Origin: Pontibacter mangrovi
GTDB taxonomy: Bacteria > Bacteroidota > Bacteroidia > Cytophagales > Hymenobacteraceae
NCBI RefSeq assembly: GCF_006385705.1
Contig: NZ_VFRQ01000001.1
Span: forward strand, 1-64,000
Direction: 5' to 3'
DNA length: 64,000 nucleotides
Shown here: piece by piece, positions 1 through 64,000 of the stretch
Layout of the letters: each line of letters starts with the position of its first letter
Numbering within the stretch: position 1 is the first letter of the stretch
Notes under the pieces: model-generated
Databases searched by the model: none
What the model was told of the DNA's origin: nothing
Seen by the model: only the letters and a program-made list of their open reading frames with translations
Program-made: the position numbers and the translations under genes

Positions 1-136
1 GCTGGGCTGGACGCCGAAGTACGACCTGCCGGCCCTGGTCAAGGACATGATGCACAACGACATCGAGCTCTTCAAGCGCGACAGCTACCTGGCCCAGGGT
101 GGACACAAGGTCTACAACTACCACGAGCTGCAGTAG
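1..136 (+). CDS. gmd: GDP-mannose 4,6-dehydratase, C-terminal fragment
   Basis: Only the last 44 codons are in the window, read in the frame that begins at base 2 and ends with TAG at 134-136. The peptide begins LGWTPKYDLPALVKDMM, contains IELFKRD and ends NYHELQ, which matches the C-terminus of GDP-mannose 4,6-dehydratase. That enzyme converts GDP-mannose to GDP-4-keto-6-deoxymannose for fucose and rhamnose-type sugars of surface polysaccharide. The catalytic part lies outside the window, so the call rests on the tail alone. A rho-independent terminator follows at 176-206. Confidence 0.8.
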   Translation, partial: LGWTPKYDLPALVKDMMHNDIELFKRDSYLAQGGHKVYNYHELQ

Positions 137-137
137 A

Positions 138-164
138 AAGTATAAAGCCATATAAGCTATACTT
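138..164. repeat. Inverted pair of AAGTATA / TATACTT after gmd
   Basis: AAGTATA at 138-144 faces TATACTT at 158-164 across a short spacer, starting two bases after the gmd stop codon. The two arms can pair. The conventional terminator follows at 176. Confidence 0.6.
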
Positions 165-175
165 ATAACGCAAAG

Positions 176-206
176 AAAGCCGGTTGATTCAGTTCAGCCG
201 GCTTTT
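176..206 (+). terminator. Rho-independent terminator of gmd
   Basis: The arms AAAGCCGG and CCGGCTTT enclose a 14-base loop and are followed by TTCCTT. The hairpin lies 40 bases after the gmd stop codon. Confidence 0.7.
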
Positions 207-256
207 CCTTCTTATACTTCTGCTTCTTTATACTTCGGCTCAAAAGTATGGGCAAT

Positions 257-292
257 AAAAAAGAGCTTGCGTTTTCACACAAGCTCTTTTTA
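257..292 (-). terminator. Rho-independent terminator of the tRNA-Asp cluster
   Basis: Arms AAAGAGCTTG and CAAGCTCTTT enclose a short loop, with A and T runs on both sides. It lies just downstream of the last minus-strand tRNA gene, so it should end that transcript. It could also work in the other direction. Confidence 0.75.
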
Positions 293-298
293 AGAGAG

Positions 299-372
299 CG
301 GTCTGGACGGGACTCGAACCCGCGACCTCCGCCGTGACAGGGCGGCATTCTAACCAACTGAACTACCAGACC
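299..372 (-). tRNA. tRNA-Asp(GTC), third of three
   Basis: The minus strand begins GGTCTGG and ends CCAGACC plus discriminator G, giving a perfect 7-bp acceptor stem. The anticodon loop is CTGTCAC with anticodon GTC, and the T-arm GGTTCGAGTCC is intact. G73 is the expected aspartate identity base. CCA is not encoded. It is the promoter-distal copy of a tandem array, followed by a terminator. Confidence 0.95.
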
Positions 373-430
373 AATACTTTTGATGCTACAGAGCCTCTTG
401 CTCTATAAATAACCGCAGGGGTTTAATCTG

Positions 431-504
431 CGGTCTGGACGGGACTCGAACCCGCGACCTCCGCCGTGACAGGGCGGCATTCTAACCAACTGAACTACCA
501 GACC
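431..504 (-). tRNA. tRNA-Asp(GTC), second of three
   Basis: By eye the sequence is identical to the copies at 299-372 and 564-637, with the same anticodon GTC and discriminator G. The spacer to the next copy starts AATNCTTTTTGATG in both intervals, so gene and spacer were duplicated together as a unit of about 133 bases. Confidence 0.95.
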
Positions 505-563
505 AATTCTTTTTGATGTTGCAGAGCCTTTTGCGCTGCTTGCGTCTACCGCAGTTTTACCTG

Positions 564-637
564 CGGTCTGGACGGGACTCGAACCCGCGACCTCCGCCGT
601 GACAGGGCGGCATTCTAACCAACTGAACTACCAGACC
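564..637 (-). tRNA. tRNA-Asp(GTC), first of three (promoter-proximal)
   Basis: A 74-base cloverleaf with anticodon GTC, identical to the two downstream copies. It is nearest to the promoter at 673-704, so the three are probably one transcript processed into three tRNAs. Confidence 0.95.
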
Positions 638-672
638 AATACTTTCTTTAAACCGTTTGTGTTAAAGTGATG

Positions 673-704
673 CAAAGGTATGTTCCCGGAACTAAATGTG
701 CAAA
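673..704 (-). promoter_or_regulatory. Bacteroidota-type promoter of the tRNA-Asp array
   Basis: On the minus strand TTTG (704-701) is followed after 20 bases by TACCTTTG (680-673). This matches the -33 TTTG / -7 TAnnTTTG consensus with ideal spacing. Transcription would start near 668, about 30 bases before the first tRNA. Confidence 0.75.
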
Positions 705-827
705 TCCTTAGCATCATTTTAGGCCTATATTTTATTCTCTGCAAGAGAACAGCTTCATTTACAGGTAAATTAATTTTTTGAGGAAGTATAAATGCAAGCT
801 ATTGTTACGTGCATTGGCGGAAAAGCT

Positions 828-835
828 TAAATTTG
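828..835 (+). promoter_or_regulatory. Candidate -7 element of accA
   Basis: TAAATTTG fits TAnnTTTG and lies 26 bases before the accA ATG. No well-spaced -33 TTTG is visible, so only the -7 element supports it. Confidence 0.45.
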
Positions 836-861
836 TGGTGCTAAACACAAGCTAAGAACGT

Positions 862-1812
862 ATGCTTTTAGATTTCGAACAGCCTATTGCTGCCCTGGAG
901 GGCAAACTGCAGGAGATGAAAAAACTGGCCGATGAAAGCCAGGTAGATGTGTCAGAAGCGGTTAAGACCCTGGAGGAGAAAATAAAGACCCTGAAAAAGG
1001 AAACCTATGCCAACCTCACGCGCTGGCAACGTGTGCAGCTTTCCAGGCACCCGGAAAGGCCTTATACACTTGACTACATTCATGGCATCACCGATAAGTT
1101 CGTAGAGTTGCATGGCGACAGAACCGTAAGCGACGACAAGGCGATGGTAGGCGGCTTTGGTGAAGTAGATGGCCGCAGCGTGATGTTTATCGGTCAGCAG
1201 AAGGGCAGAAACACCAAGCAGCGCCAAATGCGTAACTTTGGCATGGCCAACCCGGAAGGCTACCGTAAGGCGCTTCGCCTGATGAAAATGGCCGAGAAGT
1301 TCAACAAGCCCATCGTTACTTTTATAGATACCCCAGGCGCCTTTCCTGGGCTGGAGGCGGAAGAGCGCGGACAGGGTGAGGCGATTGCCCGTAACCTGAA
1401 GGAGATGTTCATGCTGAAGGTGCCGGTTATCTGTATCATCATTGGGGAGGGAGCCTCGGGCGGTGCGTTGGGCATTGCCATCGGCGACCGCGTGATGATG
1501 CTGGAGAATACCTGGTACTCGGTTATCTCCCCTGAATCTTGCTCATCTATACTTTGGCGCAGCTGGAACTACAAAGAACAGGCGGCAGAGGCACTTAAAC
1601 TGACGGCCAAAGACATGCTGCAGAACAAGCTCATTGACGGCATTATTAAGGAGCCGCTTGGGGGTGCGCACCTGAACCCGGACAAGATGATGCAGACGCT
1701 TAAGAAGGAGCTTGTAAAGCTGATAGACGAAGTGGGAACTATGGACGCTGAAGAACGTATCATGGAACGCATTGAGAAGTTCTCCAATATGGGCGTTGTG
1801 GTAGAAGGATAG
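862..1812 (+). CDS. accA: Acetyl-CoA carboxylase carboxyltransferase, alpha subunit
   Basis: This 316-residue protein is the alpha subunit of the carboxyltransferase that moves the carboxyl group from biotin to acetyl-CoA, the committed step of fatty acid synthesis, in the cytosol. The length is normal for AccA. The N-terminal coiled segment ([11 protein letters not shown]) is followed by the crotonase-type carboxyltransferase core, including [20 protein letters not shown], the glycine-rich [10 protein letters not shown] and the AccA hallmark [10 protein letters not shown]. accD is not adjacent. The gene stands alone and ends at a hairpin terminator. TATACTT occurs inside it at 1549, within the SILW codons. 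Confidence 0.96.
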
Positions 1813-1831
1813 CTTCTGCCTAACTTCTTGG

Positions 1832-1877
1832 AAATGAATTAGAGGAGGGGCTTTGGATCTCTACTCTAATTCATTTT
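1832..1877 (+). terminator. Terminator of accA
   Basis: A 13-bp perfect inverted repeat (AAATGAATTAGAG / CTCTAATTCATTT) with a 19-base loop ends in TTTTATATTTTA, 20 bases after the accA stop. Confidence 0.65.
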
Positions 1878-1923
1878 ATATTTTATACACATCAAGTAGT
1901 ATCACCACCAAATCGCATTGGAC

Positions 1924-2766
1924 ATGAACCTACACGTAATAGACACGGGATTTTTTAAGTTAGACGGCGGCGCCATGTTTGGCGTGGTGCCGAAAACCCT
2001 TTGGCAGCGCACTAACCCGGCTGACGAGAACAACCTGTGCACGTGGGCCATGCGCTGCATGCTGATCGAAGACGGTGACAGGCTGATCTTAATCGATAAT
2101 GGCATCGGGGACAAACAGGATGCGAAGTTTTTCAGCCATTATTACCTGCACGGCGACGCTACCTTACAAGGCTCGCTGAAGGCGGCAGGCTTTTCGCCGG
2201 AGGATGTGACGGACATGTTTCTCACGCACCTGCACTTCGACCATTGCGGTGGTGGCGTAGAGTATAAAAACGGCGACGGCGCTTTAGAACTCGTTTTCCC
2301 GAATGCCACTTACTGGTCCAATGCCGATCACTGGGAGTGGGCGACCAAACCAAACGCACGTGAAAAAGCCTCCTTCCTGAAAGAGAACATACTCCCGATG
2401 CAGGAAAGCGGCCACCTTAAATTTATTGACCCTAACGCCCCTTCGCCATTTCCGCAGTTCGATATCTTTTATGCCGACGGCCACACAGATAAGATGATGA
2501 TTCCGGTGATGGAGTATAAAGGTCGCAAACTGGCCTACATGGCAGATCTTTTGCCGTCGGCAGGGCACATTCCGCTGCCATACGTGATGGGCTATGACAC
2601 GCGCCCCTTGCTCACCCTGGACGAGAAAGCCCGGTTTCTTAAAATGGCCGCCGATGAAGAAATAGTTTTGTTTTTTGAGCATGACGCTGTAAACCAGTGC
2701 TGCACCGTGCAGCATACCGAGAAAGGCGTGCGGCTGAAAGAAACTTTTAGTTTAGCCGACCTTTAA
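1924..2766 (+). CDS. MBL-fold metallo-hydrolase
   Basis: A 280-residue metallo-beta-lactamase superfamily hydrolase. The zinc-binding motif HLHFDH is at residues 102-107 and further ligands are plausible in YADGHTDK, MADLLPS and FEHDA. The ATG at 1924 is preferred over an in-frame TTG two codons upstream. There is no signal peptide, so it should be cytosolic. The substrate cannot be read from sequence; relatives include lactonases, glyoxalase-II-like and quorum-quenching enzymes. The patatin-like gene starts two bases after its stop, so the two are probably cotranscribed. Confidence 0.85.
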   Translation: MNLHVIDTGFFKLDGGAMFGVVPKTLWQRTNPADENNLCTWAMRCMLIEDGDRLILIDNGIGDKQDAKFFSHYYLHGDATLQGSLKAAGFSPEDVTDMFLTHLHFDHCGGGVEYKNGDGALELVFPNATYWSNADHWEWATKPNAREKASFLKENILPMQESGHLKFIDPNAPSPFPQFDIFYADGHTDKMMIPVMEYKGRKLAYMADLLPSAGHIPLPYVMGYDTRPLLTLDEKARFLKMAADEEIVLFFEHDAVNQCCTVQHTEKGVRLKETFSLADL

Positions 2767-2768
2767 GC

Positions 2769-3536
2769 ATGCGGATTGGCTTAGCTTTATCTGGCGGCGG
2801 GGCCAGAGGCATTGCGCATTTAGGCGTTTTAAAAGCATTGGATGAACAGGGCATTAACATCAGTATTATCTCAGGGGTTAGTTCTGGCGCTATAGCCGGG
2901 GTGTTTTACGGCTATGGGTATGCGCCCGACGAAATACTGAAACTGATAAAGGAGCTCAGCGTCTTTCAGGTGGTGCGCCCGGTATTTGGCAAGCCGGGGC
3001 TCTTGCATCTGGAGGAAGTGGAAAAGCTGTACCATAAATACCTCGGGCCACATCTCAAGTTCGAGGATTTAAAGATACCGGTTGTGGTGAGCGCCACGGA
3101 GATGAACGAAGGCGTTACCGCATATTTTTCATCCGGTGAAGTAATCAAGCCTTTACTGGCCTCGTCGGCTGTTCCTATACTTTACCAGCCAATTCACCTA
3201 AACGGTAAAATACTTAGTGATGGAGGGCTTCTGAACAACCTCCCGGTAGAGCCGCTGTTCAGAAACTGCGACGTTAAAATAGCGGTTCATGTAAACCCGA
3301 TCAACCACCAGGCCCAGGTCACGTCTATTAGGGGCATGGTAGAGCGCACCGCCATGTTAGCCATTAACAGCAATGTAAAGCTGCGCATCAACCAGTGCGA
3401 TTTGTTTCTGGAGCCTCAGGGGCTCAAAGCATTCCGCCTGACTAGCTTCCGCAAAGCCGATGAGATATTTGAAGTAGGTTACCGATATGCCATGGACATG
3501 GAGCGGCACATTAGAAAGCTTGTGAATGAAATTTAA
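2769..3536 (+). CDS. Patatin-like phospholipase family protein
   Basis: A 255-residue patatin-domain lipid acyl hydrolase. The oxyanion-hole motif SGGGARGIAHLG starts at residue 8, the nucleophile elbow is GVSSG (36-40, Ser38) and the catalytic Asp lies in DGG (151-153). These form the Ser/Asp dyad of the patatin family. The short RssA/YchK-like size and the lack of a signal peptide or barrel domain suggest an intracellular enzyme. It follows the MBL hydrolase by two bases. The substrate is unknown. Confidence 0.88.
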   Translation: MRIGLALSGGGARGIAHLGVLKALDEQGINISIISGVSSGAIAGVFYGYGYAPDEILKLIKELSVFQVVRPVFGKPGLLHLEEVEKLYHKYLGPHLKFEDLKIPVVVSATEMNEGVTAYFSSGEVIKPLLASSAVPILYQPIHLNGKILSDGGLLNNLPVEPLFRNCDVKIAVHVNPINHQAQVTSIRGMVERTAMLAINSNVKLRINQCDLFLEPQGLKAFRLTSFRKADEIFEVGYRYAMDMERHIRKLVNEI

Positions 3537-3618
3537 ATATTTTTAAATAAAATATTAATATAAGTGAAACTTATACTTTCCTATCCGTAATAGAGAAGTA
3601 TAAGGAATCACATATAAC

Positions 3619-4248
3619 ATGCCGCGATTAAGTCTTTTCTTGCTATTTATCTGCATGTGTGCATCTGCCCTGGCACAGGAAAACAAGAGTTTTATGTGGA
3701 AGGCAAAGGTAAAGCACGGTTCAGTGCTTATAGGTGGCAATGCAGATGCTTCCATCTATAAAACGACCAAAGAGCTAAACCAGCCGCTCGGCCCGGAGGA
3801 GGGCACCAGTATAATGGCTAATTTAAACTTCAAAGGCGGCTATTTCTTAATCCATGATGTCGCACTGGGAGTGGACTTAGGCATCAACCATGAGAGCTAC
3901 AGCGTCTCCATTGAAGGAGGGAAGGACACCTTCCGAAGGACTTACTTGCTGGGCGGGCCTTTTGCGCGGTACTATCTGGATAATGGCGTGTTTGGGGAAC
4001 TCAGCCTGAAAGGCGGCCTTCTAAACTTCTCAACAGGCGATAAGACAAACCTGTTTGTGGGCAATGCAGGTGTAGGCTACGCCTGGTTCGTCAATGAAAA
4101 GATTGCCGTCGAACCTATGCTGTCTTTCCGCTACTCGCGCGAGTGGCAGGGCAGTGAGGCAAATGTGTCTCTAGGGCCGGTCATTGGCGTCGGTATTCAG
4201 GCTTATCTGCTACGCAAAACATCTCAGATCATCAAAGAGGCCTTGTAA
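3619..4248 (+). CDS. Outer-membrane beta-barrel protein
   Basis: A 209-residue secreted protein. Residues 1-19 are a clear signal peptide ending ALA-Q. The mature part has alternating hydrophobic/polar strands and many aromatic residues, as in small OmpW/OmpA-like barrels (for example GGYFLIHDVALGVDLGIN and VGNAGVGYAWFVNEKIAVEP). There is no periplasmic OmpA domain. AAGTATA at 3596 sits just before the start. The gene ends at a terminator at 4291-4326. The role is unknown; structural porin-like or adhesin-like proteins share this form. Confidence 0.75.
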   Translation: MPRLSLFLLFICMCASALAQENKSFMWKAKVKHGSVLIGGNADASIYKTTKELNQPLGPEEGTSIMANLNFKGGYFLIHDVALGVDLGINHESYSVSIEGGKDTFRRTYLLGGPFARYYLDNGVFGELSLKGGLLNFSTGDKTNLFVGNAGVGYAWFVNEKIAVEPMLSFRYSREWQGSEANVSLGPVIGVGIQAYLLRKTSQIIKEAL

Positions 4249-4290
4249 AACAGCGAAGAAGTGTGTAACTATACACTTTCATAAACCCAC

Positions 4291-4326
4291 GAAGTAGGCA
4301 GCTTATACTTGTGCCTACTTTTTTTA
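4291..4326 (+). terminator. Terminator of the outer-membrane protein gene
   Basis: Arms AAGTAGGCA and TGCCTACTT flank an 11-base loop that holds TATACTT, then a run of T. The GTG at 4311 lies in the hairpin, which argues that the next gene starts at the ATG at 4347. Confidence 0.7.
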
Positions 4327-4346
4327 CTTTACACCCTCTACAGTAC

Positions 4347-4898
4347 ATGATCGGAAAGTTCATATCCAAGCTTATTTTTAAGGCGGCTGGCTGGAAACTA
4401 AACGGCAACCTGGCCCCCCAAGACCGGCGCAGCGTTATGGTGGCGGCGCCACACACCAGCAACTGGGACTTTATTTTTGCCCGGGCCGCTTTTTATCTAA
4501 TGGATGCGCCTATCCGGTACACGATCAAAAAAGAATTCATGAAGTTTCCGTTTGGGCCGATTCTAAAGAAAATTGGCGCCATTCCCATAGACCGATCCAA
4601 AAACACACGCATGGTAGATGCCATGGTGCGTATTTTTGAGGAAACGCCGGGCGACATTTGCGTGATGGTAACACCGGAAGGAACGCGGAAGTACCAGCCG
4701 CGCTGGCGCCGGGGGTTTTACTATGTAGCTTTGGGGGCCAACGTGCCGATTGTGCTGGGCTACCTGGACTACTCTAAAAAAGAAGCCGGCATCGGGCCCA
4801 CCATCATCCCCTCCGGCGACATAGAGGCCGATATGGAAAAGATCATGGCTTTCTACCGAACCAAAAAAGGCAAATACCCTGAGCAAGGAGTGCGATAG
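4347..4898 (+). CDS. 1-acyl-sn-glycerol-3-phosphate acyltransferase family protein
   Basis: A 183-residue PlsC-family acyltransferase. The catalytic HX4D motif is HTSNWD at residues 36-41, and the phosphate-binding motif appears as TPEGTRK near residue 110. A hydrophobic, amphipathic N-terminus probably places it at the inner membrane. It lacks the long N-terminal membrane part of classical PlsC, so the acyl acceptor may be lysophosphatidate or another lipid. The start at 4347 is chosen because an upstream GTG lies inside a terminator. Confidence 0.8.
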   Translation: MIGKFISKLIFKAAGWKLNGNLAPQDRRSVMVAAPHTSNWDFIFARAAFYLMDAPIRYTIKKEFMKFPFGPILKKIGAIPIDRSKNTRMVDAMVRIFEETPGDICVMVTPEGTRKYQPRWRRGFYYVALGANVPIVLGYLDYSKKEAGIGPTIIPSGDIEADMEKIMAFYRTKKGKYPEQGVR

Positions 4899-4914
4899 AC
4901 TTAGGTTTACCAGA

Positions 4915-4976
4915 AAGTATAAAACGAGAGGGAGCCGCTAACTTTAGCGGCTCCCTCTCGTTTTAAGTCCATACTT
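4915..4976. terminator. Bidirectional terminator between acyltransferase and smc
   Basis: A 17-20 bp perfect hairpin (AAAACGAGAGGGAGCCGCTA and its complement, loop ACTT) lies at 4921-4964 between two convergent genes. An AAGTATA at 4915 and a CATACTT at 4970-4976 flank it in inverted orientation. Confidence 0.85.
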
Positions 4977-4986
4977 ACGGCTGTTG

Positions 4987-7900
4987 CTAGGCTATCTGCC
5001 TAAGGTCTACAGGTATAACTCTTGATATGCCCGCCTCAATCATCGTAATGCCATACATCACGTCGGTAGAGGACATGGTGCGCTTGTTGTGCGTTACCAC
5101 GATAAACTGCGAGTCGTGGGAGAACTTGCGGATGATGTTGTTGAACTTGTCGATGTTGGCGTCATCCAGCGGTGCGTCCACCTCGTCAAAAATACAGAAC
5201 GGAGCCGGCTTGAGCAGGTAAATGGCGAACAGCAGCGAGATGGCTGTCAGCGTTTTCTCTCCGCCGGAAAGCTGGTTGATCGTGAGCGGACGCTTGCCCT
5301 TTGGCTGTGCCATGATCTCGATCTTTGCCTCCAGCGGGTTTTTCGGATCAGAAATCACCAGGTCACAGTTATCCTCCTCGGTAAAGAGGCTGCGGAACAC
5401 GTGCTTAAAATTGTCTTTTATCTGGTTGAAGGAGTCCATGAACTTCTCTTTGGCCACCGTGTCAATTTCGTTGATGGTGTCAATCAGAGCGTTCTTGGCG
5501 TTTACCAGGTCGTTGCGCTGCTCTGTGATAAACTTCTCGCGCTCCTCGATCTCGGCGTAAGCCTCCGCGGCCATGGCGTTTACCGGTCCCATCTTATCCA
5601 GTTGCCCTTTCACCGTGGCAATATGCTGGCTTAGCTCTTCATTGGATAGCGGAATCAGCAGATCCTCCTCCGGCACCGGGCTAGCAAAGTCCTCATCCGA
5701 GATGTTAAACTCAGCGGCCAGACGCTCTTTAATCGCCACCAGCTTCAGCTGCGTGTCGCTTTTGGCCTGCTGCATGCGCATCAACAGCTCATCAGAGTTC
5801 TGGCGCTTGCGCTGCATCTCGCGTATACTTTTCTCTTTCTCGTCCAGGTCGCCGCGCAGGGTAAAGTATTCCTTTTCGATTTCCTCCAGTTCCTCGGCAT
5901 AGGCTTGGCGCGCCTCATTCATACTTTCCACCACTTCCTGGTTCTCCAGTATAAACGTATCCGCCTCCGTAATTTCCTGTTCCGATTTCTGCAGCTCCTG
6001 CTTCAGCCCCTCAATGCGCTCCTGGTTCGTTTCTACCGACTTTTGCTTATAGCTGATTTCCTGCTGCAGACTGGCAAAGCGGTTCTTAAGCTGGTGGAAC
6101 TGGATATTCTCCTGGTTATACCTGCCGGAGATAACGGCGATCTGTTCCTGCTGGCGCTCCAGGTTAGAAGTATAAACGGCGATTTCCTCCTCCAATCGCT
6201 GCAGTTCCTTTTGGTCTGCCTCTGCCTGCGGTGATACTTCCATACTTTGCTCGCGCAGTTCCAGCAGGCGCTCGTGCAGCTCGTCGCGCTTCTGGTCGAA
6301 GTTGCGGATGTTCTGCTGGTGCTGCTCATGCTTGATGCGCACGGTCAGCAGGTTCTGCTGCAGCGTGCTAACCTCTTTCTCAAGGCCCTTTATAGTATCC
6401 TTCTCCGACTCGCTTCGGTGGTTCTGCAGGATCTGGTTCTGTGTGTTGATGCGGCTTTGCATCCGCTCCACCTGATCCTGCAGCTCGGCCACTTCTTCGG
6501 CCAGTTTCTCCAGGTTCTGCTTTCGGCCCAGTCTGTTTCCGTCAAACACGCCCACGGAGCCACCCGTCAGGCTGAGCGGCTTCCGAATGGCGCTGCCATC
6601 TTTGAGTATGATGGTTTTGTAGTCATGGCCGTATAGCTCTTCCTCGGCATCATCGGTGATATAGACGTTGCGGAGCATGTACTTTAAAAGGCAGCTATAC
6701 TTCTTGTCTGCCGACACCATTTCGTAGGCCGCCTCCAGGTTGCCTTCGCTAAAGGTAGCAGTTGGCTCCAGTTCCTCGATCTCCGAGAGCACGATAAAGT
6801 TAGCCCGGCCTTTGTTTTCCTCTTTCAGAAGGGCAATGGCGTCAACAGCGTCCTGCAGTTCCTCCACCACAAAGTAGTTCATGTACTGCTCCAGGTAGCT
6901 CTCAATAAGTGGCTTGTAGTCAGCTTTGCAAACCAGGATATCGGAGAGGAGAGGGGCCGGCTTGCTCCAGCTGTCGGACTTGCTCAAAAACTTGATCGCC
7001 TCCGGGAAGCCCTCCATATTTTCTACCAATGACTTGGTGAGATTGTACTGGTTCTGCTTGGAGTCGAGCGTTCGGTTTAGCTCTACGAGCTGTCCCTTCA
7101 GCTCCACAATATTGGCTTCTGTGGCCTCTATACTTTGCTGCAGCGTTTCTTCTTTGGCCTGCAGCCGCACCATCTCCGAAGTGCGCTCCTCTAGCACCTG
7201 CTGTGCCTCCTGCAGTTGCTCCTGCAAGGCACGGCCATCTTCGTCGGCCGTTAGCTGTTGCTGCTGCAGGCGCTCCAGTTCCTGGTTGATGTTTTGTATC
7301 TGTACCTGGCTTATCTCCAGTGATTTGCTCAGTTGGTATACTTCGTTCTGCTTGGTTTTCTGCTGCTGCACCAACTCCTGGTAAGCCTCCTGTAGCTCCG
7401 CCTTCTGCTCGTTGGCTTCCTGCATTTGCTCTTTCATGGCGGCTACCTGCTCCTCGGCTTCGGCAAAGTTATCCTGCACCGCCATCAACTCGTCGCGCAG
7501 TTCCAAGATGCTTTCCTGCGTGTGCTCCACGTTGGCCGTGTCCTGGCTTATCTGCTGGCGCAGTTGCTGCAGCCGCTCTTTCAGATAGGTGCTGCGCTCG
7601 GATTTAAGCTTAATATCGTTCTCCAGTTGCCGAAGCTTGGCCGTTTGCACCTGCATGGTGCGCTGCATCTCTGCCAATCTTTCCTGCGTCTCGTTCAGCT
7701 CTTCTTTCTGCCCTGCGATGGCCTCTTCGGCCTCTGTTACTACAGTAATATAGTTTTCTTTCAGCGAGGCTTCCTGCCGTACATCCTGCTCCAGGCGCTC
7801 CAACGTTTGCTGGTACTGGGAAATGTTTCGGCGGGCAAACTCCAGGCTGTGCTTCTTGTAGTCATCCTTTAGGTTGAAGTACTTAACTGCCTGTTTAGCC

Positions 7901-8523
7901 TGGCGTTCCAGCGTTTTCATGTTCTTGCCGATCTCGTGCAGCAAGTCCTCCACGCGCTCCAGGTCGGCGTCGGTTTCCTCCAGTTTCTTCAGCGTCTGCT
8001 TTTTGCGCACCCGGAACTTGGAGATGCCGGCAGCTTCCTCAAACAGCAAGCGGCGCGAGTTTTCCTTGTCGTTCAGAATCTCGTCCACCATCTTCAGCTC
8101 GATAATGGCATAGCTGTCGGAGCCGATGCCCGTGTCCAGGAAAAGCTCGTTGATGTCTTTCAGGCGGCAGGTGACGCCGTTCAGCATGTACTCGCTCTCG
8201 CCGGTGCGGTAGTACTTGCGCGTCACCGTTACCTGTGAGTATTCTGTTGGGAGGATGCCCTTGTTGTTGTCGAAGGTGATGGATACCTCAGCCATCTGCA
8301 CCGGCTTGCGGGTTTTGGAGCCGTTAAAAATAACGTTCTCCATCTTATCGGAGCGGAGGTTACGCGTCTTCTGCTCACCCAGCACCCAGCGTATGGCATC
8401 CACAATGTTGGATTTGCCACAGCCGTTCGGCCCCACAATTCCGGTAATCCCGTTGTCAAAGTTAATGACGACGCGGTCGCCAAAACTTTTAAACCCTTTG
8501 ATCTCTAATTTTGAAACTTGCAT
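4987..8523 (-). CDS. smc: Chromosome segregation protein SMC
   Basis: The 1178-residue bacterial condensin ATPase that compacts and segregates the chromosome with ScpA/ScpB. The Walker A motif GPNGCGKSN is at residues 31-39. Long heptad coiled coils rich in Q and E run on both sides of a hinge at about 510-660. The C-terminal head carries the ABC signature LSGGEKT and the Walker B FCIFDEVDAPLDD. Length and order are complete. scpA and scpB are not in the window. It is transcribed alone, divergently from the small membrane protein at 8664, and carries several AAGTATR copies. Confidence 0.97.
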   Translation of the reverse strand: MQVSKLEIKGFKSFGDRVVINFDNGITGIVGPNGCGKSNIVDAIRWVLGEQKTRNLRSDKMENVIFNGSKTRKPVQMAEVSITFDNNKGILPTEYSQVTVTRKYYRTGESEYMLNGVTCRLKDINELFLDTGIGSDSYAIIELKMVDEILNDKENSRRLLFEEAAGISKFRVRKKQTLKKLEETDADLERVEDLLHEIGKNMKTLERQAKQAVKYFNLKDDYKKHSLEFARRNISQYQQTLERLEQDVRQEASLKENYITVVTEAEEAIAGQKEELNETQERLAEMQRTMQVQTAKLRQLENDIKLKSERSTYLKERLQQLRQQISQDTANVEHTQESILELRDELMAVQDNFAEAEEQVAAMKEQMQEANEQKAELQEAYQELVQQQKTKQNEVYQLSKSLEISQVQIQNINQELERLQQQQLTADEDGRALQEQLQEAQQVLEERTSEMVRLQAKEETLQQSIEATEANIVELKGQLVELNRTLDSKQNQYNLTKSLVENMEGFPEAIKFLSKSDSWSKPAPLLSDILVCKADYKPLIESYLEQYMNYFVVEELQDAVDAIALLKEENKGRANFIVLSEIEELEPTATFSEGNLEAAYEMVSADKKYSCLLKYMLRNVYITDDAEEELYGHDYKTIILKDGSAIRKPLSLTGGSVGVFDGNRLGRKQNLEKLAEEVAELQDQVERMQSRINTQNQILQNHRSESEKDTIKGLEKEVSTLQQNLLTVRIKHEQHQQNIRNFDQKRDELHERLLELREQSMEVSPQAEADQKELQRLEEEIAVYTSNLERQQEQIAVISGRYNQENIQFHQLKNRFASLQQEISYKQKSVETNQERIEGLKQELQKSEQEITEADTFILENQEVVESMNEARQAYAEELEEIEKEYFTLRGDLDEKEKSIREMQRKRQNSDELLMRMQQAKSDTQLKLVAIKERLAAEFNISDEDFASPVPEEDLLIPLSNEELSQHIATVKGQLDKMGPVNAMAAEAYAEIEEREKFITEQRNDLVNAKNALIDTINEIDTVAKEKFMDSFNQIKDNFKHVFRSLFTEEDNCDLVISDPKNPLEAKIEIMAQPKGKRPLTINQLSGGEKTLTAISLLFAIYLLKPAPFCIFDEVDAPLDDANIDKFNNIIRKFSHDSQFIVVTHNKRTMSSTDVMYGITMIEAGISRVIPVDLRQIA

Positions 8524-8554
8524 TCGCGTCTGCGGAAACTCTGTGTTCTATCTT

Positions 8555-8562
8555 CAAAAATA
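8555..8562 (-). promoter_or_regulatory. Candidate -7 element of smc
   Basis: Minus-strand TATTTTTG fits TAnnTTTG and lies 31 bases before the smc ATG. No -33 element is visible at the right spacing. Confidence 0.35.
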
Positions 8563-8638
8563 AAACGAAATTTCGTTTTGCCCGCTCTTGCATAGCTATA
8601 ATTAATGATTATAGCCTTTATATAACAGCTTATTTTGT

Positions 8639-8646
8639 TACATTTG
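8639..8646 (+). promoter_or_regulatory. Candidate -7 element of the 8664 gene
   Basis: TACATTTG fits TAnnTTTG exactly and lies 17 bases before the ATG, implying a very short leader. The -33 region is not convincing. Confidence 0.45.
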
Positions 8647-8663
8647 GTTAACAAGATAAAGCA

Positions 8664-9191
8664 ATGGACGACTTTAAGATCATCATCTATATACTGGCCG
8701 CAGTGGCTTATTTCCTGTTCTCGCAGTGGCGTAAGGCTTTTTCGGGGGATGATAGGGATGACCAAGAGGAAAAGGAACTGCCCGTAAGGCCCCGTACGAG
8801 CCAGCCGTCAAAACCGGTTACCTCTTTTGAGGACATCCTCAGGGAACTGCAGCCTAAAATGCAACAGGCAGAAGAGCGGGGGAGAGAAGTGGTGCGCCAG
8901 CAAAAGGAGCGCAGTTTGGAAGAAGCCGGCCGAGCATTGCAACAGGCGCCAGCGCCAGCAGCCAAGTATAAATCTTATGAAGATGCTGCTCCCAAAGTAC
9001 TTTCCTGGGAAAAAAGAGCGGAGGCTATAGAGGCTGCCAAAAAGTCAAAACTCAGGGGGCATGAGCATTTTAAGCCCTATGATCTGGAGCGGTTGCCAAA
9101 AGCCAATCGGTACGGTGAAATGCTGCGCAATCCCGCCACGGCCAGAGAGGCCTTTGTGCTGTCTGAAATCTTTAAAAGGAAGTATGAGTAG
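8664..9191 (+). CDS. Hypothetical single-pass membrane protein
   Basis: A 175-residue protein I do not recognise by function. Residues 4-20 form one transmembrane segment (IIIYILAAVAYFLFSQW). A long, highly charged, partly helical cytosolic domain follows, with VTSFEDILRELQPKMQQAEE and a C-terminal motif NPATAREAFVLSEIFKRKY. The conserved-looking C-terminus suggests a real family. It is divergent from smc and convergent with the DUF4159 gene. AAGTATG and AAGTATA lie around its stop codon (9180 and 9192). Confidence 0.75.
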   Translation: MDDFKIIIYILAAVAYFLFSQWRKAFSGDDRDDQEEKELPVRPRTSQPSKPVTSFEDILRELQPKMQQAEERGREVVRQQKERSLEEAGRALQQAPAPAAKYKSYEDAAPKVLSWEKRAEAIEAAKKSKLRGHEHFKPYDLERLPKANRYGEMLRNPATAREAFVLSEIFKRKYE

Positions 9192-9237
9192 AAGTATAAA
9201 GTTTACGGCAGCTTCCGAGGGGGCTTTCCTACCTCTA

Positions 9238-9900
9238 CTACTCCTGCGTTAGCGCAAAAGTAAGAATGTTGGCGCCCATGCGCAGCGCCTGCTGCCTGAT
9301 CGGCTCGGGGTCGTTATATACTTCCTGGTCTTCCCAGCCGTTGCCCAAGTCTGTTTCATACGTGTAAAAACACACCAAGCGCCCTTCGTGAATGATACCA
9401 AAGCCCTGCGGCGGTTTGTTGTCGTGTTCATGCACTTTAGGTAGACCTCGCGAAAAAGCATACTTCTGCCCGTAAATGGGATGGTCAAAGGGCAGCTCCA
9501 CGAACTCATGTTCCGGAAACACCTTCTTCATTTCCTTTCGGATAAACTCGTTTAGCCCATAATTATCGTCGATGTGCAGAAAGCCGCCGCTTAAAAGGTA
9601 GTTGCGCAGGTTCTGAGCCTCTGCGTCCGAAAACACCACGTTGCCGTGTCCGGTCATATGCACAAAAGGGTAAGCGAACAACTCAGGGCTTCCCACTTCC
9701 ACCACGTCCTCCTCGGCTGCTATGTTCATGTTCAGGTTTTGGTTGCAGAAACGAATCAGGTTGGGCAACGATGTTTTGTTAGCGTACCAATCACCGCCGC
9801 CGTTATACTTTAGTTTGGCTATTTTAAAGCTATACGTTTGCGCCACCACGGCCGGAAGGGCAGTGGCAAGTATAAGAAGTATGAAAAGGAGGCGTTTCAT
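9238..9900 (-). CDS. DUF4159 domain-containing secreted protein
   Basis: A 220-residue protein with a signal peptide (residues 1-20, cleavage after VVA). The mature part matches DUF4159, a domain with a flavodoxin/glutamine-amidotransferase-like fold seen in Bacteroidota: KYNGGGDWYANKTSLPNLI near the N-terminus and LRNYLLSGGFLHIDDNYG in the middle. The biochemical role is unknown; DUF4159 genes often sit near MoxR/BatA-type gliding or aerotolerance genes, which are absent here. rsmE lies 24 bases upstream on the same strand, so the two may be cotranscribed. Confidence 0.85.
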   Translation of the reverse strand: MKRLLFILLILATALPAVVAQTYSFKIAKLKYNGGGDWYANKTSLPNLIRFCNQNLNMNIAAEEDVVEVGSPELFAYPFVHMTGHGNVVFSDAEAQNLRNYLLSGGFLHIDDNYGLNEFIRKEMKKVFPEHEFVELPFDHPIYGQKYAFSRGLPKVHEHDNKPPQGFGIIHEGRLVCFYTYETDLGNGWEDQEVYNDPEPIRQQALRMGANILTFALTQE

Positions 9901-9924
9901 GGCTAGTTGCTTCGGTTTTATACT

Positions 9925-10641
9925 TTATAAGGGGGCAAAGATATCGTGCAGCACGTTTAAGGTATGGCAGGCTACCAAAGCAGCGGTTTCGGTGCGGAGC
10001 CGGCTGTGCCCGAGGGTTACCGGCCTGATGCCCGCCTCATAGGCCGATGAAATCTCGGCTTTAGAGAAATCGCCTTCGGGGCCAATCAGGATACAGTGCG
10101 GTCTGCCAAACTTGTAGTAATCCTTTATGGTCTTGGTGGCATCATCTTCTAAGTGAGCAATAAAAGTGCTTTCGGGTACTGTTTTCTGAATAAACTTGTG
10201 AAAAGGCGTCAAGTCGTTCAGCAGGGGCAGGTAGCCTTTCTTCGACTGCTTCATGGCACTCACAGCAATCTTCTCCAGCCTGTCCAGGCGTAGGTTCCGG
10301 CGCTCCGAGTGCTCACATTGCAGAAAGGTTATCTCGCTGATTCCTATTTCTACGGCCTTTTCTACAAACCATTCCATGCGGTCTATGTTTTTGGTAGGGG
10401 CCACTGCAATGTGCGACACGTATGGCAACTTGCCATACTCTATTTGCTTGTCAACCACCTGCAGTTGGCATCGCTTCTGGTGTGCATCCTGGATAATGGC
10501 TGTATACATGCCGCCAACCCCATCTACAAGGTACACGGTATCGCCGTGGCTTAACCGCAGCACCCGGGTGCAGTGCCTCGACTCTTCCTCGTTCAACGTA
10601 TAGATTTCGCTCGTAATATCAGGCGTATAGAAAAGGTGCAT
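9925..10641 (-). CDS. rsmE: 16S rRNA (uracil(1498)-N(3))-methyltransferase
   Basis: A 238-residue SPOUT-class methyltransferase that methylates U1498 of 16S rRNA using S-adenosylmethionine. The N-terminal PUA-like domain (residues 1-70) includes HYTRVLRL-type sequence, here EESRHCTRVLRL. The C-terminal trefoil-knot has ILIGPEGDFSKAE and LGHSRLRTETAAL, the family's cofactor-binding signatures. The length is typical. The start ATG lies 52 bases from the divergent membrane-protein gene. Confidence 0.95.
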   Translation of the reverse strand: MHLFYTPDITSEIYTLNEEESRHCTRVLRLSHGDTVYLVDGVGGMYTAIIQDAHQKRCQLQVVDKQIEYGKLPYVSHIAVAPTKNIDRMEWFVEKAVEIGISEITFLQCEHSERRNLRLDRLEKIAVSAMKQSKKGYLPLLNDLTPFHKFIQKTVPESTFIAHLEDDATKTIKDYYKFGRPHCILIGPEGDFSKAEISSAYEAGIRPVTLGHSRLRTETAALVACHTLNVLHDIFAPL

Positions 10642-10665
10642 TTTTTACTTAAACTTGTAGTTATG

Positions 10666-10673
10666 TAAATTTG
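10666..10673 (+). promoter_or_regulatory. Candidate -7 element of the 10694 gene
   Basis: TAAATTTG fits TAnnTTTG and lies 20 bases before the ATG in the divergent spacer with rsmE. Confidence 0.45.
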
Positions 10674-10693
10674 TACAAACCAAGCAAATATTT

Positions 10694-12232
10694 ATGCTTT
10701 CACAAAGCAACAGAGTCAACCTTTTGGTGCTAATTATAGCGTTGCTTGCTACTGCGTGCTTGGTGCTAGCCATTTCTGTATACGGTTTAGGCCTCACAAA
10801 CGACTCAGTTGCCTACATGGCCGCTGCCAAAAGCTTTTATACCCAAGGGCGATTCTTTCTGCCTTACCGGGAGAACTATTATACCGATTGGCCGCCGCTG
10901 TTTAGCATCCTTCTCTCATCTCTATACTTTATCAAAGTTGATCATTTACTTTTTACCTATAGCATAGTCGCTGTCTTCCTGTACTTTGCTGTTGTTTATA
11001 CTTTTGGCTGCCTGGCCTACCGGCTGACTCGCTCCAGGCTTTATACAGCTTTGGGCATGGTTATCTTTGTTGCTGGGCCTCCAACCTTTATTTCCTTTTC
11101 TTATTTGTGGTCGGAAGCCCCCTTTATTTTGTTTACTATAATGTTTCTGGTGGGGTTGGACAGATGCCTGGGGGAGCAAAAGTTCGGAATCTTACTGTTT
11201 ACGGCGGTGGCTGCGAGCCTAAGCATTATGGTGCGCTACGCGGGTGTCGTCAATATAGGCATCGGGGCATTTTTTTTATTTGTTTATACCAATGGGGGCC
11301 TTGTGAAAAGGCTTAAGCCTACCTTACTTTTCGTTTCTGTTGCGTTATTTCCGCTTGCAGGATGGTTTTACCGGAATTACTTGATTAGTTCCACCCTCAC
11401 AGGGGCCGGGCGTACGGTAGCCTTGTCTCATTTTAGCTATACTGTTGTCACCACTGCCAAAGCTGTGTGGGAATGGTTCCTCCCTTTTCCACCCTATACT
11501 TTTGCGGGCATGCTAACTATAGTGGCCTGTGCATCTGTATTCACCTTACTTGCTTTTGCTGTAGCAACCATGTACCGGCGGCACTTCGTTGAGCGGCGCT
11601 TACTCATGATTTTATTCGCCAGTACACTTTTATACTTGTTTTTAAACTTTATTACGGCGCTGTTCCGCTCCAGCGAGTTCCCAAATGCCAGGCTTACTTC
11701 ACCTGCTTTCTTCTCTTTTGTTCTTGTGCTGATAAGTATTGTAAGTTACTGGGTCAGAAACGGAAATGCCTTCTTCAAAACAGCTGTTGCAGCAGTAGTG
11801 GCTGTGCTACTGTTATTCAACCTCCCGAAATATGTACAGTATATCCGCCAAGGAATAACAACCGGACTAAGTGGACATAGTGACAAAGCTTCCAGAAACT
11901 CCCCGCTGGTGCACGCTTTGCAACAAAGTGACTGGTTGGCACCTTATGTTCAAAGGGAAATCGCCTTTACCAATGCTCCTGAAAAGCTCTATTACTATGG
12001 TTTACTGGGGATTAGGAAAACGAATGTAGACTACCGGCTCGACCTGACAGATGCGTTTCAATATACAACAGAGGAAAAACTGCTGATTTGGTTTAGCACA
12101 GTAGATAACGCGGAGAGGCTTCATACTATCCTAAAGGATACACTACAGCAGTACGAGGTAGTGCGGGAAGAGAAGTATGCTGACGGGAAAATCCTCTGGC
12201 TGAAGTTAAAGCAAAACTCCTCCCTGCACTAA
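10694..12232 (+). CDS. Polytopic membrane protein, GT-C/ArnT-like glycosyltransferase candidate
   Basis: A 512-residue integral membrane protein with about ten to twelve hydrophobic helices. After the first helix comes a loop NDSVAYMAAAKSFYTQGRFF, whose acidic residue after helix 1 and following aromatic-rich stretch are typical of polyprenyl-phosphate-dependent GT-C enzymes (GT39/ArnT/PMT-like). The C-terminal 120 residues are soluble. Neither donor nor acceptor can be inferred, and no polysaccharide genes flank it. The gene is richer in AT than its neighbours and carries four TATACTT copies. Its last codons form one arm of the terminator with pckA. Confidence 0.65.
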   Translation: MLSQSNRVNLLVLIIALLATACLVLAISVYGLGLTNDSVAYMAAAKSFYTQGRFFLPYRENYYTDWPPLFSILLSSLYFIKVDHLLFTYSIVAVFLYFAVVYTFGCLAYRLTRSRLYTALGMVIFVAGPPTFISFSYLWSEAPFILFTIMFLVGLDRCLGEQKFGILLFTAVAASLSIMVRYAGVVNIGIGAFFLFVYTNGGLVKRLKPTLLFVSVALFPLAGWFYRNYLISSTLTGAGRTVALSHFSYTVVTTAKAVWEWFLPFPPYTFAGMLTIVACASVFTLLAFAVATMYRRHFVERRLLMILFASTLLYLFLNFITALFRSSEFPNARLTSPAFFSFVLVLISIVSYWVRNGNAFFKTAVAAVVAVLLLFNLPKYVQYIRQGITTGLSGHSDKASRNSPLVHALQQSDWLAPYVQREIAFTNAPEKLYYYGLLGIRKTNVDYRLDLTDAFQYTTEEKLLIWFSTVDNAERLHTILKDTLQQYEVVREEKYADGKILWLKLKQNSSLH

Positions 12233-12250
12233 GGCAGGGAGGAGTTTATA
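12214..12250. terminator. Bidirectional terminator overlapping the 3' end of the 10694 gene
   Basis: A 14-bp perfect hairpin (AAACTCCTCCCTGC / GCAGGGAGGAGTTT, loop ACTAAG) separates convergent genes. The TAA stop at 12230-12232 lies in the loop, so the 5' arm is coding. Confidence 0.85.
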
Positions 12251-12268
12251 CTTGCTGTTTGCGCCTGC

Positions 12269-13885
12269 TTAATCAATCGTGACCTCCACTTGCGGAGCGC
12301 CAGCCATGATTTCGTCATTTGCGAAATCAGCATATTTCTGGAAGTTTTTCACAAATTTAGAAGCCAGGTCTGTCGCTTTTGCATCATACTCTTCCTTGTT
12401 TGCCCAGGTGTTGCGCGGGTTAAGGATTTCCTCCGGCACGTTAGGGCACGAGTTTGGCATTTCTACACCGAAGATCGGGTGTTTGGTATAGGAGGTGTGG
12501 TTTAAATCTCCTTTCAGGGCGGCTGTGATCATGGCTCTGGTATAAGGGAGCTTCATGCGGTGGCCAACACCATAAGGTCCGCCGGTCCAGCCTGTATTTA
12601 CCAGCCACACGTGCACGTCGTTCTCCTCCATCTTTCTGCCCAGCATCTCAGCATACTTGGTTGGGTGCAGCGGCAGGAAAGCTGCTCCAAAGCAGGCGGA
12701 GAAAGTGGTTTGCGGTTCCGTTACGCCCACTTCCGTGCCGGCCACCTTGGCGGTATACCCGGAGATGAAGTGATACATGGCCTGGCTTGAGTTCAGCTTC
12801 GAAATAGGAGGGAGCACGCCAAAGGCATCGGCTGTCAGGAAGAAGATGTTTTTGGGAACGCCGCCTCTGGATGGCTCCACGGCGTTATCGATGTAGTTGA
12901 TGGGGTAGGCCGTTCTGGTGTTTTCCGTTACGGCATTGTTGGTATAGTCTACGGTGCGGGTACCGGGTATAAATCGGGTGTTTTCTACAATGGAGCCAAA
13001 CTTAATGGCATCCCAGATCTGCGGCTCTTTTTCGCGGGTAAGGTCTATCACCTTGGCATAGCAGCCACCTTCAAAGTTAAACACGCTGTCCTCGGTCCAG
13101 CCGTGCTCATCGTCGCCGATAAGGCCGCGGTGAGGGTCTGCGGAAAGGGTCGTTTTGCCGGTGCCGGAAAGGCCAAAGAATATGGCTGTGTCGCCGTCTT
13201 CGCCGATGTTGGCTGAGCAGTGCATGGAAAGCGTGTTGCGCTCGTGCGGCAGGATGTAGTTCAGCACGCCGAAAATTCCTTTTTTCATCTCGCCAGCATA
13301 GCCTGTGCCGCCAATCAGGATCATGTTTTTGGTGAAGTTGATGATGGCGAAATTGCTCTGGCGCGTTCCGTCTACGGCAGGGTCGGCCTCAAACTCAGGC
13401 GCGCAGATGATGGTGAACCCCGGTTTGTGGTGCTGCAGTTCATCCTTGCTCAGGCGCAGAAACATGTTGTTGCAGAATAAGTTATGCCAGGCCTGGGTGT
13501 TCACGATGCGCAGGTTGAGGCGGTACTCTGGGTGAGCGCCAGCGTACGCGTCCCGCACGTATAATTTCTTGTCCTTCAGGAAATCCACCATCTTGGCGTG
13601 CAGCTGGTCAAACTTATCTGCATCGAAGGGAATGTTTATGTCGCCCCACCACACTGAATTCTGGGTATTGGCATCCTTCACGATAAAACGGTCCTTTGGG
13701 GAACGGCCGGTGAACTTGCCGGTGTCGCACATCAGTGCCCCGTTGTCTGTCAGCACGCCCTCTCCGTTCTTGATGGCTTCCTCCACCAACTCGGCAGGAG
13801 TCAGGTTCCACAGCACCTCCTGCGCCTCCTTGATGCCGATGCTCTCGAGACCTGCTGCATTAGATTTATCTCCAGATTCTTTCAT
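12269..13885 (-). CDS. pckA: Phosphoenolpyruvate carboxykinase (ATP)
   Basis: The ATP-dependent enzyme converting oxaloacetate to phosphoenolpyruvate in gluconeogenesis. It has 538 residues from the ATG at 13885, normal for the family. Visible motifs are the substrate site FTGRSPKDRF, the P-loop GLSGTGKTTLS, the metal-site neighbourhood IGDDEHGW and NVPEEILNPRNTW near the C-terminus. An in-frame TTG at 13930 would add 15 residues, but a -7 element at 13939-13946 leaves almost no leader for it, so the ATG is preferred. It shares a terminator with the convergent gene. Confidence 0.95.
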   Translation of the reverse strand: MKESGDKSNAAGLESIGIKEAQEVLWNLTPAELVEEAIKNGEGVLTDNGALMCDTGKFTGRSPKDRFIVKDANTQNSVWWGDINIPFDADKFDQLHAKMVDFLKDKKLYVRDAYAGAHPEYRLNLRIVNTQAWHNLFCNNMFLRLSKDELQHHKPGFTIICAPEFEADPAVDGTRQSNFAIINFTKNMILIGGTGYAGEMKKGIFGVLNYILPHERNTLSMHCSANIGEDGDTAIFFGLSGTGKTTLSADPHRGLIGDDEHGWTEDSVFNFEGGCYAKVIDLTREKEPQIWDAIKFGSIVENTRFIPGTRTVDYTNNAVTENTRTAYPINYIDNAVEPSRGGVPKNIFFLTADAFGVLPPISKLNSSQAMYHFISGYTAKVAGTEVGVTEPQTTFSACFGAAFLPLHPTKYAEMLGRKMEENDVHVWLVNTGWTGGPYGVGHRMKLPYTRAMITAALKGDLNHTSYTKHPIFGVEMPNSCPNVPEEILNPRNTWANKEEYDAKATDLASKFVKNFQKYADFANDEIMAGAPQVEVTID

Positions 13886-13938
13886 TGAAAATTTTGGGTT
13901 TTGATTTAGTTTATTGATAGGTTTTTGCAATTGTGCTA

Positions 13939-13946
13939 CAAAAATA
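13939..13946 (-). promoter_or_regulatory. Candidate -7 element of pckA
   Basis: Minus-strand TATTTTTG fits TAnnTTTG and would start transcription near 13932, giving a leader of about 47 bases to the ATG at 13885. Confidence 0.45.
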
Positions 13947-14388
13947 GAAAAATTAGAATATCCTTTTAGAGTTTAGGTGTTTAATGTGTTCGTTGAGTGC
14001 TTAATCACCTAGTAGTGAGGCAATACACTAACTTAATAAAAAGAAACCAGTGCTACAGCCCGTAATTATAGTAAAGAATCAACAAAAGCGGCTCTTGAAA
14101 ATGAGGCAGCCGCACCTATGTTTTTTACGAGGCAGCGTGAGGCAAGTTTTACCCCTTGCTCAAAATAAAACGATATAGCGATATTTGTATTTCAAACCTT
14201 CTGCAGCTTTTGATGCCGCCGCCGGTTTTAGAGTTATCAGGTGATTGGTAAGAGTAGCTGCGTTGTTTGCAGCGGCTCCAGGCTATACTTTAGCTAACAC
14301 AGGACTGTCTAAAATTTGTATAGTTCGTTTAAGACTCGTATTTTTAGTTTTACATTGCGCAAACTGTTTAAATAGATCCAATCATTTT
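13947..14388. other. Spacer between pckA and the peptide transporter
   Basis: Divergent intergenic stretch of about 440 bases with no convincing gene. It holds a small imperfect hairpin near 14253-14277 (GCTGC / GCAGC core) and one TATACTT at 14284. I see no clear TAnnTTTG element for the + strand gene. Confidence 0.5.
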
Positions 14389-15837
14389 ATGTCAAAATCT
14401 CAGAATGTTTCTGGCGAAAGGGCACCTAGCTTTATAGAGCAGCAGGGCACTTTGTTTGGCCATCCGAAGGGGCTTATGGTCCTGTTTTTCACCGAAATGT
14501 GGGAGCGCTTCAGCTACTATGGCATGCGTGGCATCTTGGTGCTGTTTCTGGTTTCTACCACCAAGGGCGGCTATGGCTGGACCGATGAAGAGGCACTGGA
14601 GCTATACGGTATCTACACCATGTTTGTATACCTGATGTCGATCCCGGGCGGTATACTGGCAGATAAAGTGCTGGGCCAGAAACGTGCTGTAATTATTGGC
14701 GGCTTTACGCTAGTGGCCGGTCACTTACTAATGGCCTACCCGCCGCAATGGGCATTCTATACTGCCCTGTGTTTGATTGTGGCCGGTACCGGTTTGCTGA
14801 AGCCTAACATCTCTACCATGGTAGGTGGCTTGTATAAAGAGGGCGATACCCGCCGCGACTCAGGCTTCACTATCTTCTACATGGGTATTAACCTGGGCGC
14901 GCTGCTGGCTTCGCTTATCGTGGGGTATGTTGGCGAAACGTACGGATGGCACTATGGCTTTAGCTTGGCTGGATTCGGTATGATGCTGGGGCAGGTGGTG
15001 TTTATCTGGGGCCGCAAGTTCCTGCGCGGTGTAGGCAACCTGGTAAAAGAGACATCAGAAGACAAGATATTCACGAAGAAAGAGGCTGTTGTACAACCTG
15101 CTCATACTGGCTTTTTGGGCTTCTCAAAAAACGAGTGGGACCGAATTTTCGCCATACTTATCTCTTTTGTTATTGTGCTGGTGTTCTGGGCGTCGTTTGA
15201 GCAGGCGGGTGGCCTGATGAACCTGTATGCGCTGCAGTACACGGATCGTGTGGTGTTTGGCTGGGAAGTGCCCACTGCTTGGCTACAGGGCCTTAACTCC
15301 TTCTTTATCCTGACGACGGGCGGTATTGTGGCCGCTATTTGGATTGCCCTGGCGAAGCGCGGCAAAAATCCGCCTTCTATCTTTAAAATGGGATTGGGCA
15401 CCGCCATACTTGGTATCGGCTTTATCTTCATGGTGTTTGCCTCACTGCAGCGCAACTCGTCTGCCGACCAGCTCTCTTCGCTGCACTGGCTGGTGTTTGC
15501 CTACTTGTTCCATACCTTAGGCGAGCTGGCACTTTCTCCTGTGTCTCTTTCATTCATCACCAAAGTGGCACCGAAGCGTATTGTGGCTTCCATGATGGGC
15601 TTATACTTTGCGGTGACTGGCCTCGGTAACTACGTTGCCTCCTGGATCGGTATCTGGGCGGTTCGCCTGGGCGAGCTGGAGATCTTCATGTACATTGCCG
15701 GCTTCACCATTTTCCTGGGTATTGTGCTGATGGTGCTTACCAAGCGCATCAACAAGCTAACGCATGGAATGGAGGACAAAAAGATGGATGAAGAGGAAGC
15801 TCAGACGGGCCAACTCTTAGAAGCTGAGATGAGCTAA
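14389..15837 (+). CDS. POT-family proton-dependent oligopeptide transporter
   Basis: A 482-residue major-facilitator transporter that imports di- and tripeptides with protons across the inner membrane. The diagnostic ExxERFxYYG motif is seen as EMWERFSYYGMRG near residue 40, and the POT signature region GGLYKEGDTRRDSGFTIFYM follows at about 145-165. About 12-14 transmembrane helices are visible. The ATG at 14389 is chosen; the 48 upstream in-frame residues look non-coding. A terminator follows. Confidence 0.93.
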   Translation: MSKSQNVSGERAPSFIEQQGTLFGHPKGLMVLFFTEMWERFSYYGMRGILVLFLVSTTKGGYGWTDEEALELYGIYTMFVYLMSIPGGILADKVLGQKRAVIIGGFTLVAGHLLMAYPPQWAFYTALCLIVAGTGLLKPNISTMVGGLYKEGDTRRDSGFTIFYMGINLGALLASLIVGYVGETYGWHYGFSLAGFGMMLGQVVFIWGRKFLRGVGNLVKETSEDKIFTKKEAVVQPAHTGFLGFSKNEWDRIFAILISFVIVLVFWASFEQAGGLMNLYALQYTDRVVFGWEVPTAWLQGLNSFFILTTGGIVAAIWIALAKRGKNPPSIFKMGLGTAILGIGFIFMVFASLQRNSSADQLSSLHWLVFAYLFHTLGELALSPVSLSFITKVAPKRIVASMMGLYFAVTGLGNYVASWIGIWAVRLGELEIFMYIAGFTIFLGIVLMVLTKRINKLTHGMEDKKMDEEEAQTGQLLEAEMS

Positions 15838-15864
15838 GTCCTCGTTTTGTTTAATAATTCTTGT

Positions 15865-15902
15865 AAAAGGCCTCTGGCGCTACGGCACCAAAGGCTTTTT
15901 TT
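15865..15902 (+). terminator. Terminator of the POT transporter gene
   Basis: An imperfect hairpin (AAAAGGCCTCTGGCGC pairing with GCACCAAAGGCTTTTT, two mismatches) is followed by seven T residues, 28 bases after the stop codon. Confidence 0.7.
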
Positions 15903-16001
15903 ATCTTAAAATTTATACTTTTGAACTTCCTAAAGTGCCTGATAGTTTAGAGCTTACTATTTAGCCAATATAGGTTTTAATCAATTTATACTTTTACCTA
16001 A

Positions 16002-16598
16002 ATGTTTTTAGCGAGGAGAACGCTCCAGGCTTTGCAGCTTGGTGTGGTGCTGGGTTTTGTTGCCTGCAAAAGTGTAACAGAAGTTGCCCCAAATACCGTG
16101 AAAGAGGAGGAAGGCATTGTTTATACTATCCGTGAGGGGCAGCACTACGCCGACAAAAACAGCCTGAAAGAGCTGCATGTAAGCGCCTTAAAATTCGAGG
16201 TTACGTTTGACAGCTCGGCCATCTATACCTCGGCCACGGCCAACAACCAGGCGGATATCAACAAGCTTTACGGCTTGTCAGACTGCAATACCAGCCACCA
16301 CACGAACAGTGCCCGGTTTGGCTGGCGCTGGTATAATAACCGGCTGGAGCTGTTAGCTTATACATACTTAAACAAAGCTTGGGATTACAAGCTGCTGGGC
16401 GCTGTGCCGATCGGGCAGAAAGTGCCGCTGGAGCTGCGTATGGAGGATGGAAGCTATACTTTTAAACTATACGGGCAGGAGGTAAGCATGCCACGCGCCT
16501 GTGAGGGGCCGTCCGCGGGTTACCAGCTCTACCCATACTTCGGTGGCGACGAAACGGCCCCGCATGACGTTACCATTCTCATCAAAGACCTAGAATAG
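16002..16598 (+). CDS. Hypothetical lipoprotein
   Basis: A 198-residue protein with an N-terminal hydrophobic segment ending in a lipobox (GFVAC, Cys22), so probably a lipoprotein. I do not recognise a named domain. Features that look conserved are the heme-free SDCNTSHHTNSARFGWRWYNN segment, rich in His and aromatic residues, and the C-terminal YQLYPYFGGDETAPHDVTI. The alternating strand pattern suggests a beta-sandwich, and PYFGGDE-APHD recalls Bacteroidota surface proteins of unknown function. It stands alone between two terminators. Confidence 0.7.
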   Translation: MFLARRTLQALQLGVVLGFVACKSVTEVAPNTVKEEEGIVYTIREGQHYADKNSLKELHVSALKFEVTFDSSAIYTSATANNQADINKLYGLSDCNTSHHTNSARFGWRWYNNRLELLAYTYLNKAWDYKLLGAVPIGQKVPLELRMEDGSYTFKLYGQEVSMPRACEGPSAGYQLYPYFGGDETAPHDVTILIKDLE

Positions 16599-16609
16599 TT
16601 CATTGCCAG

Positions 16610-16657
16610 GTATAAAGCAAAAGTCCCGGACCACACGGCCCGGGACTTTTTATACTT
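16610..16657. terminator. Bidirectional terminator between the lipoprotein gene and groEL
   Basis: Core arms AAAAGTCCCGG and CCGGGACTTTT lie at 16619-16651. The pairing can extend outward through GTATAAA on the left and TTTATAC on the right, the latter part of a TATACTT copy. Confidence 0.85.
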
Positions 16658-16674
16658 ATGTAATGTGGGGTCGA

Positions 16675-18312
<1,638 letters not shown>

Positions 18313-18354
18313 TTAAAATATTTATGGATTAGGTTTGACTTGATTGGATTGCTA

Positions 18355-18645
18355 TTAAAGAACTGCCAGGATGTCTGACTCACGCATGATCAGGTAGTCG
18401 TTACCGTCTACGGAAATCTCAGTACCGGCATACTTGCCATACAACACAGTGTCGCCAACGCTTACTTGTGGCTTCATCAGGGCACCCTGCTCTGATACCT
18501 TGCCTTCGCCAACGGCTACCACCTCGCCACGCTGTGGTTTCTCTTTAGCAGTGTCCGGAATGATGATGCCAGACTTGGTTTTCTCTTCTGCTGCGGCCGG
18601 AGCCACAATTACTCTGTCTGCTAATGGTTTGATGTTGATTGACAT
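18355..18645 (-). CDS. groES: Co-chaperonin GroES (Hsp10)
   Basis: The 96-residue lid of the GroEL chamber. The N-terminal [12 protein letters not shown], the mobile-loop region [19 protein letters not shown] and the closing [13 protein letters not shown] are typical. It is first in the groES-groEL operon. The 264-base upstream spacer has no exact TAnnTTTG element on the minus strand that I could find. Confidence 0.97.
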
Positions 18646-18852
18646 AGTTTTTGGTTATTTAGTTATGTTTTGTTGTTATGAATCTGAAATAACACCTGTG
18701 CATTATCATTTCCTGTGCCAAGTTGCGAAAGGCGGCATAGTAAGCCAATTTTTCAGTCTCTAACGCCGTTTTGCCTGTCAGGTTTGTCATTAATGGCCTT
18801 TGGCGGGAACTTTATTGTAAATCTGTCATACTTTGGGGCGGGGCGAAGCAAA

Positions 18853-18886
18853 CAAAAAAGCCGGCCCTTTGTCAGGACCGGCTTTC
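18853..18886 (-). terminator. Terminator of secG
   Basis: Arms AAAGCCGGTCCT and AGGGCCGGCTTT with a short loop, followed on the minus strand by six T residues. It lies about 25 bases beyond the secG stop. Confidence 0.8.
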
Positions 18887-18909
18887 TCCCCGTAGCGGGA
18901 ATATTTTTT

Positions 18910-19296
18910 CTATTCTTGTGTGGCAGTGTCTACCATCGCTGGTATCTCACCAGCACCCGGTATAGCGGCAGTTGTGTCAGTGGCTGCACCTGGCAATGCG
19001 CCGGCAGGGGCGGCTGGCATCTGCGACTGACGCGCACGCTCCTCATTCACGCTTCTTACCGCTCCGTCGCCAGTGTTTCCGATCATGTGCGTGGCCAGGG
19101 TAAGAACAACCAGGGCAATTGCAAAGCCCCAGGTCAGTTTCTCCAGCAGGTCGCCGGTGCGCTTAACGCCCATTAGCTGGCTGGTGCTACCGCCAAACTG
19201 GCTTGACAGTCCGCCTCCCTTAGGGTTCTGAGCTAGTACAACCAATACAAGCAGCACGCAGATAAAGATAATGATACTAATAAGGGCGATATACAT
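18910..19296 (-). CDS. secG: Preprotein translocase subunit SecG
   Basis: A 128-residue inner-membrane subunit of the SecYEG channel. Two transmembrane helices (residues 2-22 and about 55-75) flank the SecG signature VVLAQNPKGGGLSSQFGG. The C-terminal 50 residues are a Pro/Ala-rich tail, longer than in E. coli but common in Bacteroidota. It closes a minus-strand cluster; the next gene upstream ends one base before its start. Confidence 0.93.
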   Translation of the reverse strand: MYIALISIIIFICVLLVLVVLAQNPKGGGLSSQFGGSTSQLMGVKRTGDLLEKLTWGFAIALVVLTLATHMIGNTGDGAVRSVNEERARQSQMPAAPAGALPGAATDTTAAIPGAGEIPAMVDTATQE

Positions 19297-19297
19297 G

Positions 19298-20755
19298 TTA
19301 ACTTAGGTTTTGTAATTTTTCGATCTGTTCGGCAAAGTAACTCTTTTTTTCCGGATATTTCAAAATGAGCTGCTCATATATTTTAATGGCTTTTTTCGCT
19401 TTGCCCTGTTTCAGGAAGATGTTGGCAAGGCTTTCGGAAGCCACGCCGCGCTTTATCTTGGTGCTCTTTAAAGACAAATCCTCCTGCGGCTCTGGCTTCA
19501 TCTTAACGTTATTCAAGGCTTTTAGCCGCGGGTTAAGTTTCAGAAACTGATCTATGATGTCGAGCTGTTGGTGCAGCGGTGCGGAGGATTGCGCTTCCTG
19601 TGCTACAAGCTCGTGTGTCTTGCTGTACTCCAGGATAAGCTCCGGGTGGAAAGCGGCTGGGCGTTCCCGCGTCAGCTCATTGTCCTCCTTTAACTGCAGC
19701 ACCTCGCCCATGCGGCTCGACGACATCCAGTAGCCGAGCGTATCCTGCTGGTACATCTGGTCAATTTCATCAAAAGCATACTTTACCTCAGCCTCCTCGG
19801 GTTCAGGGGCACTTTCCGGAGATGGTACCGGCTCCTCAGCCGTTTCTGCAGTTTCAAAGTATGATTTGGCGGCAGCGGCTACTTCAGCTGAGATAAGGCT
19901 GGCAAGATCATCCTCTGTTTTGGAAGGGTCATGCTGCTGTGCCTCCTGCCGTTCAGTTTTATCTTTATCTTCAGGCTGCTCCTGGGCTGGAGGAAGGGCA
20001 AGGGGAGGAGCTGTGTACTGTGGAGAGGCGGCCTCCGGTGCCGGGTCAGGCTTTTGGGCAAGCAAGTCCGTAAACGATGGGCTAAGGCTCTTGATCGTCA
20101 GGAGCAGGGCCAGCTCAGAGTCCAGTTTCTCCATGGGCTGCTCCAGGATACTCTTATCAGGAGTTATGGCGCTGACATTTTCCTCGCTCGGACCCTCTTC
20201 ATCTGCCATTTTAGTTTCGGTGCTACTAGGTGCAGCACCTCCAGAAGCTGCATCTTCCGATTCTATTGCTGTTGCCGCAGGCAACTCTGCCGCCGCTTCT
20301 TCAGGTGCAGCTGTTCCTTCGGTTTCAGTAACTGTATCTAACGCTAATGCTGTCTCCGCTGGTGGCTGATCTGTCGCATTGTTGGCTTGCGTAAGTGTTT
20401 CTGCTACAGGAAGTATGGCAGCTGGTTCTTCAGGTACTACTGTAAGTGCAGTCGTAGCTGCTTCTTTTGGTTGTACGCTCGCCTCTTCCAGGGCGCTCTC
20501 GTCGAACTCAGGTACTGCTACCGGTGCGGTATAGATGATTCGCTTCAGCTTCTGGCGGTTGGTAGCATAGGCTGAGGCCCGGCGCAGCCGCTGCGTAGAC
20601 AGCATACTCCCCTTATCGTAAGCGGATTTTGCCAGCAGCAAGTGTGCCGTTTGGCAATAGGGGAAAGTAGCGGCCACCTTCTCCAACTCCTCCGTCTGCT
20701 GGTCGGAGATGTTGGCAGCCTGCTGAATGAGTTGTAGAAAAGCGGATTTATTCAT
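19298..20755 (-). CDS. TPR-like protein with long acidic low-complexity linker
   Basis: A 485-residue protein I can only describe. Residues 1-80 are helical and conserved-looking (LLLAKSAYDKGSM, RRASAYATNRQKLKRIIY). Residues 85-290 are low complexity, rich in Ala, Glu, Pro and Thr. The C-terminal 60 residues hold a tetratricopeptide-like unit (ANIFLKQGKAKKAIKIYEQLI). No signal peptide is seen. It sits between lptE and secG in a tight cluster, a position that hints at envelope or secretion work, but its function is unknown. Confidence 0.7.
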   Translation of the reverse strand: MNKSAFLQLIQQAANISDQQTEELEKVAATFPYCQTAHLLLAKSAYDKGSMLSTQRLRRASAYATNRQKLKRIIYTAPVAVPEFDESALEEASVQPKEAATTALTVVPEEPAAILPVAETLTQANNATDQPPAETALALDTVTETEGTAAPEEAAAELPAATAIESEDAASGGAAPSSTETKMADEEGPSEENVSAITPDKSILEQPMEKLDSELALLLTIKSLSPSFTDLLAQKPDPAPEAASPQYTAPPLALPPAQEQPEDKDKTERQEAQQHDPSKTEDDLASLISAEVAAAAKSYFETAETAEEPVPSPESAPEPEEAEVKYAFDEIDQMYQQDTLGYWMSSSRMGEVLQLKEDNELTRERPAAFHPELILEYSKTHELVAQEAQSSAPLHQQLDIIDQFLKLNPRLKALNNVKMKPEPQEDLSLKSTKIKRGVASESLANIFLKQGKAKKAIKIYEQLILKYPEKKSYFAEQIEKLQNLS

Positions 20756-20785
20756 GCCGGTCTATATCCTTAATGTAAGACAGCT

Positions 20786-21313
20786 TTACCAATCTGCCAC
20801 GGTTTTATTAAACACATCCACCACCAGCTGCTCCGACAGCTGCTCGATCTGAGCAGTAGAGAGCTGTGTCACGTCCACGTTCTGCGGGAAGTCCTGCGAG
20901 ATGGTGAAGGTTCTTTCAAAGTCTTTTTCCGGCTGCTTCACGTTGGCAAAACGAATCTGCACGCCAAGCGTCAGGCGGTTAAGCGAGGCAATGTCCTGCT
21001 GCCCCTCGCGCTGTATAGCCGCCGGAGAGTAAGTAAAGCTAACAATCTGCCCCTCCAATTGCAAATCCCCTTCGCCTTGCACAATCACCAGGTTTGTGTT
21101 GCGGCGGTAGTAGTCTTTCAGGCTGTTGGTGACTACCTGCGTTAAGTTGGAAGGGCCCTCGCCGGTGCTGTTCTCAATGTTCTGTATGGAAATGCTCTTG
21201 ATGTCCGGCGATAGGGTGGTGCCTGTAAAGGAATATATGCCGCAGCCGCTGCTCATAACCAGCAGCAGCAGGAGTGCGGCGGTAACCAGGCGGTTGCTAA
21301 TCTTCGATATCAT
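20786..21313 (-). CDS. lptE: LptE-family lipopolysaccharide assembly lipoprotein
   Basis: A 175-residue outer-membrane lipoprotein (lipobox SSGC, Cys24) of the LptE family, which plugs the LptD barrel that inserts lipopolysaccharide in the outer leaflet. After the Cys come GIYSFTGTTLSPDIKSISI and a region matching the family (SLKDYYRRNTNLVIVQGEGDLQLEGQI). The start overlaps the end of the sigma-54 activator gene by 17 bases, so the two are translationally coupled. lptD is not in the window. Confidence 0.85.
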   Translation of the reverse strand: MISKISNRLVTAALLLLLVMSSGCGIYSFTGTTLSPDIKSISIQNIENSTGEGPSNLTQVVTNSLKDYYRRNTNLVIVQGEGDLQLEGQIVSFTYSPAAIQREGQQDIASLNRLTLGVQIRFANVKQPEKDFERTFTISQDFPQNVDVTQLSTAQIEQLSEQLVVDVFNKTVADW

Positions 21314-22580
21314 ACTGCTTTAATTTGCGGTAAAGGGTGCGCTCCGAAATGCCGAGGTCTTGTGCGGCATACTTGCGTTTGTTGTTGTGCTTCTTCAGTG
21401 CTTTCAGGATAAGCTCCTTTTCTTTATCCTCTAAAGATAGGCTTTCTTCCTCGGTTTCATGCGGAATATCCTCTACTTTGTCCTCCTGATACTCTTCTGC
21501 ATCGCTGTGCTTGATGGGCAAATAGTAAGGCTCGCCGGGCACGTGCTGCGGTTCCTGCTTATAGGATCTGCCATTGTACTGCTGTTGCTCCATGTTCTCG
21601 AACAGGTGGCTGTGCTGCCGTAGCAGGTCCTCGTCATTGGGTTGGTGGGCCAGCATGTTAAACACCAGCTTCTTGAGCTCGGATACATCGCGGCGCATGT
21701 CAAAAAGCACCTTGTAAAGCAGGTCGCGCTCCGACACCGTTCCTTCGGCGCCTCCTTCCTTGGCCAGCACGGCAGGCAGGGAAGAAGTTGTTTCCTTCGG
21801 CAGGTACTGGCGCAGTTTCTGTGCGTTTACCTCACGGTCATACTCCAGCACGGATATCTGCTCCACGATATTCTTCAGTTGGCGGATATTGCCTGGCCAG
21901 CGGTATGCCTGCAGTTCCTGCACCGCCTCCGGAGTGAGTTGCACAGGCTGCACTTTATACTTCTCCGAAAAATCAGCGGCAAACTTGCGGAACAGCAGGT
22001 GAATGTCGTCCCCGCGCTCCCGCAGTGGAGGCACCGTAATCGGAACCGTGTTCAGGCGGTAGTACAGGTCCTCCCGGAAAGTGCCTTTTTCTACAGCCTT
22101 GATCAGGTTTACGTTCGTGGCTGCCACCACGCGCACATCCGTTTTCTGTACTTTAGACGAGCCTACTTTAATAAACTCGCCGTTCTCCAGCACCCGCAGC
22201 AGGCGGGCCTGGGTGCCCAGCGGCATTTCGCCAATCTCATCCAGAAAGATAGTGCCCCCGTCGGTTACCTCAAAATAGCCTTTGCGGGTGTCATGCGCTC
22301 CGGTAAACGAGCCTTTCTCATGTCCGAAAAGCTCCGAATCGATAGTACCCTCCGGGATGGCGCCGCAGTTAATGGCGATAAACTGGCCATGCTTGCGCGG
22401 GCTAAGCTGGTGAATGATCTTAGAAAAAGACTCTTTGCCGCTGCCGCTCTCCCCGGTGATCATCACCGTCATGTCGGTAGGGGCCACCTGCGCTGCCACC
22501 TGTATGGCGTGGTTCAGCAGCGGCGAGTTGCCGATGATGCCGAAGCGCTGTTTTATACTTTGTAGATCGATGTTGCGCAT
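21297..22580 (-). CDS. Sigma-54-dependent AAA+ transcriptional activator without sensor domain
   Basis: A 427-residue bacterial enhancer-binding protein. The AAA+ domain starts almost at the N-terminus: Walker A GESGSGKE at 43-50, the sigma-54 contact loop as GSFTGA (90-95; most relatives have GAFTGA), and Walker B GGTIFLDEIGE at about 108-117. The C-terminus carries a Fis-type helix-turn-helix (KRKYAAQDLGISERTLYRKLKQY). No receiver, GAF or PAS domain is present. The ATG at 22580 is preferred over one 26 codons upstream that runs through a repeat-like spacer. It lies between miaB and lptE. Confidence 0.93.
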   Translation of the reverse strand: MRNIDLQSIKQRFGIIGNSPLLNHAIQVAAQVAPTDMTVMITGESGSGKESFSKIIHQLSPRKHGQFIAINCGAIPEGTIDSELFGHEKGSFTGAHDTRKGYFEVTDGGTIFLDEIGEMPLGTQARLLRVLENGEFIKVGSSKVQKTDVRVVAATNVNLIKAVEKGTFREDLYYRLNTVPITVPPLRERGDDIHLLFRKFAADFSEKYKVQPVQLTPEAVQELQAYRWPGNIRQLKNIVEQISVLEYDREVNAQKLRQYLPKETTSSLPAVLAKEGGAEGTVSERDLLYKVLFDMRRDVSELKKLVFNMLAHQPNDEDLLRQHSHLFENMEQQQYNGRSYKQEPQHVPGEPYYLPIKHSDAEEYQEDKVEDIPHETEEESLSLEDKEKELILKALKKHNNKRKYAAQDLGISERTLYRKLKQYDIED

Positions 22581-22595
22581 GTTTTTTAGATTTGA

Positions 22596-22670
22596 AGATT
22601 TGGAAATGCAGGGTTTTGAAGATGGTAATGTTTGATTTTCAAATTTTCTCATCTTCATATTTCCAAATCT
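22596..22670. repeat. Simple-word inverted repeat between miaB and the sigma-54 activator
   Basis: AGATTTGGAAAT (22596-22607) and ATTTCCAAATCT (22659-22670) are perfect 12-base inverted arms. The stretch between is built of words such as TTTGAAGAT and ATCTTCAT. The right arm touches the miaB stop codon, so it may act as a weak terminator. Confidence 0.6.
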
Positions 22671-24099
22671 AATCTACCGCTTCCCCGAACAGGGTGCCTA
22701 CGCTGCAGTCGTGCACAAACACGTTCACGTAATCGCCTTTTTTGTAGTGCTTCTTATCGAAGATCACCACTTTGTTCTGGTCGTTGCGGCCGCTCAATTG
22801 CTCTTCCGACTTCTTGGAGAAGCCTTCCACGAGCACCTTGTGCACCTTACCCACATCACGCTGGTTGCGGGCCAATGAGGTTTCGCGCTGCTTTTCGATA
22901 ATCTCGGCCAGACGGCGCTTCTTTACCTCCAGCGGCACATCATCCTCCAGTTTGCGCGCTGCCAGGGTGCCCGGCCGCTCAGAATAGAAGAACATGTAAG
23001 AATAGTCGTACTGCACATAATCCATCAGTGAAAGCGTGTCCTGGTGCTCTTCCTCGGTTTCTGAGCAGAAGCCGGCAATCATATCGGAAGATATGCCGCA
23101 GTCCTCGCCAAGTATATTTCGGATGGCGTCCACGCGGTTGATGTACCACGCGCGGTCGTAGGTGCGGTTCATGAGCTCCAGCACGCGGGAGTTGCCGCTC
23201 TGGGCCGGCAGGTGAATATACTTACAGATGTTATCATACTTTTTCATCGTATGCAGCACCTCATCGGTAATGTCTTTCGGGTGGGAGGTAGAGAAACGCA
23301 CGCGCAGGTTAGGGGCAACTAGCGCCACTTTTTCTAAAAGCTGCGCGAAGTTCACAGTTTCAGCTCCGTCTTCTGAGGCCCATTTGTAAGAGTCAACGTT
23401 CTGGCCCAGCAGCGTTACCTCTTTATAACCTTGCGCTACCAGCGCCTCGGCCTCACGCACGATGGAGTAGGCGTCACGGCTGCGCTCCCGGCCACGGGTG
23501 AAGGGCACCACGCAGAAAGAGCACATGTTGTCGCAGCCACGCATAATCGAGATAAAAGCACTCACGCCATTGCTGTTCAGGCGGATAGGGTTGATGTCGG
23601 CATAGGTTTCCTCGCGGGAAAGCAGCACGTTAACCGCTTTCTGCCCGCTGTCCACGTTGTTCACCAGGTTCGGCAGGTCGCGGTAGGCGTCGGGGCCAAC
23701 AACCAGGTCCACGATCTTTTCTTCTTCCAGAAGGGATTTCTTCAGGCGCTCGGCCATACAGCCCAGTATCCCGATCATCATCTCCGGCTTTTTCTTTTTA
23801 TAGTAGTTGATCTGGCCCAGGCGGTTGCGCACTGTCTGCTCGGCCTTTTCGCGTATAGAGCAGGTGTTCAGGAAAACCAGGTCTGCCTGTTCAATTTCAG
23901 AGGTGGTGTCGAAGCCCTGGTCAAACATGATCGACGACACGATTTCGCTGTCTGAAAAGTTCATGGCGCAGCCGTAGCTCTCGATGTACAGCTTGCGTGA
24001 TTTTCCGGTGTTTGTCTCTTCCGTCACCTTCGTGTCGCAGGCGGCGGCCTGCTCGGGCGTGCGGTTATCTATAAAGTCTAAGTCTACTATTGGATCCAT
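22669..24099 (-). CDS. miaB: tRNA-2-methylthio-N6-dimethylallyladenosine synthase
   Basis: A 476-residue radical-SAM methylthiotransferase that adds the 2-methylthio group to i6A37 in tRNAs reading UNN codons. The N-terminal domain ([15 protein letters not shown]) holds the auxiliary cluster cysteines, the radical-SAM motif is CDNMCSFC in [17 protein letters not shown], and a C-terminal TRAM domain ends the protein. miaE, acting later on the same base, is at 32339. The ATG follows a -7 element by 19 bases. Confidence 0.95.
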
Positions 24100-24118
24100 G
24101 TTACCTCAATTATAGCTG

Positions 24119-24126
24119 CAAATATA
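24119..24126 (-). promoter_or_regulatory. Candidate -7 element of miaB
   Basis: Minus-strand TATATTTG fits TAnnTTTG, 19 bases before the miaB ATG. No convincing -33 TTTG. Confidence 0.45.
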
Positions 24127-24378
24127 CTATAATGTTCTCTAAAATGTGACAGAATGGCAGGGAAGTATTGCCGAATTTTAAGAGTGCGGAATTGTAATTG
24201 TCTGCATGTTTACTACCCGTTGATTCACAAATTGATTAGGATGAGAAGCCGGCTCTAAAATTTATACTTCCAAAACACTTTCCTTCTGCCTTACTTATCT
24301 GGAATGCCTGAAAAGCGTCTAGCCAAGGAGTTTTAACTCTGTTTTATACTTTACGGCTGCACTATCATGCTCTCTCTC

Positions 24379-25668
24379 CTAAACCCCCAGCACCTGCAGC
24401 ATGGCTTTGGCTTTCAGCAGGCACTCCTCATACTCCCGTTCAGGGTCAGAGTCGTAGGTGATGGCGCTGCCGACCATAAAACTGAGGTAGCCTTGGCTGG
24501 CATTATACTGCATGCTTCGGATCACGACGTTGAAGTCGCAGTCGCCGTTGGGCTTGATGTAGCCGAAGGCCCCGGAATAAAGCCCGCGCCTGGTGTCTTC
24601 CAACTCCTCTATGAGTTGCATGGCGCTGATCTTGGGCGCTCCGGTCATGCTTCCCATCGGGAAGGCGCCGAGCAATGCATCCACCAGGTCCTTTTCCGGC
24701 CTCAATTCGCCCACCACCGTCGAGATCATCTGCGATACTTGCCGGAAGCCGTAAATCCCGAACATTTCTTCTACCCGCACGGTTCCGGTGGCGCAGGAGC
24801 GGCTTAAATCGTTGCGCACCAGGTCCACGATCATCATGTTCTCGGCCAGCTCTTTTTCGTCGTGGCGGAGCTGGTGCTGTAGCTGCAGGTCTTCCTCGGG
24901 GGTGCTGCCGCGGCGGATGGTGCCCTTGATGGGCTGGGAAATTAGCTTATGACCCTCCTTTTTCAGGAAGCGTTCAGGAGAAGCGCAGAGCAGGTATTTG
25001 TCGTGCAGTTTCAGGTATCCGGAAAAAGGCGTGGGAGAGGCCTGGTTCAGTGCCAGGTAGAGGGGCAGGGGCTCTAGTTTTACCTCCTTAGCAAAGAACT
25101 CCATGCAGTAGTTCAGCTCGTACACATCACCCTCCAGTATGTGCTGCCTTACCTGCTCCACCTGGGCTATGTACCGTTTCTTTGAAACCCGCTGCTGCAG
25201 GTTTATACGTTGGGGAGCGGCCGGCGAGGGCTTGGGCGTAGCCAGTATATCCGCAAGTATGGTATCTGTGTTTTTACTTAAGGAATAGACCGTTATACTG
25301 TTGCTGTTAAAGTATAAGTATGCCTCCGGGGCGAAAAATGTCAACAGCGGAAACCCGAGCCCGTCCTCGTTTTGGCTGCTCAGTTGCTCCGTCTGGTTTT
25401 TCAGGTCGTAGCTCAAATAACCGCATAACAGTCCGTGCGGTGGTTGCAACAGCCCGCGTAGGCTCTCAAAGGCATTCTCCTGCTGCACTGGCAGCACATC
25501 GGCCTTCGAAACTGCCAGCATATCCTCAAAGCCCTGGTGCGGGTAAGCAATGCCGTTGCAGGTATAATAGGCTGCCAGCGCATGTCCATCAGCCCAGGCC
25601 AAGGCTTTAAGCCGGAACGCATCCATACTTATAGGTAAATCACGAAGCTGTATCTCTTTCTTATACAT
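24379..25668 (-). CDS. pabB: Aminodeoxychorismate synthase component I
   Basis: A 429-residue chorismate-binding enzyme giving 4-amino-4-deoxychorismate for folate. The motif PIKGTIRRG marks PabB (the Lys forms the covalent intermediate), whereas TrpE has PLAGT. NMMIVDLVRNDLSRSC and GSMTGAPKISAMQLIEELE complete the active site. The ATG at 25668 is chosen because the longer reading frame would overlap the upstream TPR gene. No glutaminase (pabA) or lyase (pabC) gene is nearby. The gene starts four bases after the upstream stop. Confidence 0.88.
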   Translation of the reverse strand: MYKKEIQLRDLPISMDAFRLKALAWADGHALAAYYTCNGIAYPHQGFEDMLAVSKADVLPVQQENAFESLRGLLQPPHGLLCGYLSYDLKNQTEQLSSQNEDGLGFPLLTFFAPEAYLYFNSNSITVYSLSKNTDTILADILATPKPSPAAPQRINLQQRVSKKRYIAQVEQVRQHILEGDVYELNYCMEFFAKEVKLEPLPLYLALNQASPTPFSGYLKLHDKYLLCASPERFLKKEGHKLISQPIKGTIRRGSTPEEDLQLQHQLRHDEKELAENMMIVDLVRNDLSRSCATGTVRVEEMFGIYGFRQVSQMISTVVGELRPEKDLVDALLGAFPMGSMTGAPKISAMQLIEELEDTRRGLYSGAFGYIKPNGDCDFNVVIRSMQYNASQGYLSFMVGSAITYDSDPEREYEECLLKAKAMLQVLGV

Positions 25669-25672
25669 GATG

Positions 25673-27145
25673 TTATAAATCTGACAATGCGATTTTTGCT
25701 TTGGAGTCGATGCTGTTCTTGTATTCGTGCTGCCTATAGCTAAGCGCCTTTTTAAAGTATTGGCGGGCTCTGTCAGGCTGGCGTAGTTCCTGGTAAATAT
25801 ACCCTGACTGCAGGCAGGCGCTTGGCGCAAAGTATAAGTCTGTGCCCTGGCACAGGGCAATGGCTTTTTGGTATAGCGGCAGCGCCTGGCGCAGCGAGTC
25901 GGTGCCGTGGAGGATGCGGGCTTTGCGGTAGTAATACTCTGCCTGCACAGCTTTCAGGGTGAATTTGTTTACCTGCAGTTGCCCGAGCGCCTGCAGGGCT
26001 TCCTTATAGTAACCCCCATCGGAGTGGAGGCGTGCCTGCATCAGCGGCTTTACCAGCGGTTCCTGCCTTAGGGCATACTTAGCGGCGTAGCGGTCTTCCT
26101 CGGTTTCCTCAAGTCCAACTTCAGGAATTTGCTGCAAAAACCACTGCGCCTGCGGTATATGGCCATTAAGCGCGTATGCTAGGTACAGTTTATAGTTGGC
26201 GGCCTTCAGGTAGTGCTGCCCCTTGTGCAGCTGCAGGAACAGCCGGTTCTCCCGCACAGACTGCGCATACTCGCCCCGGAACAGGTACAGGTCAGCAGCC
26301 ATGTGGTGCAGGTACGGGAAAGAAAGGTACTCCTGGCTCTTGGGCCGGTTTAAGTATGTTTTCAGCGCTGCCTCGCTAGACTGCGTTTTCTTGAGCAGGT
26401 GCATTGCGGCAAACTGGAACAGGAGGTTGTCCGGCTGCCGGGTAGCTATGGCCTCAACCTGCCGCAGCGCCTGTCGCTCCTGGTCCGGGGCCGTCATGTG
26501 CAGCATCACCGTGTGCAGCAGCTCTGCTTCCTGGTTGAACGGGGCATTGGCCGTAGCGGCTAGCCGGAGGTTTTCCATGCCTTGCTTGATGCTGCCCTGC
26601 ATGCCAATAATGCTTAGGAACCATTTATACTTGTCCGGCACCGACCCGATGAGCACCTGCAGCACGCCAAGACTCTTTTTATAAGAGGTAAAATTAGGGT
26701 GCTGCTCTCCGATCTCTCTATACTTCAGGTAAGCCTTTCGGATGTCCCACGCAGCAGATAAGCGGTTGCCGAATAGAACTTTAGAAAGCCCGACCTGAAG
26801 TCTAACTTCTGCCTGGCCATACTTCGCCCATACTTCCTGTACAGGTAAATCCTCCAGCGTCTGTAGCCGCTTCTCCTGCGCTTCCAGGAGCGCATCATAC
26901 TTTTGCTGGTCCTGTTGCACGCACAGCTCCAGGAAGTCAGCGTAGTTTGCCAGCAGCAGGTTGATGGGGTTTTGGGGCTCTTGCTGCAGGTGCGGTTTTA
27001 GCAACGTTCTGCCGCGGGCTACTTTCAGTTTGAGCAGCTCCTGGTAAACAGCGTTGTGCCGGGCAGTGAACACGGGAGAGGCCACGGCAGCCGAATGGAG
27101 CAGCGCCAGAAGCAGCAGCATAAAAAAAGGATGGGGGTTAGCCAT
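25673..27145 (-). CDS. Secreted tetratricopeptide-repeat protein
   Basis: About 490 residues, with a hydrophobic signal segment (FFMLLLLALLHSAAVA) then helical repeats of TPR type, the clearest near the C-terminus (QSGYIYQELRQPDRARQYFKKALSY). The function is unknown. The start is uncertain: the ATG at 27145 lies inside a terminator-like hairpin, an ATG at 27121 lies just after it, and in-frame TTG codons at 27166 and 27181 would add a basic KKR stretch before the signal segment. The gene reads straight into pabB. Confidence 0.75.
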   Translation of the reverse strand: MANPHPFFMLLLLALLHSAAVASPVFTARHNAVYQELLKLKVARGRTLLKPHLQQEPQNPINLLLANYADFLELCVQQDQQKYDALLEAQEKRLQTLEDLPVQEVWAKYGQAEVRLQVGLSKVLFGNRLSAAWDIRKAYLKYREIGEQHPNFTSYKKSLGVLQVLIGSVPDKYKWFLSIIGMQGSIKQGMENLRLAATANAPFNQEAELLHTVMLHMTAPDQERQALRQVEAIATRQPDNLLFQFAAMHLLKKTQSSEAALKTYLNRPKSQEYLSFPYLHHMAADLYLFRGEYAQSVRENRLFLQLHKGQHYLKAANYKLYLAYALNGHIPQAQWFLQQIPEVGLEETEEDRYAAKYALRQEPLVKPLMQARLHSDGGYYKEALQALGQLQVNKFTLKAVQAEYYYRKARILHGTDSLRQALPLYQKAIALCQGTDLYFAPSACLQSGYIYQELRQPDRARQYFKKALSYRQHEYKNSIDSKAKIALSDL

Positions 27146-27155
27146 CCTTTTTTTT
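27122..27155 (-). terminator. Terminator-like hairpin overlapping a start codon
   Basis: On the minus strand AAAAAAAGGATGG and CCATCCTTTTTTT pair around a 7-base loop, followed by AT. It lies 43 bases after the zinc-ribbon gene stop, and the ATG at 27145 of the next gene is in its 5' arm. Confidence 0.75.
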
Positions 27156-27197
27156 ATTGTATGCAAGCGATTCTCGCTCAAGATTGATACGTGGGTA

Positions 27198-27929
27198 TTA
27201 GCTTACGCGCAGTTCTACACCGGCAAGTATACGGCCGCAGTGCTCGCAAACGATGATTTTCTTCTGGGCAGCAATATCGGCCTGGCGTTGCGGCGGAACC
27301 GTGTTGAAGCAGCCTCCACAGGCATCGCGCTTTACAGATACCACGGCAAGTCCGTTTCTAACGTTCTTGCGGATACGGGTATAGGCGCTCAGCAGGCGGT
27401 CTTCTACGCCGGAAGCGGCCTTCTGGCGCTCATCCTCCAGCTTTTTCTCCTCCTCCTGGCTCTCAGCTACGATCTGCTCCAGCTCTTTCTGCTTATTTTC
27501 CAGGTCCTTGCGGCGTTCTTCCAGGCGGTGCTTGGTGCCTTCTATTTCGCTATTTTTCTGCTCTATCTGGTAATTGGCCTCTTTAATTTTCTTCTCAGAG
27601 ATCTGGATCTCCAGTTTCTGAAGCTCAATTTCTTTGGTGATGGCGTCATACTCGCGGTTGTTGCGAACATTCTGCTGCTGATCCTCATACTTGCGGATAA
27701 GGCTTTCCGAGTCTTTGATCGCCTGTTTGCGCTGCGCGATAGAATCGTTCAGGGCGGCTACCTCATCATCAAACTTACGAACCCTCACTTCATAGCCTTC
27801 AATCTCATCTTCCAGGTCCTGCACCTCTTCCGGCAGGTCTCCTCTTACGCGTCTTATTTCATCAAGCTGTGAATCGATGCTTTGAAGCTTATTTAGCGCT
27901 TCCAGTTTGCTGGCTACAGTACTTTCCAT
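27198..27929 (-). CDS. C4 zinc-ribbon coiled-coil protein
   Basis: A 243-residue protein. Residues 10-180 form a long antiparallel coiled coil rich in E, K and Q. The C-terminus is a four-cysteine zinc ribbon: CGGC about residue 203 and CEHCGR about 228. This layout matches the CT398-like/zf-RING_7 family, which binds nucleic acid or protein partners; the exact role is unsettled. Its start is three bases after the stop of the Nif3-like gene, a pairing common in Bacteroidota and other bacteria. Confidence 0.88.
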   Translation of the reverse strand: MESTVASKLEALNKLQSIDSQLDEIRRVRGDLPEEVQDLEDEIEGYEVRVRKFDDEVAALNDSIAQRKQAIKDSESLIRKYEDQQQNVRNNREYDAITKEIELQKLEIQISEKKIKEANYQIEQKNSEIEGTKHRLEERRKDLENKQKELEQIVAESQEEEKKLEDERQKAASGVEDRLLSAYTRIRKNVRNGLAVVSVKRDACGGCFNTVPPQRQADIAAQKKIIVCEHCGRILAGVELRVS

Positions 27930-27932
27930 GTA

Positions 27933-29033
27933 TTAAAAAGTGTATCTGACGGGGTTAGTGTTTACTTCTGATATTAAGACTGCAAAATTAGGAAAACTTT
28001 TTGAAATAACGTCATAAAATATCTCCTTTGTGTATACCTCGCTTTCGTAGTGGCCGATGTCGGCGATCATCAGCTGGCCTTCTGCATCGAAGAATTCATG
28101 GTATTTCACATCGCCTGTTACAAGGGCGTCGGCGCCTTGGCGCAGCGCGTCTTTTATCAGGAAACTGCCGGCGCCGCCGCACACGGCCACCCGCTTTACC
28201 TTTTGGTTGCCGATTGAGGTATATCGCAGGCCCTGCAGCTTCATTTTCTCTTTCAAATAGCTCAGAAACGCCTCCTCGCTCAGTTCCTGCTCCAGTTCCC
28301 CGATCATGCCGATGCCAACTTCCTGGTTCTGGTTTTCGAGGTTGTAGAGGTAATGCGCCACCTCCTCATAGGGGTGCGCCTCTTTAAGGGCTGCCATAAT
28401 TCTGCCCTGCAGCACCGCCGGAAACAGAAGCTCCAGCCGGTTTTCCTGCACCTGCTCAGCTTGGTTGGCGCTGCCAATAGCCGGGTTTGCCTGCTCGGAA
28501 GGGGTAAAACGGCCTGTGCCGGTAACGCTGAAGCTGCAGGCGCTGTACTCGCCAATATTGCCCGCTCCCGCCTTATGCAGCGCTGCCAGCACCCCATCTG
28601 TCTGCTCCACTGGCACAAAGGTTACCAGTTGCATCAGGGTTGAGGGCTTCGTGACAAGGATGCGCTGCTGCCGAAGGCCCAGTTTGTCGGCGATCTTGGT
28701 GTTCACGCCGTGCAGCACGTTGTCTAGGTTGGTGTGGCTGGCGTAGATGGCGATGTTGTTTTGGATGGCCTTGATGATGGTGCGCTCCACGTAGCTGCGG
28801 CCCGTGAGCTGTTTCAGCCCTTTAAAAATGACCGGGTGATGCGCCACCACCAGGTTGCAGCCTTTCGCCAATGCCTCCTCCAACACTTCCTCGGTGCAGT
28901 CCAGGGTTACGAGCACGCCGCTTACCTCTGCGTTGGCGTCGCCGGTTTGCAGGCCGGCGTTGTCGTAGCTTTCCTGGTAGCGGAGCGGGGCAAGCTGCTC
29001 CAGCAGGGCTGTTATGTCCTTTATTTTTGTCAT
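27933..29033 (-). CDS. Nif3-like dinuclear metal center protein
   Basis: A 366-residue Nif3/YbgI-family protein, which forms hexameric toroids with two metal ions per subunit. The ligand motifs LVVAHHPVIFKG and ASHTNLDNV are in the N-terminal half and VTGDVKYHEF with ADIGHYESE in the C-terminal half. The CutA-like insert between the halves (about residues 130-240) explains the length over 250. The precise reaction is not established. The ATG at 29033 is preferred over a 26-codon longer frame crossing the divergent promoter region of lpxK. Confidence 0.92.
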   Translation of the reverse strand: MTKIKDITALLEQLAPLRYQESYDNAGLQTGDANAEVSGVLVTLDCTEEVLEEALAKGCNLVVAHHPVIFKGLKQLTGRSYVERTIIKAIQNNIAIYASHTNLDNVLHGVNTKIADKLGLRQQRILVTKPSTLMQLVTFVPVEQTDGVLAALHKAGAGNIGEYSACSFSVTGTGRFTPSEQANPAIGSANQAEQVQENRLELLFPAVLQGRIMAALKEAHPYEEVAHYLYNLENQNQEVGIGMIGELEQELSEEAFLSYLKEKMKLQGLRYTSIGNQKVKRVAVCGGAGSFLIKDALRQGADALVTGDVKYHEFFDAEGQLMIADIGHYESEVYTKEIFYDVISKSFPNFAVLISEVNTNPVRYTF

Positions 29034-29105
29034 CGTTCTCGTCTTTCGTCGTATGCGTGGCTTTTGCTCGCTAAAATTAACGTAAATTGCACGCGATTCA
29101 AAACC

Positions 29106-30161
29106 ATGCACAGCTATCTACAGATACCGCTTTGGCCTTTTTCGCAGCTTTACGGGGGCATCATGCACTTTCGCAACCTGGGTTACGACAAAGGGCTGCT
29201 GCCTTCGCGGCAGTTCGGTCTGCCGGTTATCGCGGTGGGTAACCTGACGGTGGGAGGCACCGGGAAAACCCCGCACGTGGAGTACCTGCTGCGCCTGTTG
29301 CACTCGTATAAAGTGGCCACGCTTAGCCGCGGCTACAAGCGCCAGAGCAAAGGATTTATACTTGCTGATGCTTCCGCCACGACTGCCATACTTGGGGATG
29401 AGCCATTTCAATACCATCTTGATTTTAAGGATGTTGCTGTGGCTGTGTGCGAGGATCGCGTGAAAGGTATCGAGCAACTGCAAGAGCTGGTGCCGAACCT
29501 GCAGGTAGTGGTGCTGGACGATGCCATGCAGCACCGGCCTGTGCAGCCCTCGCTCAACATCCTGATAACAGATTACAACCGCCCATTTTACGTGGATTAT
29601 GTGTTGCCGGCGGGCAGGCTGCGGGAACCAAGAAGCGGCGCCCGGCGTGCTGATGTTGTGATTGTGAGCAAGTGTCCAGTTGGCATAGGGCAGCAGGAGC
29701 GGGAGAGGATACTGGCGCAGGTGCAGCGGTATGCCTTGCCGAATACGCCCGTTTTTTTCTCCACTTTTGCCTACGGCTCACCGGTGGCCATTGGAGATGC
29801 GGCATCATTTTCTAAGAAAAAGATAGTGCTGTTGACCGGAATTGCCAATGCTGAGCCGCTAAAAGTATACTTGCAGGAGCAGGGCTATACGATCCTGGAG
29901 CACCTGGACTTTCCGGACCACCACCAGTATACCCGGCTGGATATAGATAAGCTGGCAGACTTGTTGCAGCGGCCGGCTTTTTCAGGCGCCTCCGTCATCA
30001 CCACCCGAAAAGATGCCGTAAAACTCACAGATAAGCCTTTGCTGCCCCTCACCAGAAACTTGCCCATCTTTTTTGTGCCGATAGAAGTACAGTTTACAGA
30101 AGGGGGGAAACGGCTCGACGAACTGGTGCTGCAGCATGTGCAAAAACGCCTGCAAGGCTAA
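29106..30161 (+). CDS. lpxK: Tetraacyldisaccharide 4'-kinase
   Basis: A 351-residue inner-membrane-associated kinase that phosphorylates the 4' position of the lipid A disaccharide. An amphipathic N-terminus (PLWPFSQLYGGIM) precedes the P-loop in VGNLTVGGTGKTPHVEYL at about 44-61. LDDAMQHRP and LPAGRLREPRSGARRADVV follow, both typical of LpxK. Length and start fit the family. It is divergent from the Nif3-like gene and 39 bases ahead of the porin. A perfect AAGTATACTT palindrome lies in its coding sequence at 29863. Confidence 0.95.
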   Translation: MHSYLQIPLWPFSQLYGGIMHFRNLGYDKGLLPSRQFGLPVIAVGNLTVGGTGKTPHVEYLLRLLHSYKVATLSRGYKRQSKGFILADASATTAILGDEPFQYHLDFKDVAVAVCEDRVKGIEQLQELVPNLQVVVLDDAMQHRPVQPSLNILITDYNRPFYVDYVLPAGRLREPRSGARRADVVIVSKCPVGIGQQERERILAQVQRYALPNTPVFFSTFAYGSPVAIGDAASFSKKKIVLLTGIANAEPLKVYLQEQGYTILEHLDFPDHHQYTRLDIDKLADLLQRPAFSGASVITTRKDAVKLTDKPLLPLTRNLPIFFVPIEVQFTEGGKRLDELVLQHVQKRLQG

Positions 30162-30188
30162 GGGTGCGAAATTCCTGTAATATTTGCC

Positions 30189-30196
30189 TATTTTTG
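30189..30196 (+). promoter_or_regulatory. Candidate -7 element of the porin gene, four bases from its GTG
   Basis: TATTTTTG fits TAnnTTTG and is separated from the GTG start codon by GAAC only. Transcription would then begin at or next to the start codon. Compare 40002-40009. Confidence 0.4.
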
Positions 30197-30200
30197 GAAC

Positions 30201-32162
30201 GTGAAAAAAAGACTGTTTGCTTACATACTTTTCGTGCAGGGGCTGATGCTGTTGAGCATTGCCGCGTCTGCACAGATTATTGACGACACGACCAAGACAA
30301 TTTACGGGCCTACCACGGTGCTGCGCCTGTACGAGCAGGATGTGCTGGAAGGGCGCTACGAGGCCACTCCCATAGACACCTCGCTGAATAACCTGCACAA
30401 CGAGCGCTTCTGGTTTAACGACACCATCTTTTACCAGCACCTGGGCAACGTGGGCACCGCCGCCACGCCCCTGCTTTTTCAGGTTCCAAAAAAAATAGGG
30501 GTTCGGCTCGGAAAAACCATCTTCGACCGCTATGCCTACGATCCACAGCGCATCAATTACTATGATACGCGCTCACCTTACACGCATTTATACTATGTGC
30601 AGGGAGGCCAGGGCGAGCAGGTGTTTGAGGCGTTGCACACCCGTAACATCAACCCGCGCTGGAACTTCGGCGTGGCCTACCAGATCCTCTCCGCCGACCA
30701 GCAGATAGGGCCCGGCTCACAGAGCCGTTCCAAAGGCTTTCTCGACAATCAGGCGGTAAAGGCTTTTACCCATTATCGCTCTGAGAATGAACGCTACGAC
30801 CTGTTCTTTAACTACACATTTATGAAGGTGGAGCAGGTGGAGTCCGGTGGAATTGACACGACAGCCGGTGGCCAGGAGGTGCTGGAGAAGTATGAAGAGG
30901 CGCCGGTTTACCTAACGCAGGCCATGAACGAGGAGTCGCGCAACAACCTGCACCTGACCCACATCTTCCGGCTGGCAAAAGAAAACCTGAAAGTATACCA
31001 TACTTTTGATTATTACCGGCAGCGGAACGAGTATACGGATGACGCCATTCCGCAAGGCCTGGTGGAGCCATCGCCGCTGTTAGAGGATATGCCGGTTGAA
31101 GGAACCTCCTACTTATACCCGCAGTTCAGGTACAGCACCTCCAAAACCAATGACGTCACCGAGTATAGCGAGTTGGAAAACACCTTTGGCTTGACTGGTA
31201 ACAACAAGCTTTCTTCCTACACTGCTTACCTGAAGCTGCGGAACGCCGGGATCACCTATACGGCCATCGACTCGATCCGCAATGCCGCAGAACTGCCAGA
31301 TTCGGTGCTGAATTCTGGCGACGTGTTTCAGCGCATCGGCCAGGATAGCAAGTATAACCAGGTCCTGATAGGGGGCAACGTGCGGGTGTTTTACAAAGAA
31401 CTGGCCGAGCTTACCGGGCAGGCAGTGTACCAACTGGCCGGCGACTACCGAATTAAAGGCATGGCACGTCTGGGCGGCGCCTACGGCTCCCTGGAGCGGG
31501 TGCTGTTCTCTCCAACCTTGATGCAGCAGTACATTTTGAGCAACCACTACAAGTGGAACGAAGACTTTGGGAACATTGTCATTGACAGGTTTGAGGCCGG
31601 GCTGCATCAGAAAATTGGAAAGCGCCAGTACCTGAAGCTGGACGCCTACTACAACAACATCAAGCGTTGGGTATACTTTAACCAGGATGCCGAGCCAGCA
31701 CAGGCCAACACCAACCAGCGCTTCTGGGGCGGCAGCCTGGAGCACCGGATCTTCTTCGGTCCGTTGCATTTCGATAATGTGGTGTCCTATAACAACACCG
31801 ATGAAGCATCTACTATCCGCATGCCCGACTGGCTGGTAGAGTCTAAGCTGTACCTGCAGGGGCCGCTGTTTAAAAATGCGCTTTATATGCAGATAGGCGT
31901 GCAGGGTACTTATGCCACAGGCTATGAGGCTTACGGTTACATGCCGGTAACGCAGCAGTTCTATTTGCAGAACGGTTTTATGGTGCAGGATTACCCGGTG
32001 CTGGATCTGTTTCTGAATGCCGATATCAAAACCGTGAACCTCTTTCTGAAACTGAGCCATGCCAACCTAGGCCTTGGCGAGCCGGTTTATTTCCTGACGC
32101 CGCTCTACCCAGCCATGCGCCGCAGCTTTGTGTTCGGCCTGAAATGGCGCTTCTTTGATTAA
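30201..32162 (+). CDS. Putative porin (Bacteroidota Porin_10-like)
   Basis: A 653-residue outer-membrane protein with signal peptide (KKR n-region, cleavage after ASA, residue 24). The mature protein consists of long alternating strands with many Tyr, Asn and Arg residues and ends in an aromatic (GLKWRFFD), as barrel proteins do. Segments such as YDTRSPYTHLYYVQGGQGEQVFE match the family named putative porin in Bacteroidota. The substrate is unknown. The GTG start is accepted because it supplies the basic n-region; the next ATG (30246) would lose it. Confidence 0.82.
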   Translation: MKKRLFAYILFVQGLMLLSIAASAQIIDDTTKTIYGPTTVLRLYEQDVLEGRYEATPIDTSLNNLHNERFWFNDTIFYQHLGNVGTAATPLLFQVPKKIGVRLGKTIFDRYAYDPQRINYYDTRSPYTHLYYVQGGQGEQVFEALHTRNINPRWNFGVAYQILSADQQIGPGSQSRSKGFLDNQAVKAFTHYRSENERYDLFFNYTFMKVEQVESGGIDTTAGGQEVLEKYEEAPVYLTQAMNEESRNNLHLTHIFRLAKENLKVYHTFDYYRQRNEYTDDAIPQGLVEPSPLLEDMPVEGTSYLYPQFRYSTSKTNDVTEYSELENTFGLTGNNKLSSYTAYLKLRNAGITYTAIDSIRNAAELPDSVLNSGDVFQRIGQDSKYNQVLIGGNVRVFYKELAELTGQAVYQLAGDYRIKGMARLGGAYGSLERVLFSPTLMQQYILSNHYKWNEDFGNIVIDRFEAGLHQKIGKRQYLKLDAYYNNIKRWVYFNQDAEPAQANTNQRFWGGSLEHRIFFGPLHFDNVVSYNNTDEASTIRMPDWLVESKLYLQGPLFKNALYMQIGVQGTYATGYEAYGYMPVTQQFYLQNGFMVQDYPVLDLFLNADIKTVNLFLKLSHANLGLGEPVYFLTPLYPAMRRSFVFGLKWRFFD

Positions 32163-32338
32163 TGACAGGCAATTGTTAATTGATGATTGTTAATTGTTAA
32201 TTGTTAAACACTCGGAATCTTATACTTTAATCTGAGGCTTTATACTTTCTAATTTTAATATATAGCGGTGATGGCACAGGAGGGGAAGCACCGACAACTT
32301 GCTCATACCCAGATTCGCTTATTTAAATTTACGCACCC
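32163..32338. other. Spacer with TTGTTAATTG words and two TATACTT copies
   Basis: The first 50 bases repeat ATTGTTAATTG-type words. TATACTT occurs at about 32220 and 32241 in the same orientation. No gene is visible. Confidence 0.5.
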
Positions 32339-32950
32339 ATGTCTACTGCATCACAACCAACCAAAACCATCCTTCGCCTGGAGCTGCCCACCGACCCGCG
32401 TTGGGTAAACATTGCTGAAAAGAACATTGAGGAGATTCTGGTAGACCATGCCTATTGCGAGCAGAAAGCCGCCACCTCGGGCATCTCGCTGATAGTGAAG
32501 TACCCCGACAAGGAACGGCTGGTAGAGGAGATGACCGAGCTGGTTGCTGAGGAGTGGAGCCATTTTGAGCGGGTGATGGAGCAGCTGAAGAAGCGCGGGT
32601 ATGGCCTTGGCCGCAACCGGCCCGACGAGTACGTGGTGGAGCTGACGAAGCACATTCGGAAAGGAGGAAAGCGGGAGCGCCAGCTGATGGACCACCTGCT
32701 GGTGAACGCCCTGGTTGAGGCACGCAGCTGCGAGCGCTTTAAACTGCTCTGGAAGAACATCCAGGACGAGGAGCTGCAGAAGTTTTACTACGAACTGATG
32801 GTCTCGGAAGCGGGGCATTATGTGGGCTTTGTGAAGCTGGCCAAAGAGTACATGCCTGCCGAAGAAGTAGATGCCCGCCTGAAAGAACTGCTGGCTATCG
32901 AAGCCGACATCATACGCACCCTGGAGCCCCGCCCGGATAGGATGCATTAG
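32339..32950 (+). CDS. miaE: tRNA-(ms2i6A37) hydroxylase MiaE
   Basis: A 203-residue non-heme di-iron monooxygenase that hydroxylates the isopentenyl group of ms2i6A37 in tRNA using O2. The ferritin-like four-helix ligands are visible as EEWSHFERV, EARSCERFKLL and SEAGHYVGF (carboxylates plus EXXH). The length is typical. miaB, which makes its substrate base, lies 8 kb away on the other strand. It is apparently transcribed alone. Confidence 0.92.
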   Translation: MSTASQPTKTILRLELPTDPRWVNIAEKNIEEILVDHAYCEQKAATSGISLIVKYPDKERLVEEMTELVAEEWSHFERVMEQLKKRGYGLGRNRPDEYVVELTKHIRKGGKRERQLMDHLLVNALVEARSCERFKLLWKNIQDEELQKFYYELMVSEAGHYVGFVKLAKEYMPAEEVDARLKELLAIEADIIRTLEPRPDRMH

Positions 32951-33106
32951 TTTAATTGTTGATTGTTGTATTGTTATTGGTTCTATATCTGAGAACCTTA
33001 TACCACGCGCTGGAGAGATAATAAGCTTAACCTTCCAATGGCTTGAAATTTCCAAGTGTTATTAGCCTCTACAAAGTAGAAAAACAACAATTTAACAATC
33101 CAACAA
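32951..33106. repeat. Simple-word inverted repeats between convergent genes
   Basis: The left end carries TTGATTGTTG (from about 32957) and the right end its complement CAACAATCAA (ending about 33111), with related ATTGTTA words between. The pair lies between two stop codons and may serve as a transcription stop, though it lacks a classical GC-rich stem. Confidence 0.45.
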
Positions 33107-34372
33107 TCAAGTCTTCTGCTTTTTCTTTTTGGCGGCTGGGAAGAGGATGTTGTTGAGGATAAGGCGGTAACCGGGAGAGTTCGGGTGCAGCGCCAAGTCG
33201 GTTGGGTCTTCGCCCACCAGGTGCTGGTAGTCCTCCGGGTCGTGGCCGCCGTAGAAGGTCCAGGTGCCGCGGGCGTACGTGCCGTGCATGTAGCGGATTT
33301 CGCCTAACTCCTTGTTCTCGCCCATAATCACCACCTCCGGCTTCACCAGGCTCTTTCTGAAAGCAGTGGTCTGGCCCATAAAGCCTTTGATAGTTTTGGC
33401 GTGGTTCTGTGTGAGCATGGTGGGGATTGGGTCCCATTTGGCAGAGAAGGTGAACAGCTGAAAATAGTCGTTTGCCTCCGTTACGGGGCGCTCCTGCGGC
33501 TGCATGTCAATATCAGAGTACTCATACTCCAGCGGGTTGCGCGATATCCTGAAATCCTTGAAGGCGAAAGTCTTGCTGTAGTCCAGCTTCTGCTGCGCGT
33601 TAGGATCGGCTGCGTCGCCGTCAAACATGGCCTCTACAATGTCTAGGCCCTCGGCGGCCAGGGCAATGTCATAGGTATCCGTGGCAGAGCACATGGCGAA
33701 CAGGAAGCCGCCCCCGGCCGTGAACTCCTTTATCTTATTCACCACCCCTAGTTTCAGCTCCGACACTTTCTTAAAGCCAAGCTCTGCAGCCGACTCTTCT
33801 GCTTCCCGCTGCTGCTCCTGGTACCAGGGGTAATGGCGGTAGCTGGCGTAAAACTTACCGTACTGGCCCGTAAAGTCCTCGTGGTGCAGGTGCAGCCAAT
33901 CATACTTGGGCAGCTCTCCCTGGATGATCTCTTTGTCGTAAATAACGTCGTAGGGGATTTCGGCATAAGTCAGCACCAGCGTCACGGCGTCATCCCAGGG
34001 CATTTTGGACTTCGGTGAGTATACCGCCACCTTCGGCACTTTCTCCAGCTTCATGATGTCCATGTTTGCGTCCGGGGCGGCTACCTCGGTCAGGATGCTG
34101 TTGTATTGCGCGTCCGAAATAACGGTGTAGCTCACGCCCCGCACAATCAGCTCATTCTCTAGCTGTGGCAGGTGCTGAAAGGCGAAGCTGCCGCCGCGGT
34201 AATTCAGCAGCCAGTCCACGGGTATCTCTTTGCTCAGCACCCAATAAGCCACGCCGTAAGATTTCAGATGGTCTTTCTGTGTCTCATCCATCGGGATAAG
34301 AATGGTGCTGGCCAAGGCAGGCAGGCAGAACGTGAACAGGCAGAGCAGAAGAGCGGTAATACGGAAAAACAT
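33107..34372 (-). CDS. Secreted protein of unknown function (often labelled asparagine synthetase B)
   Basis: A 421-residue protein with a signal peptide (residues 1-21, cleavage after ALA). Homologues in Bacteroidota are commonly labelled asparagine synthetase B, but no N-terminal nucleophile Cys2, PP-loop SGGxDS motif or AsnB domain is seen here. What can be seen is a Rossmann/flavodoxin-like region (KVAVYSPKS, VLTYAEIPYDVIYD, FTAGGGFLFAMCSATDT) like glutamine-amidotransferase-fold proteins, and a C-terminal GTWTFYGGHDPEDYQH. I call it an unknown secreted protein. The gene is monocistronic. Confidence 0.75.
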   Translation of the reverse strand: MFFRITALLLCLFTFCLPALASTILIPMDETQKDHLKSYGVAYWVLSKEIPVDWLLNYRGGSFAFQHLPQLENELIVRGVSYTVISDAQYNSILTEVAAPDANMDIMKLEKVPKVAVYSPKSKMPWDDAVTLVLTYAEIPYDVIYDKEIIQGELPKYDWLHLHHEDFTGQYGKFYASYRHYPWYQEQQREAEESAAELGFKKVSELKLGVVNKIKEFTAGGGFLFAMCSATDTYDIALAAEGLDIVEAMFDGDAADPNAQQKLDYSKTFAFKDFRISRNPLEYEYSDIDMQPQERPVTEANDYFQLFTFSAKWDPIPTMLTQNHAKTIKGFMGQTTAFRKSLVKPEVVIMGENKELGEIRYMHGTYARGTWTFYGGHDPEDYQHLVGEDPTDLALHPNSPGYRLILNNILFPAAKKKKQKT

Positions 34373-34504
34373 CGGGTTTGTCTTTAAAATACAGTCGAAG
34401 GTATAAAAGTGCTTATTTTTTCAGAAAATGCTACTATCTTAGAAGCAGTGCGCCGGTTTTTATACATAACGTAAACAAATGAAATGCGCGCATCTCTTTA
34501 ACGT

Positions 34505-35749
34505 ATGAATCTGATAGAAAACATACTGGAAGGCCTGAGAGCCATACAAAGTAACCTGTTGCGCACAGTGCTGACGGGCCTGATCATTTCTATCGGCATC
34601 ATGTCGCTGGTGGGTATACTTACGGCAGTGGACAGTATGAAGTACTCGCTAACGCAGACTTTTTCGAACCTGGGCGCCAATTCTTTCGACATCCGTCGCA
34701 AAGGCATGAACAACAGAGGCAGCCAGGGCGGGCGCATCGAGAAAGTATACCCTAACATTTCCTATGACCAGGCCACGCAGTACAAAGACCTGATGAAGGA
34801 CGAGGCACGCGTGAGCCTTTCTGCCTTTATTTCTGGGGCCACTGTGGTAAAAAGCGAAACCGATAAGACCAACCCGAACATTAGCATTGTGGGTGCCGAC
34901 GAAAACTACATGGTCAACAACAACCTGAACCTGGAGAAGGGCCGCGATTTTTCCAGTTTTGAGCAGGAACAGGGTACCAATGTGGCCGTCGTGGGGGATG
35001 AGATAGCAAGCACGCTTTTTAAAAAGAAAAACGCCATCGGCGAGTATATCACTTTTTTAGGCAGGAGGTTTAAAATTGTGGGCCAGATGGAGAAAGCCGG
35101 TAGCAGCATGGGCGGCAGCAGCGACCGCCGCATACTTATTCCCCTGGAAACGGGCCGGCAAATACCAAGGAACGGAAACTCTGAGCTTAACTTCGACATC
35201 AAGACAGCTATTTTCAGAGCCGACGAGCTAAACTATGTAATGGGCGAGGCAACGGGCACCATGCGCAATATTCGCCAAGACGGGCTAGGGCAGGAAGACT
35301 CCTTTGAGATCCGGCGATCAGACTCGCTGGTGCAGAGCCTGGATGAAATCTCGGGCTACCTGAAACTGGGCGGCGGCGTGATCGGTTTTATTACGCTTTT
35401 GGGTGCCTCCGTTGGCCTGATGAACATTATGATGGTATCGGTGAACGAGCGCACCCGCGAGATTGGCGTGCGCAAGGCGCTAGGCGCTACTTCACTGCAG
35501 ATCAGGCAGCAGTTTTTGATTGAGGCGGTGGTAATCTGTGTGCTGGGAGGGCTGGTTGGGATTTTACTCGGTATCGCCATGGGCAACGGAATCGCTTCTT
35601 TAATTGCGGATGGCGCAGGTTTCTTTGTGCCGTGGGTGTGGGTGTTTACTGGCTTGTCGATTTGTGTGCTGGTGGGCGTTTTGTCTGGTTATTACCCTGC
35701 CTACAAAGCCTCTAAGCTCGACCCGATAGAATCGCTGCGCTATGAATAA
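34505..35749 (+). CDS. ABC transporter permease, MacB/FtsX family
   Basis: A 414-residue inner-membrane protein. One N-terminal helix ([19 protein letters not shown]) is followed by a periplasmic MacB-type core domain (about 50-270) and three C-terminal helices with the FtsX motif [16 protein letters not shown]. It ends DPIESLRYE, a hallmark of the MacB/LolCE class. It would export or extract lipids, peptides or lipoproteins with an ATPase partner, but no ATPase gene adjoins it. The substrate is unknown. Confidence 0.9.
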
Positions 35750-35845
35750 CACTGCGGCAGAAGCTTTGGGTGCAGCGTTTGTTTGATACTTCACTTGCTT
35801 CCAGCAGGGAATAACACCTGGCTTTTCCATAGTTATACTTCAAAA

Positions 35846-35884
35846 CAAAGAGGCCTGCCAAAATTAGTTGGCAGACCTCTTCTG
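35846..35884. terminator. Bidirectional terminator between permease and OmpH-like gene
   Basis: AAAGAGGCCTGCCAA pairs with TTGGCAGACCTCTT (one mismatch) around AATTAG, lying between two convergent stop codons. Confidence 0.8.
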
Positions 35885-35904
35885 TTAGTATGCAAGAATG
35901 AAGC

Positions 35905-36543
35905 TTACTTCTTCTTTTCTTCTTTTTTATCGGCAGTTTCTTCCTTTTTCGCTGTGTCGGCCTCTGCTTTCTCAGAGTCATACGCTTTGTTCAGGGCAGT
36001 AACCACGCTCTCGGTGATGTCCAGGGTAGAATCGCCGTACAGAATGGCGCTGTTGCCGCGCTGGTAAGTCAGCACCATTTTATAGCCTTCCTCGCCGCTC
36101 AGCTGCTTCAGGTACTCCTCCACGCGGTCGTAGATCTTCTTCATCTCCTCCGACTCCTCGCTCATCAACTCATTGCCTGAGCTCTGCTGCAGGGCCTGCA
36201 GTTGCTGCTGCTTTTGCATAAGGCGCTGCTGCGTGCTCTCGGCCTGGCGCTGCGACATGCTAGGGGCATTCTGCTGGAAACGCTCTACTTCTTTCTGGAA
36301 AGACTCGGCCTGTGCACGCAGGTCTTTTTCCTTCTGCTCGGCTTTAGTCTGCAGGCGCTCACGCACATCCTTAAAATATTCGTAGTTAGCCAGCAGTGAG
36401 TCAGAGTTTACATAAACAATGTCTGGCTTGCCAGCGGCAATCTCAGTGTTAGAAGAAGCGGCTGTTGAGCCGCCATTTTGGTTGCAGGCTACCATCATGG
36501 CAGAGGCGGCAGCCAGACCTAATGTCATTTTTAAAACTTTCAC
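35905..36543 (-). CDS. OmpH/Skp-like periplasmic chaperone with lipobox
   Basis: A 212-residue OmpH-family protein. Residues 1-20 form a signal with lipobox MVAC (Cys20), so it is probably a lipoprotein rather than soluble Skp. IVYVNSDSLLANYEYFK is the conserved N-terminal strand-helix of the family. A long coiled coil (residues 60-130, rich in Q and E) forms the tentacles, and LTYQRGNSAILYGDSTLDIT closes the trimer body. The tail is a Lys/Glu run. The expected role is chaperoning outer-membrane proteins, by family analogy. Confidence 0.85.
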   Translation of the reverse strand: MKVLKMTLGLAAASAMMVACNQNGGSTAASSNTEIAAGKPDIVYVNSDSLLANYEYFKDVRERLQTKAEQKEKDLRAQAESFQKEVERFQQNAPSMSQRQAESTQQRLMQKQQQLQALQQSSGNELMSEESEEMKKIYDRVEEYLKQLSGEEGYKMVLTYQRGNSAILYGDSTLDITESVVTALNKAYDSEKAEADTAKKEETADKKEEKKK

Positions 36544-36611
36544 GCTTTATCTTAATTAGTTTGGTTGGAAGATTTCGCAGCCTAAATATAAATCATTTCC
36601 CAGGCAAAAAC

Positions 36612-37931
36612 CTAATGCTTGAGCAACTCCTGGTAAGTTTCCTCGGCTTCCATCAGCCCCTGCGCATCGATCTGGGTCAGGCGCACGTGCTTGGTTTCGT
36701 TTACCAGCACCGGGTCATACTTGGCTACCACGCGCACATAGTTTTCTGTCCAGCCCTCCATTTGGCCGTCCTTTACGTCATCCTCAAACAGCACGGTAAA
36801 CTCGCGGCCAATGTTCTGCTCGTAGAAGTGGCGCTTTTTCTTTTCAGAGAGGATGCGGAGCATATCAGCACGGCGGTTGCGGTCTTTTATTCTTACCTTG
36901 CCCTCCATTTCAGGGGCCAGCGTGTTTTCGCGCTCAGAGTACGGGAACACGTGCAGGTAGCTTACATCCAAGTTATTGATGAAGTTGTAGGTCTCCAGGA
37001 AGTCTTCTTCCGTTTCGCTCGGGAAGCCCACGATCACGTCCACACCGATGCAGCAGTGCGGCATCAGCGATTTGATCTTGGCCACACGGTCGGCGTAGAG
37101 CTCGCGCAGGTAGCGGCGGCGCATCAGCTTCAGGATCTTGTTGGAGCCTGACTGCAGCGGCACGTGGAAGTGCGGCATAAAGCGCTGGCTGTTAGCTACA
37201 AACTCAATAATCTCATCCTTGAGCAGGTTTGGCTCAATGGAGGAAATGCGGAAGCGGTTAATGCCTTCCACCTTGTCCAGCTCCTGCACCAGCTCATAGA
37301 ACGACTCCACGCGCTGGCCGTCCTGCAGGCCAAAGTCGCCGGTGTTCACGCCCGTCAGCACGATCTCCTTCACACCAGACTCAGCTATTTCATTAGCAGA
37401 CCTTACCACGTTTTCTATGCTGTCGGAGCGGCTGTTGCCACGGGCCAAGGGTATGGTGCAGAAGGTGCACGAGTAGTCGCAGCCGTCCTGAACTTTGAGG
37501 AACGTGCGGGTGCGGTCGCCGAAGGAGTAGGAGTTATGGAAGGTGTTGGCCTCCGAGATGGGGCTGGCGTAAATTTCCGCCTTATCCTTCTTCTCAAACG
37601 TCTCCAGTATGTCCACCAGCTGGAATTTCTCGGCAGCGCCCAGCACGGCGTCCACGCCCGGAATCTCGGAGATTTCCTTCGGCTTCAGCTGCGCATAACA
37701 GCCCAGAATGGCTATAAAGGCATCAGGAGCGTGCTTCTGCGCCTCCTTCACAATCTTACGGCACTTCTTGTCAGCATTATCCGTCACCGAACAGGTATTG
37801 ATGACGTAGATATCCGGTTTATCGGTAAACTCTACCTTCTCAAAACCGCGCTCCTGGAAGATACGCCCGATGGTGCTGGTTTCGGAGTAGTTAAGCTTAC
37901 ATCCTAAGGTATAAAAAGCTACTTTCTTCAT
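36612..37931 (-). CDS. mtaB: tRNA t6A37 methylthiotransferase MtaB
   Basis: A 439-residue radical-SAM enzyme that adds a 2-methylthio group to t6A37 of tRNAs reading ANN codons. The N-terminal domain starts FYTLGCKLNYSETSTI, the MtaB/MiaB hallmark. The radical-SAM cysteines are in QDGCDYSCTFCTIPLARG, and a C-terminal TRAM-like domain ends the protein. It differs from MiaB in the N-terminal GCKLN (MiaB has GCAMN here), the usual distinction. A -7 element lies 10 bases before the ATG. Confidence 0.92.
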   Translation of the reverse strand: MKKVAFYTLGCKLNYSETSTIGRIFQERGFEKVEFTDKPDIYVINTCSVTDNADKKCRKIVKEAQKHAPDAFIAILGCYAQLKPKEISEIPGVDAVLGAAEKFQLVDILETFEKKDKAEIYASPISEANTFHNSYSFGDRTRTFLKVQDGCDYSCTFCTIPLARGNSRSDSIENVVRSANEIAESGVKEIVLTGVNTGDFGLQDGQRVESFYELVQELDKVEGINRFRISSIEPNLLKDEIIEFVANSQRFMPHFHVPLQSGSNKILKLMRRRYLRELYADRVAKIKSLMPHCCIGVDVIVGFPSETEEDFLETYNFINNLDVSYLHVFPYSERENTLAPEMEGKVRIKDRNRRADMLRILSEKKKRHFYEQNIGREFTVLFEDDVKDGQMEGWTENYVRVVAKYDPVLVNETKHVRLTQIDAQGLMEAEETYQELLKH

Positions 37932-37941
37932 AATCAGGGGG

Positions 37942-37949
37942 CAAAGTTA
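37942..37949 (-). promoter_or_regulatory. Candidate -7 element of mtaB
   Basis: Minus-strand TAACTTTG fits TAnnTTTG, ten bases before the ATG, so the leader would be only a few bases. Confidence 0.45.
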
Positions 37950-38008
37950 CAAAATTAATTTGTAGATGTGGCGCGTTGAGGATCTGGAAATATGCTGCTG
38001 GCTCTTAA

Positions 38009-38046
38009 TTAGTTAGCCAAAGTATGGTTAGTTAGCCAAAGTATGG
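38009..38046. repeat. 19-base perfect tandem repeat containing AAGTATG
   Basis: The unit TTAGTTAGCCAAAGTATGG occurs at 38009-38027 and again at 38028-38046. Four more AAGTAT-type copies follow within 70 bases (about 38049, 38079, 38103 and 38110). Confidence 0.85.
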
Positions 38047-38155
38047 CATAAGTATCTAATCGTTTAGGAGCTTAGGCTATACTTTAACTTTACACTTGGA
38101 TCCATACTTTATACTTGTGTTATCATCTCCAAACCTTCACATCTTCAAATCGATA

Positions 38156-39997
38156 TCACTTCTTCACAAAGTCTTCAAACGAGGCCTGCATGTAAGCCTG
38201 GCCGTTTTCCAGCTGCTCTTCCGTAACGCCTTCTTCTTTTAAAATGGGCTTTTTCGATACATTGTCATACGTCAGCACGCCCTGCGGTGTGATAAAGCCA
38301 AAGCCGTCGTTAAAAACATAGAAGGCAAAAGGAGTGGTGGTCGGGGCTAAGAGGTTGCGGCTCCAGGTAAACTGCTGGTGCGGCCACTGCAGTTGCGCCA
38401 GCAAGGTGGCCGCAATATCTGTCTGGCTTCCGATGCCCTCGAAGATGACGCCGCCTTTTGCCAAAGCGCCTCCTGTAAGTATAAACGGAATCCGAAATTT
38501 GGAAGGTGCATGGTTCGGGTCGTTGCCCGGCAAGCGGTGGCCATGGTCGGCGGTAATAATAACGAGCGTCTGCTGCCACCATTCCTGCTGTTTGGCTTCT
38601 TTAATAAATTTGCCCAGTGCCCAATCCGTGTAGTGCACACTGTTGCGGTACAGCGCCTCTTCATCCGTGCCCGGAAACGCAGCCGGAATGGGAATCTCAA
38701 AAGGCTCGTGGCTGCTTAAGGTATAAACCGTGCTGAAAAACGGCTGTTGTTCCTGTTTCAGGTCGCGCTGCACACGCTCAAACAGCACATGGTCGTGCGC
38801 GCCCCACTTCGAATTATAAGTGCTCGGGTCGAAATCATACTTGTCGATCAGGCGGTTGTAGTGGCCGTTGCGCAAGTATGATTTAATGTTGGCAAACTCC
38901 AGCTCGCCGCCATAGTAGTAGCTGGTGCTGTAGCCCTGACGCCGGAACACCCGGCTTAGCTGCGGCATCTTCTCGGTTTTCTGCGGGTACTTGATGATCG
39001 AGGTGGTGGTCTGCACCGGGTATCCGCTTAAAAGAGCCACCATGCCTTTCTCGCTCCGGTCGCCGCCGGCGTAGATATTGGTAAAGCTGATGCCCTCAGC
39101 GGCTAATCTATCCAAATTGGGCGTTACGCCTTTCTCCCCGCCCAGGCTCCCGACAAACTTGGCTGTATAGCTCTCCAGGATGATAAACAGCACATTGGGC
39201 TTACGTACCCTTAGCAGCTGCGCAGCAGAATCGGCTGAAACAGCGTTGTAAAGCGCCGCCACGCGCTCCTTTGCCTCCTGCTCCGGCATGTATTGGTAAG
39301 GGTTGCTGGCCGACTTGTCATACTTCAGCATCGCATGCATCAGGTTCCAGGGCATGTTTAGGCCGGCATGGTTGGCAAAAGGCTTGTCAGAGAAGTATAC
39401 CACGCTCTGGTTGATCGGAATCTGCTGCCAGCCCCCGCGCAGCGGCAACACCAGCAAAGCAGCAAAAACGAGCGACAATACACTTGCCAGCCATTTTTTC
39501 GGGTAAAACTTATACTTGCCAAGGTCGAACAGGCGCAGGTAGAGCAGAGAGAAAGAGGCCGCAATGGCCAGTGTTACTATAAAAAGCAGGAAAAGCGGCG
39601 CACCGGCGGCAGAGGCGGCCATCTCGGCAGGAGAATGCAGGTACTGCAGCGGGGAGGCATCCAGCCGGAATCCCCAATGGCTGTAAAGCTCCAGGTCCAC
39701 GGAAAGCAGAAAGGAGAGCAGCCCCAGCAACACATATGTATAATAGCGCAAGGCCTTGCTTACCCAGGAAAGTTGCCACAGGCTGGTGAGCAAGAGCAGC
39801 AGAAAGGGAAGTATACAGATATAAGCCGCAAACGAGGCATCCAGCCGCAGACCATAGATAAAGGTGTTGATCACTTCGTGGGAGGTAAGCTCTGCGCTTC
39901 GGTCGAGGTGATAGAGGAGAAAGACGGCCCTGGCTACTACAAAGTATAGGAGCCAGAACAGAAAGTATAAAGGTTGAAAGAGGATGCGATTTTTCAC
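38156..39997 (-). CDS. LtaS-like membrane sulfatase/phosphoglycerol transferase family protein
   Basis: A 613-residue protein with five N-terminal transmembrane helices (to about residue 200) and an extracytoplasmic alkaline-phosphatase-fold domain. Metal-site motifs are NVLFIILESYTAKFVGSLGG, DRSEKGMVALLSGYP, where a Ser takes the place of the usual Thr nucleophile, and TADHGHRLPG. Family members transfer phosphoglycerol or phosphoethanolamine to glycolipids or LPS. Gram-negative bacteria lack lipoteichoic acid, so the acceptor here is unknown. The start codon is GTG, preceded by a -7 element four bases away. Confidence 0.85.
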   Translation of the reverse strand: MKNRILFQPLYFLFWLLYFVVARAVFLLYHLDRSAELTSHEVINTFIYGLRLDASFAAYICILPFLLLLLTSLWQLSWVSKALRYYTYVLLGLLSFLLSVDLELYSHWGFRLDASPLQYLHSPAEMAASAAGAPLFLLFIVTLAIAASFSLLYLRLFDLGKYKFYPKKWLASVLSLVFAALLVLPLRGGWQQIPINQSVVYFSDKPFANHAGLNMPWNLMHAMLKYDKSASNPYQYMPEQEAKERVAALYNAVSADSAAQLLRVRKPNVLFIILESYTAKFVGSLGGEKGVTPNLDRLAAEGISFTNIYAGGDRSEKGMVALLSGYPVQTTTSIIKYPQKTEKMPQLSRVFRRQGYSTSYYYGGELEFANIKSYLRNGHYNRLIDKYDFDPSTYNSKWGAHDHVLFERVQRDLKQEQQPFFSTVYTLSSHEPFEIPIPAAFPGTDEEALYRNSVHYTDWALGKFIKEAKQQEWWQQTLVIITADHGHRLPGNDPNHAPSKFRIPFILTGGALAKGGVIFEGIGSQTDIAATLLAQLQWPHQQFTWSRNLLAPTTTPFAFYVFNDGFGFITPQGVLTYDNVSKKPILKEEGVTEEQLENGQAYMQASFEDFVKK

Positions 39998-40001
39998 GCC
40001 A

Positions 40002-40009
40002 CAAATATA
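40002..40009 (-). promoter_or_regulatory. Candidate -7 element of the LtaS-like gene, four bases from its GTG
   Basis: Minus-strand TATATTTG fits TAnnTTTG and is followed by TGGC and then GTGAAAAA. The porin gene at 30201 has the same arrangement. Confidence 0.45.
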
Positions 40010-40259
40010 AACTATATCTCAGGCAGCAGTAACAGCCAAACCTAAAAGTAAGTTCTCATGCATTATGGGGCGGCCCTTCTGTTTTAAGGGGTAGCTCGAA
40101 ATTTAAAGGTAAAATCTAGAAGATGCCTGTGGTATAATAGGGGGTATAGTTGTTTTAGCTACATGTTTCTTGGAATTACCCTTTAAAATTTACACCCTAT
40201 TTGTTTGGTGTTAAAAATTTATCTCTAACTTTACTGTTGTTAAACCCATCCCTAAACCC

Positions 40260-42449
40260 ATGGCCATACTTAGATTCAAAGCGCTTGAGCTAGCCAGCCA
40301 GCGTAAACCCGGTGAGGTGCAGCTGCCTTCCCACAAAATCTCCGATTATTTCGGGGAAAACGTTTTTAGCAAAGAAGCCCTGCGTGCTACGTTATCTAGC
40401 GACAATTATAAGCGCCTGCAGCGCACGGTAGAAGAAGGTAGCAGAGTAGGGCGTGACCTGGCTGACGCAGTGGCCGCAGCCATGAGGACCTGGGCCATGA
40501 GCAAAGGCGCCACCCATTATACGCACTGGTTTCAGCCCTTAACAGGGGCCACAGCCGAAAAGCACGATTCTTTTTTTGACCTGAGCGGCGAAGGCGAGGC
40601 CATTGAGACCTTTAAGGGCAGTGCCCTGGTGCAGCAGGAGCCCGACGCTTCCTCGTTTCCGAGTGGCGGCATCCGCAATACCTTCGAGGCCCGTGGCTAC
40701 AGCGCCTGGGACCCGACTTCTCCGGCTTTCCTCATTGAGAACGCGGGTACCAAGACGCTTTGTATACCCACTATCTTTGTATCCTACACTGGCGAGGCGC
40801 TGGACTATAAAACCCCGCTTCTGAAGTCGCTGAAGCTGCTGAACGATGCCGCAGTGCCTGTTTGCCAGTATTTTGATAAGGACGTAACCAAAGTAAATAC
40901 CACACTGGGCATAGAGCAGGAGTATTTCCTGGTAGACAGAGCCCTGTACGAGGCGCGCCCTGACCTGGTGATTTCCGGCCGCACCGTTTTCGGGCATGCG
41001 CCTGCCAAAGGCCAGCAGCTGGAGGACCACTACTTCGGCAGCATTCCAAGCAGGGTGCATGCCTTTATGGTTGATTTCGAAAAGACGGCCCTGAAGCTGG
41101 GCATTCCGCTAAGAACCCGCCACAACGAGGTAGCGCCAAACCAATTTGAGTGCGCCCCAACCTTTGAGGACGCCAACCTGGCCGTGGACCACAACCAGCT
41201 GCTGATGGACATCATGGACCGTGTAGCAGAGCGCCACGGTTATAAAGTGCTGCTGCACGAGAAGCCTTTTAAAGGCGTAAACGGTAGCGGTAAGCACAAC
41301 AACTGGGCTATGAGCACCAATACCGGCGTAAACTTGCTGGGTCCCGGTAAAAAGCCGAAAGAGAACCTGCAGTTCCTGACCTTCTTCATCAACACGATCA
41401 AAGCGGTGTTTACCCACGCCGACCTGCTGCGCGCAAGTATAGCCTCGGCCAGCAACGATCACCGCCTGGGCGCCAACGAAGCGCCTCCGGCTATCATGTC
41501 CGTTTTTATAGGGCAGCAGCTCACGGCCGTGCTGGATGAGTTTGAGCGTACTTCCAAGGTGCCGATCGAGAAAGGCGATAACATGTACCTGAAGCTGGGC
41601 ATCGACCGCATTCCGGAAGTGCTGCGCGATAACACCGACCGTAACCGCACCTCGCCCTTTGCTTTTACCGGAAATAAGTTCGAGTTCCGCGCGGTAGGTT
41701 CTTCTGCCAACTCCTCTTCCCCGATGACGGTGCTGAACACCATTGTGGCCGACCAGCTGCAGCAGTTCCGCAAGTCAGTGGATGAGCTGATTGAGCAGGG
41801 CAATAAAAAGGAAGTGGCGATCATTCAGATTCTTCGTGAGTACGTGGCGGCTTCAAAGGCCATCCGTTTCGAGGGGAATGGCTACTCCCAAGAGTGGGAA
41901 GAGGAAGCGGAGCGCCGCGGCCTTTCCAACATCAAGTCCACGCCGCTTTCGCTTGATGTGTATGACAAGCAGGAGGTGAAGGAGATTTTTGCCAACCACG
42001 GCATCTTTACAGAAGTGGAACTGGAGGCCCGCCACGAGATCCTGCTCGAAGAATATATTAAAAAGATACAGATCGAGTCGCGCATCATGGGCGATCTGGC
42101 CATCAACCACGTCATCCCGACCGCTATTGCTTACCAGAACAAGCTCATCCAGAACATCCGCGGATTAAAGGAGCTGGGGCTGGAAGACGAGTACACCGAA
42201 AGCACGATAGAGGGCATCAAGAAAATGTCTGGCCATATCAGCGCCATCCAGAAAAATGTGCGCGACATGGTTAATGCCCGCAAGGTTGCCAACAAGGTGG
42301 ATGACGTCCGGGAGCGGGCGATCCTGTATAACGAGCAGGTGCTGAGCTATTTTGAGCCTATCCGCTACGCCGTGGATAAACTGGAGCTGATGGTGGACGA
42401 CGAGGACTGGCCACTGGTAAAGTACCGCGAGCTACTGTTCCGCCACTAA
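40260..42449 (+). CDS. glnN: Glutamine synthetase type III
   Basis: A 729-residue GSIII enzyme making glutamine from glutamate, ammonia and ATP, the main ammonia-assimilating enzyme in many Bacteroidota. The length distinguishes it from GSI (about 470 residues). Metal and substrate motifs include LGIEQEYFLVD, RHNEVAPNQFECAP, KGVNGSGKHNNWAMSTNT and FEFRAVGSSANSSSP. The 260-base upstream spacer probably holds its control region, but I see no exact TAnnTTTG or sigma-54 site. The gene ends at a strong terminator. Confidence 0.96.
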   Translation: MAILRFKALELASQRKPGEVQLPSHKISDYFGENVFSKEALRATLSSDNYKRLQRTVEEGSRVGRDLADAVAAAMRTWAMSKGATHYTHWFQPLTGATAEKHDSFFDLSGEGEAIETFKGSALVQQEPDASSFPSGGIRNTFEARGYSAWDPTSPAFLIENAGTKTLCIPTIFVSYTGEALDYKTPLLKSLKLLNDAAVPVCQYFDKDVTKVNTTLGIEQEYFLVDRALYEARPDLVISGRTVFGHAPAKGQQLEDHYFGSIPSRVHAFMVDFEKTALKLGIPLRTRHNEVAPNQFECAPTFEDANLAVDHNQLLMDIMDRVAERHGYKVLLHEKPFKGVNGSGKHNNWAMSTNTGVNLLGPGKKPKENLQFLTFFINTIKAVFTHADLLRASIASASNDHRLGANEAPPAIMSVFIGQQLTAVLDEFERTSKVPIEKGDNMYLKLGIDRIPEVLRDNTDRNRTSPFAFTGNKFEFRAVGSSANSSSPMTVLNTIVADQLQQFRKSVDELIEQGNKKEVAIIQILREYVAASKAIRFEGNGYSQEWEEEAERRGLSNIKSTPLSLDVYDKQEVKEIFANHGIFTEVELEARHEILLEEYIKKIQIESRIMGDLAINHVIPTAIAYQNKLIQNIRGLKELGLEDEYTESTIEGIKKMSGHISAIQKNVRDMVNARKVANKVDDVRERAILYNEQVLSYFEPIRYAVDKLELMVDDEDWPLVKYRELLFRH

Positions 42450-42475
42450 TAATAAGCTTAAATAAGGTTGAAAGG

Positions 42476-42510
42476 CAGCGGCACCTCTTAGTAGGTGCCG
42501 CTGTTCTTTT
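42476..42510. terminator. Bidirectional terminator after glnN
   Basis: CAGCGGCACCT and AGGTGCCGCTG form an 11-bp stem with loop CTTAGT, followed by TTCTTTT. The stop codon of the convergent gene begins in the T run. Confidence 0.85.
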
Positions 42511-42874
42511 ATGACCTCAGCTTACGGAAAAGCCCTCCAGACGCCTGCGCCAGAATAACCGGGAGCAGCACCAGCGCCAGCACAACCGCAATGGCCTTCC
42601 GCAGGCCCAGCCGCATGATCAGCCTGCCCACCACCCGGTCACGCAGCTCACTATACATAAACTTGCCGGCCCTCGTCATGGGCTTGCCGTGCAGCACGTC
42701 CTGCACGCCGCGCCAGTTGCCGCGCTCCAACTGGTGCAGCAGGTAATCCAGCACCGTATTTTTGGTCAGGTAAATGGCGTCCGACATCTGCTCCTGCCGA
42801 AGCCGCGCCCACTGCTGCAGCCGCTCCAGTTTTTGGCCGGCGTTGCGGGGTATGAACTGTTGCATATAAATCAT
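42509..42874 (-). CDS. Hypothetical protein with C-terminal membrane segment
   Basis: About 121 residues; I do not recognise the family. The N-terminal 80 residues are charged and helical (NAGQKLERLQQWARLRQEQM, DYLLHQLERGNWRGVQDVL). A single hydrophobic helix (AIAVVLALVLLPVILAQA) is near the C-terminus, suggesting a tail-anchored protein. Starts at 42874 and 42865 are both plausible. The gene is convergent with glnN and divergent from ispG. Confidence 0.65.
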   Translation of the reverse strand: MIYMQQFIPRNAGQKLERLQQWARLRQEQMSDAIYLTKNTVLDYLLHQLERGNWRGVQDVLHGKPMTRAGKFMYSELRDRVVGRLIMRLGLRKAIAVVLALVLLPVILAQASGGLFRKLRS

Positions 42875-43055
42875 CTTCTTCCAGTTTATACTTCTTTTAC
42901 GTAAACGAAACGCTGTCGGCGCACACGCTGTTATACCTTGGCAAAGCAATGACAGGTCCGCGCCATGCGAAAAGGACGCTGGAAGGGAGAGTTTGCGCAG
43001 AAATTTGCGTATTTTGCCCTTTGAACAAAGCAGAGGATACTTTAGTTAAAGACAT

Positions 43056-45056
43056 ATGGAATGTCAACTTGATCAGGGAGGCAAGGCTTATTGCCCGAGC
43101 CTGGTAGCCTATAAGCGCCGTAAGACGCGCGTAGTTAATATTGGAGGAGTGCCGGTTGGCGGCGACAACCCGATACGGGTGCAGTCGATGACAACGGTGG
43201 ATACAATGGATACCCAGGGTTCGGTGGAGCAGTGCATCCGCATGATTGAAGCGGGTTGCGAGTATATTCGGATTACGGCGCCTAGTATAAAAGAGGCGGA
43301 AAACCTGCGGAACATCAAGGAAGAGCTGCACAGGCGCGGCTACAATGTACCGCTCATCGCCGACATCCACTTTACCCCAAATGCCGCCGAGGTGGCTGCC
43401 CGCATCGTGGAGAAGGTGCGCGTGAACCCGGGCAACTATGCCGATAAGAAGAAATTCCAGGTAATAGAATATGACGATGCCTCGTACCAGGCGGAGCTGG
43501 ACCGGATTCGGGAGCGCTTTATGCCGCTGGTGCGCATCTGCAAGGAGCACGGCACGGCCATGCGCATCGGCACCAACCACGGCTCTTTGTCTGACCGCAT
43601 CCTGAGCCGCTACGGCGACACGCCGCTGGGCATGGTGGAGAGTGCGCTGGAGTTTATCCGCATTTGCGAAGACGAAGGCTACTATGATATTGTGATCTCG
43701 ATGAAAGCGTCGAACACGCAGGTGATGGTGCAGGCCTACCGTCTGCTGGTGCAGAAGCTGGAGGAGGAGGGACTGCAGCCATACCCGCTGCACCTGGGCG
43801 TAACAGAAGCCGGCGAGGCAGAGGACGGACGCATTAAATCGGCAGTTGGCATCGGCACGTTGCTGGAGGACGGTCTGGGCGATACGGTGCGCGTGTCGCT
43901 GACGGAGGCCCCGGAGGCAGAGGCACCTGTGGCGCAGGCCCTGATCGACCGTTATACCCACCGCGCTGAAAAGGCGCAGTACATTAAGCCGCTGTGCAAG
44001 AACCCGATCGACCCGTTCCAGTACCACCGCCGACAAACGGTGGAGGTGGAGAACCTGGGAGGGCTGAACGTGCCGCGCGTGGTGGCCGACCTGAGCCGAC
44101 TGGAAGATATAAAGTATGCCGACCTGAAGTCGGTTGGCCACCTGTACTCCATGCTGCTCGACAAGTTTAACATGAACGACCTGGGCGCAGACTATATCTA
44201 TACCGGCAATCACCCGATCAGCTTTATGCTGCCAAACGGCCTGAAGGAGATGGTGAACCACGCTGCCTGGCTACAGGCGGAGGGGCGCGAGGACCGGCAG
44301 CCGCTGATGAGCCCAGAAGTATACCTGAGCAATGCCGAGCGCCATAGCACCCTTAATTTTATACTTGCCACCGTGCACGAGATTACACCGGAGCTGATGG
44401 CGGCACTGAAGCAGGACAAGACCGCTGTGCTGGTGCTGCACACCCAGAACGAGCACGCCATGCCGGAGCTTCGGAAATGTTTTGTGCGCCTGATGAACAA
44501 CGACGTGCAGACGCCGTGCATTATAAAGCGCGCTTACGGTGAGCTGACGCCGGACCAGGTGCAGTTGTATGCCGCTACCGACGTGGGCGGCTTGCTGATT
44601 GACGGTTTGGGGGATGGTGTGCTGTTGAGCACGGAGCTGTTGCCGGCGCTGGAGAAACAGGAAGAACTGCAAACCATTGACACGCTGAACAAGCTGAGCT
44701 TCGGTATACTGCAGGCCGCCCGCACGCGCATGAGCAAGACCGAGTATATCAGCTGCCCGAGCTGCGGCCGCACCTTGTTCGACCTGCAGGAAACCACCGC
44801 TATGATCCGCAAGCGCACCGACCACCTGAAAGGCGTGAAGATCGGTATTATGGGCTGCATTGTGAACGGACCGGGCGAGATGGCAGATGCAGACTATGGT
44901 TACGTAGGTGTGGGCAAAGACAAGATCGCGCTTTACCGCGGCCAAACGGTGGTAAAGAAGTCGGTGCCTGCCGAGCGTGCCGTAGACGAACTAATTGAGC
45001 TGATTAGAGAAGACAGCAGGTGGATTGAGCCGGTGAAGCTGGAGGAGGAAGTATAA
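43056..45056 (+). CDS. ispG: 4-hydroxy-3-methylbut-2-enyl-diphosphate synthase, long form
   Basis: The 666-residue [4Fe-4S] enzyme of the MEP pathway, converting methylerythritol cyclodiphosphate to HMBPP. The TIM-barrel half starts IGGVPVGGDNPIRVQSMTTVDT. The cluster ligands are in SCPSCGRTLFD and MGCIVNGPGE near the C-terminus. It is about 290 residues longer than E. coli IspG because a middle domain (about 280-560) is inserted, the form seen in plants, Chlamydiae and Bacteroidota. An AAGTATAA-C-TTATACTT palindrome overlaps the stop codon. Confidence 0.96.
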   Translation: MECQLDQGGKAYCPSLVAYKRRKTRVVNIGGVPVGGDNPIRVQSMTTVDTMDTQGSVEQCIRMIEAGCEYIRITAPSIKEAENLRNIKEELHRRGYNVPLIADIHFTPNAAEVAARIVEKVRVNPGNYADKKKFQVIEYDDASYQAELDRIRERFMPLVRICKEHGTAMRIGTNHGSLSDRILSRYGDTPLGMVESALEFIRICEDEGYYDIVISMKASNTQVMVQAYRLLVQKLEEEGLQPYPLHLGVTEAGEAEDGRIKSAVGIGTLLEDGLGDTVRVSLTEAPEAEAPVAQALIDRYTHRAEKAQYIKPLCKNPIDPFQYHRRQTVEVENLGGLNVPRVVADLSRLEDIKYADLKSVGHLYSMLLDKFNMNDLGADYIYTGNHPISFMLPNGLKEMVNHAAWLQAEGREDRQPLMSPEVYLSNAERHSTLNFILATVHEITPELMAALKQDKTAVLVLHTQNEHAMPELRKCFVRLMNNDVQTPCIIKRAYGELTPDQVQLYAATDVGGLLIDGLGDGVLLSTELLPALEKQEELQTIDTLNKLSFGILQAARTRMSKTEYISCPSCGRTLFDLQETTAMIRKRTDHLKGVKIGIMGCIVNGPGEMADADYGYVGVGKDKIALYRGQTVVKKSVPAERAVDELIELIREDSRWIEPVKLEEEV

Positions 45057-45065
45057 CTTATACTT
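45049..45065. repeat. Palindromic motif pair over the ispG stop codon
   Basis: AAGTATAA, one C, then TTATACTT: a perfect 17-base inverted repeat. The ispG TAA stop (45054-45056) lies within it. Confidence 0.8.
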
Positions 45066-45112
45066 ATTAAGCCTCCGCAGTTCTTTATCCCGCGCCCGCT
45101 TTACAATACCAA

Positions 45113-45150
45113 AAGTATAAAGTGCCCGCAGCACTTTATACTTCTTTTCA
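45113..45150 (+). terminator. Hairpin made of an inverted AAGTATA pair downstream of ispG
   Basis: AAGTATAAAGTGC (45113-45125) and GCACTTTATACTT (45131-45143) form a 13-bp perfect stem with a 5-base loop, followed by CTTTTC. The heptamer supplies half of each arm. It probably attenuates or ends ispG transcription ahead of the next small gene. Confidence 0.65.
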
Positions 45151-45170
45151 CATCCATAACACCATGTATC

Positions 45171-45338
45171 ATGAAAAAGGGACTTTTCGACTTTACTGAA
45201 GTGGCTACATATTTTTTTCGGAAGAAAGACCCGAACCGTAAGACCAACTTCAACCTGCGCACCATGCACACCATCAATAAAATATCCATCTTGATGTTTT
45301 TGGCTGGCGCTATATACTTCATCATCACCCACATTTAA
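45171..45338 (+). CDS. Small single-pass membrane protein (DUF6728-like)
   Basis: A 55-residue protein, MKKGLFDFTEVATYFF at its start and ending in one transmembrane helix (ISILMFLAGAIYFIITHI). The N-terminal half is basic (FRKKDPNRKTNFNLR), so it is probably inside-facing. I believe it is the short Bacteroidota family DUF6728, from memory. It lies between ispG and the YjbR gene, five bases ahead of the latter, and is probably cotranscribed with it. The function is unknown. Confidence 0.75.
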   Translation: MKKGLFDFTEVATYFFRKKDPNRKTNFNLRTMHTINKISILMFLAGAIYFIITHI

Positions 45339-45343
45339 AGCCC

Positions 45344-45700
45344 ATGAACATAGAGGAGCTCAGGGACTATTGTCTAGAAAAGGCTGGTACAACCGAAGAA
45401 ATGCCTTTCGACGAAGACACGCTGGTTTTTAAAGTATGCGGTAAAATGTATGCGCTGTGCAGTATTGCTGAGTTCAACAAAGGCATCAACCTGAAGTGCG
45501 ACCCTGAAAAGGCTGTGGAGCTGAGAGAACAGTACCCACAGGTGCAGCCCGGTCACCACATGAGCAAAGTGCACTGGAACATGGTGCAGCCGGAGAGCGG
45601 CCTGCCCGATCTGTTGCTGCGGCAGTGGATAGATGATTCATACTTGCTGGTTGCCGCCAAGCTCACGAAAGCGCAGAAAGCTTCCATAGGGCTTGCCTAG
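45344..45700 (+). CDS. MmcQ/YjbR family protein
   Basis: A 118-residue member of the MmcQ/YjbR family, which has a double-wing DNA-binding-like fold. Typical sequence includes ELRDYCLEKAGTTEEMPFDEDTLVFKV near the N-terminus, YALCSI, NLKCDPEKAVELREQYP, and the closing W-x-D-x-Y of QWIDDSYLLVAAKL. The cellular role is not established; DNA binding is inferred from structure in relatives. It starts five bases after the 55-residue gene. Confidence 0.9.
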   Translation: MNIEELRDYCLEKAGTTEEMPFDEDTLVFKVCGKMYALCSIAEFNKGINLKCDPEKAVELREQYPQVQPGHHMSKVHWNMVQPESGLPDLLLRQWIDDSYLLVAAKLTKAQKASIGLA

Positions 45701-45876
45701 GGTTTGAGAATTTTTTTTCTTCATTCTCAGTGTGCAGACATGGTTGTTGCGCCATTGTAATTGAGCTATTTGTGGATTTTAGGAATATTGTATCGTTTTA
45801 GAGGTTAAATTATTGTGCAGAGGCTGAGATTTTTCGATAAAATTTATTATTATTGAGAAACTCACCTTTAAACACT

Positions 45877-46374
45877 ATGACCTTTAACACAGAAATTGGA
45901 ATCCACTCGTTTCGGAACGAGTGGCAGAAAGCTAGTCTGAGCATCATTTACACGTATGGCTTTCTGAGCCACGGGCATGAGAGCTTCTTTAAAAGGCACA
46001 AGATCACGAGCCAGCAGTATAATGCCCTTCGGATTTTGCGAGACCAGTTTCCCAAGCCTGTCTCTACTTCGTTTCTCCGCGAGAAGATGCTGGACAGAAT
46101 GTCGGACACATCCAGGCTAGTAAGCCGGCTGAGTGCCAAAGGCCTCGTGTCGGTTACCCAAAACCCTTCTGATAAACGCTTGGTTAATATCCTGATCACT
46201 CCGGAAGGAGAGGGGCTTTGCCAGGAGATCGAACGAAACCTGCATCAACTGGATGCCATGATGCAGGGGCTGACGCTGGAGGAGGCTGATACGCTGGTAG
46301 AGCTGCTTGGCAAAGTGCGCCAGTCTATTAAACAAGTGGAGGAAAATGCAACAGTGGAAGCTGTAAGCGCTTAA
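45877..46374 (+). CDS. MarR-family transcriptional regulator
   Basis: A 165-residue winged-helix regulator. The helical N-terminus (TYGFLSHGHESFFKRHKITSQQYNALRIL) leads into the DNA-binding helices and the wing (SRLVSRLSAKGLVSVTQNPSDKRLVNILIT), with the conserved D-x-R of MarR proteins (SDKR). The C-terminal helices form the dimer interface. The ATG at 45877 is preferred over a TTG eight codons upstream. No obvious target gene adjoins it; MarR proteins usually repress their own or a neighbouring gene in response to small ligands or oxidation. Confidence 0.9.
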   Translation: MTFNTEIGIHSFRNEWQKASLSIIYTYGFLSHGHESFFKRHKITSQQYNALRILRDQFPKPVSTSFLREKMLDRMSDTSRLVSRLSAKGLVSVTQNPSDKRLVNILITPEGEGLCQEIERNLHQLDAMMQGLTLEEADTLVELLGKVRQSIKQVEENATVEAVSA

Positions 46375-46390
46375 CAATCTTTAGTTCTTA

Positions 46391-46400
46391 AAGTATACTT
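46391..46400. repeat. AAGTATACTT palindrome after the MarR gene
   Basis: Two head-to-head overlapping motif copies form a perfect 10-base palindrome, 17 bases after the stop codon and just ahead of the terminator. Confidence 0.75.
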
Positions 46401-46419
46401 GCTCACCTTAAAGCGCAAA

Positions 46420-46469
46420 GAGGTGATGGAAGAGGCTGCAACCTTTTCCGTCACCTCTATTTTATTTTT
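46420..46469 (+). terminator. Terminator of the MarR gene
   Basis: A 16-bp stem (46420-46435 with 46442-46457, two G-T wobbles, loop CTGCAA) is followed by TATTTTATTTTT. Confidence 0.85.
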
Positions 46470-46688
46470 GTCCGGTTGGATGCCACCCCAAACAGAAGTA
46501 TGGCAATGCCAAGGTAGGAGAGCAGGGTGGTATTGTCGGTGGAAGATGCAAGACTGCGCCAGTCGCTCCGGGGCAGGGAAAAAATAACTTCGGCGCAGCA
46601 AAGGGAGAGGATTCATACTGCACTGCGTAAGCTGCTGATAGACAAGTTGTAGTGCAGGTGCTGCTAAAAGAAAAAAGCCGCCCAGCAT
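46457..46688 (-). pseudogene. Possible frameshifted remnant of a small membrane protein
   Basis: The minus-strand frame ending in TAG at 46457-46459 encodes a plausible C-terminus with one membrane helix (LLSYLGIAILLFGVASNR), but it has no ATG and is open only back to a TGA at 46613. A second frame upstream starts at an ATG at 46688 with another hydrophobic segment (GGFFLLAAPALQLVYQQL). One frame change would join them into a two-helix protein of about 80 residues. Its upstream half overlaps the leuS terminator. This could equally be chance coding in a spacer. Confidence 0.3.
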
Positions 46689-46708
46689 TTTGCTGAAGCG
46701 GCTTTTTA
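46671..46708 (-). terminator. Terminator of leuS
   Basis: On the minus strand AAAAAGCCGC pairs with GCGGCTTTTT, with an inner CAGCA/TGCTG stem, then a T run. It lies 28 bases after the leuS stop. Confidence 0.85.
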
Positions 46709-46735
46709 CGTCGTTAGTTGGTAAATGGGGATTAT

Positions 46736-49504
46736 TTATACCACCACGTTGATGATTTTGTTAGGGACAATAATAATTTTCTTTGGTGCTTTCCCGTCAA
46801 AAAACTTCGTAACCTGTTCCTCGGCCAGCACCGCCTTTTCAATTTCCTCGCGCGGGGCATCCAGGGCAAAAGTAAGCTTGGCGCGCATCTTACCATTTAC
46901 CGATACCGGGTATTCAAAGGTGTTCTCCACCAGGTACTCTTCCTTCCATTGCGGGAATTCGGCATAGCTGATGCTTTCCTTGTGGCCCAACTGCTCCCAC
47001 AACTCCTCGGTGATGTGCGGCGCGTAAGGGGAGAGGATGACGGTGAGCGGCTCCAGGATGGCGCGCTTGTGGCACTTGAGCTGGTTCAGCTCGTTCACGC
47101 AGATCATGAAGGTGGAAACAGACGTGTTGAACGAGAAGCGCTCGATGTCTTCCTCCACCTTTTTGATCGTCTTGTGCAGCGACTTCAGCTCCTCAGCCGT
47201 CGGCTCCTCGTCGGTTACCTGCAGGTTTCCCTGCTTGTCAAAGAACAGCTTCCAGTACTTCTTCAGGAACTTGTGCACGCCGTCCATGCCGTTGGTGTTC
47301 CAGGGCTTGAACTGCTCCAGCGGACCTAGGAACATCTCGTACATGCGCAGCGTGTCTGCTCCCTGGCGCTCCACAATGTCGTCTGGGTTCACCACGTTAT
47401 ACTTCGACTTCGACATTTTCTCGATCTCCACACCGCAGATATACTTGCAATCTTCCAATATAAATTCGGCGTCGGCGTTCTCCGGTCTCCAGCTCTTGAA
47501 AGCCTCCAGGTCCAACACGTCGTTGTCGACGATGTTCACGTCCACGTGCAGCGGCGATGTCTCATATTGATCTTTCAGGCCGAAGGAAACATACTTGTTC
47601 GTGCCGTTGATGCGGTACACGAAGTTCGAACGTCCCTGGATCATGCCCTGGTTGATGAGCTTTTTAAACGGCTCCTGTTCCACTACCAGCCCCAAGTCAT
47701 ACATAAACTTGTTCCAGAAGCGAGAGTACAGCAAATGGCCCGTGGCGTGCTCAGAGCCCCCGATGTAGAGGTCCACGTTGCGCCAGTACTTTACAACATC
47801 CTCATCGGCAAAGGCACTGTCGTTCTGCGGGTCCATGTAGCGGTACCAGTACCAGCTACTTCCTGCCCAACCCGGCATAGTGCTCAGTTCATACTCATAT
47901 TGATTCTCATACTTCCAGTCCACGGCGCGGCCCAGTGGCGGCTCGCCTGTTTCGGTGGGCAGGTACTGGTCGATCTTTGGCAACTCCAGCGGCAGCTCCT
48001 CCACTTTGATCAGGTGCGGCACGCCGTCTTTAAAGTATACCGGCACCGGCTCGCCCCAATACCGCTGGCGGCTGAACACGGCATCACGCATGCGGTACTG
48101 CGTGCGGCCTTTGCCTACGCCCAGCTCCTCGGCTTTGGCGATGCCTGCTTTGATAGCCTCTTTCACCTCCAGCCCGTTCAAAAAGCCGGAGTTGATGATC
48201 TTGCCTTCTTTGCCTGCGTAGGCTTCCTCCTCAATGTTGCCGCCTTCCACTACCTGCGGAATCGGCAGGCCGAAGTGCTTGGCGAAGGCATAATCGCGGC
48301 TATCGTGGCCCGGAACGGCCATGACGGCTCCTGTACCGTAACCAGCTAGTACGTAATCGGCAATCCAGATTTGTACTTTATCGCCGGAAAGCGGGTTGAC
48401 GGCGTAAGCGCCTGTAAACACGCCGCTTACGGTTTTTACATCCGTCATGCGCTCGCGCTCCGAGCGGTTCTTGGCCACGTTCACGTACTCCTCCACCGCA
48501 GCGCGTTGCTCCGCTGTCGTAATTTGCTCCACCAGCTCATGCTCCGGCGCCAGCACCACAAACGACACCCCGAAAATTGTATCGATACGGGTGGTAAATA
48601 CTTTGATCTTATCCGCTGCGCCTTCTATAGAAAAATCCAGCTCGGCGCCCACGGATTTACCGATCCAGTTGCGCTGCATCTCCTTGATCGGCTCCGGCCA
48701 GTCTATAGTTTCCAGGCCCTGCAGCAAACGCTCCGCATAGGCGGTGATGCGCATCATCCACTGGCGCATTTTCTTGCGCTCTACCGGGTAGCCGCCGCGC
48801 TCCGACACGCCGCCTACTACTTCGTCGTTGGCCAGCACCGTTCCCAGGGCAGGGCACCAGTTCACCACGGCTTCGGCCACGTATGTCAGTCTATACTTGA
48901 GCAGAATTTCTGACTGCTGCTGCTCGTTCATACTTTTCCACTCTTCAGCGGTAAAGGCGGGGGTGTCTTCGTCGCAGGCAGCGTTCACGTTGGCGTTTCC
49001 GTTGGCTTCGAACGCAGCGATGATCTTGTCTATGCTTTCCGCTCTATCAGAAGTGTAGTTGTAGTAGCTGTTAAACAGCTGCATGAAGATCCACTGCGTC
49101 CATTTGTAGTAGTTGGGTTCATAGGTGCGGATTTCGCGCTCCCAGTCAAAAGAGAAACCGATGTTCTTCAGCTGCTCCACGTAGCGTTCAATGTTCTGCT
49201 CGGTGGTGATGGCCGGGTGCTGGCCCGTCTGGATGGCGTACTGCTCGGCTGGCAGACCAAAGGCGTCGAAGCCCATCGGGTGCAGCACATTATAACCTTT
49301 CAGGCGCTTGTAGCGGCTCACGATGTCAGAGGCGATGTAGCCAAGCGGGTGGCCCACATGCAGGCCCGCGCCGGAAGGGTACGGGAACATATCCAGGGCG
49401 TAGTACTTTGGCTTATCACTGGTGGCCGTGGCTTTAAACGTCTGGTTCTCTTCCCAGTAACGCTGCCACTTCTTCTCAATCTGGTTGAAATTATACTCTG
49501 ACAT
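46736..49504 (-). CDS. leuS: Leucyl-tRNA synthetase
   Basis: The 922-residue class I synthetase charging tRNA-Leu. The HIGH-type motif is seen in [18 protein letters not shown], the catalytic KMSKS in [15 protein letters not shown], and a CP1 editing domain lies between (about residues 220-430, with [13 protein letters not shown]). Length and order are those of bacterial LeuRS. It is apparently monocistronic with its own terminator. Two TATACTT copies in tandem lie just upstream of its start (49515-49527). Confidence 0.97.
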
Positions 49505-49678
49505 CTTGTATCGCTATACTTATACTTTAAAGTTGAAGTGCTAAGATAATTCTAAAATGTTAAATGTTGCATGTTCCGGTGCCGGAAAGGGGGGCTGCGC
49601 GTATTATTTATACTTTCCCAGTCATATTGTATCGGGCTACGTATATTTGCTGAAATTTAAACAGCACAGAAGGCATTT

Positions 49679-49879
49679 ATGGCGATTTCACTCGACAACC
49701 TCCGCAGAGGCAAGAAGTACAGGCTTACGAACTATGGCGAAACCCATGAGTTTCAGGTGGTGGAGATGCCGCAGGAGGAGGTGTACCGTGTAAAGGACCT
49801 GCTGACGCTGGAGACATACCTGCTGAACGACCTGATCAAGTATGGCAAAGGCAAAGACTACGACCTGGAAGAGCTGTAG
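49679..49879 (+). CDS. Small conserved hypothetical protein
   Basis: A 66-residue soluble protein: MAISLDNLRRGKKYRLTNYG at its start, then an acidic C-terminal half (LTLETYLLNDLIKYGKGKDYDLEEL). The beta-strand pattern early and helix late suggest a small SH3-like or barrel fold, but I do not recognise it. Codon use is like its neighbours, and the ATG is the only sensible start. It converges on the next gene with two bases between stop codons. Confidence 0.7.
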   Translation: MAISLDNLRRGKKYRLTNYGETHEFQVVEMPQEEVYRVKDLLTLETYLLNDLIKYGKGKDYDLEEL

Positions 49880-49881
49880 CC

Positions 49882-50151
49882 CTAGCCGCGGCTAACGCTG
49901 CCTTTTTTCTCCCAGTGGCTTTTTAAGATCACATTGCCCTGTGGTTGCCGCACGATGCGGCGCACAAAACGCTCCCCGGCTATACTTCCGTCTTCGTTGC
50001 GTTTGCCTATAAACAACGTCACAGGCTCGCCCAGTTCGTTGGTGATAAACGTGATGTCTTTTCCGGAGAATTTCTGATCAAAGCGCTGCTGCGGCTCATA
50101 TACTTTCTCTAAAAGTTTTTCGAGTTTGGGGCTGATCGGCATGGGTGACAC
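49882..50151 (-). CDS. Small hypothetical protein
   Basis: An 89-residue basic protein without signal or membrane segment. ITFITNELGEPVTLFIGKRNEDGSIAGERFVRRI resembles a small beta-sheet unit with a conserved-looking GERFVR. The function is unknown. Its stop codon nearly abuts that of the 49679 gene, and a TAGCCGCGGCTA palindrome spans its last codons. Confidence 0.6.
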   Translation of the reverse strand: MSPMPISPKLEKLLEKVYEPQQRFDQKFSGKDITFITNELGEPVTLFIGKRNEDGSIAGERFVRRIVRQPQGNVILKSHWEKKGSVSRG

Positions 50152-50209
50152 GTTGTATCAATATGTATCTTATACTTCTGGTAAGTGTACCGCTGTTTAG
50201 TAAAAGTAG

Positions 50210-50614
50210 TTACGCACCGCTGGTTAGCCACTTAAATGCCGTATCAGGGCTGTAAAAAGTTCTGAGATCGATTTGTCCGGGGCGCAGTTCCTGTACCTGG
50301 TCAAACATCTTCAAGGTTATGAGTTCCTGCATGGCATCAGAGGGGATCACGCGCGCATAGCGCTCCAGCCGGAGCCTCTTCAGGAAATCGGCGCCAAACG
50401 CGGAGGCCCAGCGCTGCAGGCCCACATCCATACTAATGCCCGCGCTGTTGATCGAAAGAAACAGCCTTAGGCCGTGCTCCAGGCATTCCTCCAGACTTTT
50501 CGAAAAAGCTTGCTTAAACTCCTCATCCGTTGGCTGCCTCAGCCAGGTAAGCTTCAGCAGGCTTAATCCGGGCTCTACTTCCACGGTGGCGTACTCTTTT
50601 TGTAACACAAGCAT
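50210..50614 (-). CDS. Hypothetical protein, SpoIIAA/STAS-like
   Basis: A 134-residue cytosolic protein. The pattern VEPGLSLLKLTWLRQPTDEEFKQAF, then EHGLRLFLSINSAG and RYARVIPSDAMQE, is that of small Bacteroidota proteins with a STAS/SpoIIAA-like fold, in which an early strand, helix and central strand alternate. No catalytic residues are evident. The function is unknown. It is divergent from the GIY-YIG-like gene. Confidence 0.65.
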   Translation of the reverse strand: MLVLQKEYATVEVEPGLSLLKLTWLRQPTDEEFKQAFSKSLEECLEHGLRLFLSINSAGISMDVGLQRWASAFGADFLKRLRLERYARVIPSDAMQELITLKMFDQVQELRPGQIDLRTFYSPDTAFKWLTSGA

Positions 50615-50798
50615 AGGCAGGCTTTCAGAAGAGGTGTGCGATGTTTTTCTATAGATTATTACTACGTAAGCGAAGTATAGGTGTAAAGTATTGGGTAAGA
50701 TTTTCTAAAACTAAGGGAATGTTTGGATATTCCATGCGATTATCGGCTAACGCTGCGTTCTATGGATCGTATAGTATGAACGAACGGAAGGGAATTTT

Positions 50799-51095
50799 AT
50801 GCAAGCACATCAGCCGCACTACTTTGTGTATATTTTTAGCGACCAACCCCGCGAGAAGGTGGAGATAGGCGTTTCAGGAGACCTGCAGGAACTGTCGCAC
50901 ACTATGGCACTGCCAACAGAGAGTAGCCTGCCTTCTCAACCGGCAAGGCTGGTGTACTACGAGCATTACCGCCAGGAGGAGGAGGCGCGAAGCCGCGAGC
51001 AGCAGCTGAAAAAGGGCAACCACGACGCCACCATCCGCCTAGTGGAGTCGATGAACCCCAACTGGCTAGACCTGAGCGATACGTTGGTTGATTAG
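50799..51095 (+). CDS. Degenerate GIY-YIG domain protein
   Basis: A 98-residue protein that aligns by eye with single-domain GIY-YIG nucleases. FVYIFSD stands for GIY, VEIGVSGDL for YIG, RLVYYEHYRQEEEARSREQQLKKG for the C-terminal half with the catalytic-type Glu, and ESMNPNWLDLS is the usual ending. The Tyr of YIG and the Arg expected about ten residues later (here QELSHT) are missing, so nuclease activity is doubtful. The ATG at 50799 gives a full-length domain. Confidence 0.75.
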   Translation: MQAHQPHYFVYIFSDQPREKVEIGVSGDLQELSHTMALPTESSLPSQPARLVYYEHYRQEEEARSREQQLKKGNHDATIRLVESMNPNWLDLSDTLVD

Positions 51096-51234
51096 GGCTC
51101 GGCTTTGCGCTTAGCAGCTTTTGCGCCGAAACGCCGCATTCCAGTGGACTTTGGTGCTTCAGTTGTTTACCTTTGCCCATGTCTGCGTGGCAAGGCATCT
51201 TTTCCATTGTATGCCTTCTTAAGATTTATCTACT

Positions 51235-52233
51235 TTGCTAAAAAAAATCAATAACCTCAGCGAGAATATTCGGCTGCAGCTGTTTGTTGTGCTGGTGGGC
51301 GTGGTGCTTCTGATCGCCAAATTCCTGGCCTTCATGCTCACAAACTCCAACGCCATCCTTACCGACGCGCTGGAATCAATCATCAACGTGGTGGCCGGTG
51401 CTTTCTCCCTGTACAGCCTGGTGCTCTCGGCCCGGCCCAAAGATGAGAACCACCCTTACGGGCACGGCAAAATCGAGTTTGTGGCCGCCACCTTGGAAGG
51501 GGCGCTTATTCTGGTGGCCGGCGGTGCCATTATCGTCAAATCCATACTTAACCTGATCAAGCCTATCCCGCTTTACCAACTGGACCTGGGCATTATCCTG
51601 ACCGCCGCAGCGGGACTGGTAAACTATATTGTAGGATTTATTACGGAGCGGAAAGGCAGGCAGAACAACTCGCTGGTGCTGGCTGCGGGTGGCAAGCACC
51701 TTAAAACTGACGCTTACTCTACGGTGGGTATTCTCATTGGGCTTTTGCTCATATACATTACCGGCATGGTGTGGCTCGATAGTGTGGTGGCGATTGCTTT
51801 CGGGCTGATGATCGGCTTTACCGGCTACCGCATTCTCAGGTCTTCCATTGCAGGCATCATGGATGAAGCAGACTATGAGCTACTGCAGCGCATTGTGCAG
51901 GCCCTGAGCGAAAACCGCCGCGAGAACTGGATCGACATACACAACCTGCGCGTTATCAAGTATGGCTCCACGCTCCACATTGACTGCCACCTGACGGTGC
52001 CCTGGTACCTGAACGTGCAGGAGGCGCACGACGAGGTGGAGGCCGTGGCGCAGCTGGTGCGGGAGAAGATCGACCCAAGCATAGAGCTCTTCATTCATAC
52101 TGACCCCTGCATTTTGCCGTCCTGTGCGGTGTGCACTAAATCCGATTGCCAGGTGCGCCGGCAGCCATTCCGGGAGCGGGTGGAGTGGGATTTCGAGAAA
52201 GTGATCGCGGACCGTAAACATGGCTTGTACTAA
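51235..52233 (+). CDS. Cation diffusion facilitator family transporter
   Basis: A 332-residue CDF metal/proton antiporter with six transmembrane helices (residues 15-210). The metal-site motifs are SNAILTDALESIINVV and HPYGHGKIEF. The cytosolic C-terminal domain is followed by an unusual cysteine cluster: Cys292, 297, 300 and 305. Zn, Fe, Mn, Co or Cd are possible substrates. The start is TTG at 51235, as no in-frame ATG gives the first helix. Its stop codon directly abuts the panE ATG, so the two are cotranscribed. Confidence 0.9.
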   Translation: MLKKINNLSENIRLQLFVVLVGVVLLIAKFLAFMLTNSNAILTDALESIINVVAGAFSLYSLVLSARPKDENHPYGHGKIEFVAATLEGALILVAGGAIIVKSILNLIKPIPLYQLDLGIILTAAAGLVNYIVGFITERKGRQNNSLVLAAGGKHLKTDAYSTVGILIGLLLIYITGMVWLDSVVAIAFGLMIGFTGYRILRSSIAGIMDEADYELLQRIVQALSENRRENWIDIHNLRVIKYGSTLHIDCHLTVPWYLNVQEAHDEVEAVAQLVREKIDPSIELFIHTDPCILPSCAVCTKSDCQVRRQPFRERVEWDFEKVIADRKHGLY

Positions 52234-53169
52234 ATGGAAAATCAAAAGTATAGAATAGCTGTCGTGGGCATTGGCGGCGTGGGCGGCTACTACGGCGGCA
52301 GGCTGGCGCAGCGCTTTGCCGGAGACGATAAGTATGAAATCATCTTTGTAGCCAGAGGCGCGCACAAAGAGAAAATAGAGCAGGAAGGGCTGAAGCTGGA
52401 ACTGGAGCAGGAAACCCTGACAGTGCTCCCAGATGTGGTGACGGACAAGCCTGGAGAGCTCGGACAACTCGACCTCATCCTGTTCTGCGTGAAGAGCTAC
52501 AGCCTGGAGCAGGTGGCCGAGCAGTTTGCCCCAAGTATAACTTCGGAGACCATGATTTTGCCCTTGCTGAATGGCGTGGAAAGTATAGAATACCTGCAGC
52601 GGCGCTTCCCGGAGGCGCAGGTGCTGTGGGGCTGCGTGTACATCATCTCCAGCATCAAAGCACCCGGCGTGGTGCAGGTGCAGGGCAAGTATAACCGCCT
52701 AGTGTGGGGCAACCCAAAGCTCCCGCAGGATAAACTACAGCATATAAAATGGCTTTTCGACGATGCCGGTATCAATCACGAATACTATGAGCAGGAGGTA
52801 GAGGCGAAGGTATGGGAGAAATTCTCGTTTATCTCGCCGGTGGCCAGCCTTACCTCGCTTACGCATCAAAGTATGGGCCGGATCATGGAGCAGGAGCCGC
52901 TGCGGCAGCAACTACAGCAGTTGATGCAGGAACTGGTACAGGTGGCAAAAGCCAAAGGTATACACCTGCCGCAGGACATGGTGGCGCGCAACCTAGCGGT
53001 GGTGGAGAAACTGCCGCAGGGGGCTACCTCCTCCATGGAGCGCGACTTTGCGGACGGCAACAGAACCGAGCTGGAAAACCTGACCGGCTACATTGTGCGG
53101 GAGGCCGAGAAGTACAGGGTGGAGGTGCCGATTTATGAGCAGGTATACCGGGAGCTGAAGGGTCTTTAA
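52234..53169 (+). CDS. panE: 2-dehydropantoate 2-reductase
   Basis: A 311-residue NADPH-dependent ketopantoate reductase of pantothenate (CoA) synthesis. The N-terminal Rossmann motif is VVGIGGVGGYYGG (residues 9-21). LLNGVESIEYL and the C-terminal helical domain with SSMERDFADGNRTELENLTGY, including the family's SM-x-D-x-x-x-G-R/N-x-x-E substrate signature, are present. It starts immediately after the CDF gene stop. The family includes other ketoacid reductases, but the motif fit is good. Confidence 0.9.
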   Translation: MENQKYRIAVVGIGGVGGYYGGRLAQRFAGDDKYEIIFVARGAHKEKIEQEGLKLELEQETLTVLPDVVTDKPGELGQLDLILFCVKSYSLEQVAEQFAPSITSETMILPLLNGVESIEYLQRRFPEAQVLWGCVYIISSIKAPGVVQVQGKYNRLVWGNPKLPQDKLQHIKWLFDDAGINHEYYEQEVEAKVWEKFSFISPVASLTSLTHQSMGRIMEQEPLRQQLQQLMQELVQVAKAKGIHLPQDMVARNLAVVEKLPQGATSSMERDFADGNRTELENLTGYIVREAEKYRVEVPIYEQVYRELKGL

Positions 53170-53295
53170 TTGTTAAATTGTTAGATTGTTAAATGGTTGG
53201 TTCAGTTAGAGTAAGAATTTCATGAGTGCTAATTATTGCTTTCGTGCTTTATTTACTCAAGAAACAACCAGCAACCAACAACTAACAACCAACAA
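53170..53295. repeat. Simple-word inverted repeats between panE and dprA
   Basis: ATTGTTAAATTGTTAGATTG words after panE face AACAACCAGCAACCAACAAC words before the dprA stop. The two sets are roughly complementary, as at 32951-33106. Confidence 0.45.
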
Positions 53296-54411
53296 TCACA
53301 ACAGCATAAACCGCTTACCCGGCAGCGCCTTTACCATTCCTTTAAACTCCAGCCCTAACAGCACCGAGGCCAGCAGACTTATAGGCACCTGTGCCTTCCA
53401 ACTCAGGTTGTCCATGTGCTCCTCGCGGCTTTGCTGCAGCACTTGTAGTACTTTGAGTTCATCCTCGTTAAATTCAGTGGGGTCGAAGGCGGAGGTTTTC
53501 TTTTTGGCAGCGGCCTCATCCTCCAAATCCCAGTTCAGCAGCTCCACCAGGTCCTGCACCGAAGTATAAGCCACGGCTTTCAGCGATTTGATCAGGTGGT
53601 TGGTACCTTCCGAAACAGGAGAAGTGATATTGCCCGGCACAGCCATTACCTCCTTGTCATAGCTGTGGGCGATGTCGGCGGTGATAAGGGTGCCGCTTTT
53701 CATAGCAGCTTCTACTACAATGGTGCAGTCGCTCATGCCGGCGATGATGCGGTTGCGGGCCGGAAAGCGCGGGGCATCGGGTTTGGTGCCGAAGGGGTTT
53801 TCGGTTATCAAGCCACCCTGCGTGAGCATGCGTTCGGCATACTTGCGGTGCACGGCCGGGTAAATCGTCTCGGGTCCGCTGGCCATCACACCGATGGTAG
53901 GCAAGCCCGCCTGCAGCGCCGCCCGGTGCGCCACCACGTCCACGCCATAAGCCAGTCCGCTCACGATCATGGCGCTATAGGGCTTCAGTTCCTCCACAAT
54001 GCGCTCCGTTACCGTCTGGCCATAAGTGGTTATCTGCCTGGTGCCTACCATGCTGATGATGCGGCGTTGGTTGAGGTTGGCGTTGCCCCGGAAGTATAAA
54101 AGCGTGGGCGCATCCGGAGTTTGTTTCAGCCGGTCCGGAAACCTGGGCGAAGTATAAAACAGCAGCTGCACCTCCTCTTCCTCCGCACGCTTTACCCACT
54201 CCTCCGCCTGCAGCAGCGTGGCTCTGGCGTTCTCTTTTATACTTTGGATGAGTTTGGGCCCCACGCCCGGGATCTTTTGCAACCTGGCCGGCGGTGCCTC
54301 AAAAACAGCCTTTGGCGAGCCGCAATAGCTCACGAGCTGGCGCGTTAGCTGGGCACCCACACCGGGCATGCGGGTAATGGCAACCTCGTAGATATTCTGT
54401 TCCTCTACCAT
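53296..54411 (-). CDS. dprA: DNA-processing protein DprA
   Basis: A 371-residue protein that protects incoming single-stranded DNA and loads RecA during natural transformation. An N-terminal helix-hairpin-helix region (MPGVGAQL, IPGVGPKLI) precedes the Rossmann-like DprA domain with SMVGTRQITTYGQ, VSGLAYGVDVVAHRAAL and FPARNRIIAGMSD. A C-terminal winged helix (DELKVLQVLQQ) closes it. DprA is widespread, so it hints at but does not prove competence. The merR-type gene at 54433 lies 21 bases upstream on the same strand. Confidence 0.94.
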   Translation of the reverse strand: MVEEQNIYEVAITRMPGVGAQLTRQLVSYCGSPKAVFEAPPARLQKIPGVGPKLIQSIKENARATLLQAEEWVKRAEEEEVQLLFYTSPRFPDRLKQTPDAPTLLYFRGNANLNQRRIISMVGTRQITTYGQTVTERIVEELKPYSAMIVSGLAYGVDVVAHRAALQAGLPTIGVMASGPETIYPAVHRKYAERMLTQGGLITENPFGTKPDAPRFPARNRIIAGMSDCTIVVEAAMKSGTLITADIAHSYDKEVMAVPGNITSPVSEGTNHLIKSLKAVAYTSVQDLVELLNWDLEDEAAAKKKTSAFDPTEFNEDELKVLQVLQQSREEHMDNLSWKAQVPISLLASVLLGLEFKGMVKALPGKRFMLL

Positions 54412-54432
54412 AGGTAAAGAACTACGCAGCTT

Positions 54433-54780
54433 TTAGGCTTTGGTGTTCAGTTGGTCTTTGATGCCCAGCAGAAACGCCTTTACCTTCTCCAAAGATTCCA
54501 CCATCTCCATCTTGTCCTTGGCCTGCACCGGCTTGTTTTTCATCACCTCACGGGCACCCTGTATGGTATAGCCGCGCTCCTTTACCAGGTGATAGATGGT
54601 GCGCAGCGTCTCTATGTCTTTGGAAGTATACTGCCGGTTGCCTTTCTTATTCTTCTTCGGTTTGATTTGCTCAAACTCGGTTTCCCAAAAGCGAATGAGC
54701 GATGGGGCTACGTCGAACATGCCGGCTACCTCGCCGATGGTATAGTATTGCTTCTCTATTTCTTTTTCCTTGTATGGCAT
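54433..54780 (-). CDS. MerR-family transcriptional regulator
   Basis: A 115-residue MerR-type winged-helix protein. YYTIGEVAGMFDVAPSLIRFWE is the recognition HTH and KGNRQYTSKDIETLRTIYHLVKERGYTI is the wing and following helix. The C-terminal dimer helix is short and there is no effector domain or cysteine ligand set. It is likely cotranscribed with dprA, 21 bases downstream. Targets are unknown; the alaS promoter in the divergent spacer is one candidate. Confidence 0.88.
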   Translation of the reverse strand: MPYKEKEIEKQYYTIGEVAGMFDVAPSLIRFWETEFEQIKPKKNKKGNRQYTSKDIETLRTIYHLVKERGYTIQGAREVMKNKPVQAKDKMEMVESLEKVKAFLLGIKDQLNTKA

Positions 54781-54852
54781 AATGGTCTGTCTTTAATAAG
54801 GCAATGCAGGCGTAATTTTTAAGCAATTGTTCCTGATTACGGCTAAATATGC

Positions 54853-54860
54853 TACTTTTG
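54853..54860 (+). promoter_or_regulatory. Candidate -7 element of alaS
   Basis: TACTTTTG fits TAnnTTTG and would give a leader of about 115 bases. A TTG at 54827 is 23 bases upstream, slightly far for a -33 element. Confidence 0.45.
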
Positions 54861-54981
54861 CCTATAATGTGCTTGTAGGTAAGTGTCAGGTTAATGGCAT
54901 TACCGTTTGGCAAAAATTAGATATTTTTCGCTCTTAAACAACAAGTATAGCACTTAGTATCTAAAGGCTTAACACTCATAC

Positions 54982-57618
54982 ATGAACTCAGCTGAGATTA
55001 GACAAAAGTTCTTGGACTTCTTTGCTTCCAAACAGCACCAGATCGTGCCTTCTGCGCCCATCGTGGTGAAGGATGACCCCACCCTGATGTTTATCAACTC
55101 GGGCATGGCGCCATTTAAAGATTACTTCCTGGGCAACAAACCCGCGCCTTACAAGCGTGTGGCCGATACGCAGAAGTGCCTGCGCGTGAGTGGAAAGCAC
55201 AACGACCTGGAGGAAGTAGGCTACGATACCTATCACCACACCATGTTCGAGATGCTGGGCAACTGGTCGTTTGGCGATTACTTTAAAAAGGATGCCCTGG
55301 CTTGGTCATGGGAGCTTCTGACGGAAGTATACAAACTCTCTAAGGACAGGCTGTATGTTTCGGTGTTTGAGGGCGATGCGTCGGAGAACCTGCCGATGGA
55401 CCAGGATGCTTATGACATCTGGAAGACGATGATCGCCGAAGACCGCATCCTGATGGGCAACAAAAAAGATAACTTCTGGGAGATGGGCGATACCGGCCCC
55501 TGCGGTCCGTGCTCTGAGATCCACATCGACCTGCGCTCTGAGGAGGAACGCGCCAAAGTTGATGGAAAAACACTGGTGAACGCCGACCATCCGCAGGTGG
55601 TGGAGATCTGGAACAACGTATTCATGGAGTTTAACCGTTTGGCCGACGGCACGCTGGTAAAATTGCCTGCCCAGCACGTAGATACAGGTATGGGCTTCGA
55701 GCGTCTGTGCATGGCCATCCAGGGCAAGCGCTCCAACTATGACACGGATGTTTTCCAGCCGCTGATCCAGATTATTGCCAAAGAGGCTGGCGTAACCTAC
55801 GGCCAGGACGAGAAGACAGACGTTGCCATCCGTGTAATCGCCGACCACATCCGCGCCATTTCCTTTACCATTGCCGACGGGCAGCTGCCGTCTAACAACA
55901 AGGCCGGCTACGTGATCCGCCGCATCCTGCGCCGTGCGGTGCGCTACGGCTTTACGTTCCTGGACTTCAAAAAGCCATTCCTTTACAAGCTAACGGAGGT
56001 GCTGGCAGAGCAGACATCGCATGTGTTCCCGGAGCTGAAGCAGCAGCTGAGCTTTGTGCAGCGCGTGATCGAGGAAGAGGAGAACGCTTTCCTGCGCACG
56101 CTGGAGAACGGCCTGAAGCGCCTGGATGCGCTGGAGGAAAGCTTTAAGCAGAACAACTACACCATCGACGGCAAAACGGCCTTCGAACTATATGATACAT
56201 TCGGCTTCCCGCTGGACCTAACCGCTTTGATCGCCCGCGAGAAGGGGCTGAAAGTTGACGAGCTGGGTTTTGCCACGGAAATGGAGCAGCAGAAGAACCG
56301 TTCCCGCAAGGCTTCCGCCACCGAGCAGAGCGACTGGGTTATACTTCAGCCGGACGTGGTGAACGAGTTTGTGGGATACGACTGCGATGTAACCGACTCC
56401 CATATTGTGCGCTACCGCCAGGTAAAAACCAAGAATAAAAACGAGTACCACATCGTGCTGGACAAAACACCGTTCTACGCCGAGAGCGGCGGACAGGTGG
56501 GCGATGTGGGCTTCCTGGTATCGCACGATGAGCGCGTGGAGGTGCTGGACACGAAGAAAGAGAACGATCTTATACTTCATATCACCAGTAAGCTGCCGCA
56601 GAACGTGGAGGCTGGTTTTGTCGCCGAGATCGATGCGGAGCGTCGTAACCTGATCCGTAAAAACCACTCGGCTACACACTTGCTGCACTCCGCTTTAAGA
56701 AAAGTATTAGGCGACCATGTGCAGCAGCGCGGCTCACTGGTAAACGAAAAGATTTTGCGCTTCGACTTCTCCCACTTTGCCAAGGTAGAGGATGCCGAAC
56801 TGCGCCAGATCGAGCATATCGTGAACGAACGCGTGCGCCAGGCCATCCCTTTGGACGAGCGCCGCAACGTGCCGATTGACGAAGCAAAAGGCATGGGCGC
56901 CACCGCCTTGTTTGGTGAGAAGTATGGCGACTTCGTGCGCGTGATCACTTTTGGTAGCGATTATTCTGTGGAGCTTTGCGGCGGAACGCACGTGCACAAC
57001 ACCGGCAACATCGGCTACTTCAAGATCATCTCCGAAAGCTCAGTGGCCGCCGGCGTGCGTCGTATTGAAGCCATCACCGCTGGGGCAGCAGAGGAATACA
57101 TGCAGCAGCAGTTGAACGAGCTGAACGCGGTGCGCGAGGTGCTAAACACGCAGAGCAATGTATCAGGAGCGGTACAGAAGATGCAGGACGATCTGAAGGC
57201 CATGCAAAAGCAGCTGGAGCAATACGAGCTGAAGCAACTAAGCAGCCTGAAAGATTCTCTGGCTCAGAAAGCGCAGCAGCTGGATGGCATTAACCTGATC
57301 ACCGAGCGCGTGGACCTGAGCTCTGCCGATTACCTGAAGAAGCTGGCTTTCGACATGCGTCAGGTAGTGGAGAACCTGGTGCTTATACTTGCCGCTGAGA
57401 TAGATGGCAAGCCACAGATCGCGGTGATGCTGTCGGATAACCTGGTGCAGGAGAAGAACCTGAACGCAAGCCAGATGGTGCGCGAACTGGCCAAGGAGAT
57501 CAAAGGCGGCGGCGGCGGACAGCCGTTCTATGCTACAGCAGGCGGCAAAGACGCAAGTGGCTTGAACGCCGTGCCTGCCAAAGCTGTAGAACTAGTAAAG
57601 AACTTAATGAATAGTTAA
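54982..57618 (+). CDS. alaS: Alanyl-tRNA synthetase
   Basis: The 878-residue class II synthetase charging tRNA-Ala. The catalytic core begins EIRQKFLDFFASKQH and includes MFINSGMAPFKDYFLG. The editing domain has the zinc motif HSATHLLHSALRKVLG and CGGTHVHNTG, and a C-terminal C-Ala domain ends the protein (GGGGGQPFYATAGGKD). All domains are complete. gatB follows after an 85-base simple-repeat spacer. Several motif copies are in frame, such as TATACTT at 57385 encoding part of LILAAE. Confidence 0.97.
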   Translation: MNSAEIRQKFLDFFASKQHQIVPSAPIVVKDDPTLMFINSGMAPFKDYFLGNKPAPYKRVADTQKCLRVSGKHNDLEEVGYDTYHHTMFEMLGNWSFGDYFKKDALAWSWELLTEVYKLSKDRLYVSVFEGDASENLPMDQDAYDIWKTMIAEDRILMGNKKDNFWEMGDTGPCGPCSEIHIDLRSEEERAKVDGKTLVNADHPQVVEIWNNVFMEFNRLADGTLVKLPAQHVDTGMGFERLCMAIQGKRSNYDTDVFQPLIQIIAKEAGVTYGQDEKTDVAIRVIADHIRAISFTIADGQLPSNNKAGYVIRRILRRAVRYGFTFLDFKKPFLYKLTEVLAEQTSHVFPELKQQLSFVQRVIEEEENAFLRTLENGLKRLDALEESFKQNNYTIDGKTAFELYDTFGFPLDLTALIAREKGLKVDELGFATEMEQQKNRSRKASATEQSDWVILQPDVVNEFVGYDCDVTDSHIVRYRQVKTKNKNEYHIVLDKTPFYAESGGQVGDVGFLVSHDERVEVLDTKKENDLILHITSKLPQNVEAGFVAEIDAERRNLIRKNHSATHLLHSALRKVLGDHVQQRGSLVNEKILRFDFSHFAKVEDAELRQIEHIVNERVRQAIPLDERRNVPIDEAKGMGATALFGEKYGDFVRVITFGSDYSVELCGGTHVHNTGNIGYFKIISESSVAAGVRRIEAITAGAAEEYMQQQLNELNAVREVLNTQSNVSGAVQKMQDDLKAMQKQLEQYELKQLSSLKDSLAQKAQQLDGINLITERVDLSSADYLKKLAFDMRQVVENLVLILAAEIDGKPQIAVMLSDNLVQEKNLNASQMVRELAKEIKGGGGGQPFYATAGGKDASGLNAVPAKAVELVKNLMNS

Positions 57619-57703
57619 TAATGATTAATCAATAATGAATAATGATGGAGGTGAGTTCGAAAATCAATTACTCATTCATCATTACTCATTAATCATTAAA
57701 CAA
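57619..57703. repeat. Simple-word spacer between alaS and gatB
   Basis: The stretch is made of AATAATGATTAAT and ATTACTCATTAATCATT words that are roughly complementary to each other across a central GGAGGTGAG. A reading frame open through it extends gatB upstream, but this is not conserved-looking protein. Confidence 0.5.
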
Positions 57704-59161
<1,458 letters not shown>

Positions 59162-59172
59162 ATAGGTCAACT

Positions 59173-60294
59173 ATGAAATTTAGAAGCATCTTAGCTGTCG
59201 CCTCGGCTACGGCTATACTTGCCAGCTGCCAGGGCAACAAGTCAGCCACCAACGGCGACAACTACACAATAGAAGGTAAGCTAAATAATGCCACACCCGG
59301 CCAGGTATACTTATTTGAACTGGGGGAGCAGAGCTTTGAGCCGCGTGATACCGCTCAGTTGAGCAAAGAAGGCAACTTTACGTTTTCTGGCAAGATCGAC
59401 GAACCTACCTTTTACCGCATCTCCTTAGACCAGCAGAATGGTTTGATGCTGGTGGTGGAAGAAGGTAAAATTGAGGTGGAGGCTGATGCCAAAGACCTGA
59501 ACGGTACGGCCAAGGTAGAAGGCTCTGAAGAGTCGAAGCTGTTTATAGAGCTTAATAACTTGGTGAACGATACCCGCAAGAAGCAGCAGGAACTGGAGCA
59601 GGGTTTTGCGAAAGCCATGCAGGAAGGCAACGAGGCAGAAGGTGAACGCCTGCGCGGTGAGTACTTTAAGCTGCAGGACCAAATAAAGAATTTCATCGCG
59701 CAGCACCCGAAGTCCATTGTCTCTGCTTTTGGAACAGCTAGCCTGGTAGACCCCGTGAATGATTTTGCCTTTGCCGATAGCATGGCTACGTTGTATACCA
59801 AGTACATCCCAAACTCCAAGTACACTGCCATGGTGAACGAGCGCCTGAAGCCGCACCGTAGCACAGCTATTGGGCAGGTGGCGCCAGAGATTACGCTGCC
59901 TACTCCGGATGGCGGCACTAAGTCACTGTCCTCGCTGCGTGGCAAGTATGTTTTAATTGACTTTTGGGCCAGCTGGTGCGGACCGTGCCGCAAAGAGAAC
60001 CCAAATGTGGTGAAGATGTATAACCGGCTGAAGGACAAAGGCCAGGGCTTCGAGATTTTCGGCGTTTCCCTGGACCAGTCGGAGGAAAAGTGGTTGGCAG
60101 CCATTGAAAAGGACCAGCTTACCTGGCCGCACGTGTCTGACCTGAAAGGCTGGGAGAGCAGCGCAGCGCAGCTCTATAACATCACGGCCATCCCACAGAC
60201 GGTGCTAGTTGATCCGGAAGGAAAAATCGTAGCCAAAGGCCTGCGAGGTGCGGAACTGGAGCAGAAGCTTGAGTCTTTGCTGAACGAAGGGTAA
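59173..60294 (+). CDS. TlpA-like thioredoxin-fold lipoprotein with DUF4369 domain
   Basis: A 373-residue lipoprotein (lipobox LASC, Cys19). Residues 30-130 resemble the DUF4369 beta-domain common in Bacteroidota (YTIEGKLNNATPGQVYLFEL). A helical linker follows, then a C-terminal thioredoxin fold of the TlpA/ResA type with the redox pair in FWASWCGPCRKEN (Cys269, Cys272) and a cis-Pro loop (TAIPQTVLVDP). It likely reduces disulfides in the envelope. It starts 11 bases after gatB and ends at a terminator. Confidence 0.92.
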   Translation: MKFRSILAVASATAILASCQGNKSATNGDNYTIEGKLNNATPGQVYLFELGEQSFEPRDTAQLSKEGNFTFSGKIDEPTFYRISLDQQNGLMLVVEEGKIEVEADAKDLNGTAKVEGSEESKLFIELNNLVNDTRKKQQELEQGFAKAMQEGNEAEGERLRGEYFKLQDQIKNFIAQHPKSIVSAFGTASLVDPVNDFAFADSMATLYTKYIPNSKYTAMVNERLKPHRSTAIGQVAPEITLPTPDGGTKSLSSLRGKYVLIDFWASWCGPCRKENPNVVKMYNRLKDKGQGFEIFGVSLDQSEEKWLAAIEKDQLTWPHVSDLKGWESSAAQLYNITAIPQTVLVDPEGKIVAKGLRGAELEQKLESLLNEG

Positions 60295-60328
60295 GGGTTA
60301 CCGGATCATTTGATCTTTTGACATAATT

Positions 60329-60366
60329 AAAGAGCGGCCTTGCAACATTGGAAGGCCGCTCTTTTT
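60329..60366. terminator. Terminator of the TlpA-like gene
   Basis: AAAGAGCGGCCTT and AAGGCCGCTCTTT form a 13-bp perfect stem followed by TTATG. It lies 35 bases after the stop codon, between convergent genes. Confidence 0.88.
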
Positions 60367-60388
60367 ATGCTTTACCGAAAGCTTTCGG

Positions 60389-60403
60389 AGTATAGGCTAT
60401 ACT
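60389..60403. repeat. Palindromic motif pair at the 60397 gene stop
   Basis: AGTATAG, one G, then CTATACT: a 15-base perfect inverted repeat that overlaps the stop codon of the minus-strand gene. Confidence 0.7.
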
Positions 60404-61059
60404 TTGAACGTTCTCTGCAAGGCGCCCCACAGCATTTTTTTATGCTCCACGTTATCTGCCAGCATTTTAAGCGCCTGTGAGAAAACCACCGGCACCGACC
60501 CAACTGTTACCGGATTATAAAGCGTAAACTTCTCGTGCGGCAGCGCTGTCTCGATGCGGCTGGCAAAGCTGATGATATAGTTTACCTGCAGCTCCTTCTG
60601 CAGTTCCTCGAACAAGGCCAGTTCTCCGGAAATATTATTTACATACGCCACATCGGATGGCTGCAGCCCAATGGCCGAAAGGATCTTCTGCAGGAACTGC
60701 AGCTGTGGCAGATGGGCAAACTCAGCCTCCGGAATAGTTACCAGCACCACAACGCCTTTCCTGTTTTCCCCGGCAACCTTATACTTCTGCTTTTGCGCGG
60801 CGGGCTCCTTTTTCGGAATTTTTGGCAGCTCGTGCACGTGCTGCTTGGCAGCCACCGGCTCTGGCGGTACCATGGCCTCAGGAGCCGCTACCGTAGCCGG
60901 TGAGGTGGCATCTTCCTCGGCTGGTTTAGGTGCTGGTGCAGTCGCAGGCTCAGCAATTTTAGGCGCAGGCAAAGCAATATCGCCCTCAACCAGGTAAACT
61001 GTTTCGGGTATAAAGCTCTTCAGGAACTCATCGCTAATATCTGCTTGTAAGCATGGCAT
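60397..61059 (-). CDS. Hypothetical protein with Pro/Ala linker
   Basis: A 220-residue protein I do not recognise. A short N-terminal domain (DISDEFLKSFIPETVYLVEG) is joined by a Pro/Ala/Glu-rich linker (about residues 28-90) to a conserved-looking C-terminal domain: VVLVTIPEAEFAHLPQLQFL, then LQKILSAIGLQPSDVAYVN, and a final helix KKMLWGALQRTF. The strand-helix alternation suggests a Rossmann-like fold. It is soluble. It follows the thioesterase gene by six bases, so the two form an operon. Confidence 0.7.
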   Translation of the reverse strand: MPCLQADISDEFLKSFIPETVYLVEGDIALPAPKIAEPATAPAPKPAEEDATSPATVAAPEAMVPPEPVAAKQHVHELPKIPKKEPAAQKQKYKVAGENRKGVVVLVTIPEAEFAHLPQLQFLQKILSAIGLQPSDVAYVNNISGELALFEELQKELQVNYIISFASRIETALPHEKFTLYNPVTVGSVPVVFSQALKMLADNVEHKKMLWGALQRTFKV

Positions 61060-61065
61060 GTAGAT

Positions 61066-61599
61066 TTATCCTTGTGCGTCTTCCTTGATGTCAAAAATAG
61101 AGCGTAGCTCGTTTGCCTCGCTTGGTTTCATGCGGCCGGCAAGTACCAGGCGCAGCTGGCGGCGGCGCAGGGCCCCATCATATAAGCTGATCTCTTCTTC
61201 GGTTTCTGGAACAGCTTCGGGCACATCAATCGGGTTGCCCAACTGGTCTACGGCCACAAAGGTAAAGAAAGCTTGGTTCGACATAACCTTCTTACCGCTT
61301 GGGATATCCTCAGCATACACTACAATGTGCACCTCCATGGAGGAGTTAAAGGCGCGGGTAACCTTGGCTTCCAGCGTCACCACGTTCCCCAGCTTTATAC
61401 TTTCAGCGAAAGAAACATTGTCTACAGAGGCTGTCACCACGATGCGGTTAGAGTGTTTCTGGGCCGCGATAGCCGACACAATATCCATCCAGTGCATCAT
61501 TTTTCCGCCCATCAGGTTGTGCAGCGTGTTGGTGTCGTTGGGCAACACCAGCTCCGTCATGATAACATAAGAGTCAGATACTTTTTTTTGTTTGCGCAT
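61066..61599 (-). CDS. Hotdog-fold acyl-CoA thioesterase
   Basis: A 177-residue BACH/YciA-type thioesterase that releases free CoA from acyl-CoA. The motif NTLHNLMGGKMMHWMDIVSAIAA is the hotdog helix with the catalytic Asp, and TASVDNVSFAESIKLGNVVTLEAKVTRA is the following sheet. A C-terminal helical extension (residues 135-177) is present. It starts at an ATG preceded by an AT-rich spacer with one TATACTT. The acyl length preferred is unknown. The next gene starts six bases after its stop. Confidence 0.9.
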   Translation of the reverse strand: MRKQKKVSDSYVIMTELVLPNDTNTLHNLMGGKMMHWMDIVSAIAAQKHSNRIVVTASVDNVSFAESIKLGNVVTLEAKVTRAFNSSMEVHIVVYAEDIPSGKKVMSNQAFFTFVAVDQLGNPIDVPEAVPETEEEISLYDGALRRRQLRLVLAGRMKPSEANELRSIFDIKEDAQG

Positions 61600-61722
61600 T
61601 GTATAAGCGATGATTTTGATGCAAAGATACGCTTAAGCCCCGAAACGGTAAAATATACTTCATCTCTTTGGGCAGGTACAACCTAAGCGTAACAGGCATT
61701 GCGGCCGGCGCAGCATGAGGAA

Positions 61723-61748
61723 GGCACCTGCCGTTAGGTACAGGTGCC
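61723..61748. repeat. GGCACCTG inverted repeat
   Basis: GGCACCTG and CAGGTGCC are perfect 8-base arms around a 10-base loop, between the DUF2268-like gene stop and the thioesterase start. There is no T run on either side, so a terminator role is uncertain. Confidence 0.5.
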
Positions 61749-61782
61749 ATGTTATCATCAGCCAACGAAATGGCAGTGTTTC

Positions 61783-62715
61783 TTAGTTGAACTTCTGTGC
61801 GTAGCCGCTTTTCTCCAGGAAGGCAGCGTAATCCTGTATCCTCAGGATATCCCGCACGGCTTGTTTTTTATCTGTAGCCTTGTTATAGTAGGCTTCGCAG
61901 ATTTTGTACCCCATGTAGTAGCCAAGGTCAGCAGGCCTCTCTTTCATGTTTTCGCCGTTGTAGAGCCAGTTGCTGACGTCACCTTGGTGCATGCCTGCCC
62001 GGAACTCCTCCCAAAGCGCCTGCTCGTGCTTATCGCCGTAGGCATGCGCCACTTTATTAATATGACCGTTTGCGGCAAGGGTAGCTACGAAGTCTGCGGC
62101 TCCCTCGCCTATACTCATGCCCAGCAGCGTGGAGTCTCCCTTAGAGTCTCTCTGTAGAATGTGAATGAACTCATGGATCACTACCAGGTCGATCTGGTCC
62201 ATGGGCTTGAGTACGGCTTTGTGCCAGTTTCCGAGCTCCTCCGTGGGGGTGTTAGGGTATAAACCAAACATGTCCACGCCTATCACAGGGTCATCTGCAA
62301 TGGTGCCGGCAGAGTTCATCGCTCCGACGACGAAGTATACACGGGGGATATTTGTGTCGGGATAGAGTTCCTTTAGCCGCCCATAGTGTGCCTGCATTTT
62401 GGGCACTGCCTCCTGCAGCTTATGGGTATGTCCTTTTAGTTGTGTGTAATATTGAGGGTGCCTGTTGATGACCTTTTGCAGGTATGCAGCATTCCTGATG
62501 CGGCCGGGCGTGAACTGCTTTACACCGGCTGATGCTTTCTGCAGGTATTCTTCGTCCAGCACCCGCACAGAGTCTTCTTTGCTTTGTGCCTCTTTCAGTT
62601 TATCAAAGGCATTCCAGAAGAGGTCAACATCCGAGGTGACGATCTGGAAAGAAGCCTGGCTATAGCCAGCAGCAGAGGTGAGCAGCAGTGTTAAAAGAGC
62701 ATATAATTTTTTCAT
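61783..62715 (-). CDS. Secreted zinc metalloprotease-like protein (DUF2268 type)
   Basis: A 310-residue protein with a signal peptide (residues 1-19, cleavage after GYS). The zinc motif HEFIH is near residue 183 in VVIHEFIHILQ, with a third ligand likely in GEGAADFVA about 25 residues later; this HExxH-E spacing is that of gluzincin-like DUF2268 proteins. YFVVGAMNSAGT is the strand before the site. The C-terminal third is helical. The substrate is unknown. It lies downstream of pcm on the same strand. Confidence 0.78.
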   Translation of the reverse strand: MKKLYALLTLLLTSAAGYSQASFQIVTSDVDLFWNAFDKLKEAQSKEDSVRVLDEEYLQKASAGVKQFTPGRIRNAAYLQKVINRHPQYYTQLKGHTHKLQEAVPKMQAHYGRLKELYPDTNIPRVYFVVGAMNSAGTIADDPVIGVDMFGLYPNTPTEELGNWHKAVLKPMDQIDLVVIHEFIHILQRDSKGDSTLLGMSIGEGAADFVATLAANGHINKVAHAYGDKHEQALWEEFRAGMHQGDVSNWLYNGENMKERPADLGYYMGYKICEAYYNKATDKKQAVRDILRIQDYAAFLEKSGYAQKFN

Positions 62716-62885
62716 AGTTGTAGGTTTTTAGCTAAAGATAAGAGCTTAGGGCAAAAGGTTGCACTTACCTGCCTAATAAACAGTTAAAGCCCACTTTCGT
62801 GCTGGTAAAGCAGCTTCAGCTGTGAAGGCAGCGTGTGCCAATGTTTCTACAACTATAAAAGGGCGGGGGCAGGAAATGCGAGAGG

Positions 62886-63545
62886 TTATGCGCCGCCGTC
62901 CCAGCCGGAGCGGCCGAGCAACGGCACAAACTTAAAGTCTGTGAATTCCTCGCGGGTAAACTCGTTCTCACCGACTCTGGTAATGCGCAGCATTTTCTGC
63001 GTCTGCTCATCCCCGACAGGTATCACCAGTATGCCATCGGTCGTTAGCTGGCGCAGCAGCTCTTTGGGCACAACGGGAGCCCCGGCGGTCACAATAATTT
63101 TGTCGTAAGGCGCGTGGGCGGGTAAGCCCAGTGATCCATCGCCATGAAAGGTATGCGGTTTTAAACCATGCTTGCGGAAAAAGAGGCGGGCCTTCTCGAA
63201 AAGCGGCCGGTTATACTCAATGGTATAAACATTTGGGGTGATTTGCAGGAGCACCGTGCACTGGTAGCCGGAGCCCGTTCCGATTTCCAGCACCTTGTCG
63301 GTAGGCTTAAGCTGCAGCAGCTCCGACTGAAATGCCACTGTGTAAGGCTGTGAGATGGTTTGGCCTTCTCCAATCGGGAAAGCTTTGTCCTGGTAGGCCT
63401 GTTCCACAAAAGCCTTGTCGAAGAAGTAATGACGCGGTACAGTTTCGATGGCTTTCAGCACGCGCTCATCGTGGATGCCTTTCTCGCGAAGCTGTCTTAC
63501 TAAAGCCCGGCGCATGCCTTTATGTCTGTACGTGTCGGTTTGCAT
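62886..63545 (-). CDS. pcm: Protein-L-isoaspartate O-methyltransferase
   Basis: A 219-residue methyltransferase that repairs isoaspartyl residues in aged proteins using S-adenosylmethionine. The cofactor site is VLEIGTGSGYQCTVLLQ. The N-terminal VPRHYFFDKAF and QTISQPYTVAFQSELL are Pcm signatures, and KIIVTAGAPVVPKELL closes the fold. The length is typical. It is divergent from ribE across a 218-base spacer. Confidence 0.95.
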   Translation of the reverse strand: MQTDTYRHKGMRRALVRQLREKGIHDERVLKAIETVPRHYFFDKAFVEQAYQDKAFPIGEGQTISQPYTVAFQSELLQLKPTDKVLEIGTGSGYQCTVLLQITPNVYTIEYNRPLFEKARLFFRKHGLKPHTFHGDGSLGLPAHAPYDKIIVTAGAPVVPKELLRQLTTDGILVIPVGDEQTQKMLRITRVGENEFTREEFTDFKFVPLLGRSGWDGGA

Positions 63546-63695
63546 GAGGAATTTGCTAGGGGTTTATGCTAAACTTACTGCCGGTTCAGGCGGCAGGTTT
63601 GCGAAAATAAGCATCCCTGGGCAATTTTACCTGCCATTTGCAGCATTTCCTGCGCATTATTTAGCCGGGCAGCTGTATGGCTGGCAGAATGATGT

Positions 63696-63703
63696 TAAAT
63701 TTG
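63696..63703 (+). promoter_or_regulatory. Candidate -7 element of ribE
   Basis: TAAATTTG fits TAnnTTTG, about 60 bases before the ATG. No -33 TTTG at good spacing, and no FMN riboswitch elements were recognised. Confidence 0.35.
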
Positions 63704-63763
63704 AGGGATCGTTTTTCATTGCGGTTGAAATAGGAGCGCATCGCATCATTAACAGGAATATAT

Positions 63764-64000
63764 ATGTTTACAGGAATTATAGAGGCCCTGGGCCAGGTAA
63801 AAAATATCCGGGAAGAAGGCACTAACAAGCATTTCACGCTGAGCGGCCCCTTTACGCAGGAACTCAAAATTGACCAAAGCCTGGCGCATAACGGTGTATG
63901 TTTAACTGTGGTGGGCATTGATGATGAGGCCTACACGGTTACGGCCATTGATGAAACGCTGCAGAAAACCAACCTCAATAGCCTGAGCGTGGGGGATAAG
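63764..64000 (+). CDS. ribE: Riboflavin synthase alpha chain, N-terminal fragment
   Basis: The first 79 residues, cut by the window end. The start MFTGIIEALGQV is the invariant N-terminus of riboflavin synthase, which dismutates two lumazine molecules to riboflavin. SLAHNGVCLTVVGIDDEAYTV is the first lumazine-binding barrel repeat and ETLQKTNLNSL follows as expected. The second repeat lies outside the window. No other rib genes are seen on this side. Confidence 0.95.
   Translation, partial: MFTGIIEALGQVKNIREEGTNKHFTLSGPFTQELKIDQSLAHNGVCLTVVGIDDEAYTVTAIDETLQKTNLNSLSVGDK

Follow-up and report, generated by a model that had tools for sequence, protein, structure and literature searches.

At one gene junction of Pontibacter mangrovi, a transcription terminator appears to double as protein-coding sequence. 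The best explanation of the data is that the terminator of a Zn-ribbon gene has been kept as the signal-peptide code of the following TPR gene, the translation of which would start at a TTG codon ahead of the hairpin, giving the TPR gene a built-in attenuator. This reading, drawn from comparison of sequences, is given a probability of about 0.68. The window, that is, the whole stretch of DNA analysed, comprises 64,000 nucleotides, and unprefixed coordinates refer to it. The features involved are the following.

27933..29027, minus strand: DUF34/NIF3 gene, first in the row (Pfam PF01784, E 4.7e-82)
27198..27929, minus strand: CT398-like coiled-coil/C4 Zn-ribbon gene (Pfam PF02591, E 2.4e-14; the match to CT398 falls under Pfam's cut-off)
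25673..27181, minus strand: TPR gene, 502 codons counted from TTG, with a predicted hydrophobic, signal-peptide-like N-terminus encoded across the terminator
27179..27181, minus strand: TTG, most likely the TPR start codon, 16 nt past the Zn-ribbon stop codon
27167..27177, minus strand: small palindrome GCG-N5-CGC just within the TPR gene, present in 38/41 genomes with the TPR gene
27122..27154, minus strand: intrinsic terminator hairpin flanked by an A tract and a T tract; in-frame reading KKRMANPHPFF
27143..27145, minus strand: ATG in the 5′ arm of the hairpin, probably TPR codon 13 and not a start
27119..27121, minus strand: ATG past the T tract, not conserved (TTG in many relatives, no start codon in some)

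Reality and terminator character of the hairpin

On the minus strand, the sequence between the Zn-ribbon and TPR genes reads A8-GGATGG-CTAACCC-CCATCC-T7-ATG. A preliminary description had recognised a terminator-type hairpin here, flanked by A and T tracts and reaching into the first part of the TPR gene; sequence, folding and scoring bear this out. The ATG at 27145 is indeed seen in the 5′ arm when the minus strand is read, and the further ATG that had been reported directly after the T tract lies at 27121-27119. The hairpin is real and far beyond chance. None of 200 dinucleotide shuffles of the 101-nt region folds as well as the native sequence (z −2.8), in a test that used the plus strand of a hairpin with tracts on both strands. 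Under one scoring rule, a score of at least 28 is reached by all 41 Pontibacter junctions that carry the TPR gene and by none of 205 shuffles, by all nine Pontibacter junctions devoid of it (0/45 shuffles) and by 48 of 51 loci outside Pontibacter (1/255 shuffles), while none of the 50 control windows at the NIF3-to-Zn-ribbon junction attains it. The finder used is ungapped, and the hairpins of loci L112 and L216 (T run of 4; bulge), which it missed or scored low, were recognised by eye.

The hairpin has the attributes of an intrinsic terminator, namely a G+C-containing stem with a T tract directly after it and a location close past a stop codon, independent of the gene that follows. The distance from the stop codon to the stem and T tract is 17-52 nt across 141 loci, and stem energies are alike in Pontibacter with and without the TPR gene (median −13.4 and −12.8 kcal/mol, respectively). 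A consensus terminator scan lists the hairpin on the plus strand only, which we take to reflect the counting of the T tract into the stem on the minus strand. A search of Rfam with window positions 27000-27350 yielded no family above its gathering score, the best being SpF25 with 21.1 bits against a cut-off of 48 (E 0.37). On the plus strand, a 272-codon ORF (27054-27872) runs antisense to the Zn-ribbon gene and crosses the hairpin; it is probably a by-product of codon bias.

Genomes with and without the TPR gene

A pattern search detects the hairpin at the same place in 50/50 Pontibacter genomes, of which 41 possess the TPR gene and nine lack it. These genomes are related, so that this and the following counts are not independent. 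Three genomes (G023, G008 and G028) were counted as lacking the gene despite weak TPR matches (E 4e-5 to 7e-4), and loci L002-L025, which duplicate genomes of the genus set with the exception of L023 from another genus, were counted once. The Zn-ribbon gene is present in 23/23 genomes queried. The preliminary description held that its idea would fall if relatives had lost the hairpin and kept the same start, and no such case was found among the 50 Pontibacter genomes.

The hairpin is most readily understood as the Zn-ribbon gene's terminator, not as a device of the TPR gene, because it is kept where the TPR gene is missing: a GGATGG/CCATCC stem follows the Zn-ribbon gene in all nine Pontibacter genomes devoid of the TPR gene, and GGATG-type stems do so in 12/12 such genomes of genera g3 and g6. 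In genus g2 (L023, L070, L143), the Zn-ribbon gene ends in its own terminator, which differs in sequence, and the TPR gene is separated from it. Outside Pontibacter, nine loci have a TPR gene with no Zn-ribbon gene adjacent to it (L109, L124, L121, L127, L128, L212, L215, L217, L220), and such a hairpin occurs in 0/5 of those scanned, the first five listed. On the Zn-ribbon gene tree, five changes of TPR presence are needed, at least two of which are forced by firm branches. The nine Pontibacter loci without the TPR gene are L129-L137, and in some of them (L131, by eye) a signal-peptide-like frame persists behind the terminator.

Start codon and reading frame of the TPR gene

The TPR start is most likely TTG 27181 and not ATG 27145, as judged from conservation of the frame and of the predicted signal peptide. 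An in-frame TTG (30 genomes), ATG (10) or GTG (1) is located 36-42 nt before the stem ATG in all 41 Pontibacter genomes with the TPR gene. Earlier, the in-frame TTG codons of the window (27181 and 27166) had been credited with supplying the basic residues of a signal peptide; they do so, as SENRLHTIKKRM, and the conserved position in 41/41 genomes makes the upstream TTG option the better start. An alignment of relatives had been suggested as the way to learn which start is kept. The stem ATG is kept in 41/41 genomes, as expected if it were the start, but so is the upstream TTG, ATG or GTG. Counted from the upstream start, three to six K or R residues precede the hydrophobic stretch in every genome with the TPR gene. 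The stem ATG seems to be a mere consequence of the terminator's sequence, because the same stem is kept in genomes that lack the TPR gene.

Just past the start, the palindrome GCG-N5-CGC occurs in the same frame in all 38 of the genomes with the TPR gene that have it, and also in 4/9 genomes without this gene. The codon immediately before it is TTG in 28 of the 38 genomes and ATG in one, and in the remaining 9/9 an ATG (8) or GTG (1) lies one or two codons upstream. The palindrome is kept although the first residue it encodes varies. The idea of a recurring operator was rejected, as the wider GCG-N5-CGC motif has a single occurrence in the P. mangrovi genome.

In 41/41 genomes with the gene, no stop interrupts the TPR frame between −36 and +78 relative to the stem ATG, while from −36 to the stem ATG the other two frames contain stops in 39/41 and 13/41. 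In this frame, the hairpin would encode the basic and hydrophobic parts of the predicted signal peptide, KKRMANPHPFFMLLLL. As expected of an attenuator, the terminator lies within the path of the open, presumably translated, frame in 41/41. Of the nine Pontibacter genomes devoid of the TPR gene, six have an in-frame stop. The loop measures 7 nt in 41/41 genomes with the TPR gene and 6, 7 or 9 nt in those without it (7 nt in 4/9). This association gives a Fisher p of 6e-5 when relatedness is ignored and is not significant after correction for relatedness (two independent pairs on firm branches), because changes of TPR presence on firm branches are too few.

The 3′ arm is read as the codons CAT CCT TTT TTT in 29 of the 30 genomes examined among the 41. 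Elsewhere in the TPR gene, CAT and CCT encode only a minority of the His and Pro residues (197/459 and 129/527 codons, respectively), and TTT accounts for 264/461 Phe codons. The single exception, CAT CCT CTT TTT, places a new C opposite a G of the 5′ arm; the same G is found in several relatives, where it faces T.

Layouts in other families and genera

The same layout, built with other stem sequences, is found in families f15 and f19, and at single loci of f9, f20 and genus g3; the relatives that share it are taken here to form part of the order Cytophagales. In f15, 17/17 loci have an in-frame TTG between −4 and +12 relative to the Zn-ribbon stop, and the terminator is read as, for example, KKRATILVRPFFILFF. 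One f15 locus (L117, genome G375) has a one-base break of the frame past the hairpin, in a second, homopolymeric T run, which may reflect a genuine mutation, slippage or a fault of assembly. Of 14 loci from f19 and a close relative, 13 have the start at −8 to +4 of the Zn-ribbon stop, nine of them as a TTG inside the last Zn-ribbon codons; the terminator encodes KKAGITTCLFLL and similar stretches, and locus L106 has no start codon at the expected place. Two of the f19-like loci (L026, L027) come from Cyclobacteriaceae. The f20 hairpin is imperfect and scores low. Because the layout recurs with different stems, there is strong evidence that pairing and frame have both been kept, as far as comparison of sequences can tell.

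Other relatives are arranged differently. Sister genera g4 and g5 keep a strong terminator with a start codon after the hairpin in 26/26 loci, 15 of which have no start codon before or in the hairpin; the overlap is thus not needed for TPR expression. In f11, among eight loci where the Zn-ribbon gene adjoins the TPR gene, the start follows the terminator in four (L115, L116, L123, L125) and three (L219, L221, L222) are compatible with either start position. The finder detected no hairpin at L223 (f11) and L214 (f16).

Proposed mechanism

In the preferred reading, the hairpin would be the intrinsic terminator that ends the NIF3/Zn-ribbon transcription unit, and the downstream TPR gene would read it as signal-peptide code, with the A tract giving Lys/Arg, the stem a short linker and the T tract Phe/Leu. 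Translation would begin at the weak TTG beside the Zn-ribbon stop. If this upstream start is used, full-length TPR mRNA must contain the whole terminator and could arise only from polymerases that pass it, and TPR expression would therefore depend on read-through. The fraction of polymerases passing would set a low TPR level, below that of the Zn-ribbon protein. Relief may come from a ribosome that, on completing the Zn-ribbon gene, starts anew at the TTG and crosses the hairpin close behind RNA polymerase, and without such a re-initiating ribosome transcription would end at the hairpin. Transcripts ending there would have no stop codon in the TPR frame, making frequent starts costly, a cost that, we infer, fits the preference for TTG.

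In E. coli, intrinsic termination is repressed by ribosomes that follow RNA polymerase closely (PMC4824070). In the one direct test of this geometry that was found, a construct with terminator tR2 placed 30 bp after an AUG, translation from this AUG cut termination by only ~10% (PMC4824070). Gating by ordinary initiation would accordingly be weak, and the principal possibilities left are re-initiation and a fixed leak. As a tentative extension, the site may form a translation-gated switch in which re-initiation at the TTG opens the terminator, the signal-peptide role dates from early Cytophagales, and an exported protein is tied to the translation of its cytoplasmic partner.

Alternative explanations

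The preliminary description favoured a start at ATG 27145, with a hairpin that could hide this start and couple the two genes, which now seems unlikely. Beyond its conservation in all 41 Pontibacter genomes with the TPR gene, the stem ATG has an A-rich upstream sequence and an A at −3, a context favourable to initiation in another bacterium of the phylum (PMC6847099), and in many f15 loci the corresponding stem position is a GTG. However, TTG 27181 likewise has A at −3, the upstream frame is kept, without stops, in 41/41, and the same ATG-bearing stem exists where no TPR gene follows. Counted from the stem ATG, moreover, 23/41 proteins would enter the hydrophobic stretch without a preceding K or R, and hence lack a basic n-region, and the 5′ arm has no start codon in f19 loci (L110 has an ATG at its base) or in f15 loci L114, L119 and L122. 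That the hairpin hides the start is not supported: the likely start, TTG 27181, is 27 nt outside it. Still less probable is a plain intergenic terminator, past which the TPR gene would start at ATG 27121 or, in many relatives, at a TTG, the open frame being incidental. Such is the layout of g4 and g5 and of half of the f11 loci, but Pontibacter keeps the upstream frame and start position; three of the 41 genomes (L052, L064, L069) have no ATG, GTG or TTG in the 27 nt past the stem core, and 0/41 have K or R in the ten codons counted from the end of the T tract.

It might also be argued that no terminator exists and that A and T tracts arising from K-rich and F-rich codons pair by chance, AAA and TTT codons being natural in signal peptides. 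This is very improbable, as the hairpin persists without the TPR gene, other families keep the pairing with other stem sequences, and none of the 205 shuffles reaches the score. The most serious competitor, with a probability somewhat short of even, accepts the overlap and differs on its control: the terminator would be leaky and unregulated, a fixed fraction of polymerases passing without involvement of the ribosome. It is consistent with the finding that a terminator less than 100 bp into a coding region acts almost independently of translation in E. coli (PMC4824070) and with the similar stem energies of Pontibacter with and without the TPR gene. A fixed leak nevertheless leaves unexplained why the start is so constantly at the Zn-ribbon stop and so often a TTG (30/41 Pontibacter; 17/17 f15).

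Search for further cases

A scan of 464 kb (the window and 400 kb of genome) returned 68 strict terminators, six of which are traversed by a long open frame, namely the TPR site, its own plus-strand reading and four others. No second case of a terminator read as the start of the next gene emerged from the 464 kb scanned. The most promising candidate, at G000:C1:188324-188357 (plus strand) before an alpha/beta hydrolase gene, was rejected since its hydrophobic reading is not repeated in the nine relatives examined: in five (L177-L181) a stop separates the hairpin from the gene, two (L175, L176) are open through the hairpin without repeating the hydrophobic reading (L176 is partly hydrophobic), and two (L182, L183) have no such hairpin in the stretch inspected. 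The terminator at this site follows an S46-peptidase-like gene, named by eye. The three other candidates, assessed in the P. mangrovi genome only, were dismissed on account of a long gene in another frame (C1:224409), a downstream stretch antisense to the 3′ end of a groEL-like gene, identified by eye (C1:16619), and, for a minus-strand candidate, the gene's own ATG about 100 nt later.

Significance and comparison with known systems

If the preferred reading is true, one natural, long-conserved short DNA segment would be both a terminator and the code for a secretion signal, and expression of the downstream gene would require a 'stop' to fail. Terminators composed of an A tract, a stem and a T tract would then be ready-made signal peptides in the right frame (Lys-rich, then Phe/Leu-rich), and the TPR site suggests how they could be recruited as such. 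The coupling of transcription and translation in Bacteroidota would be directly testable at a single site. The start codon and signal peptide of the TPR gene are predictions, and automatic annotation could easily choose the stem ATG or the ATG past the T tract as the start. No description of a terminator encoding a signal peptide was found in the titles and opening lines of abstracts of the open-access literature searched, which is a weak negative.

The E. coli ampC attenuator is the terminator of the frd operon, located ahead of ampC and relieved by ribosomes. As in that system, the terminator of one unit would attenuate the next gene at the TPR site, and binding of a ribosome reportedly perturbs the ampC hairpin. 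The ampC terminator is situated in a leader before the gene, whereas that of the TPR site lies inside the coding sequence and would encode a signal peptide. As with the leader-peptide attenuators pyrBI and trp, a ribosome near the hairpin would decide between stop and read-through (for pyrBI, PMC4824070). Unlike them, the TPR site has no separate leader peptide, nor a ribosome site in an untranslated leader; its frame is continuous with the gene, with no stop near the hairpin. The synthetic tR2 construct has nearly the same spacing (30 bp after the AUG, as against 27 nt from the TTG; PMC4824070); it was built in the laboratory and relies on de novo initiation, whereas the TPR site is natural and conserved, with re-initiation as the proposed route. 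With an ordinary intrinsic terminator after a gene, the TPR site shares the stem and T tract past a stop codon, and it differs in that its hairpin is read in frame as the N-terminus of the next gene's product. Both the terminator that acts as attenuator of the next gene and the translated leader are known kinds; what sets the TPR site apart is a terminator that would belong to the coding sequence of the gene it attenuates and encode the export signal.
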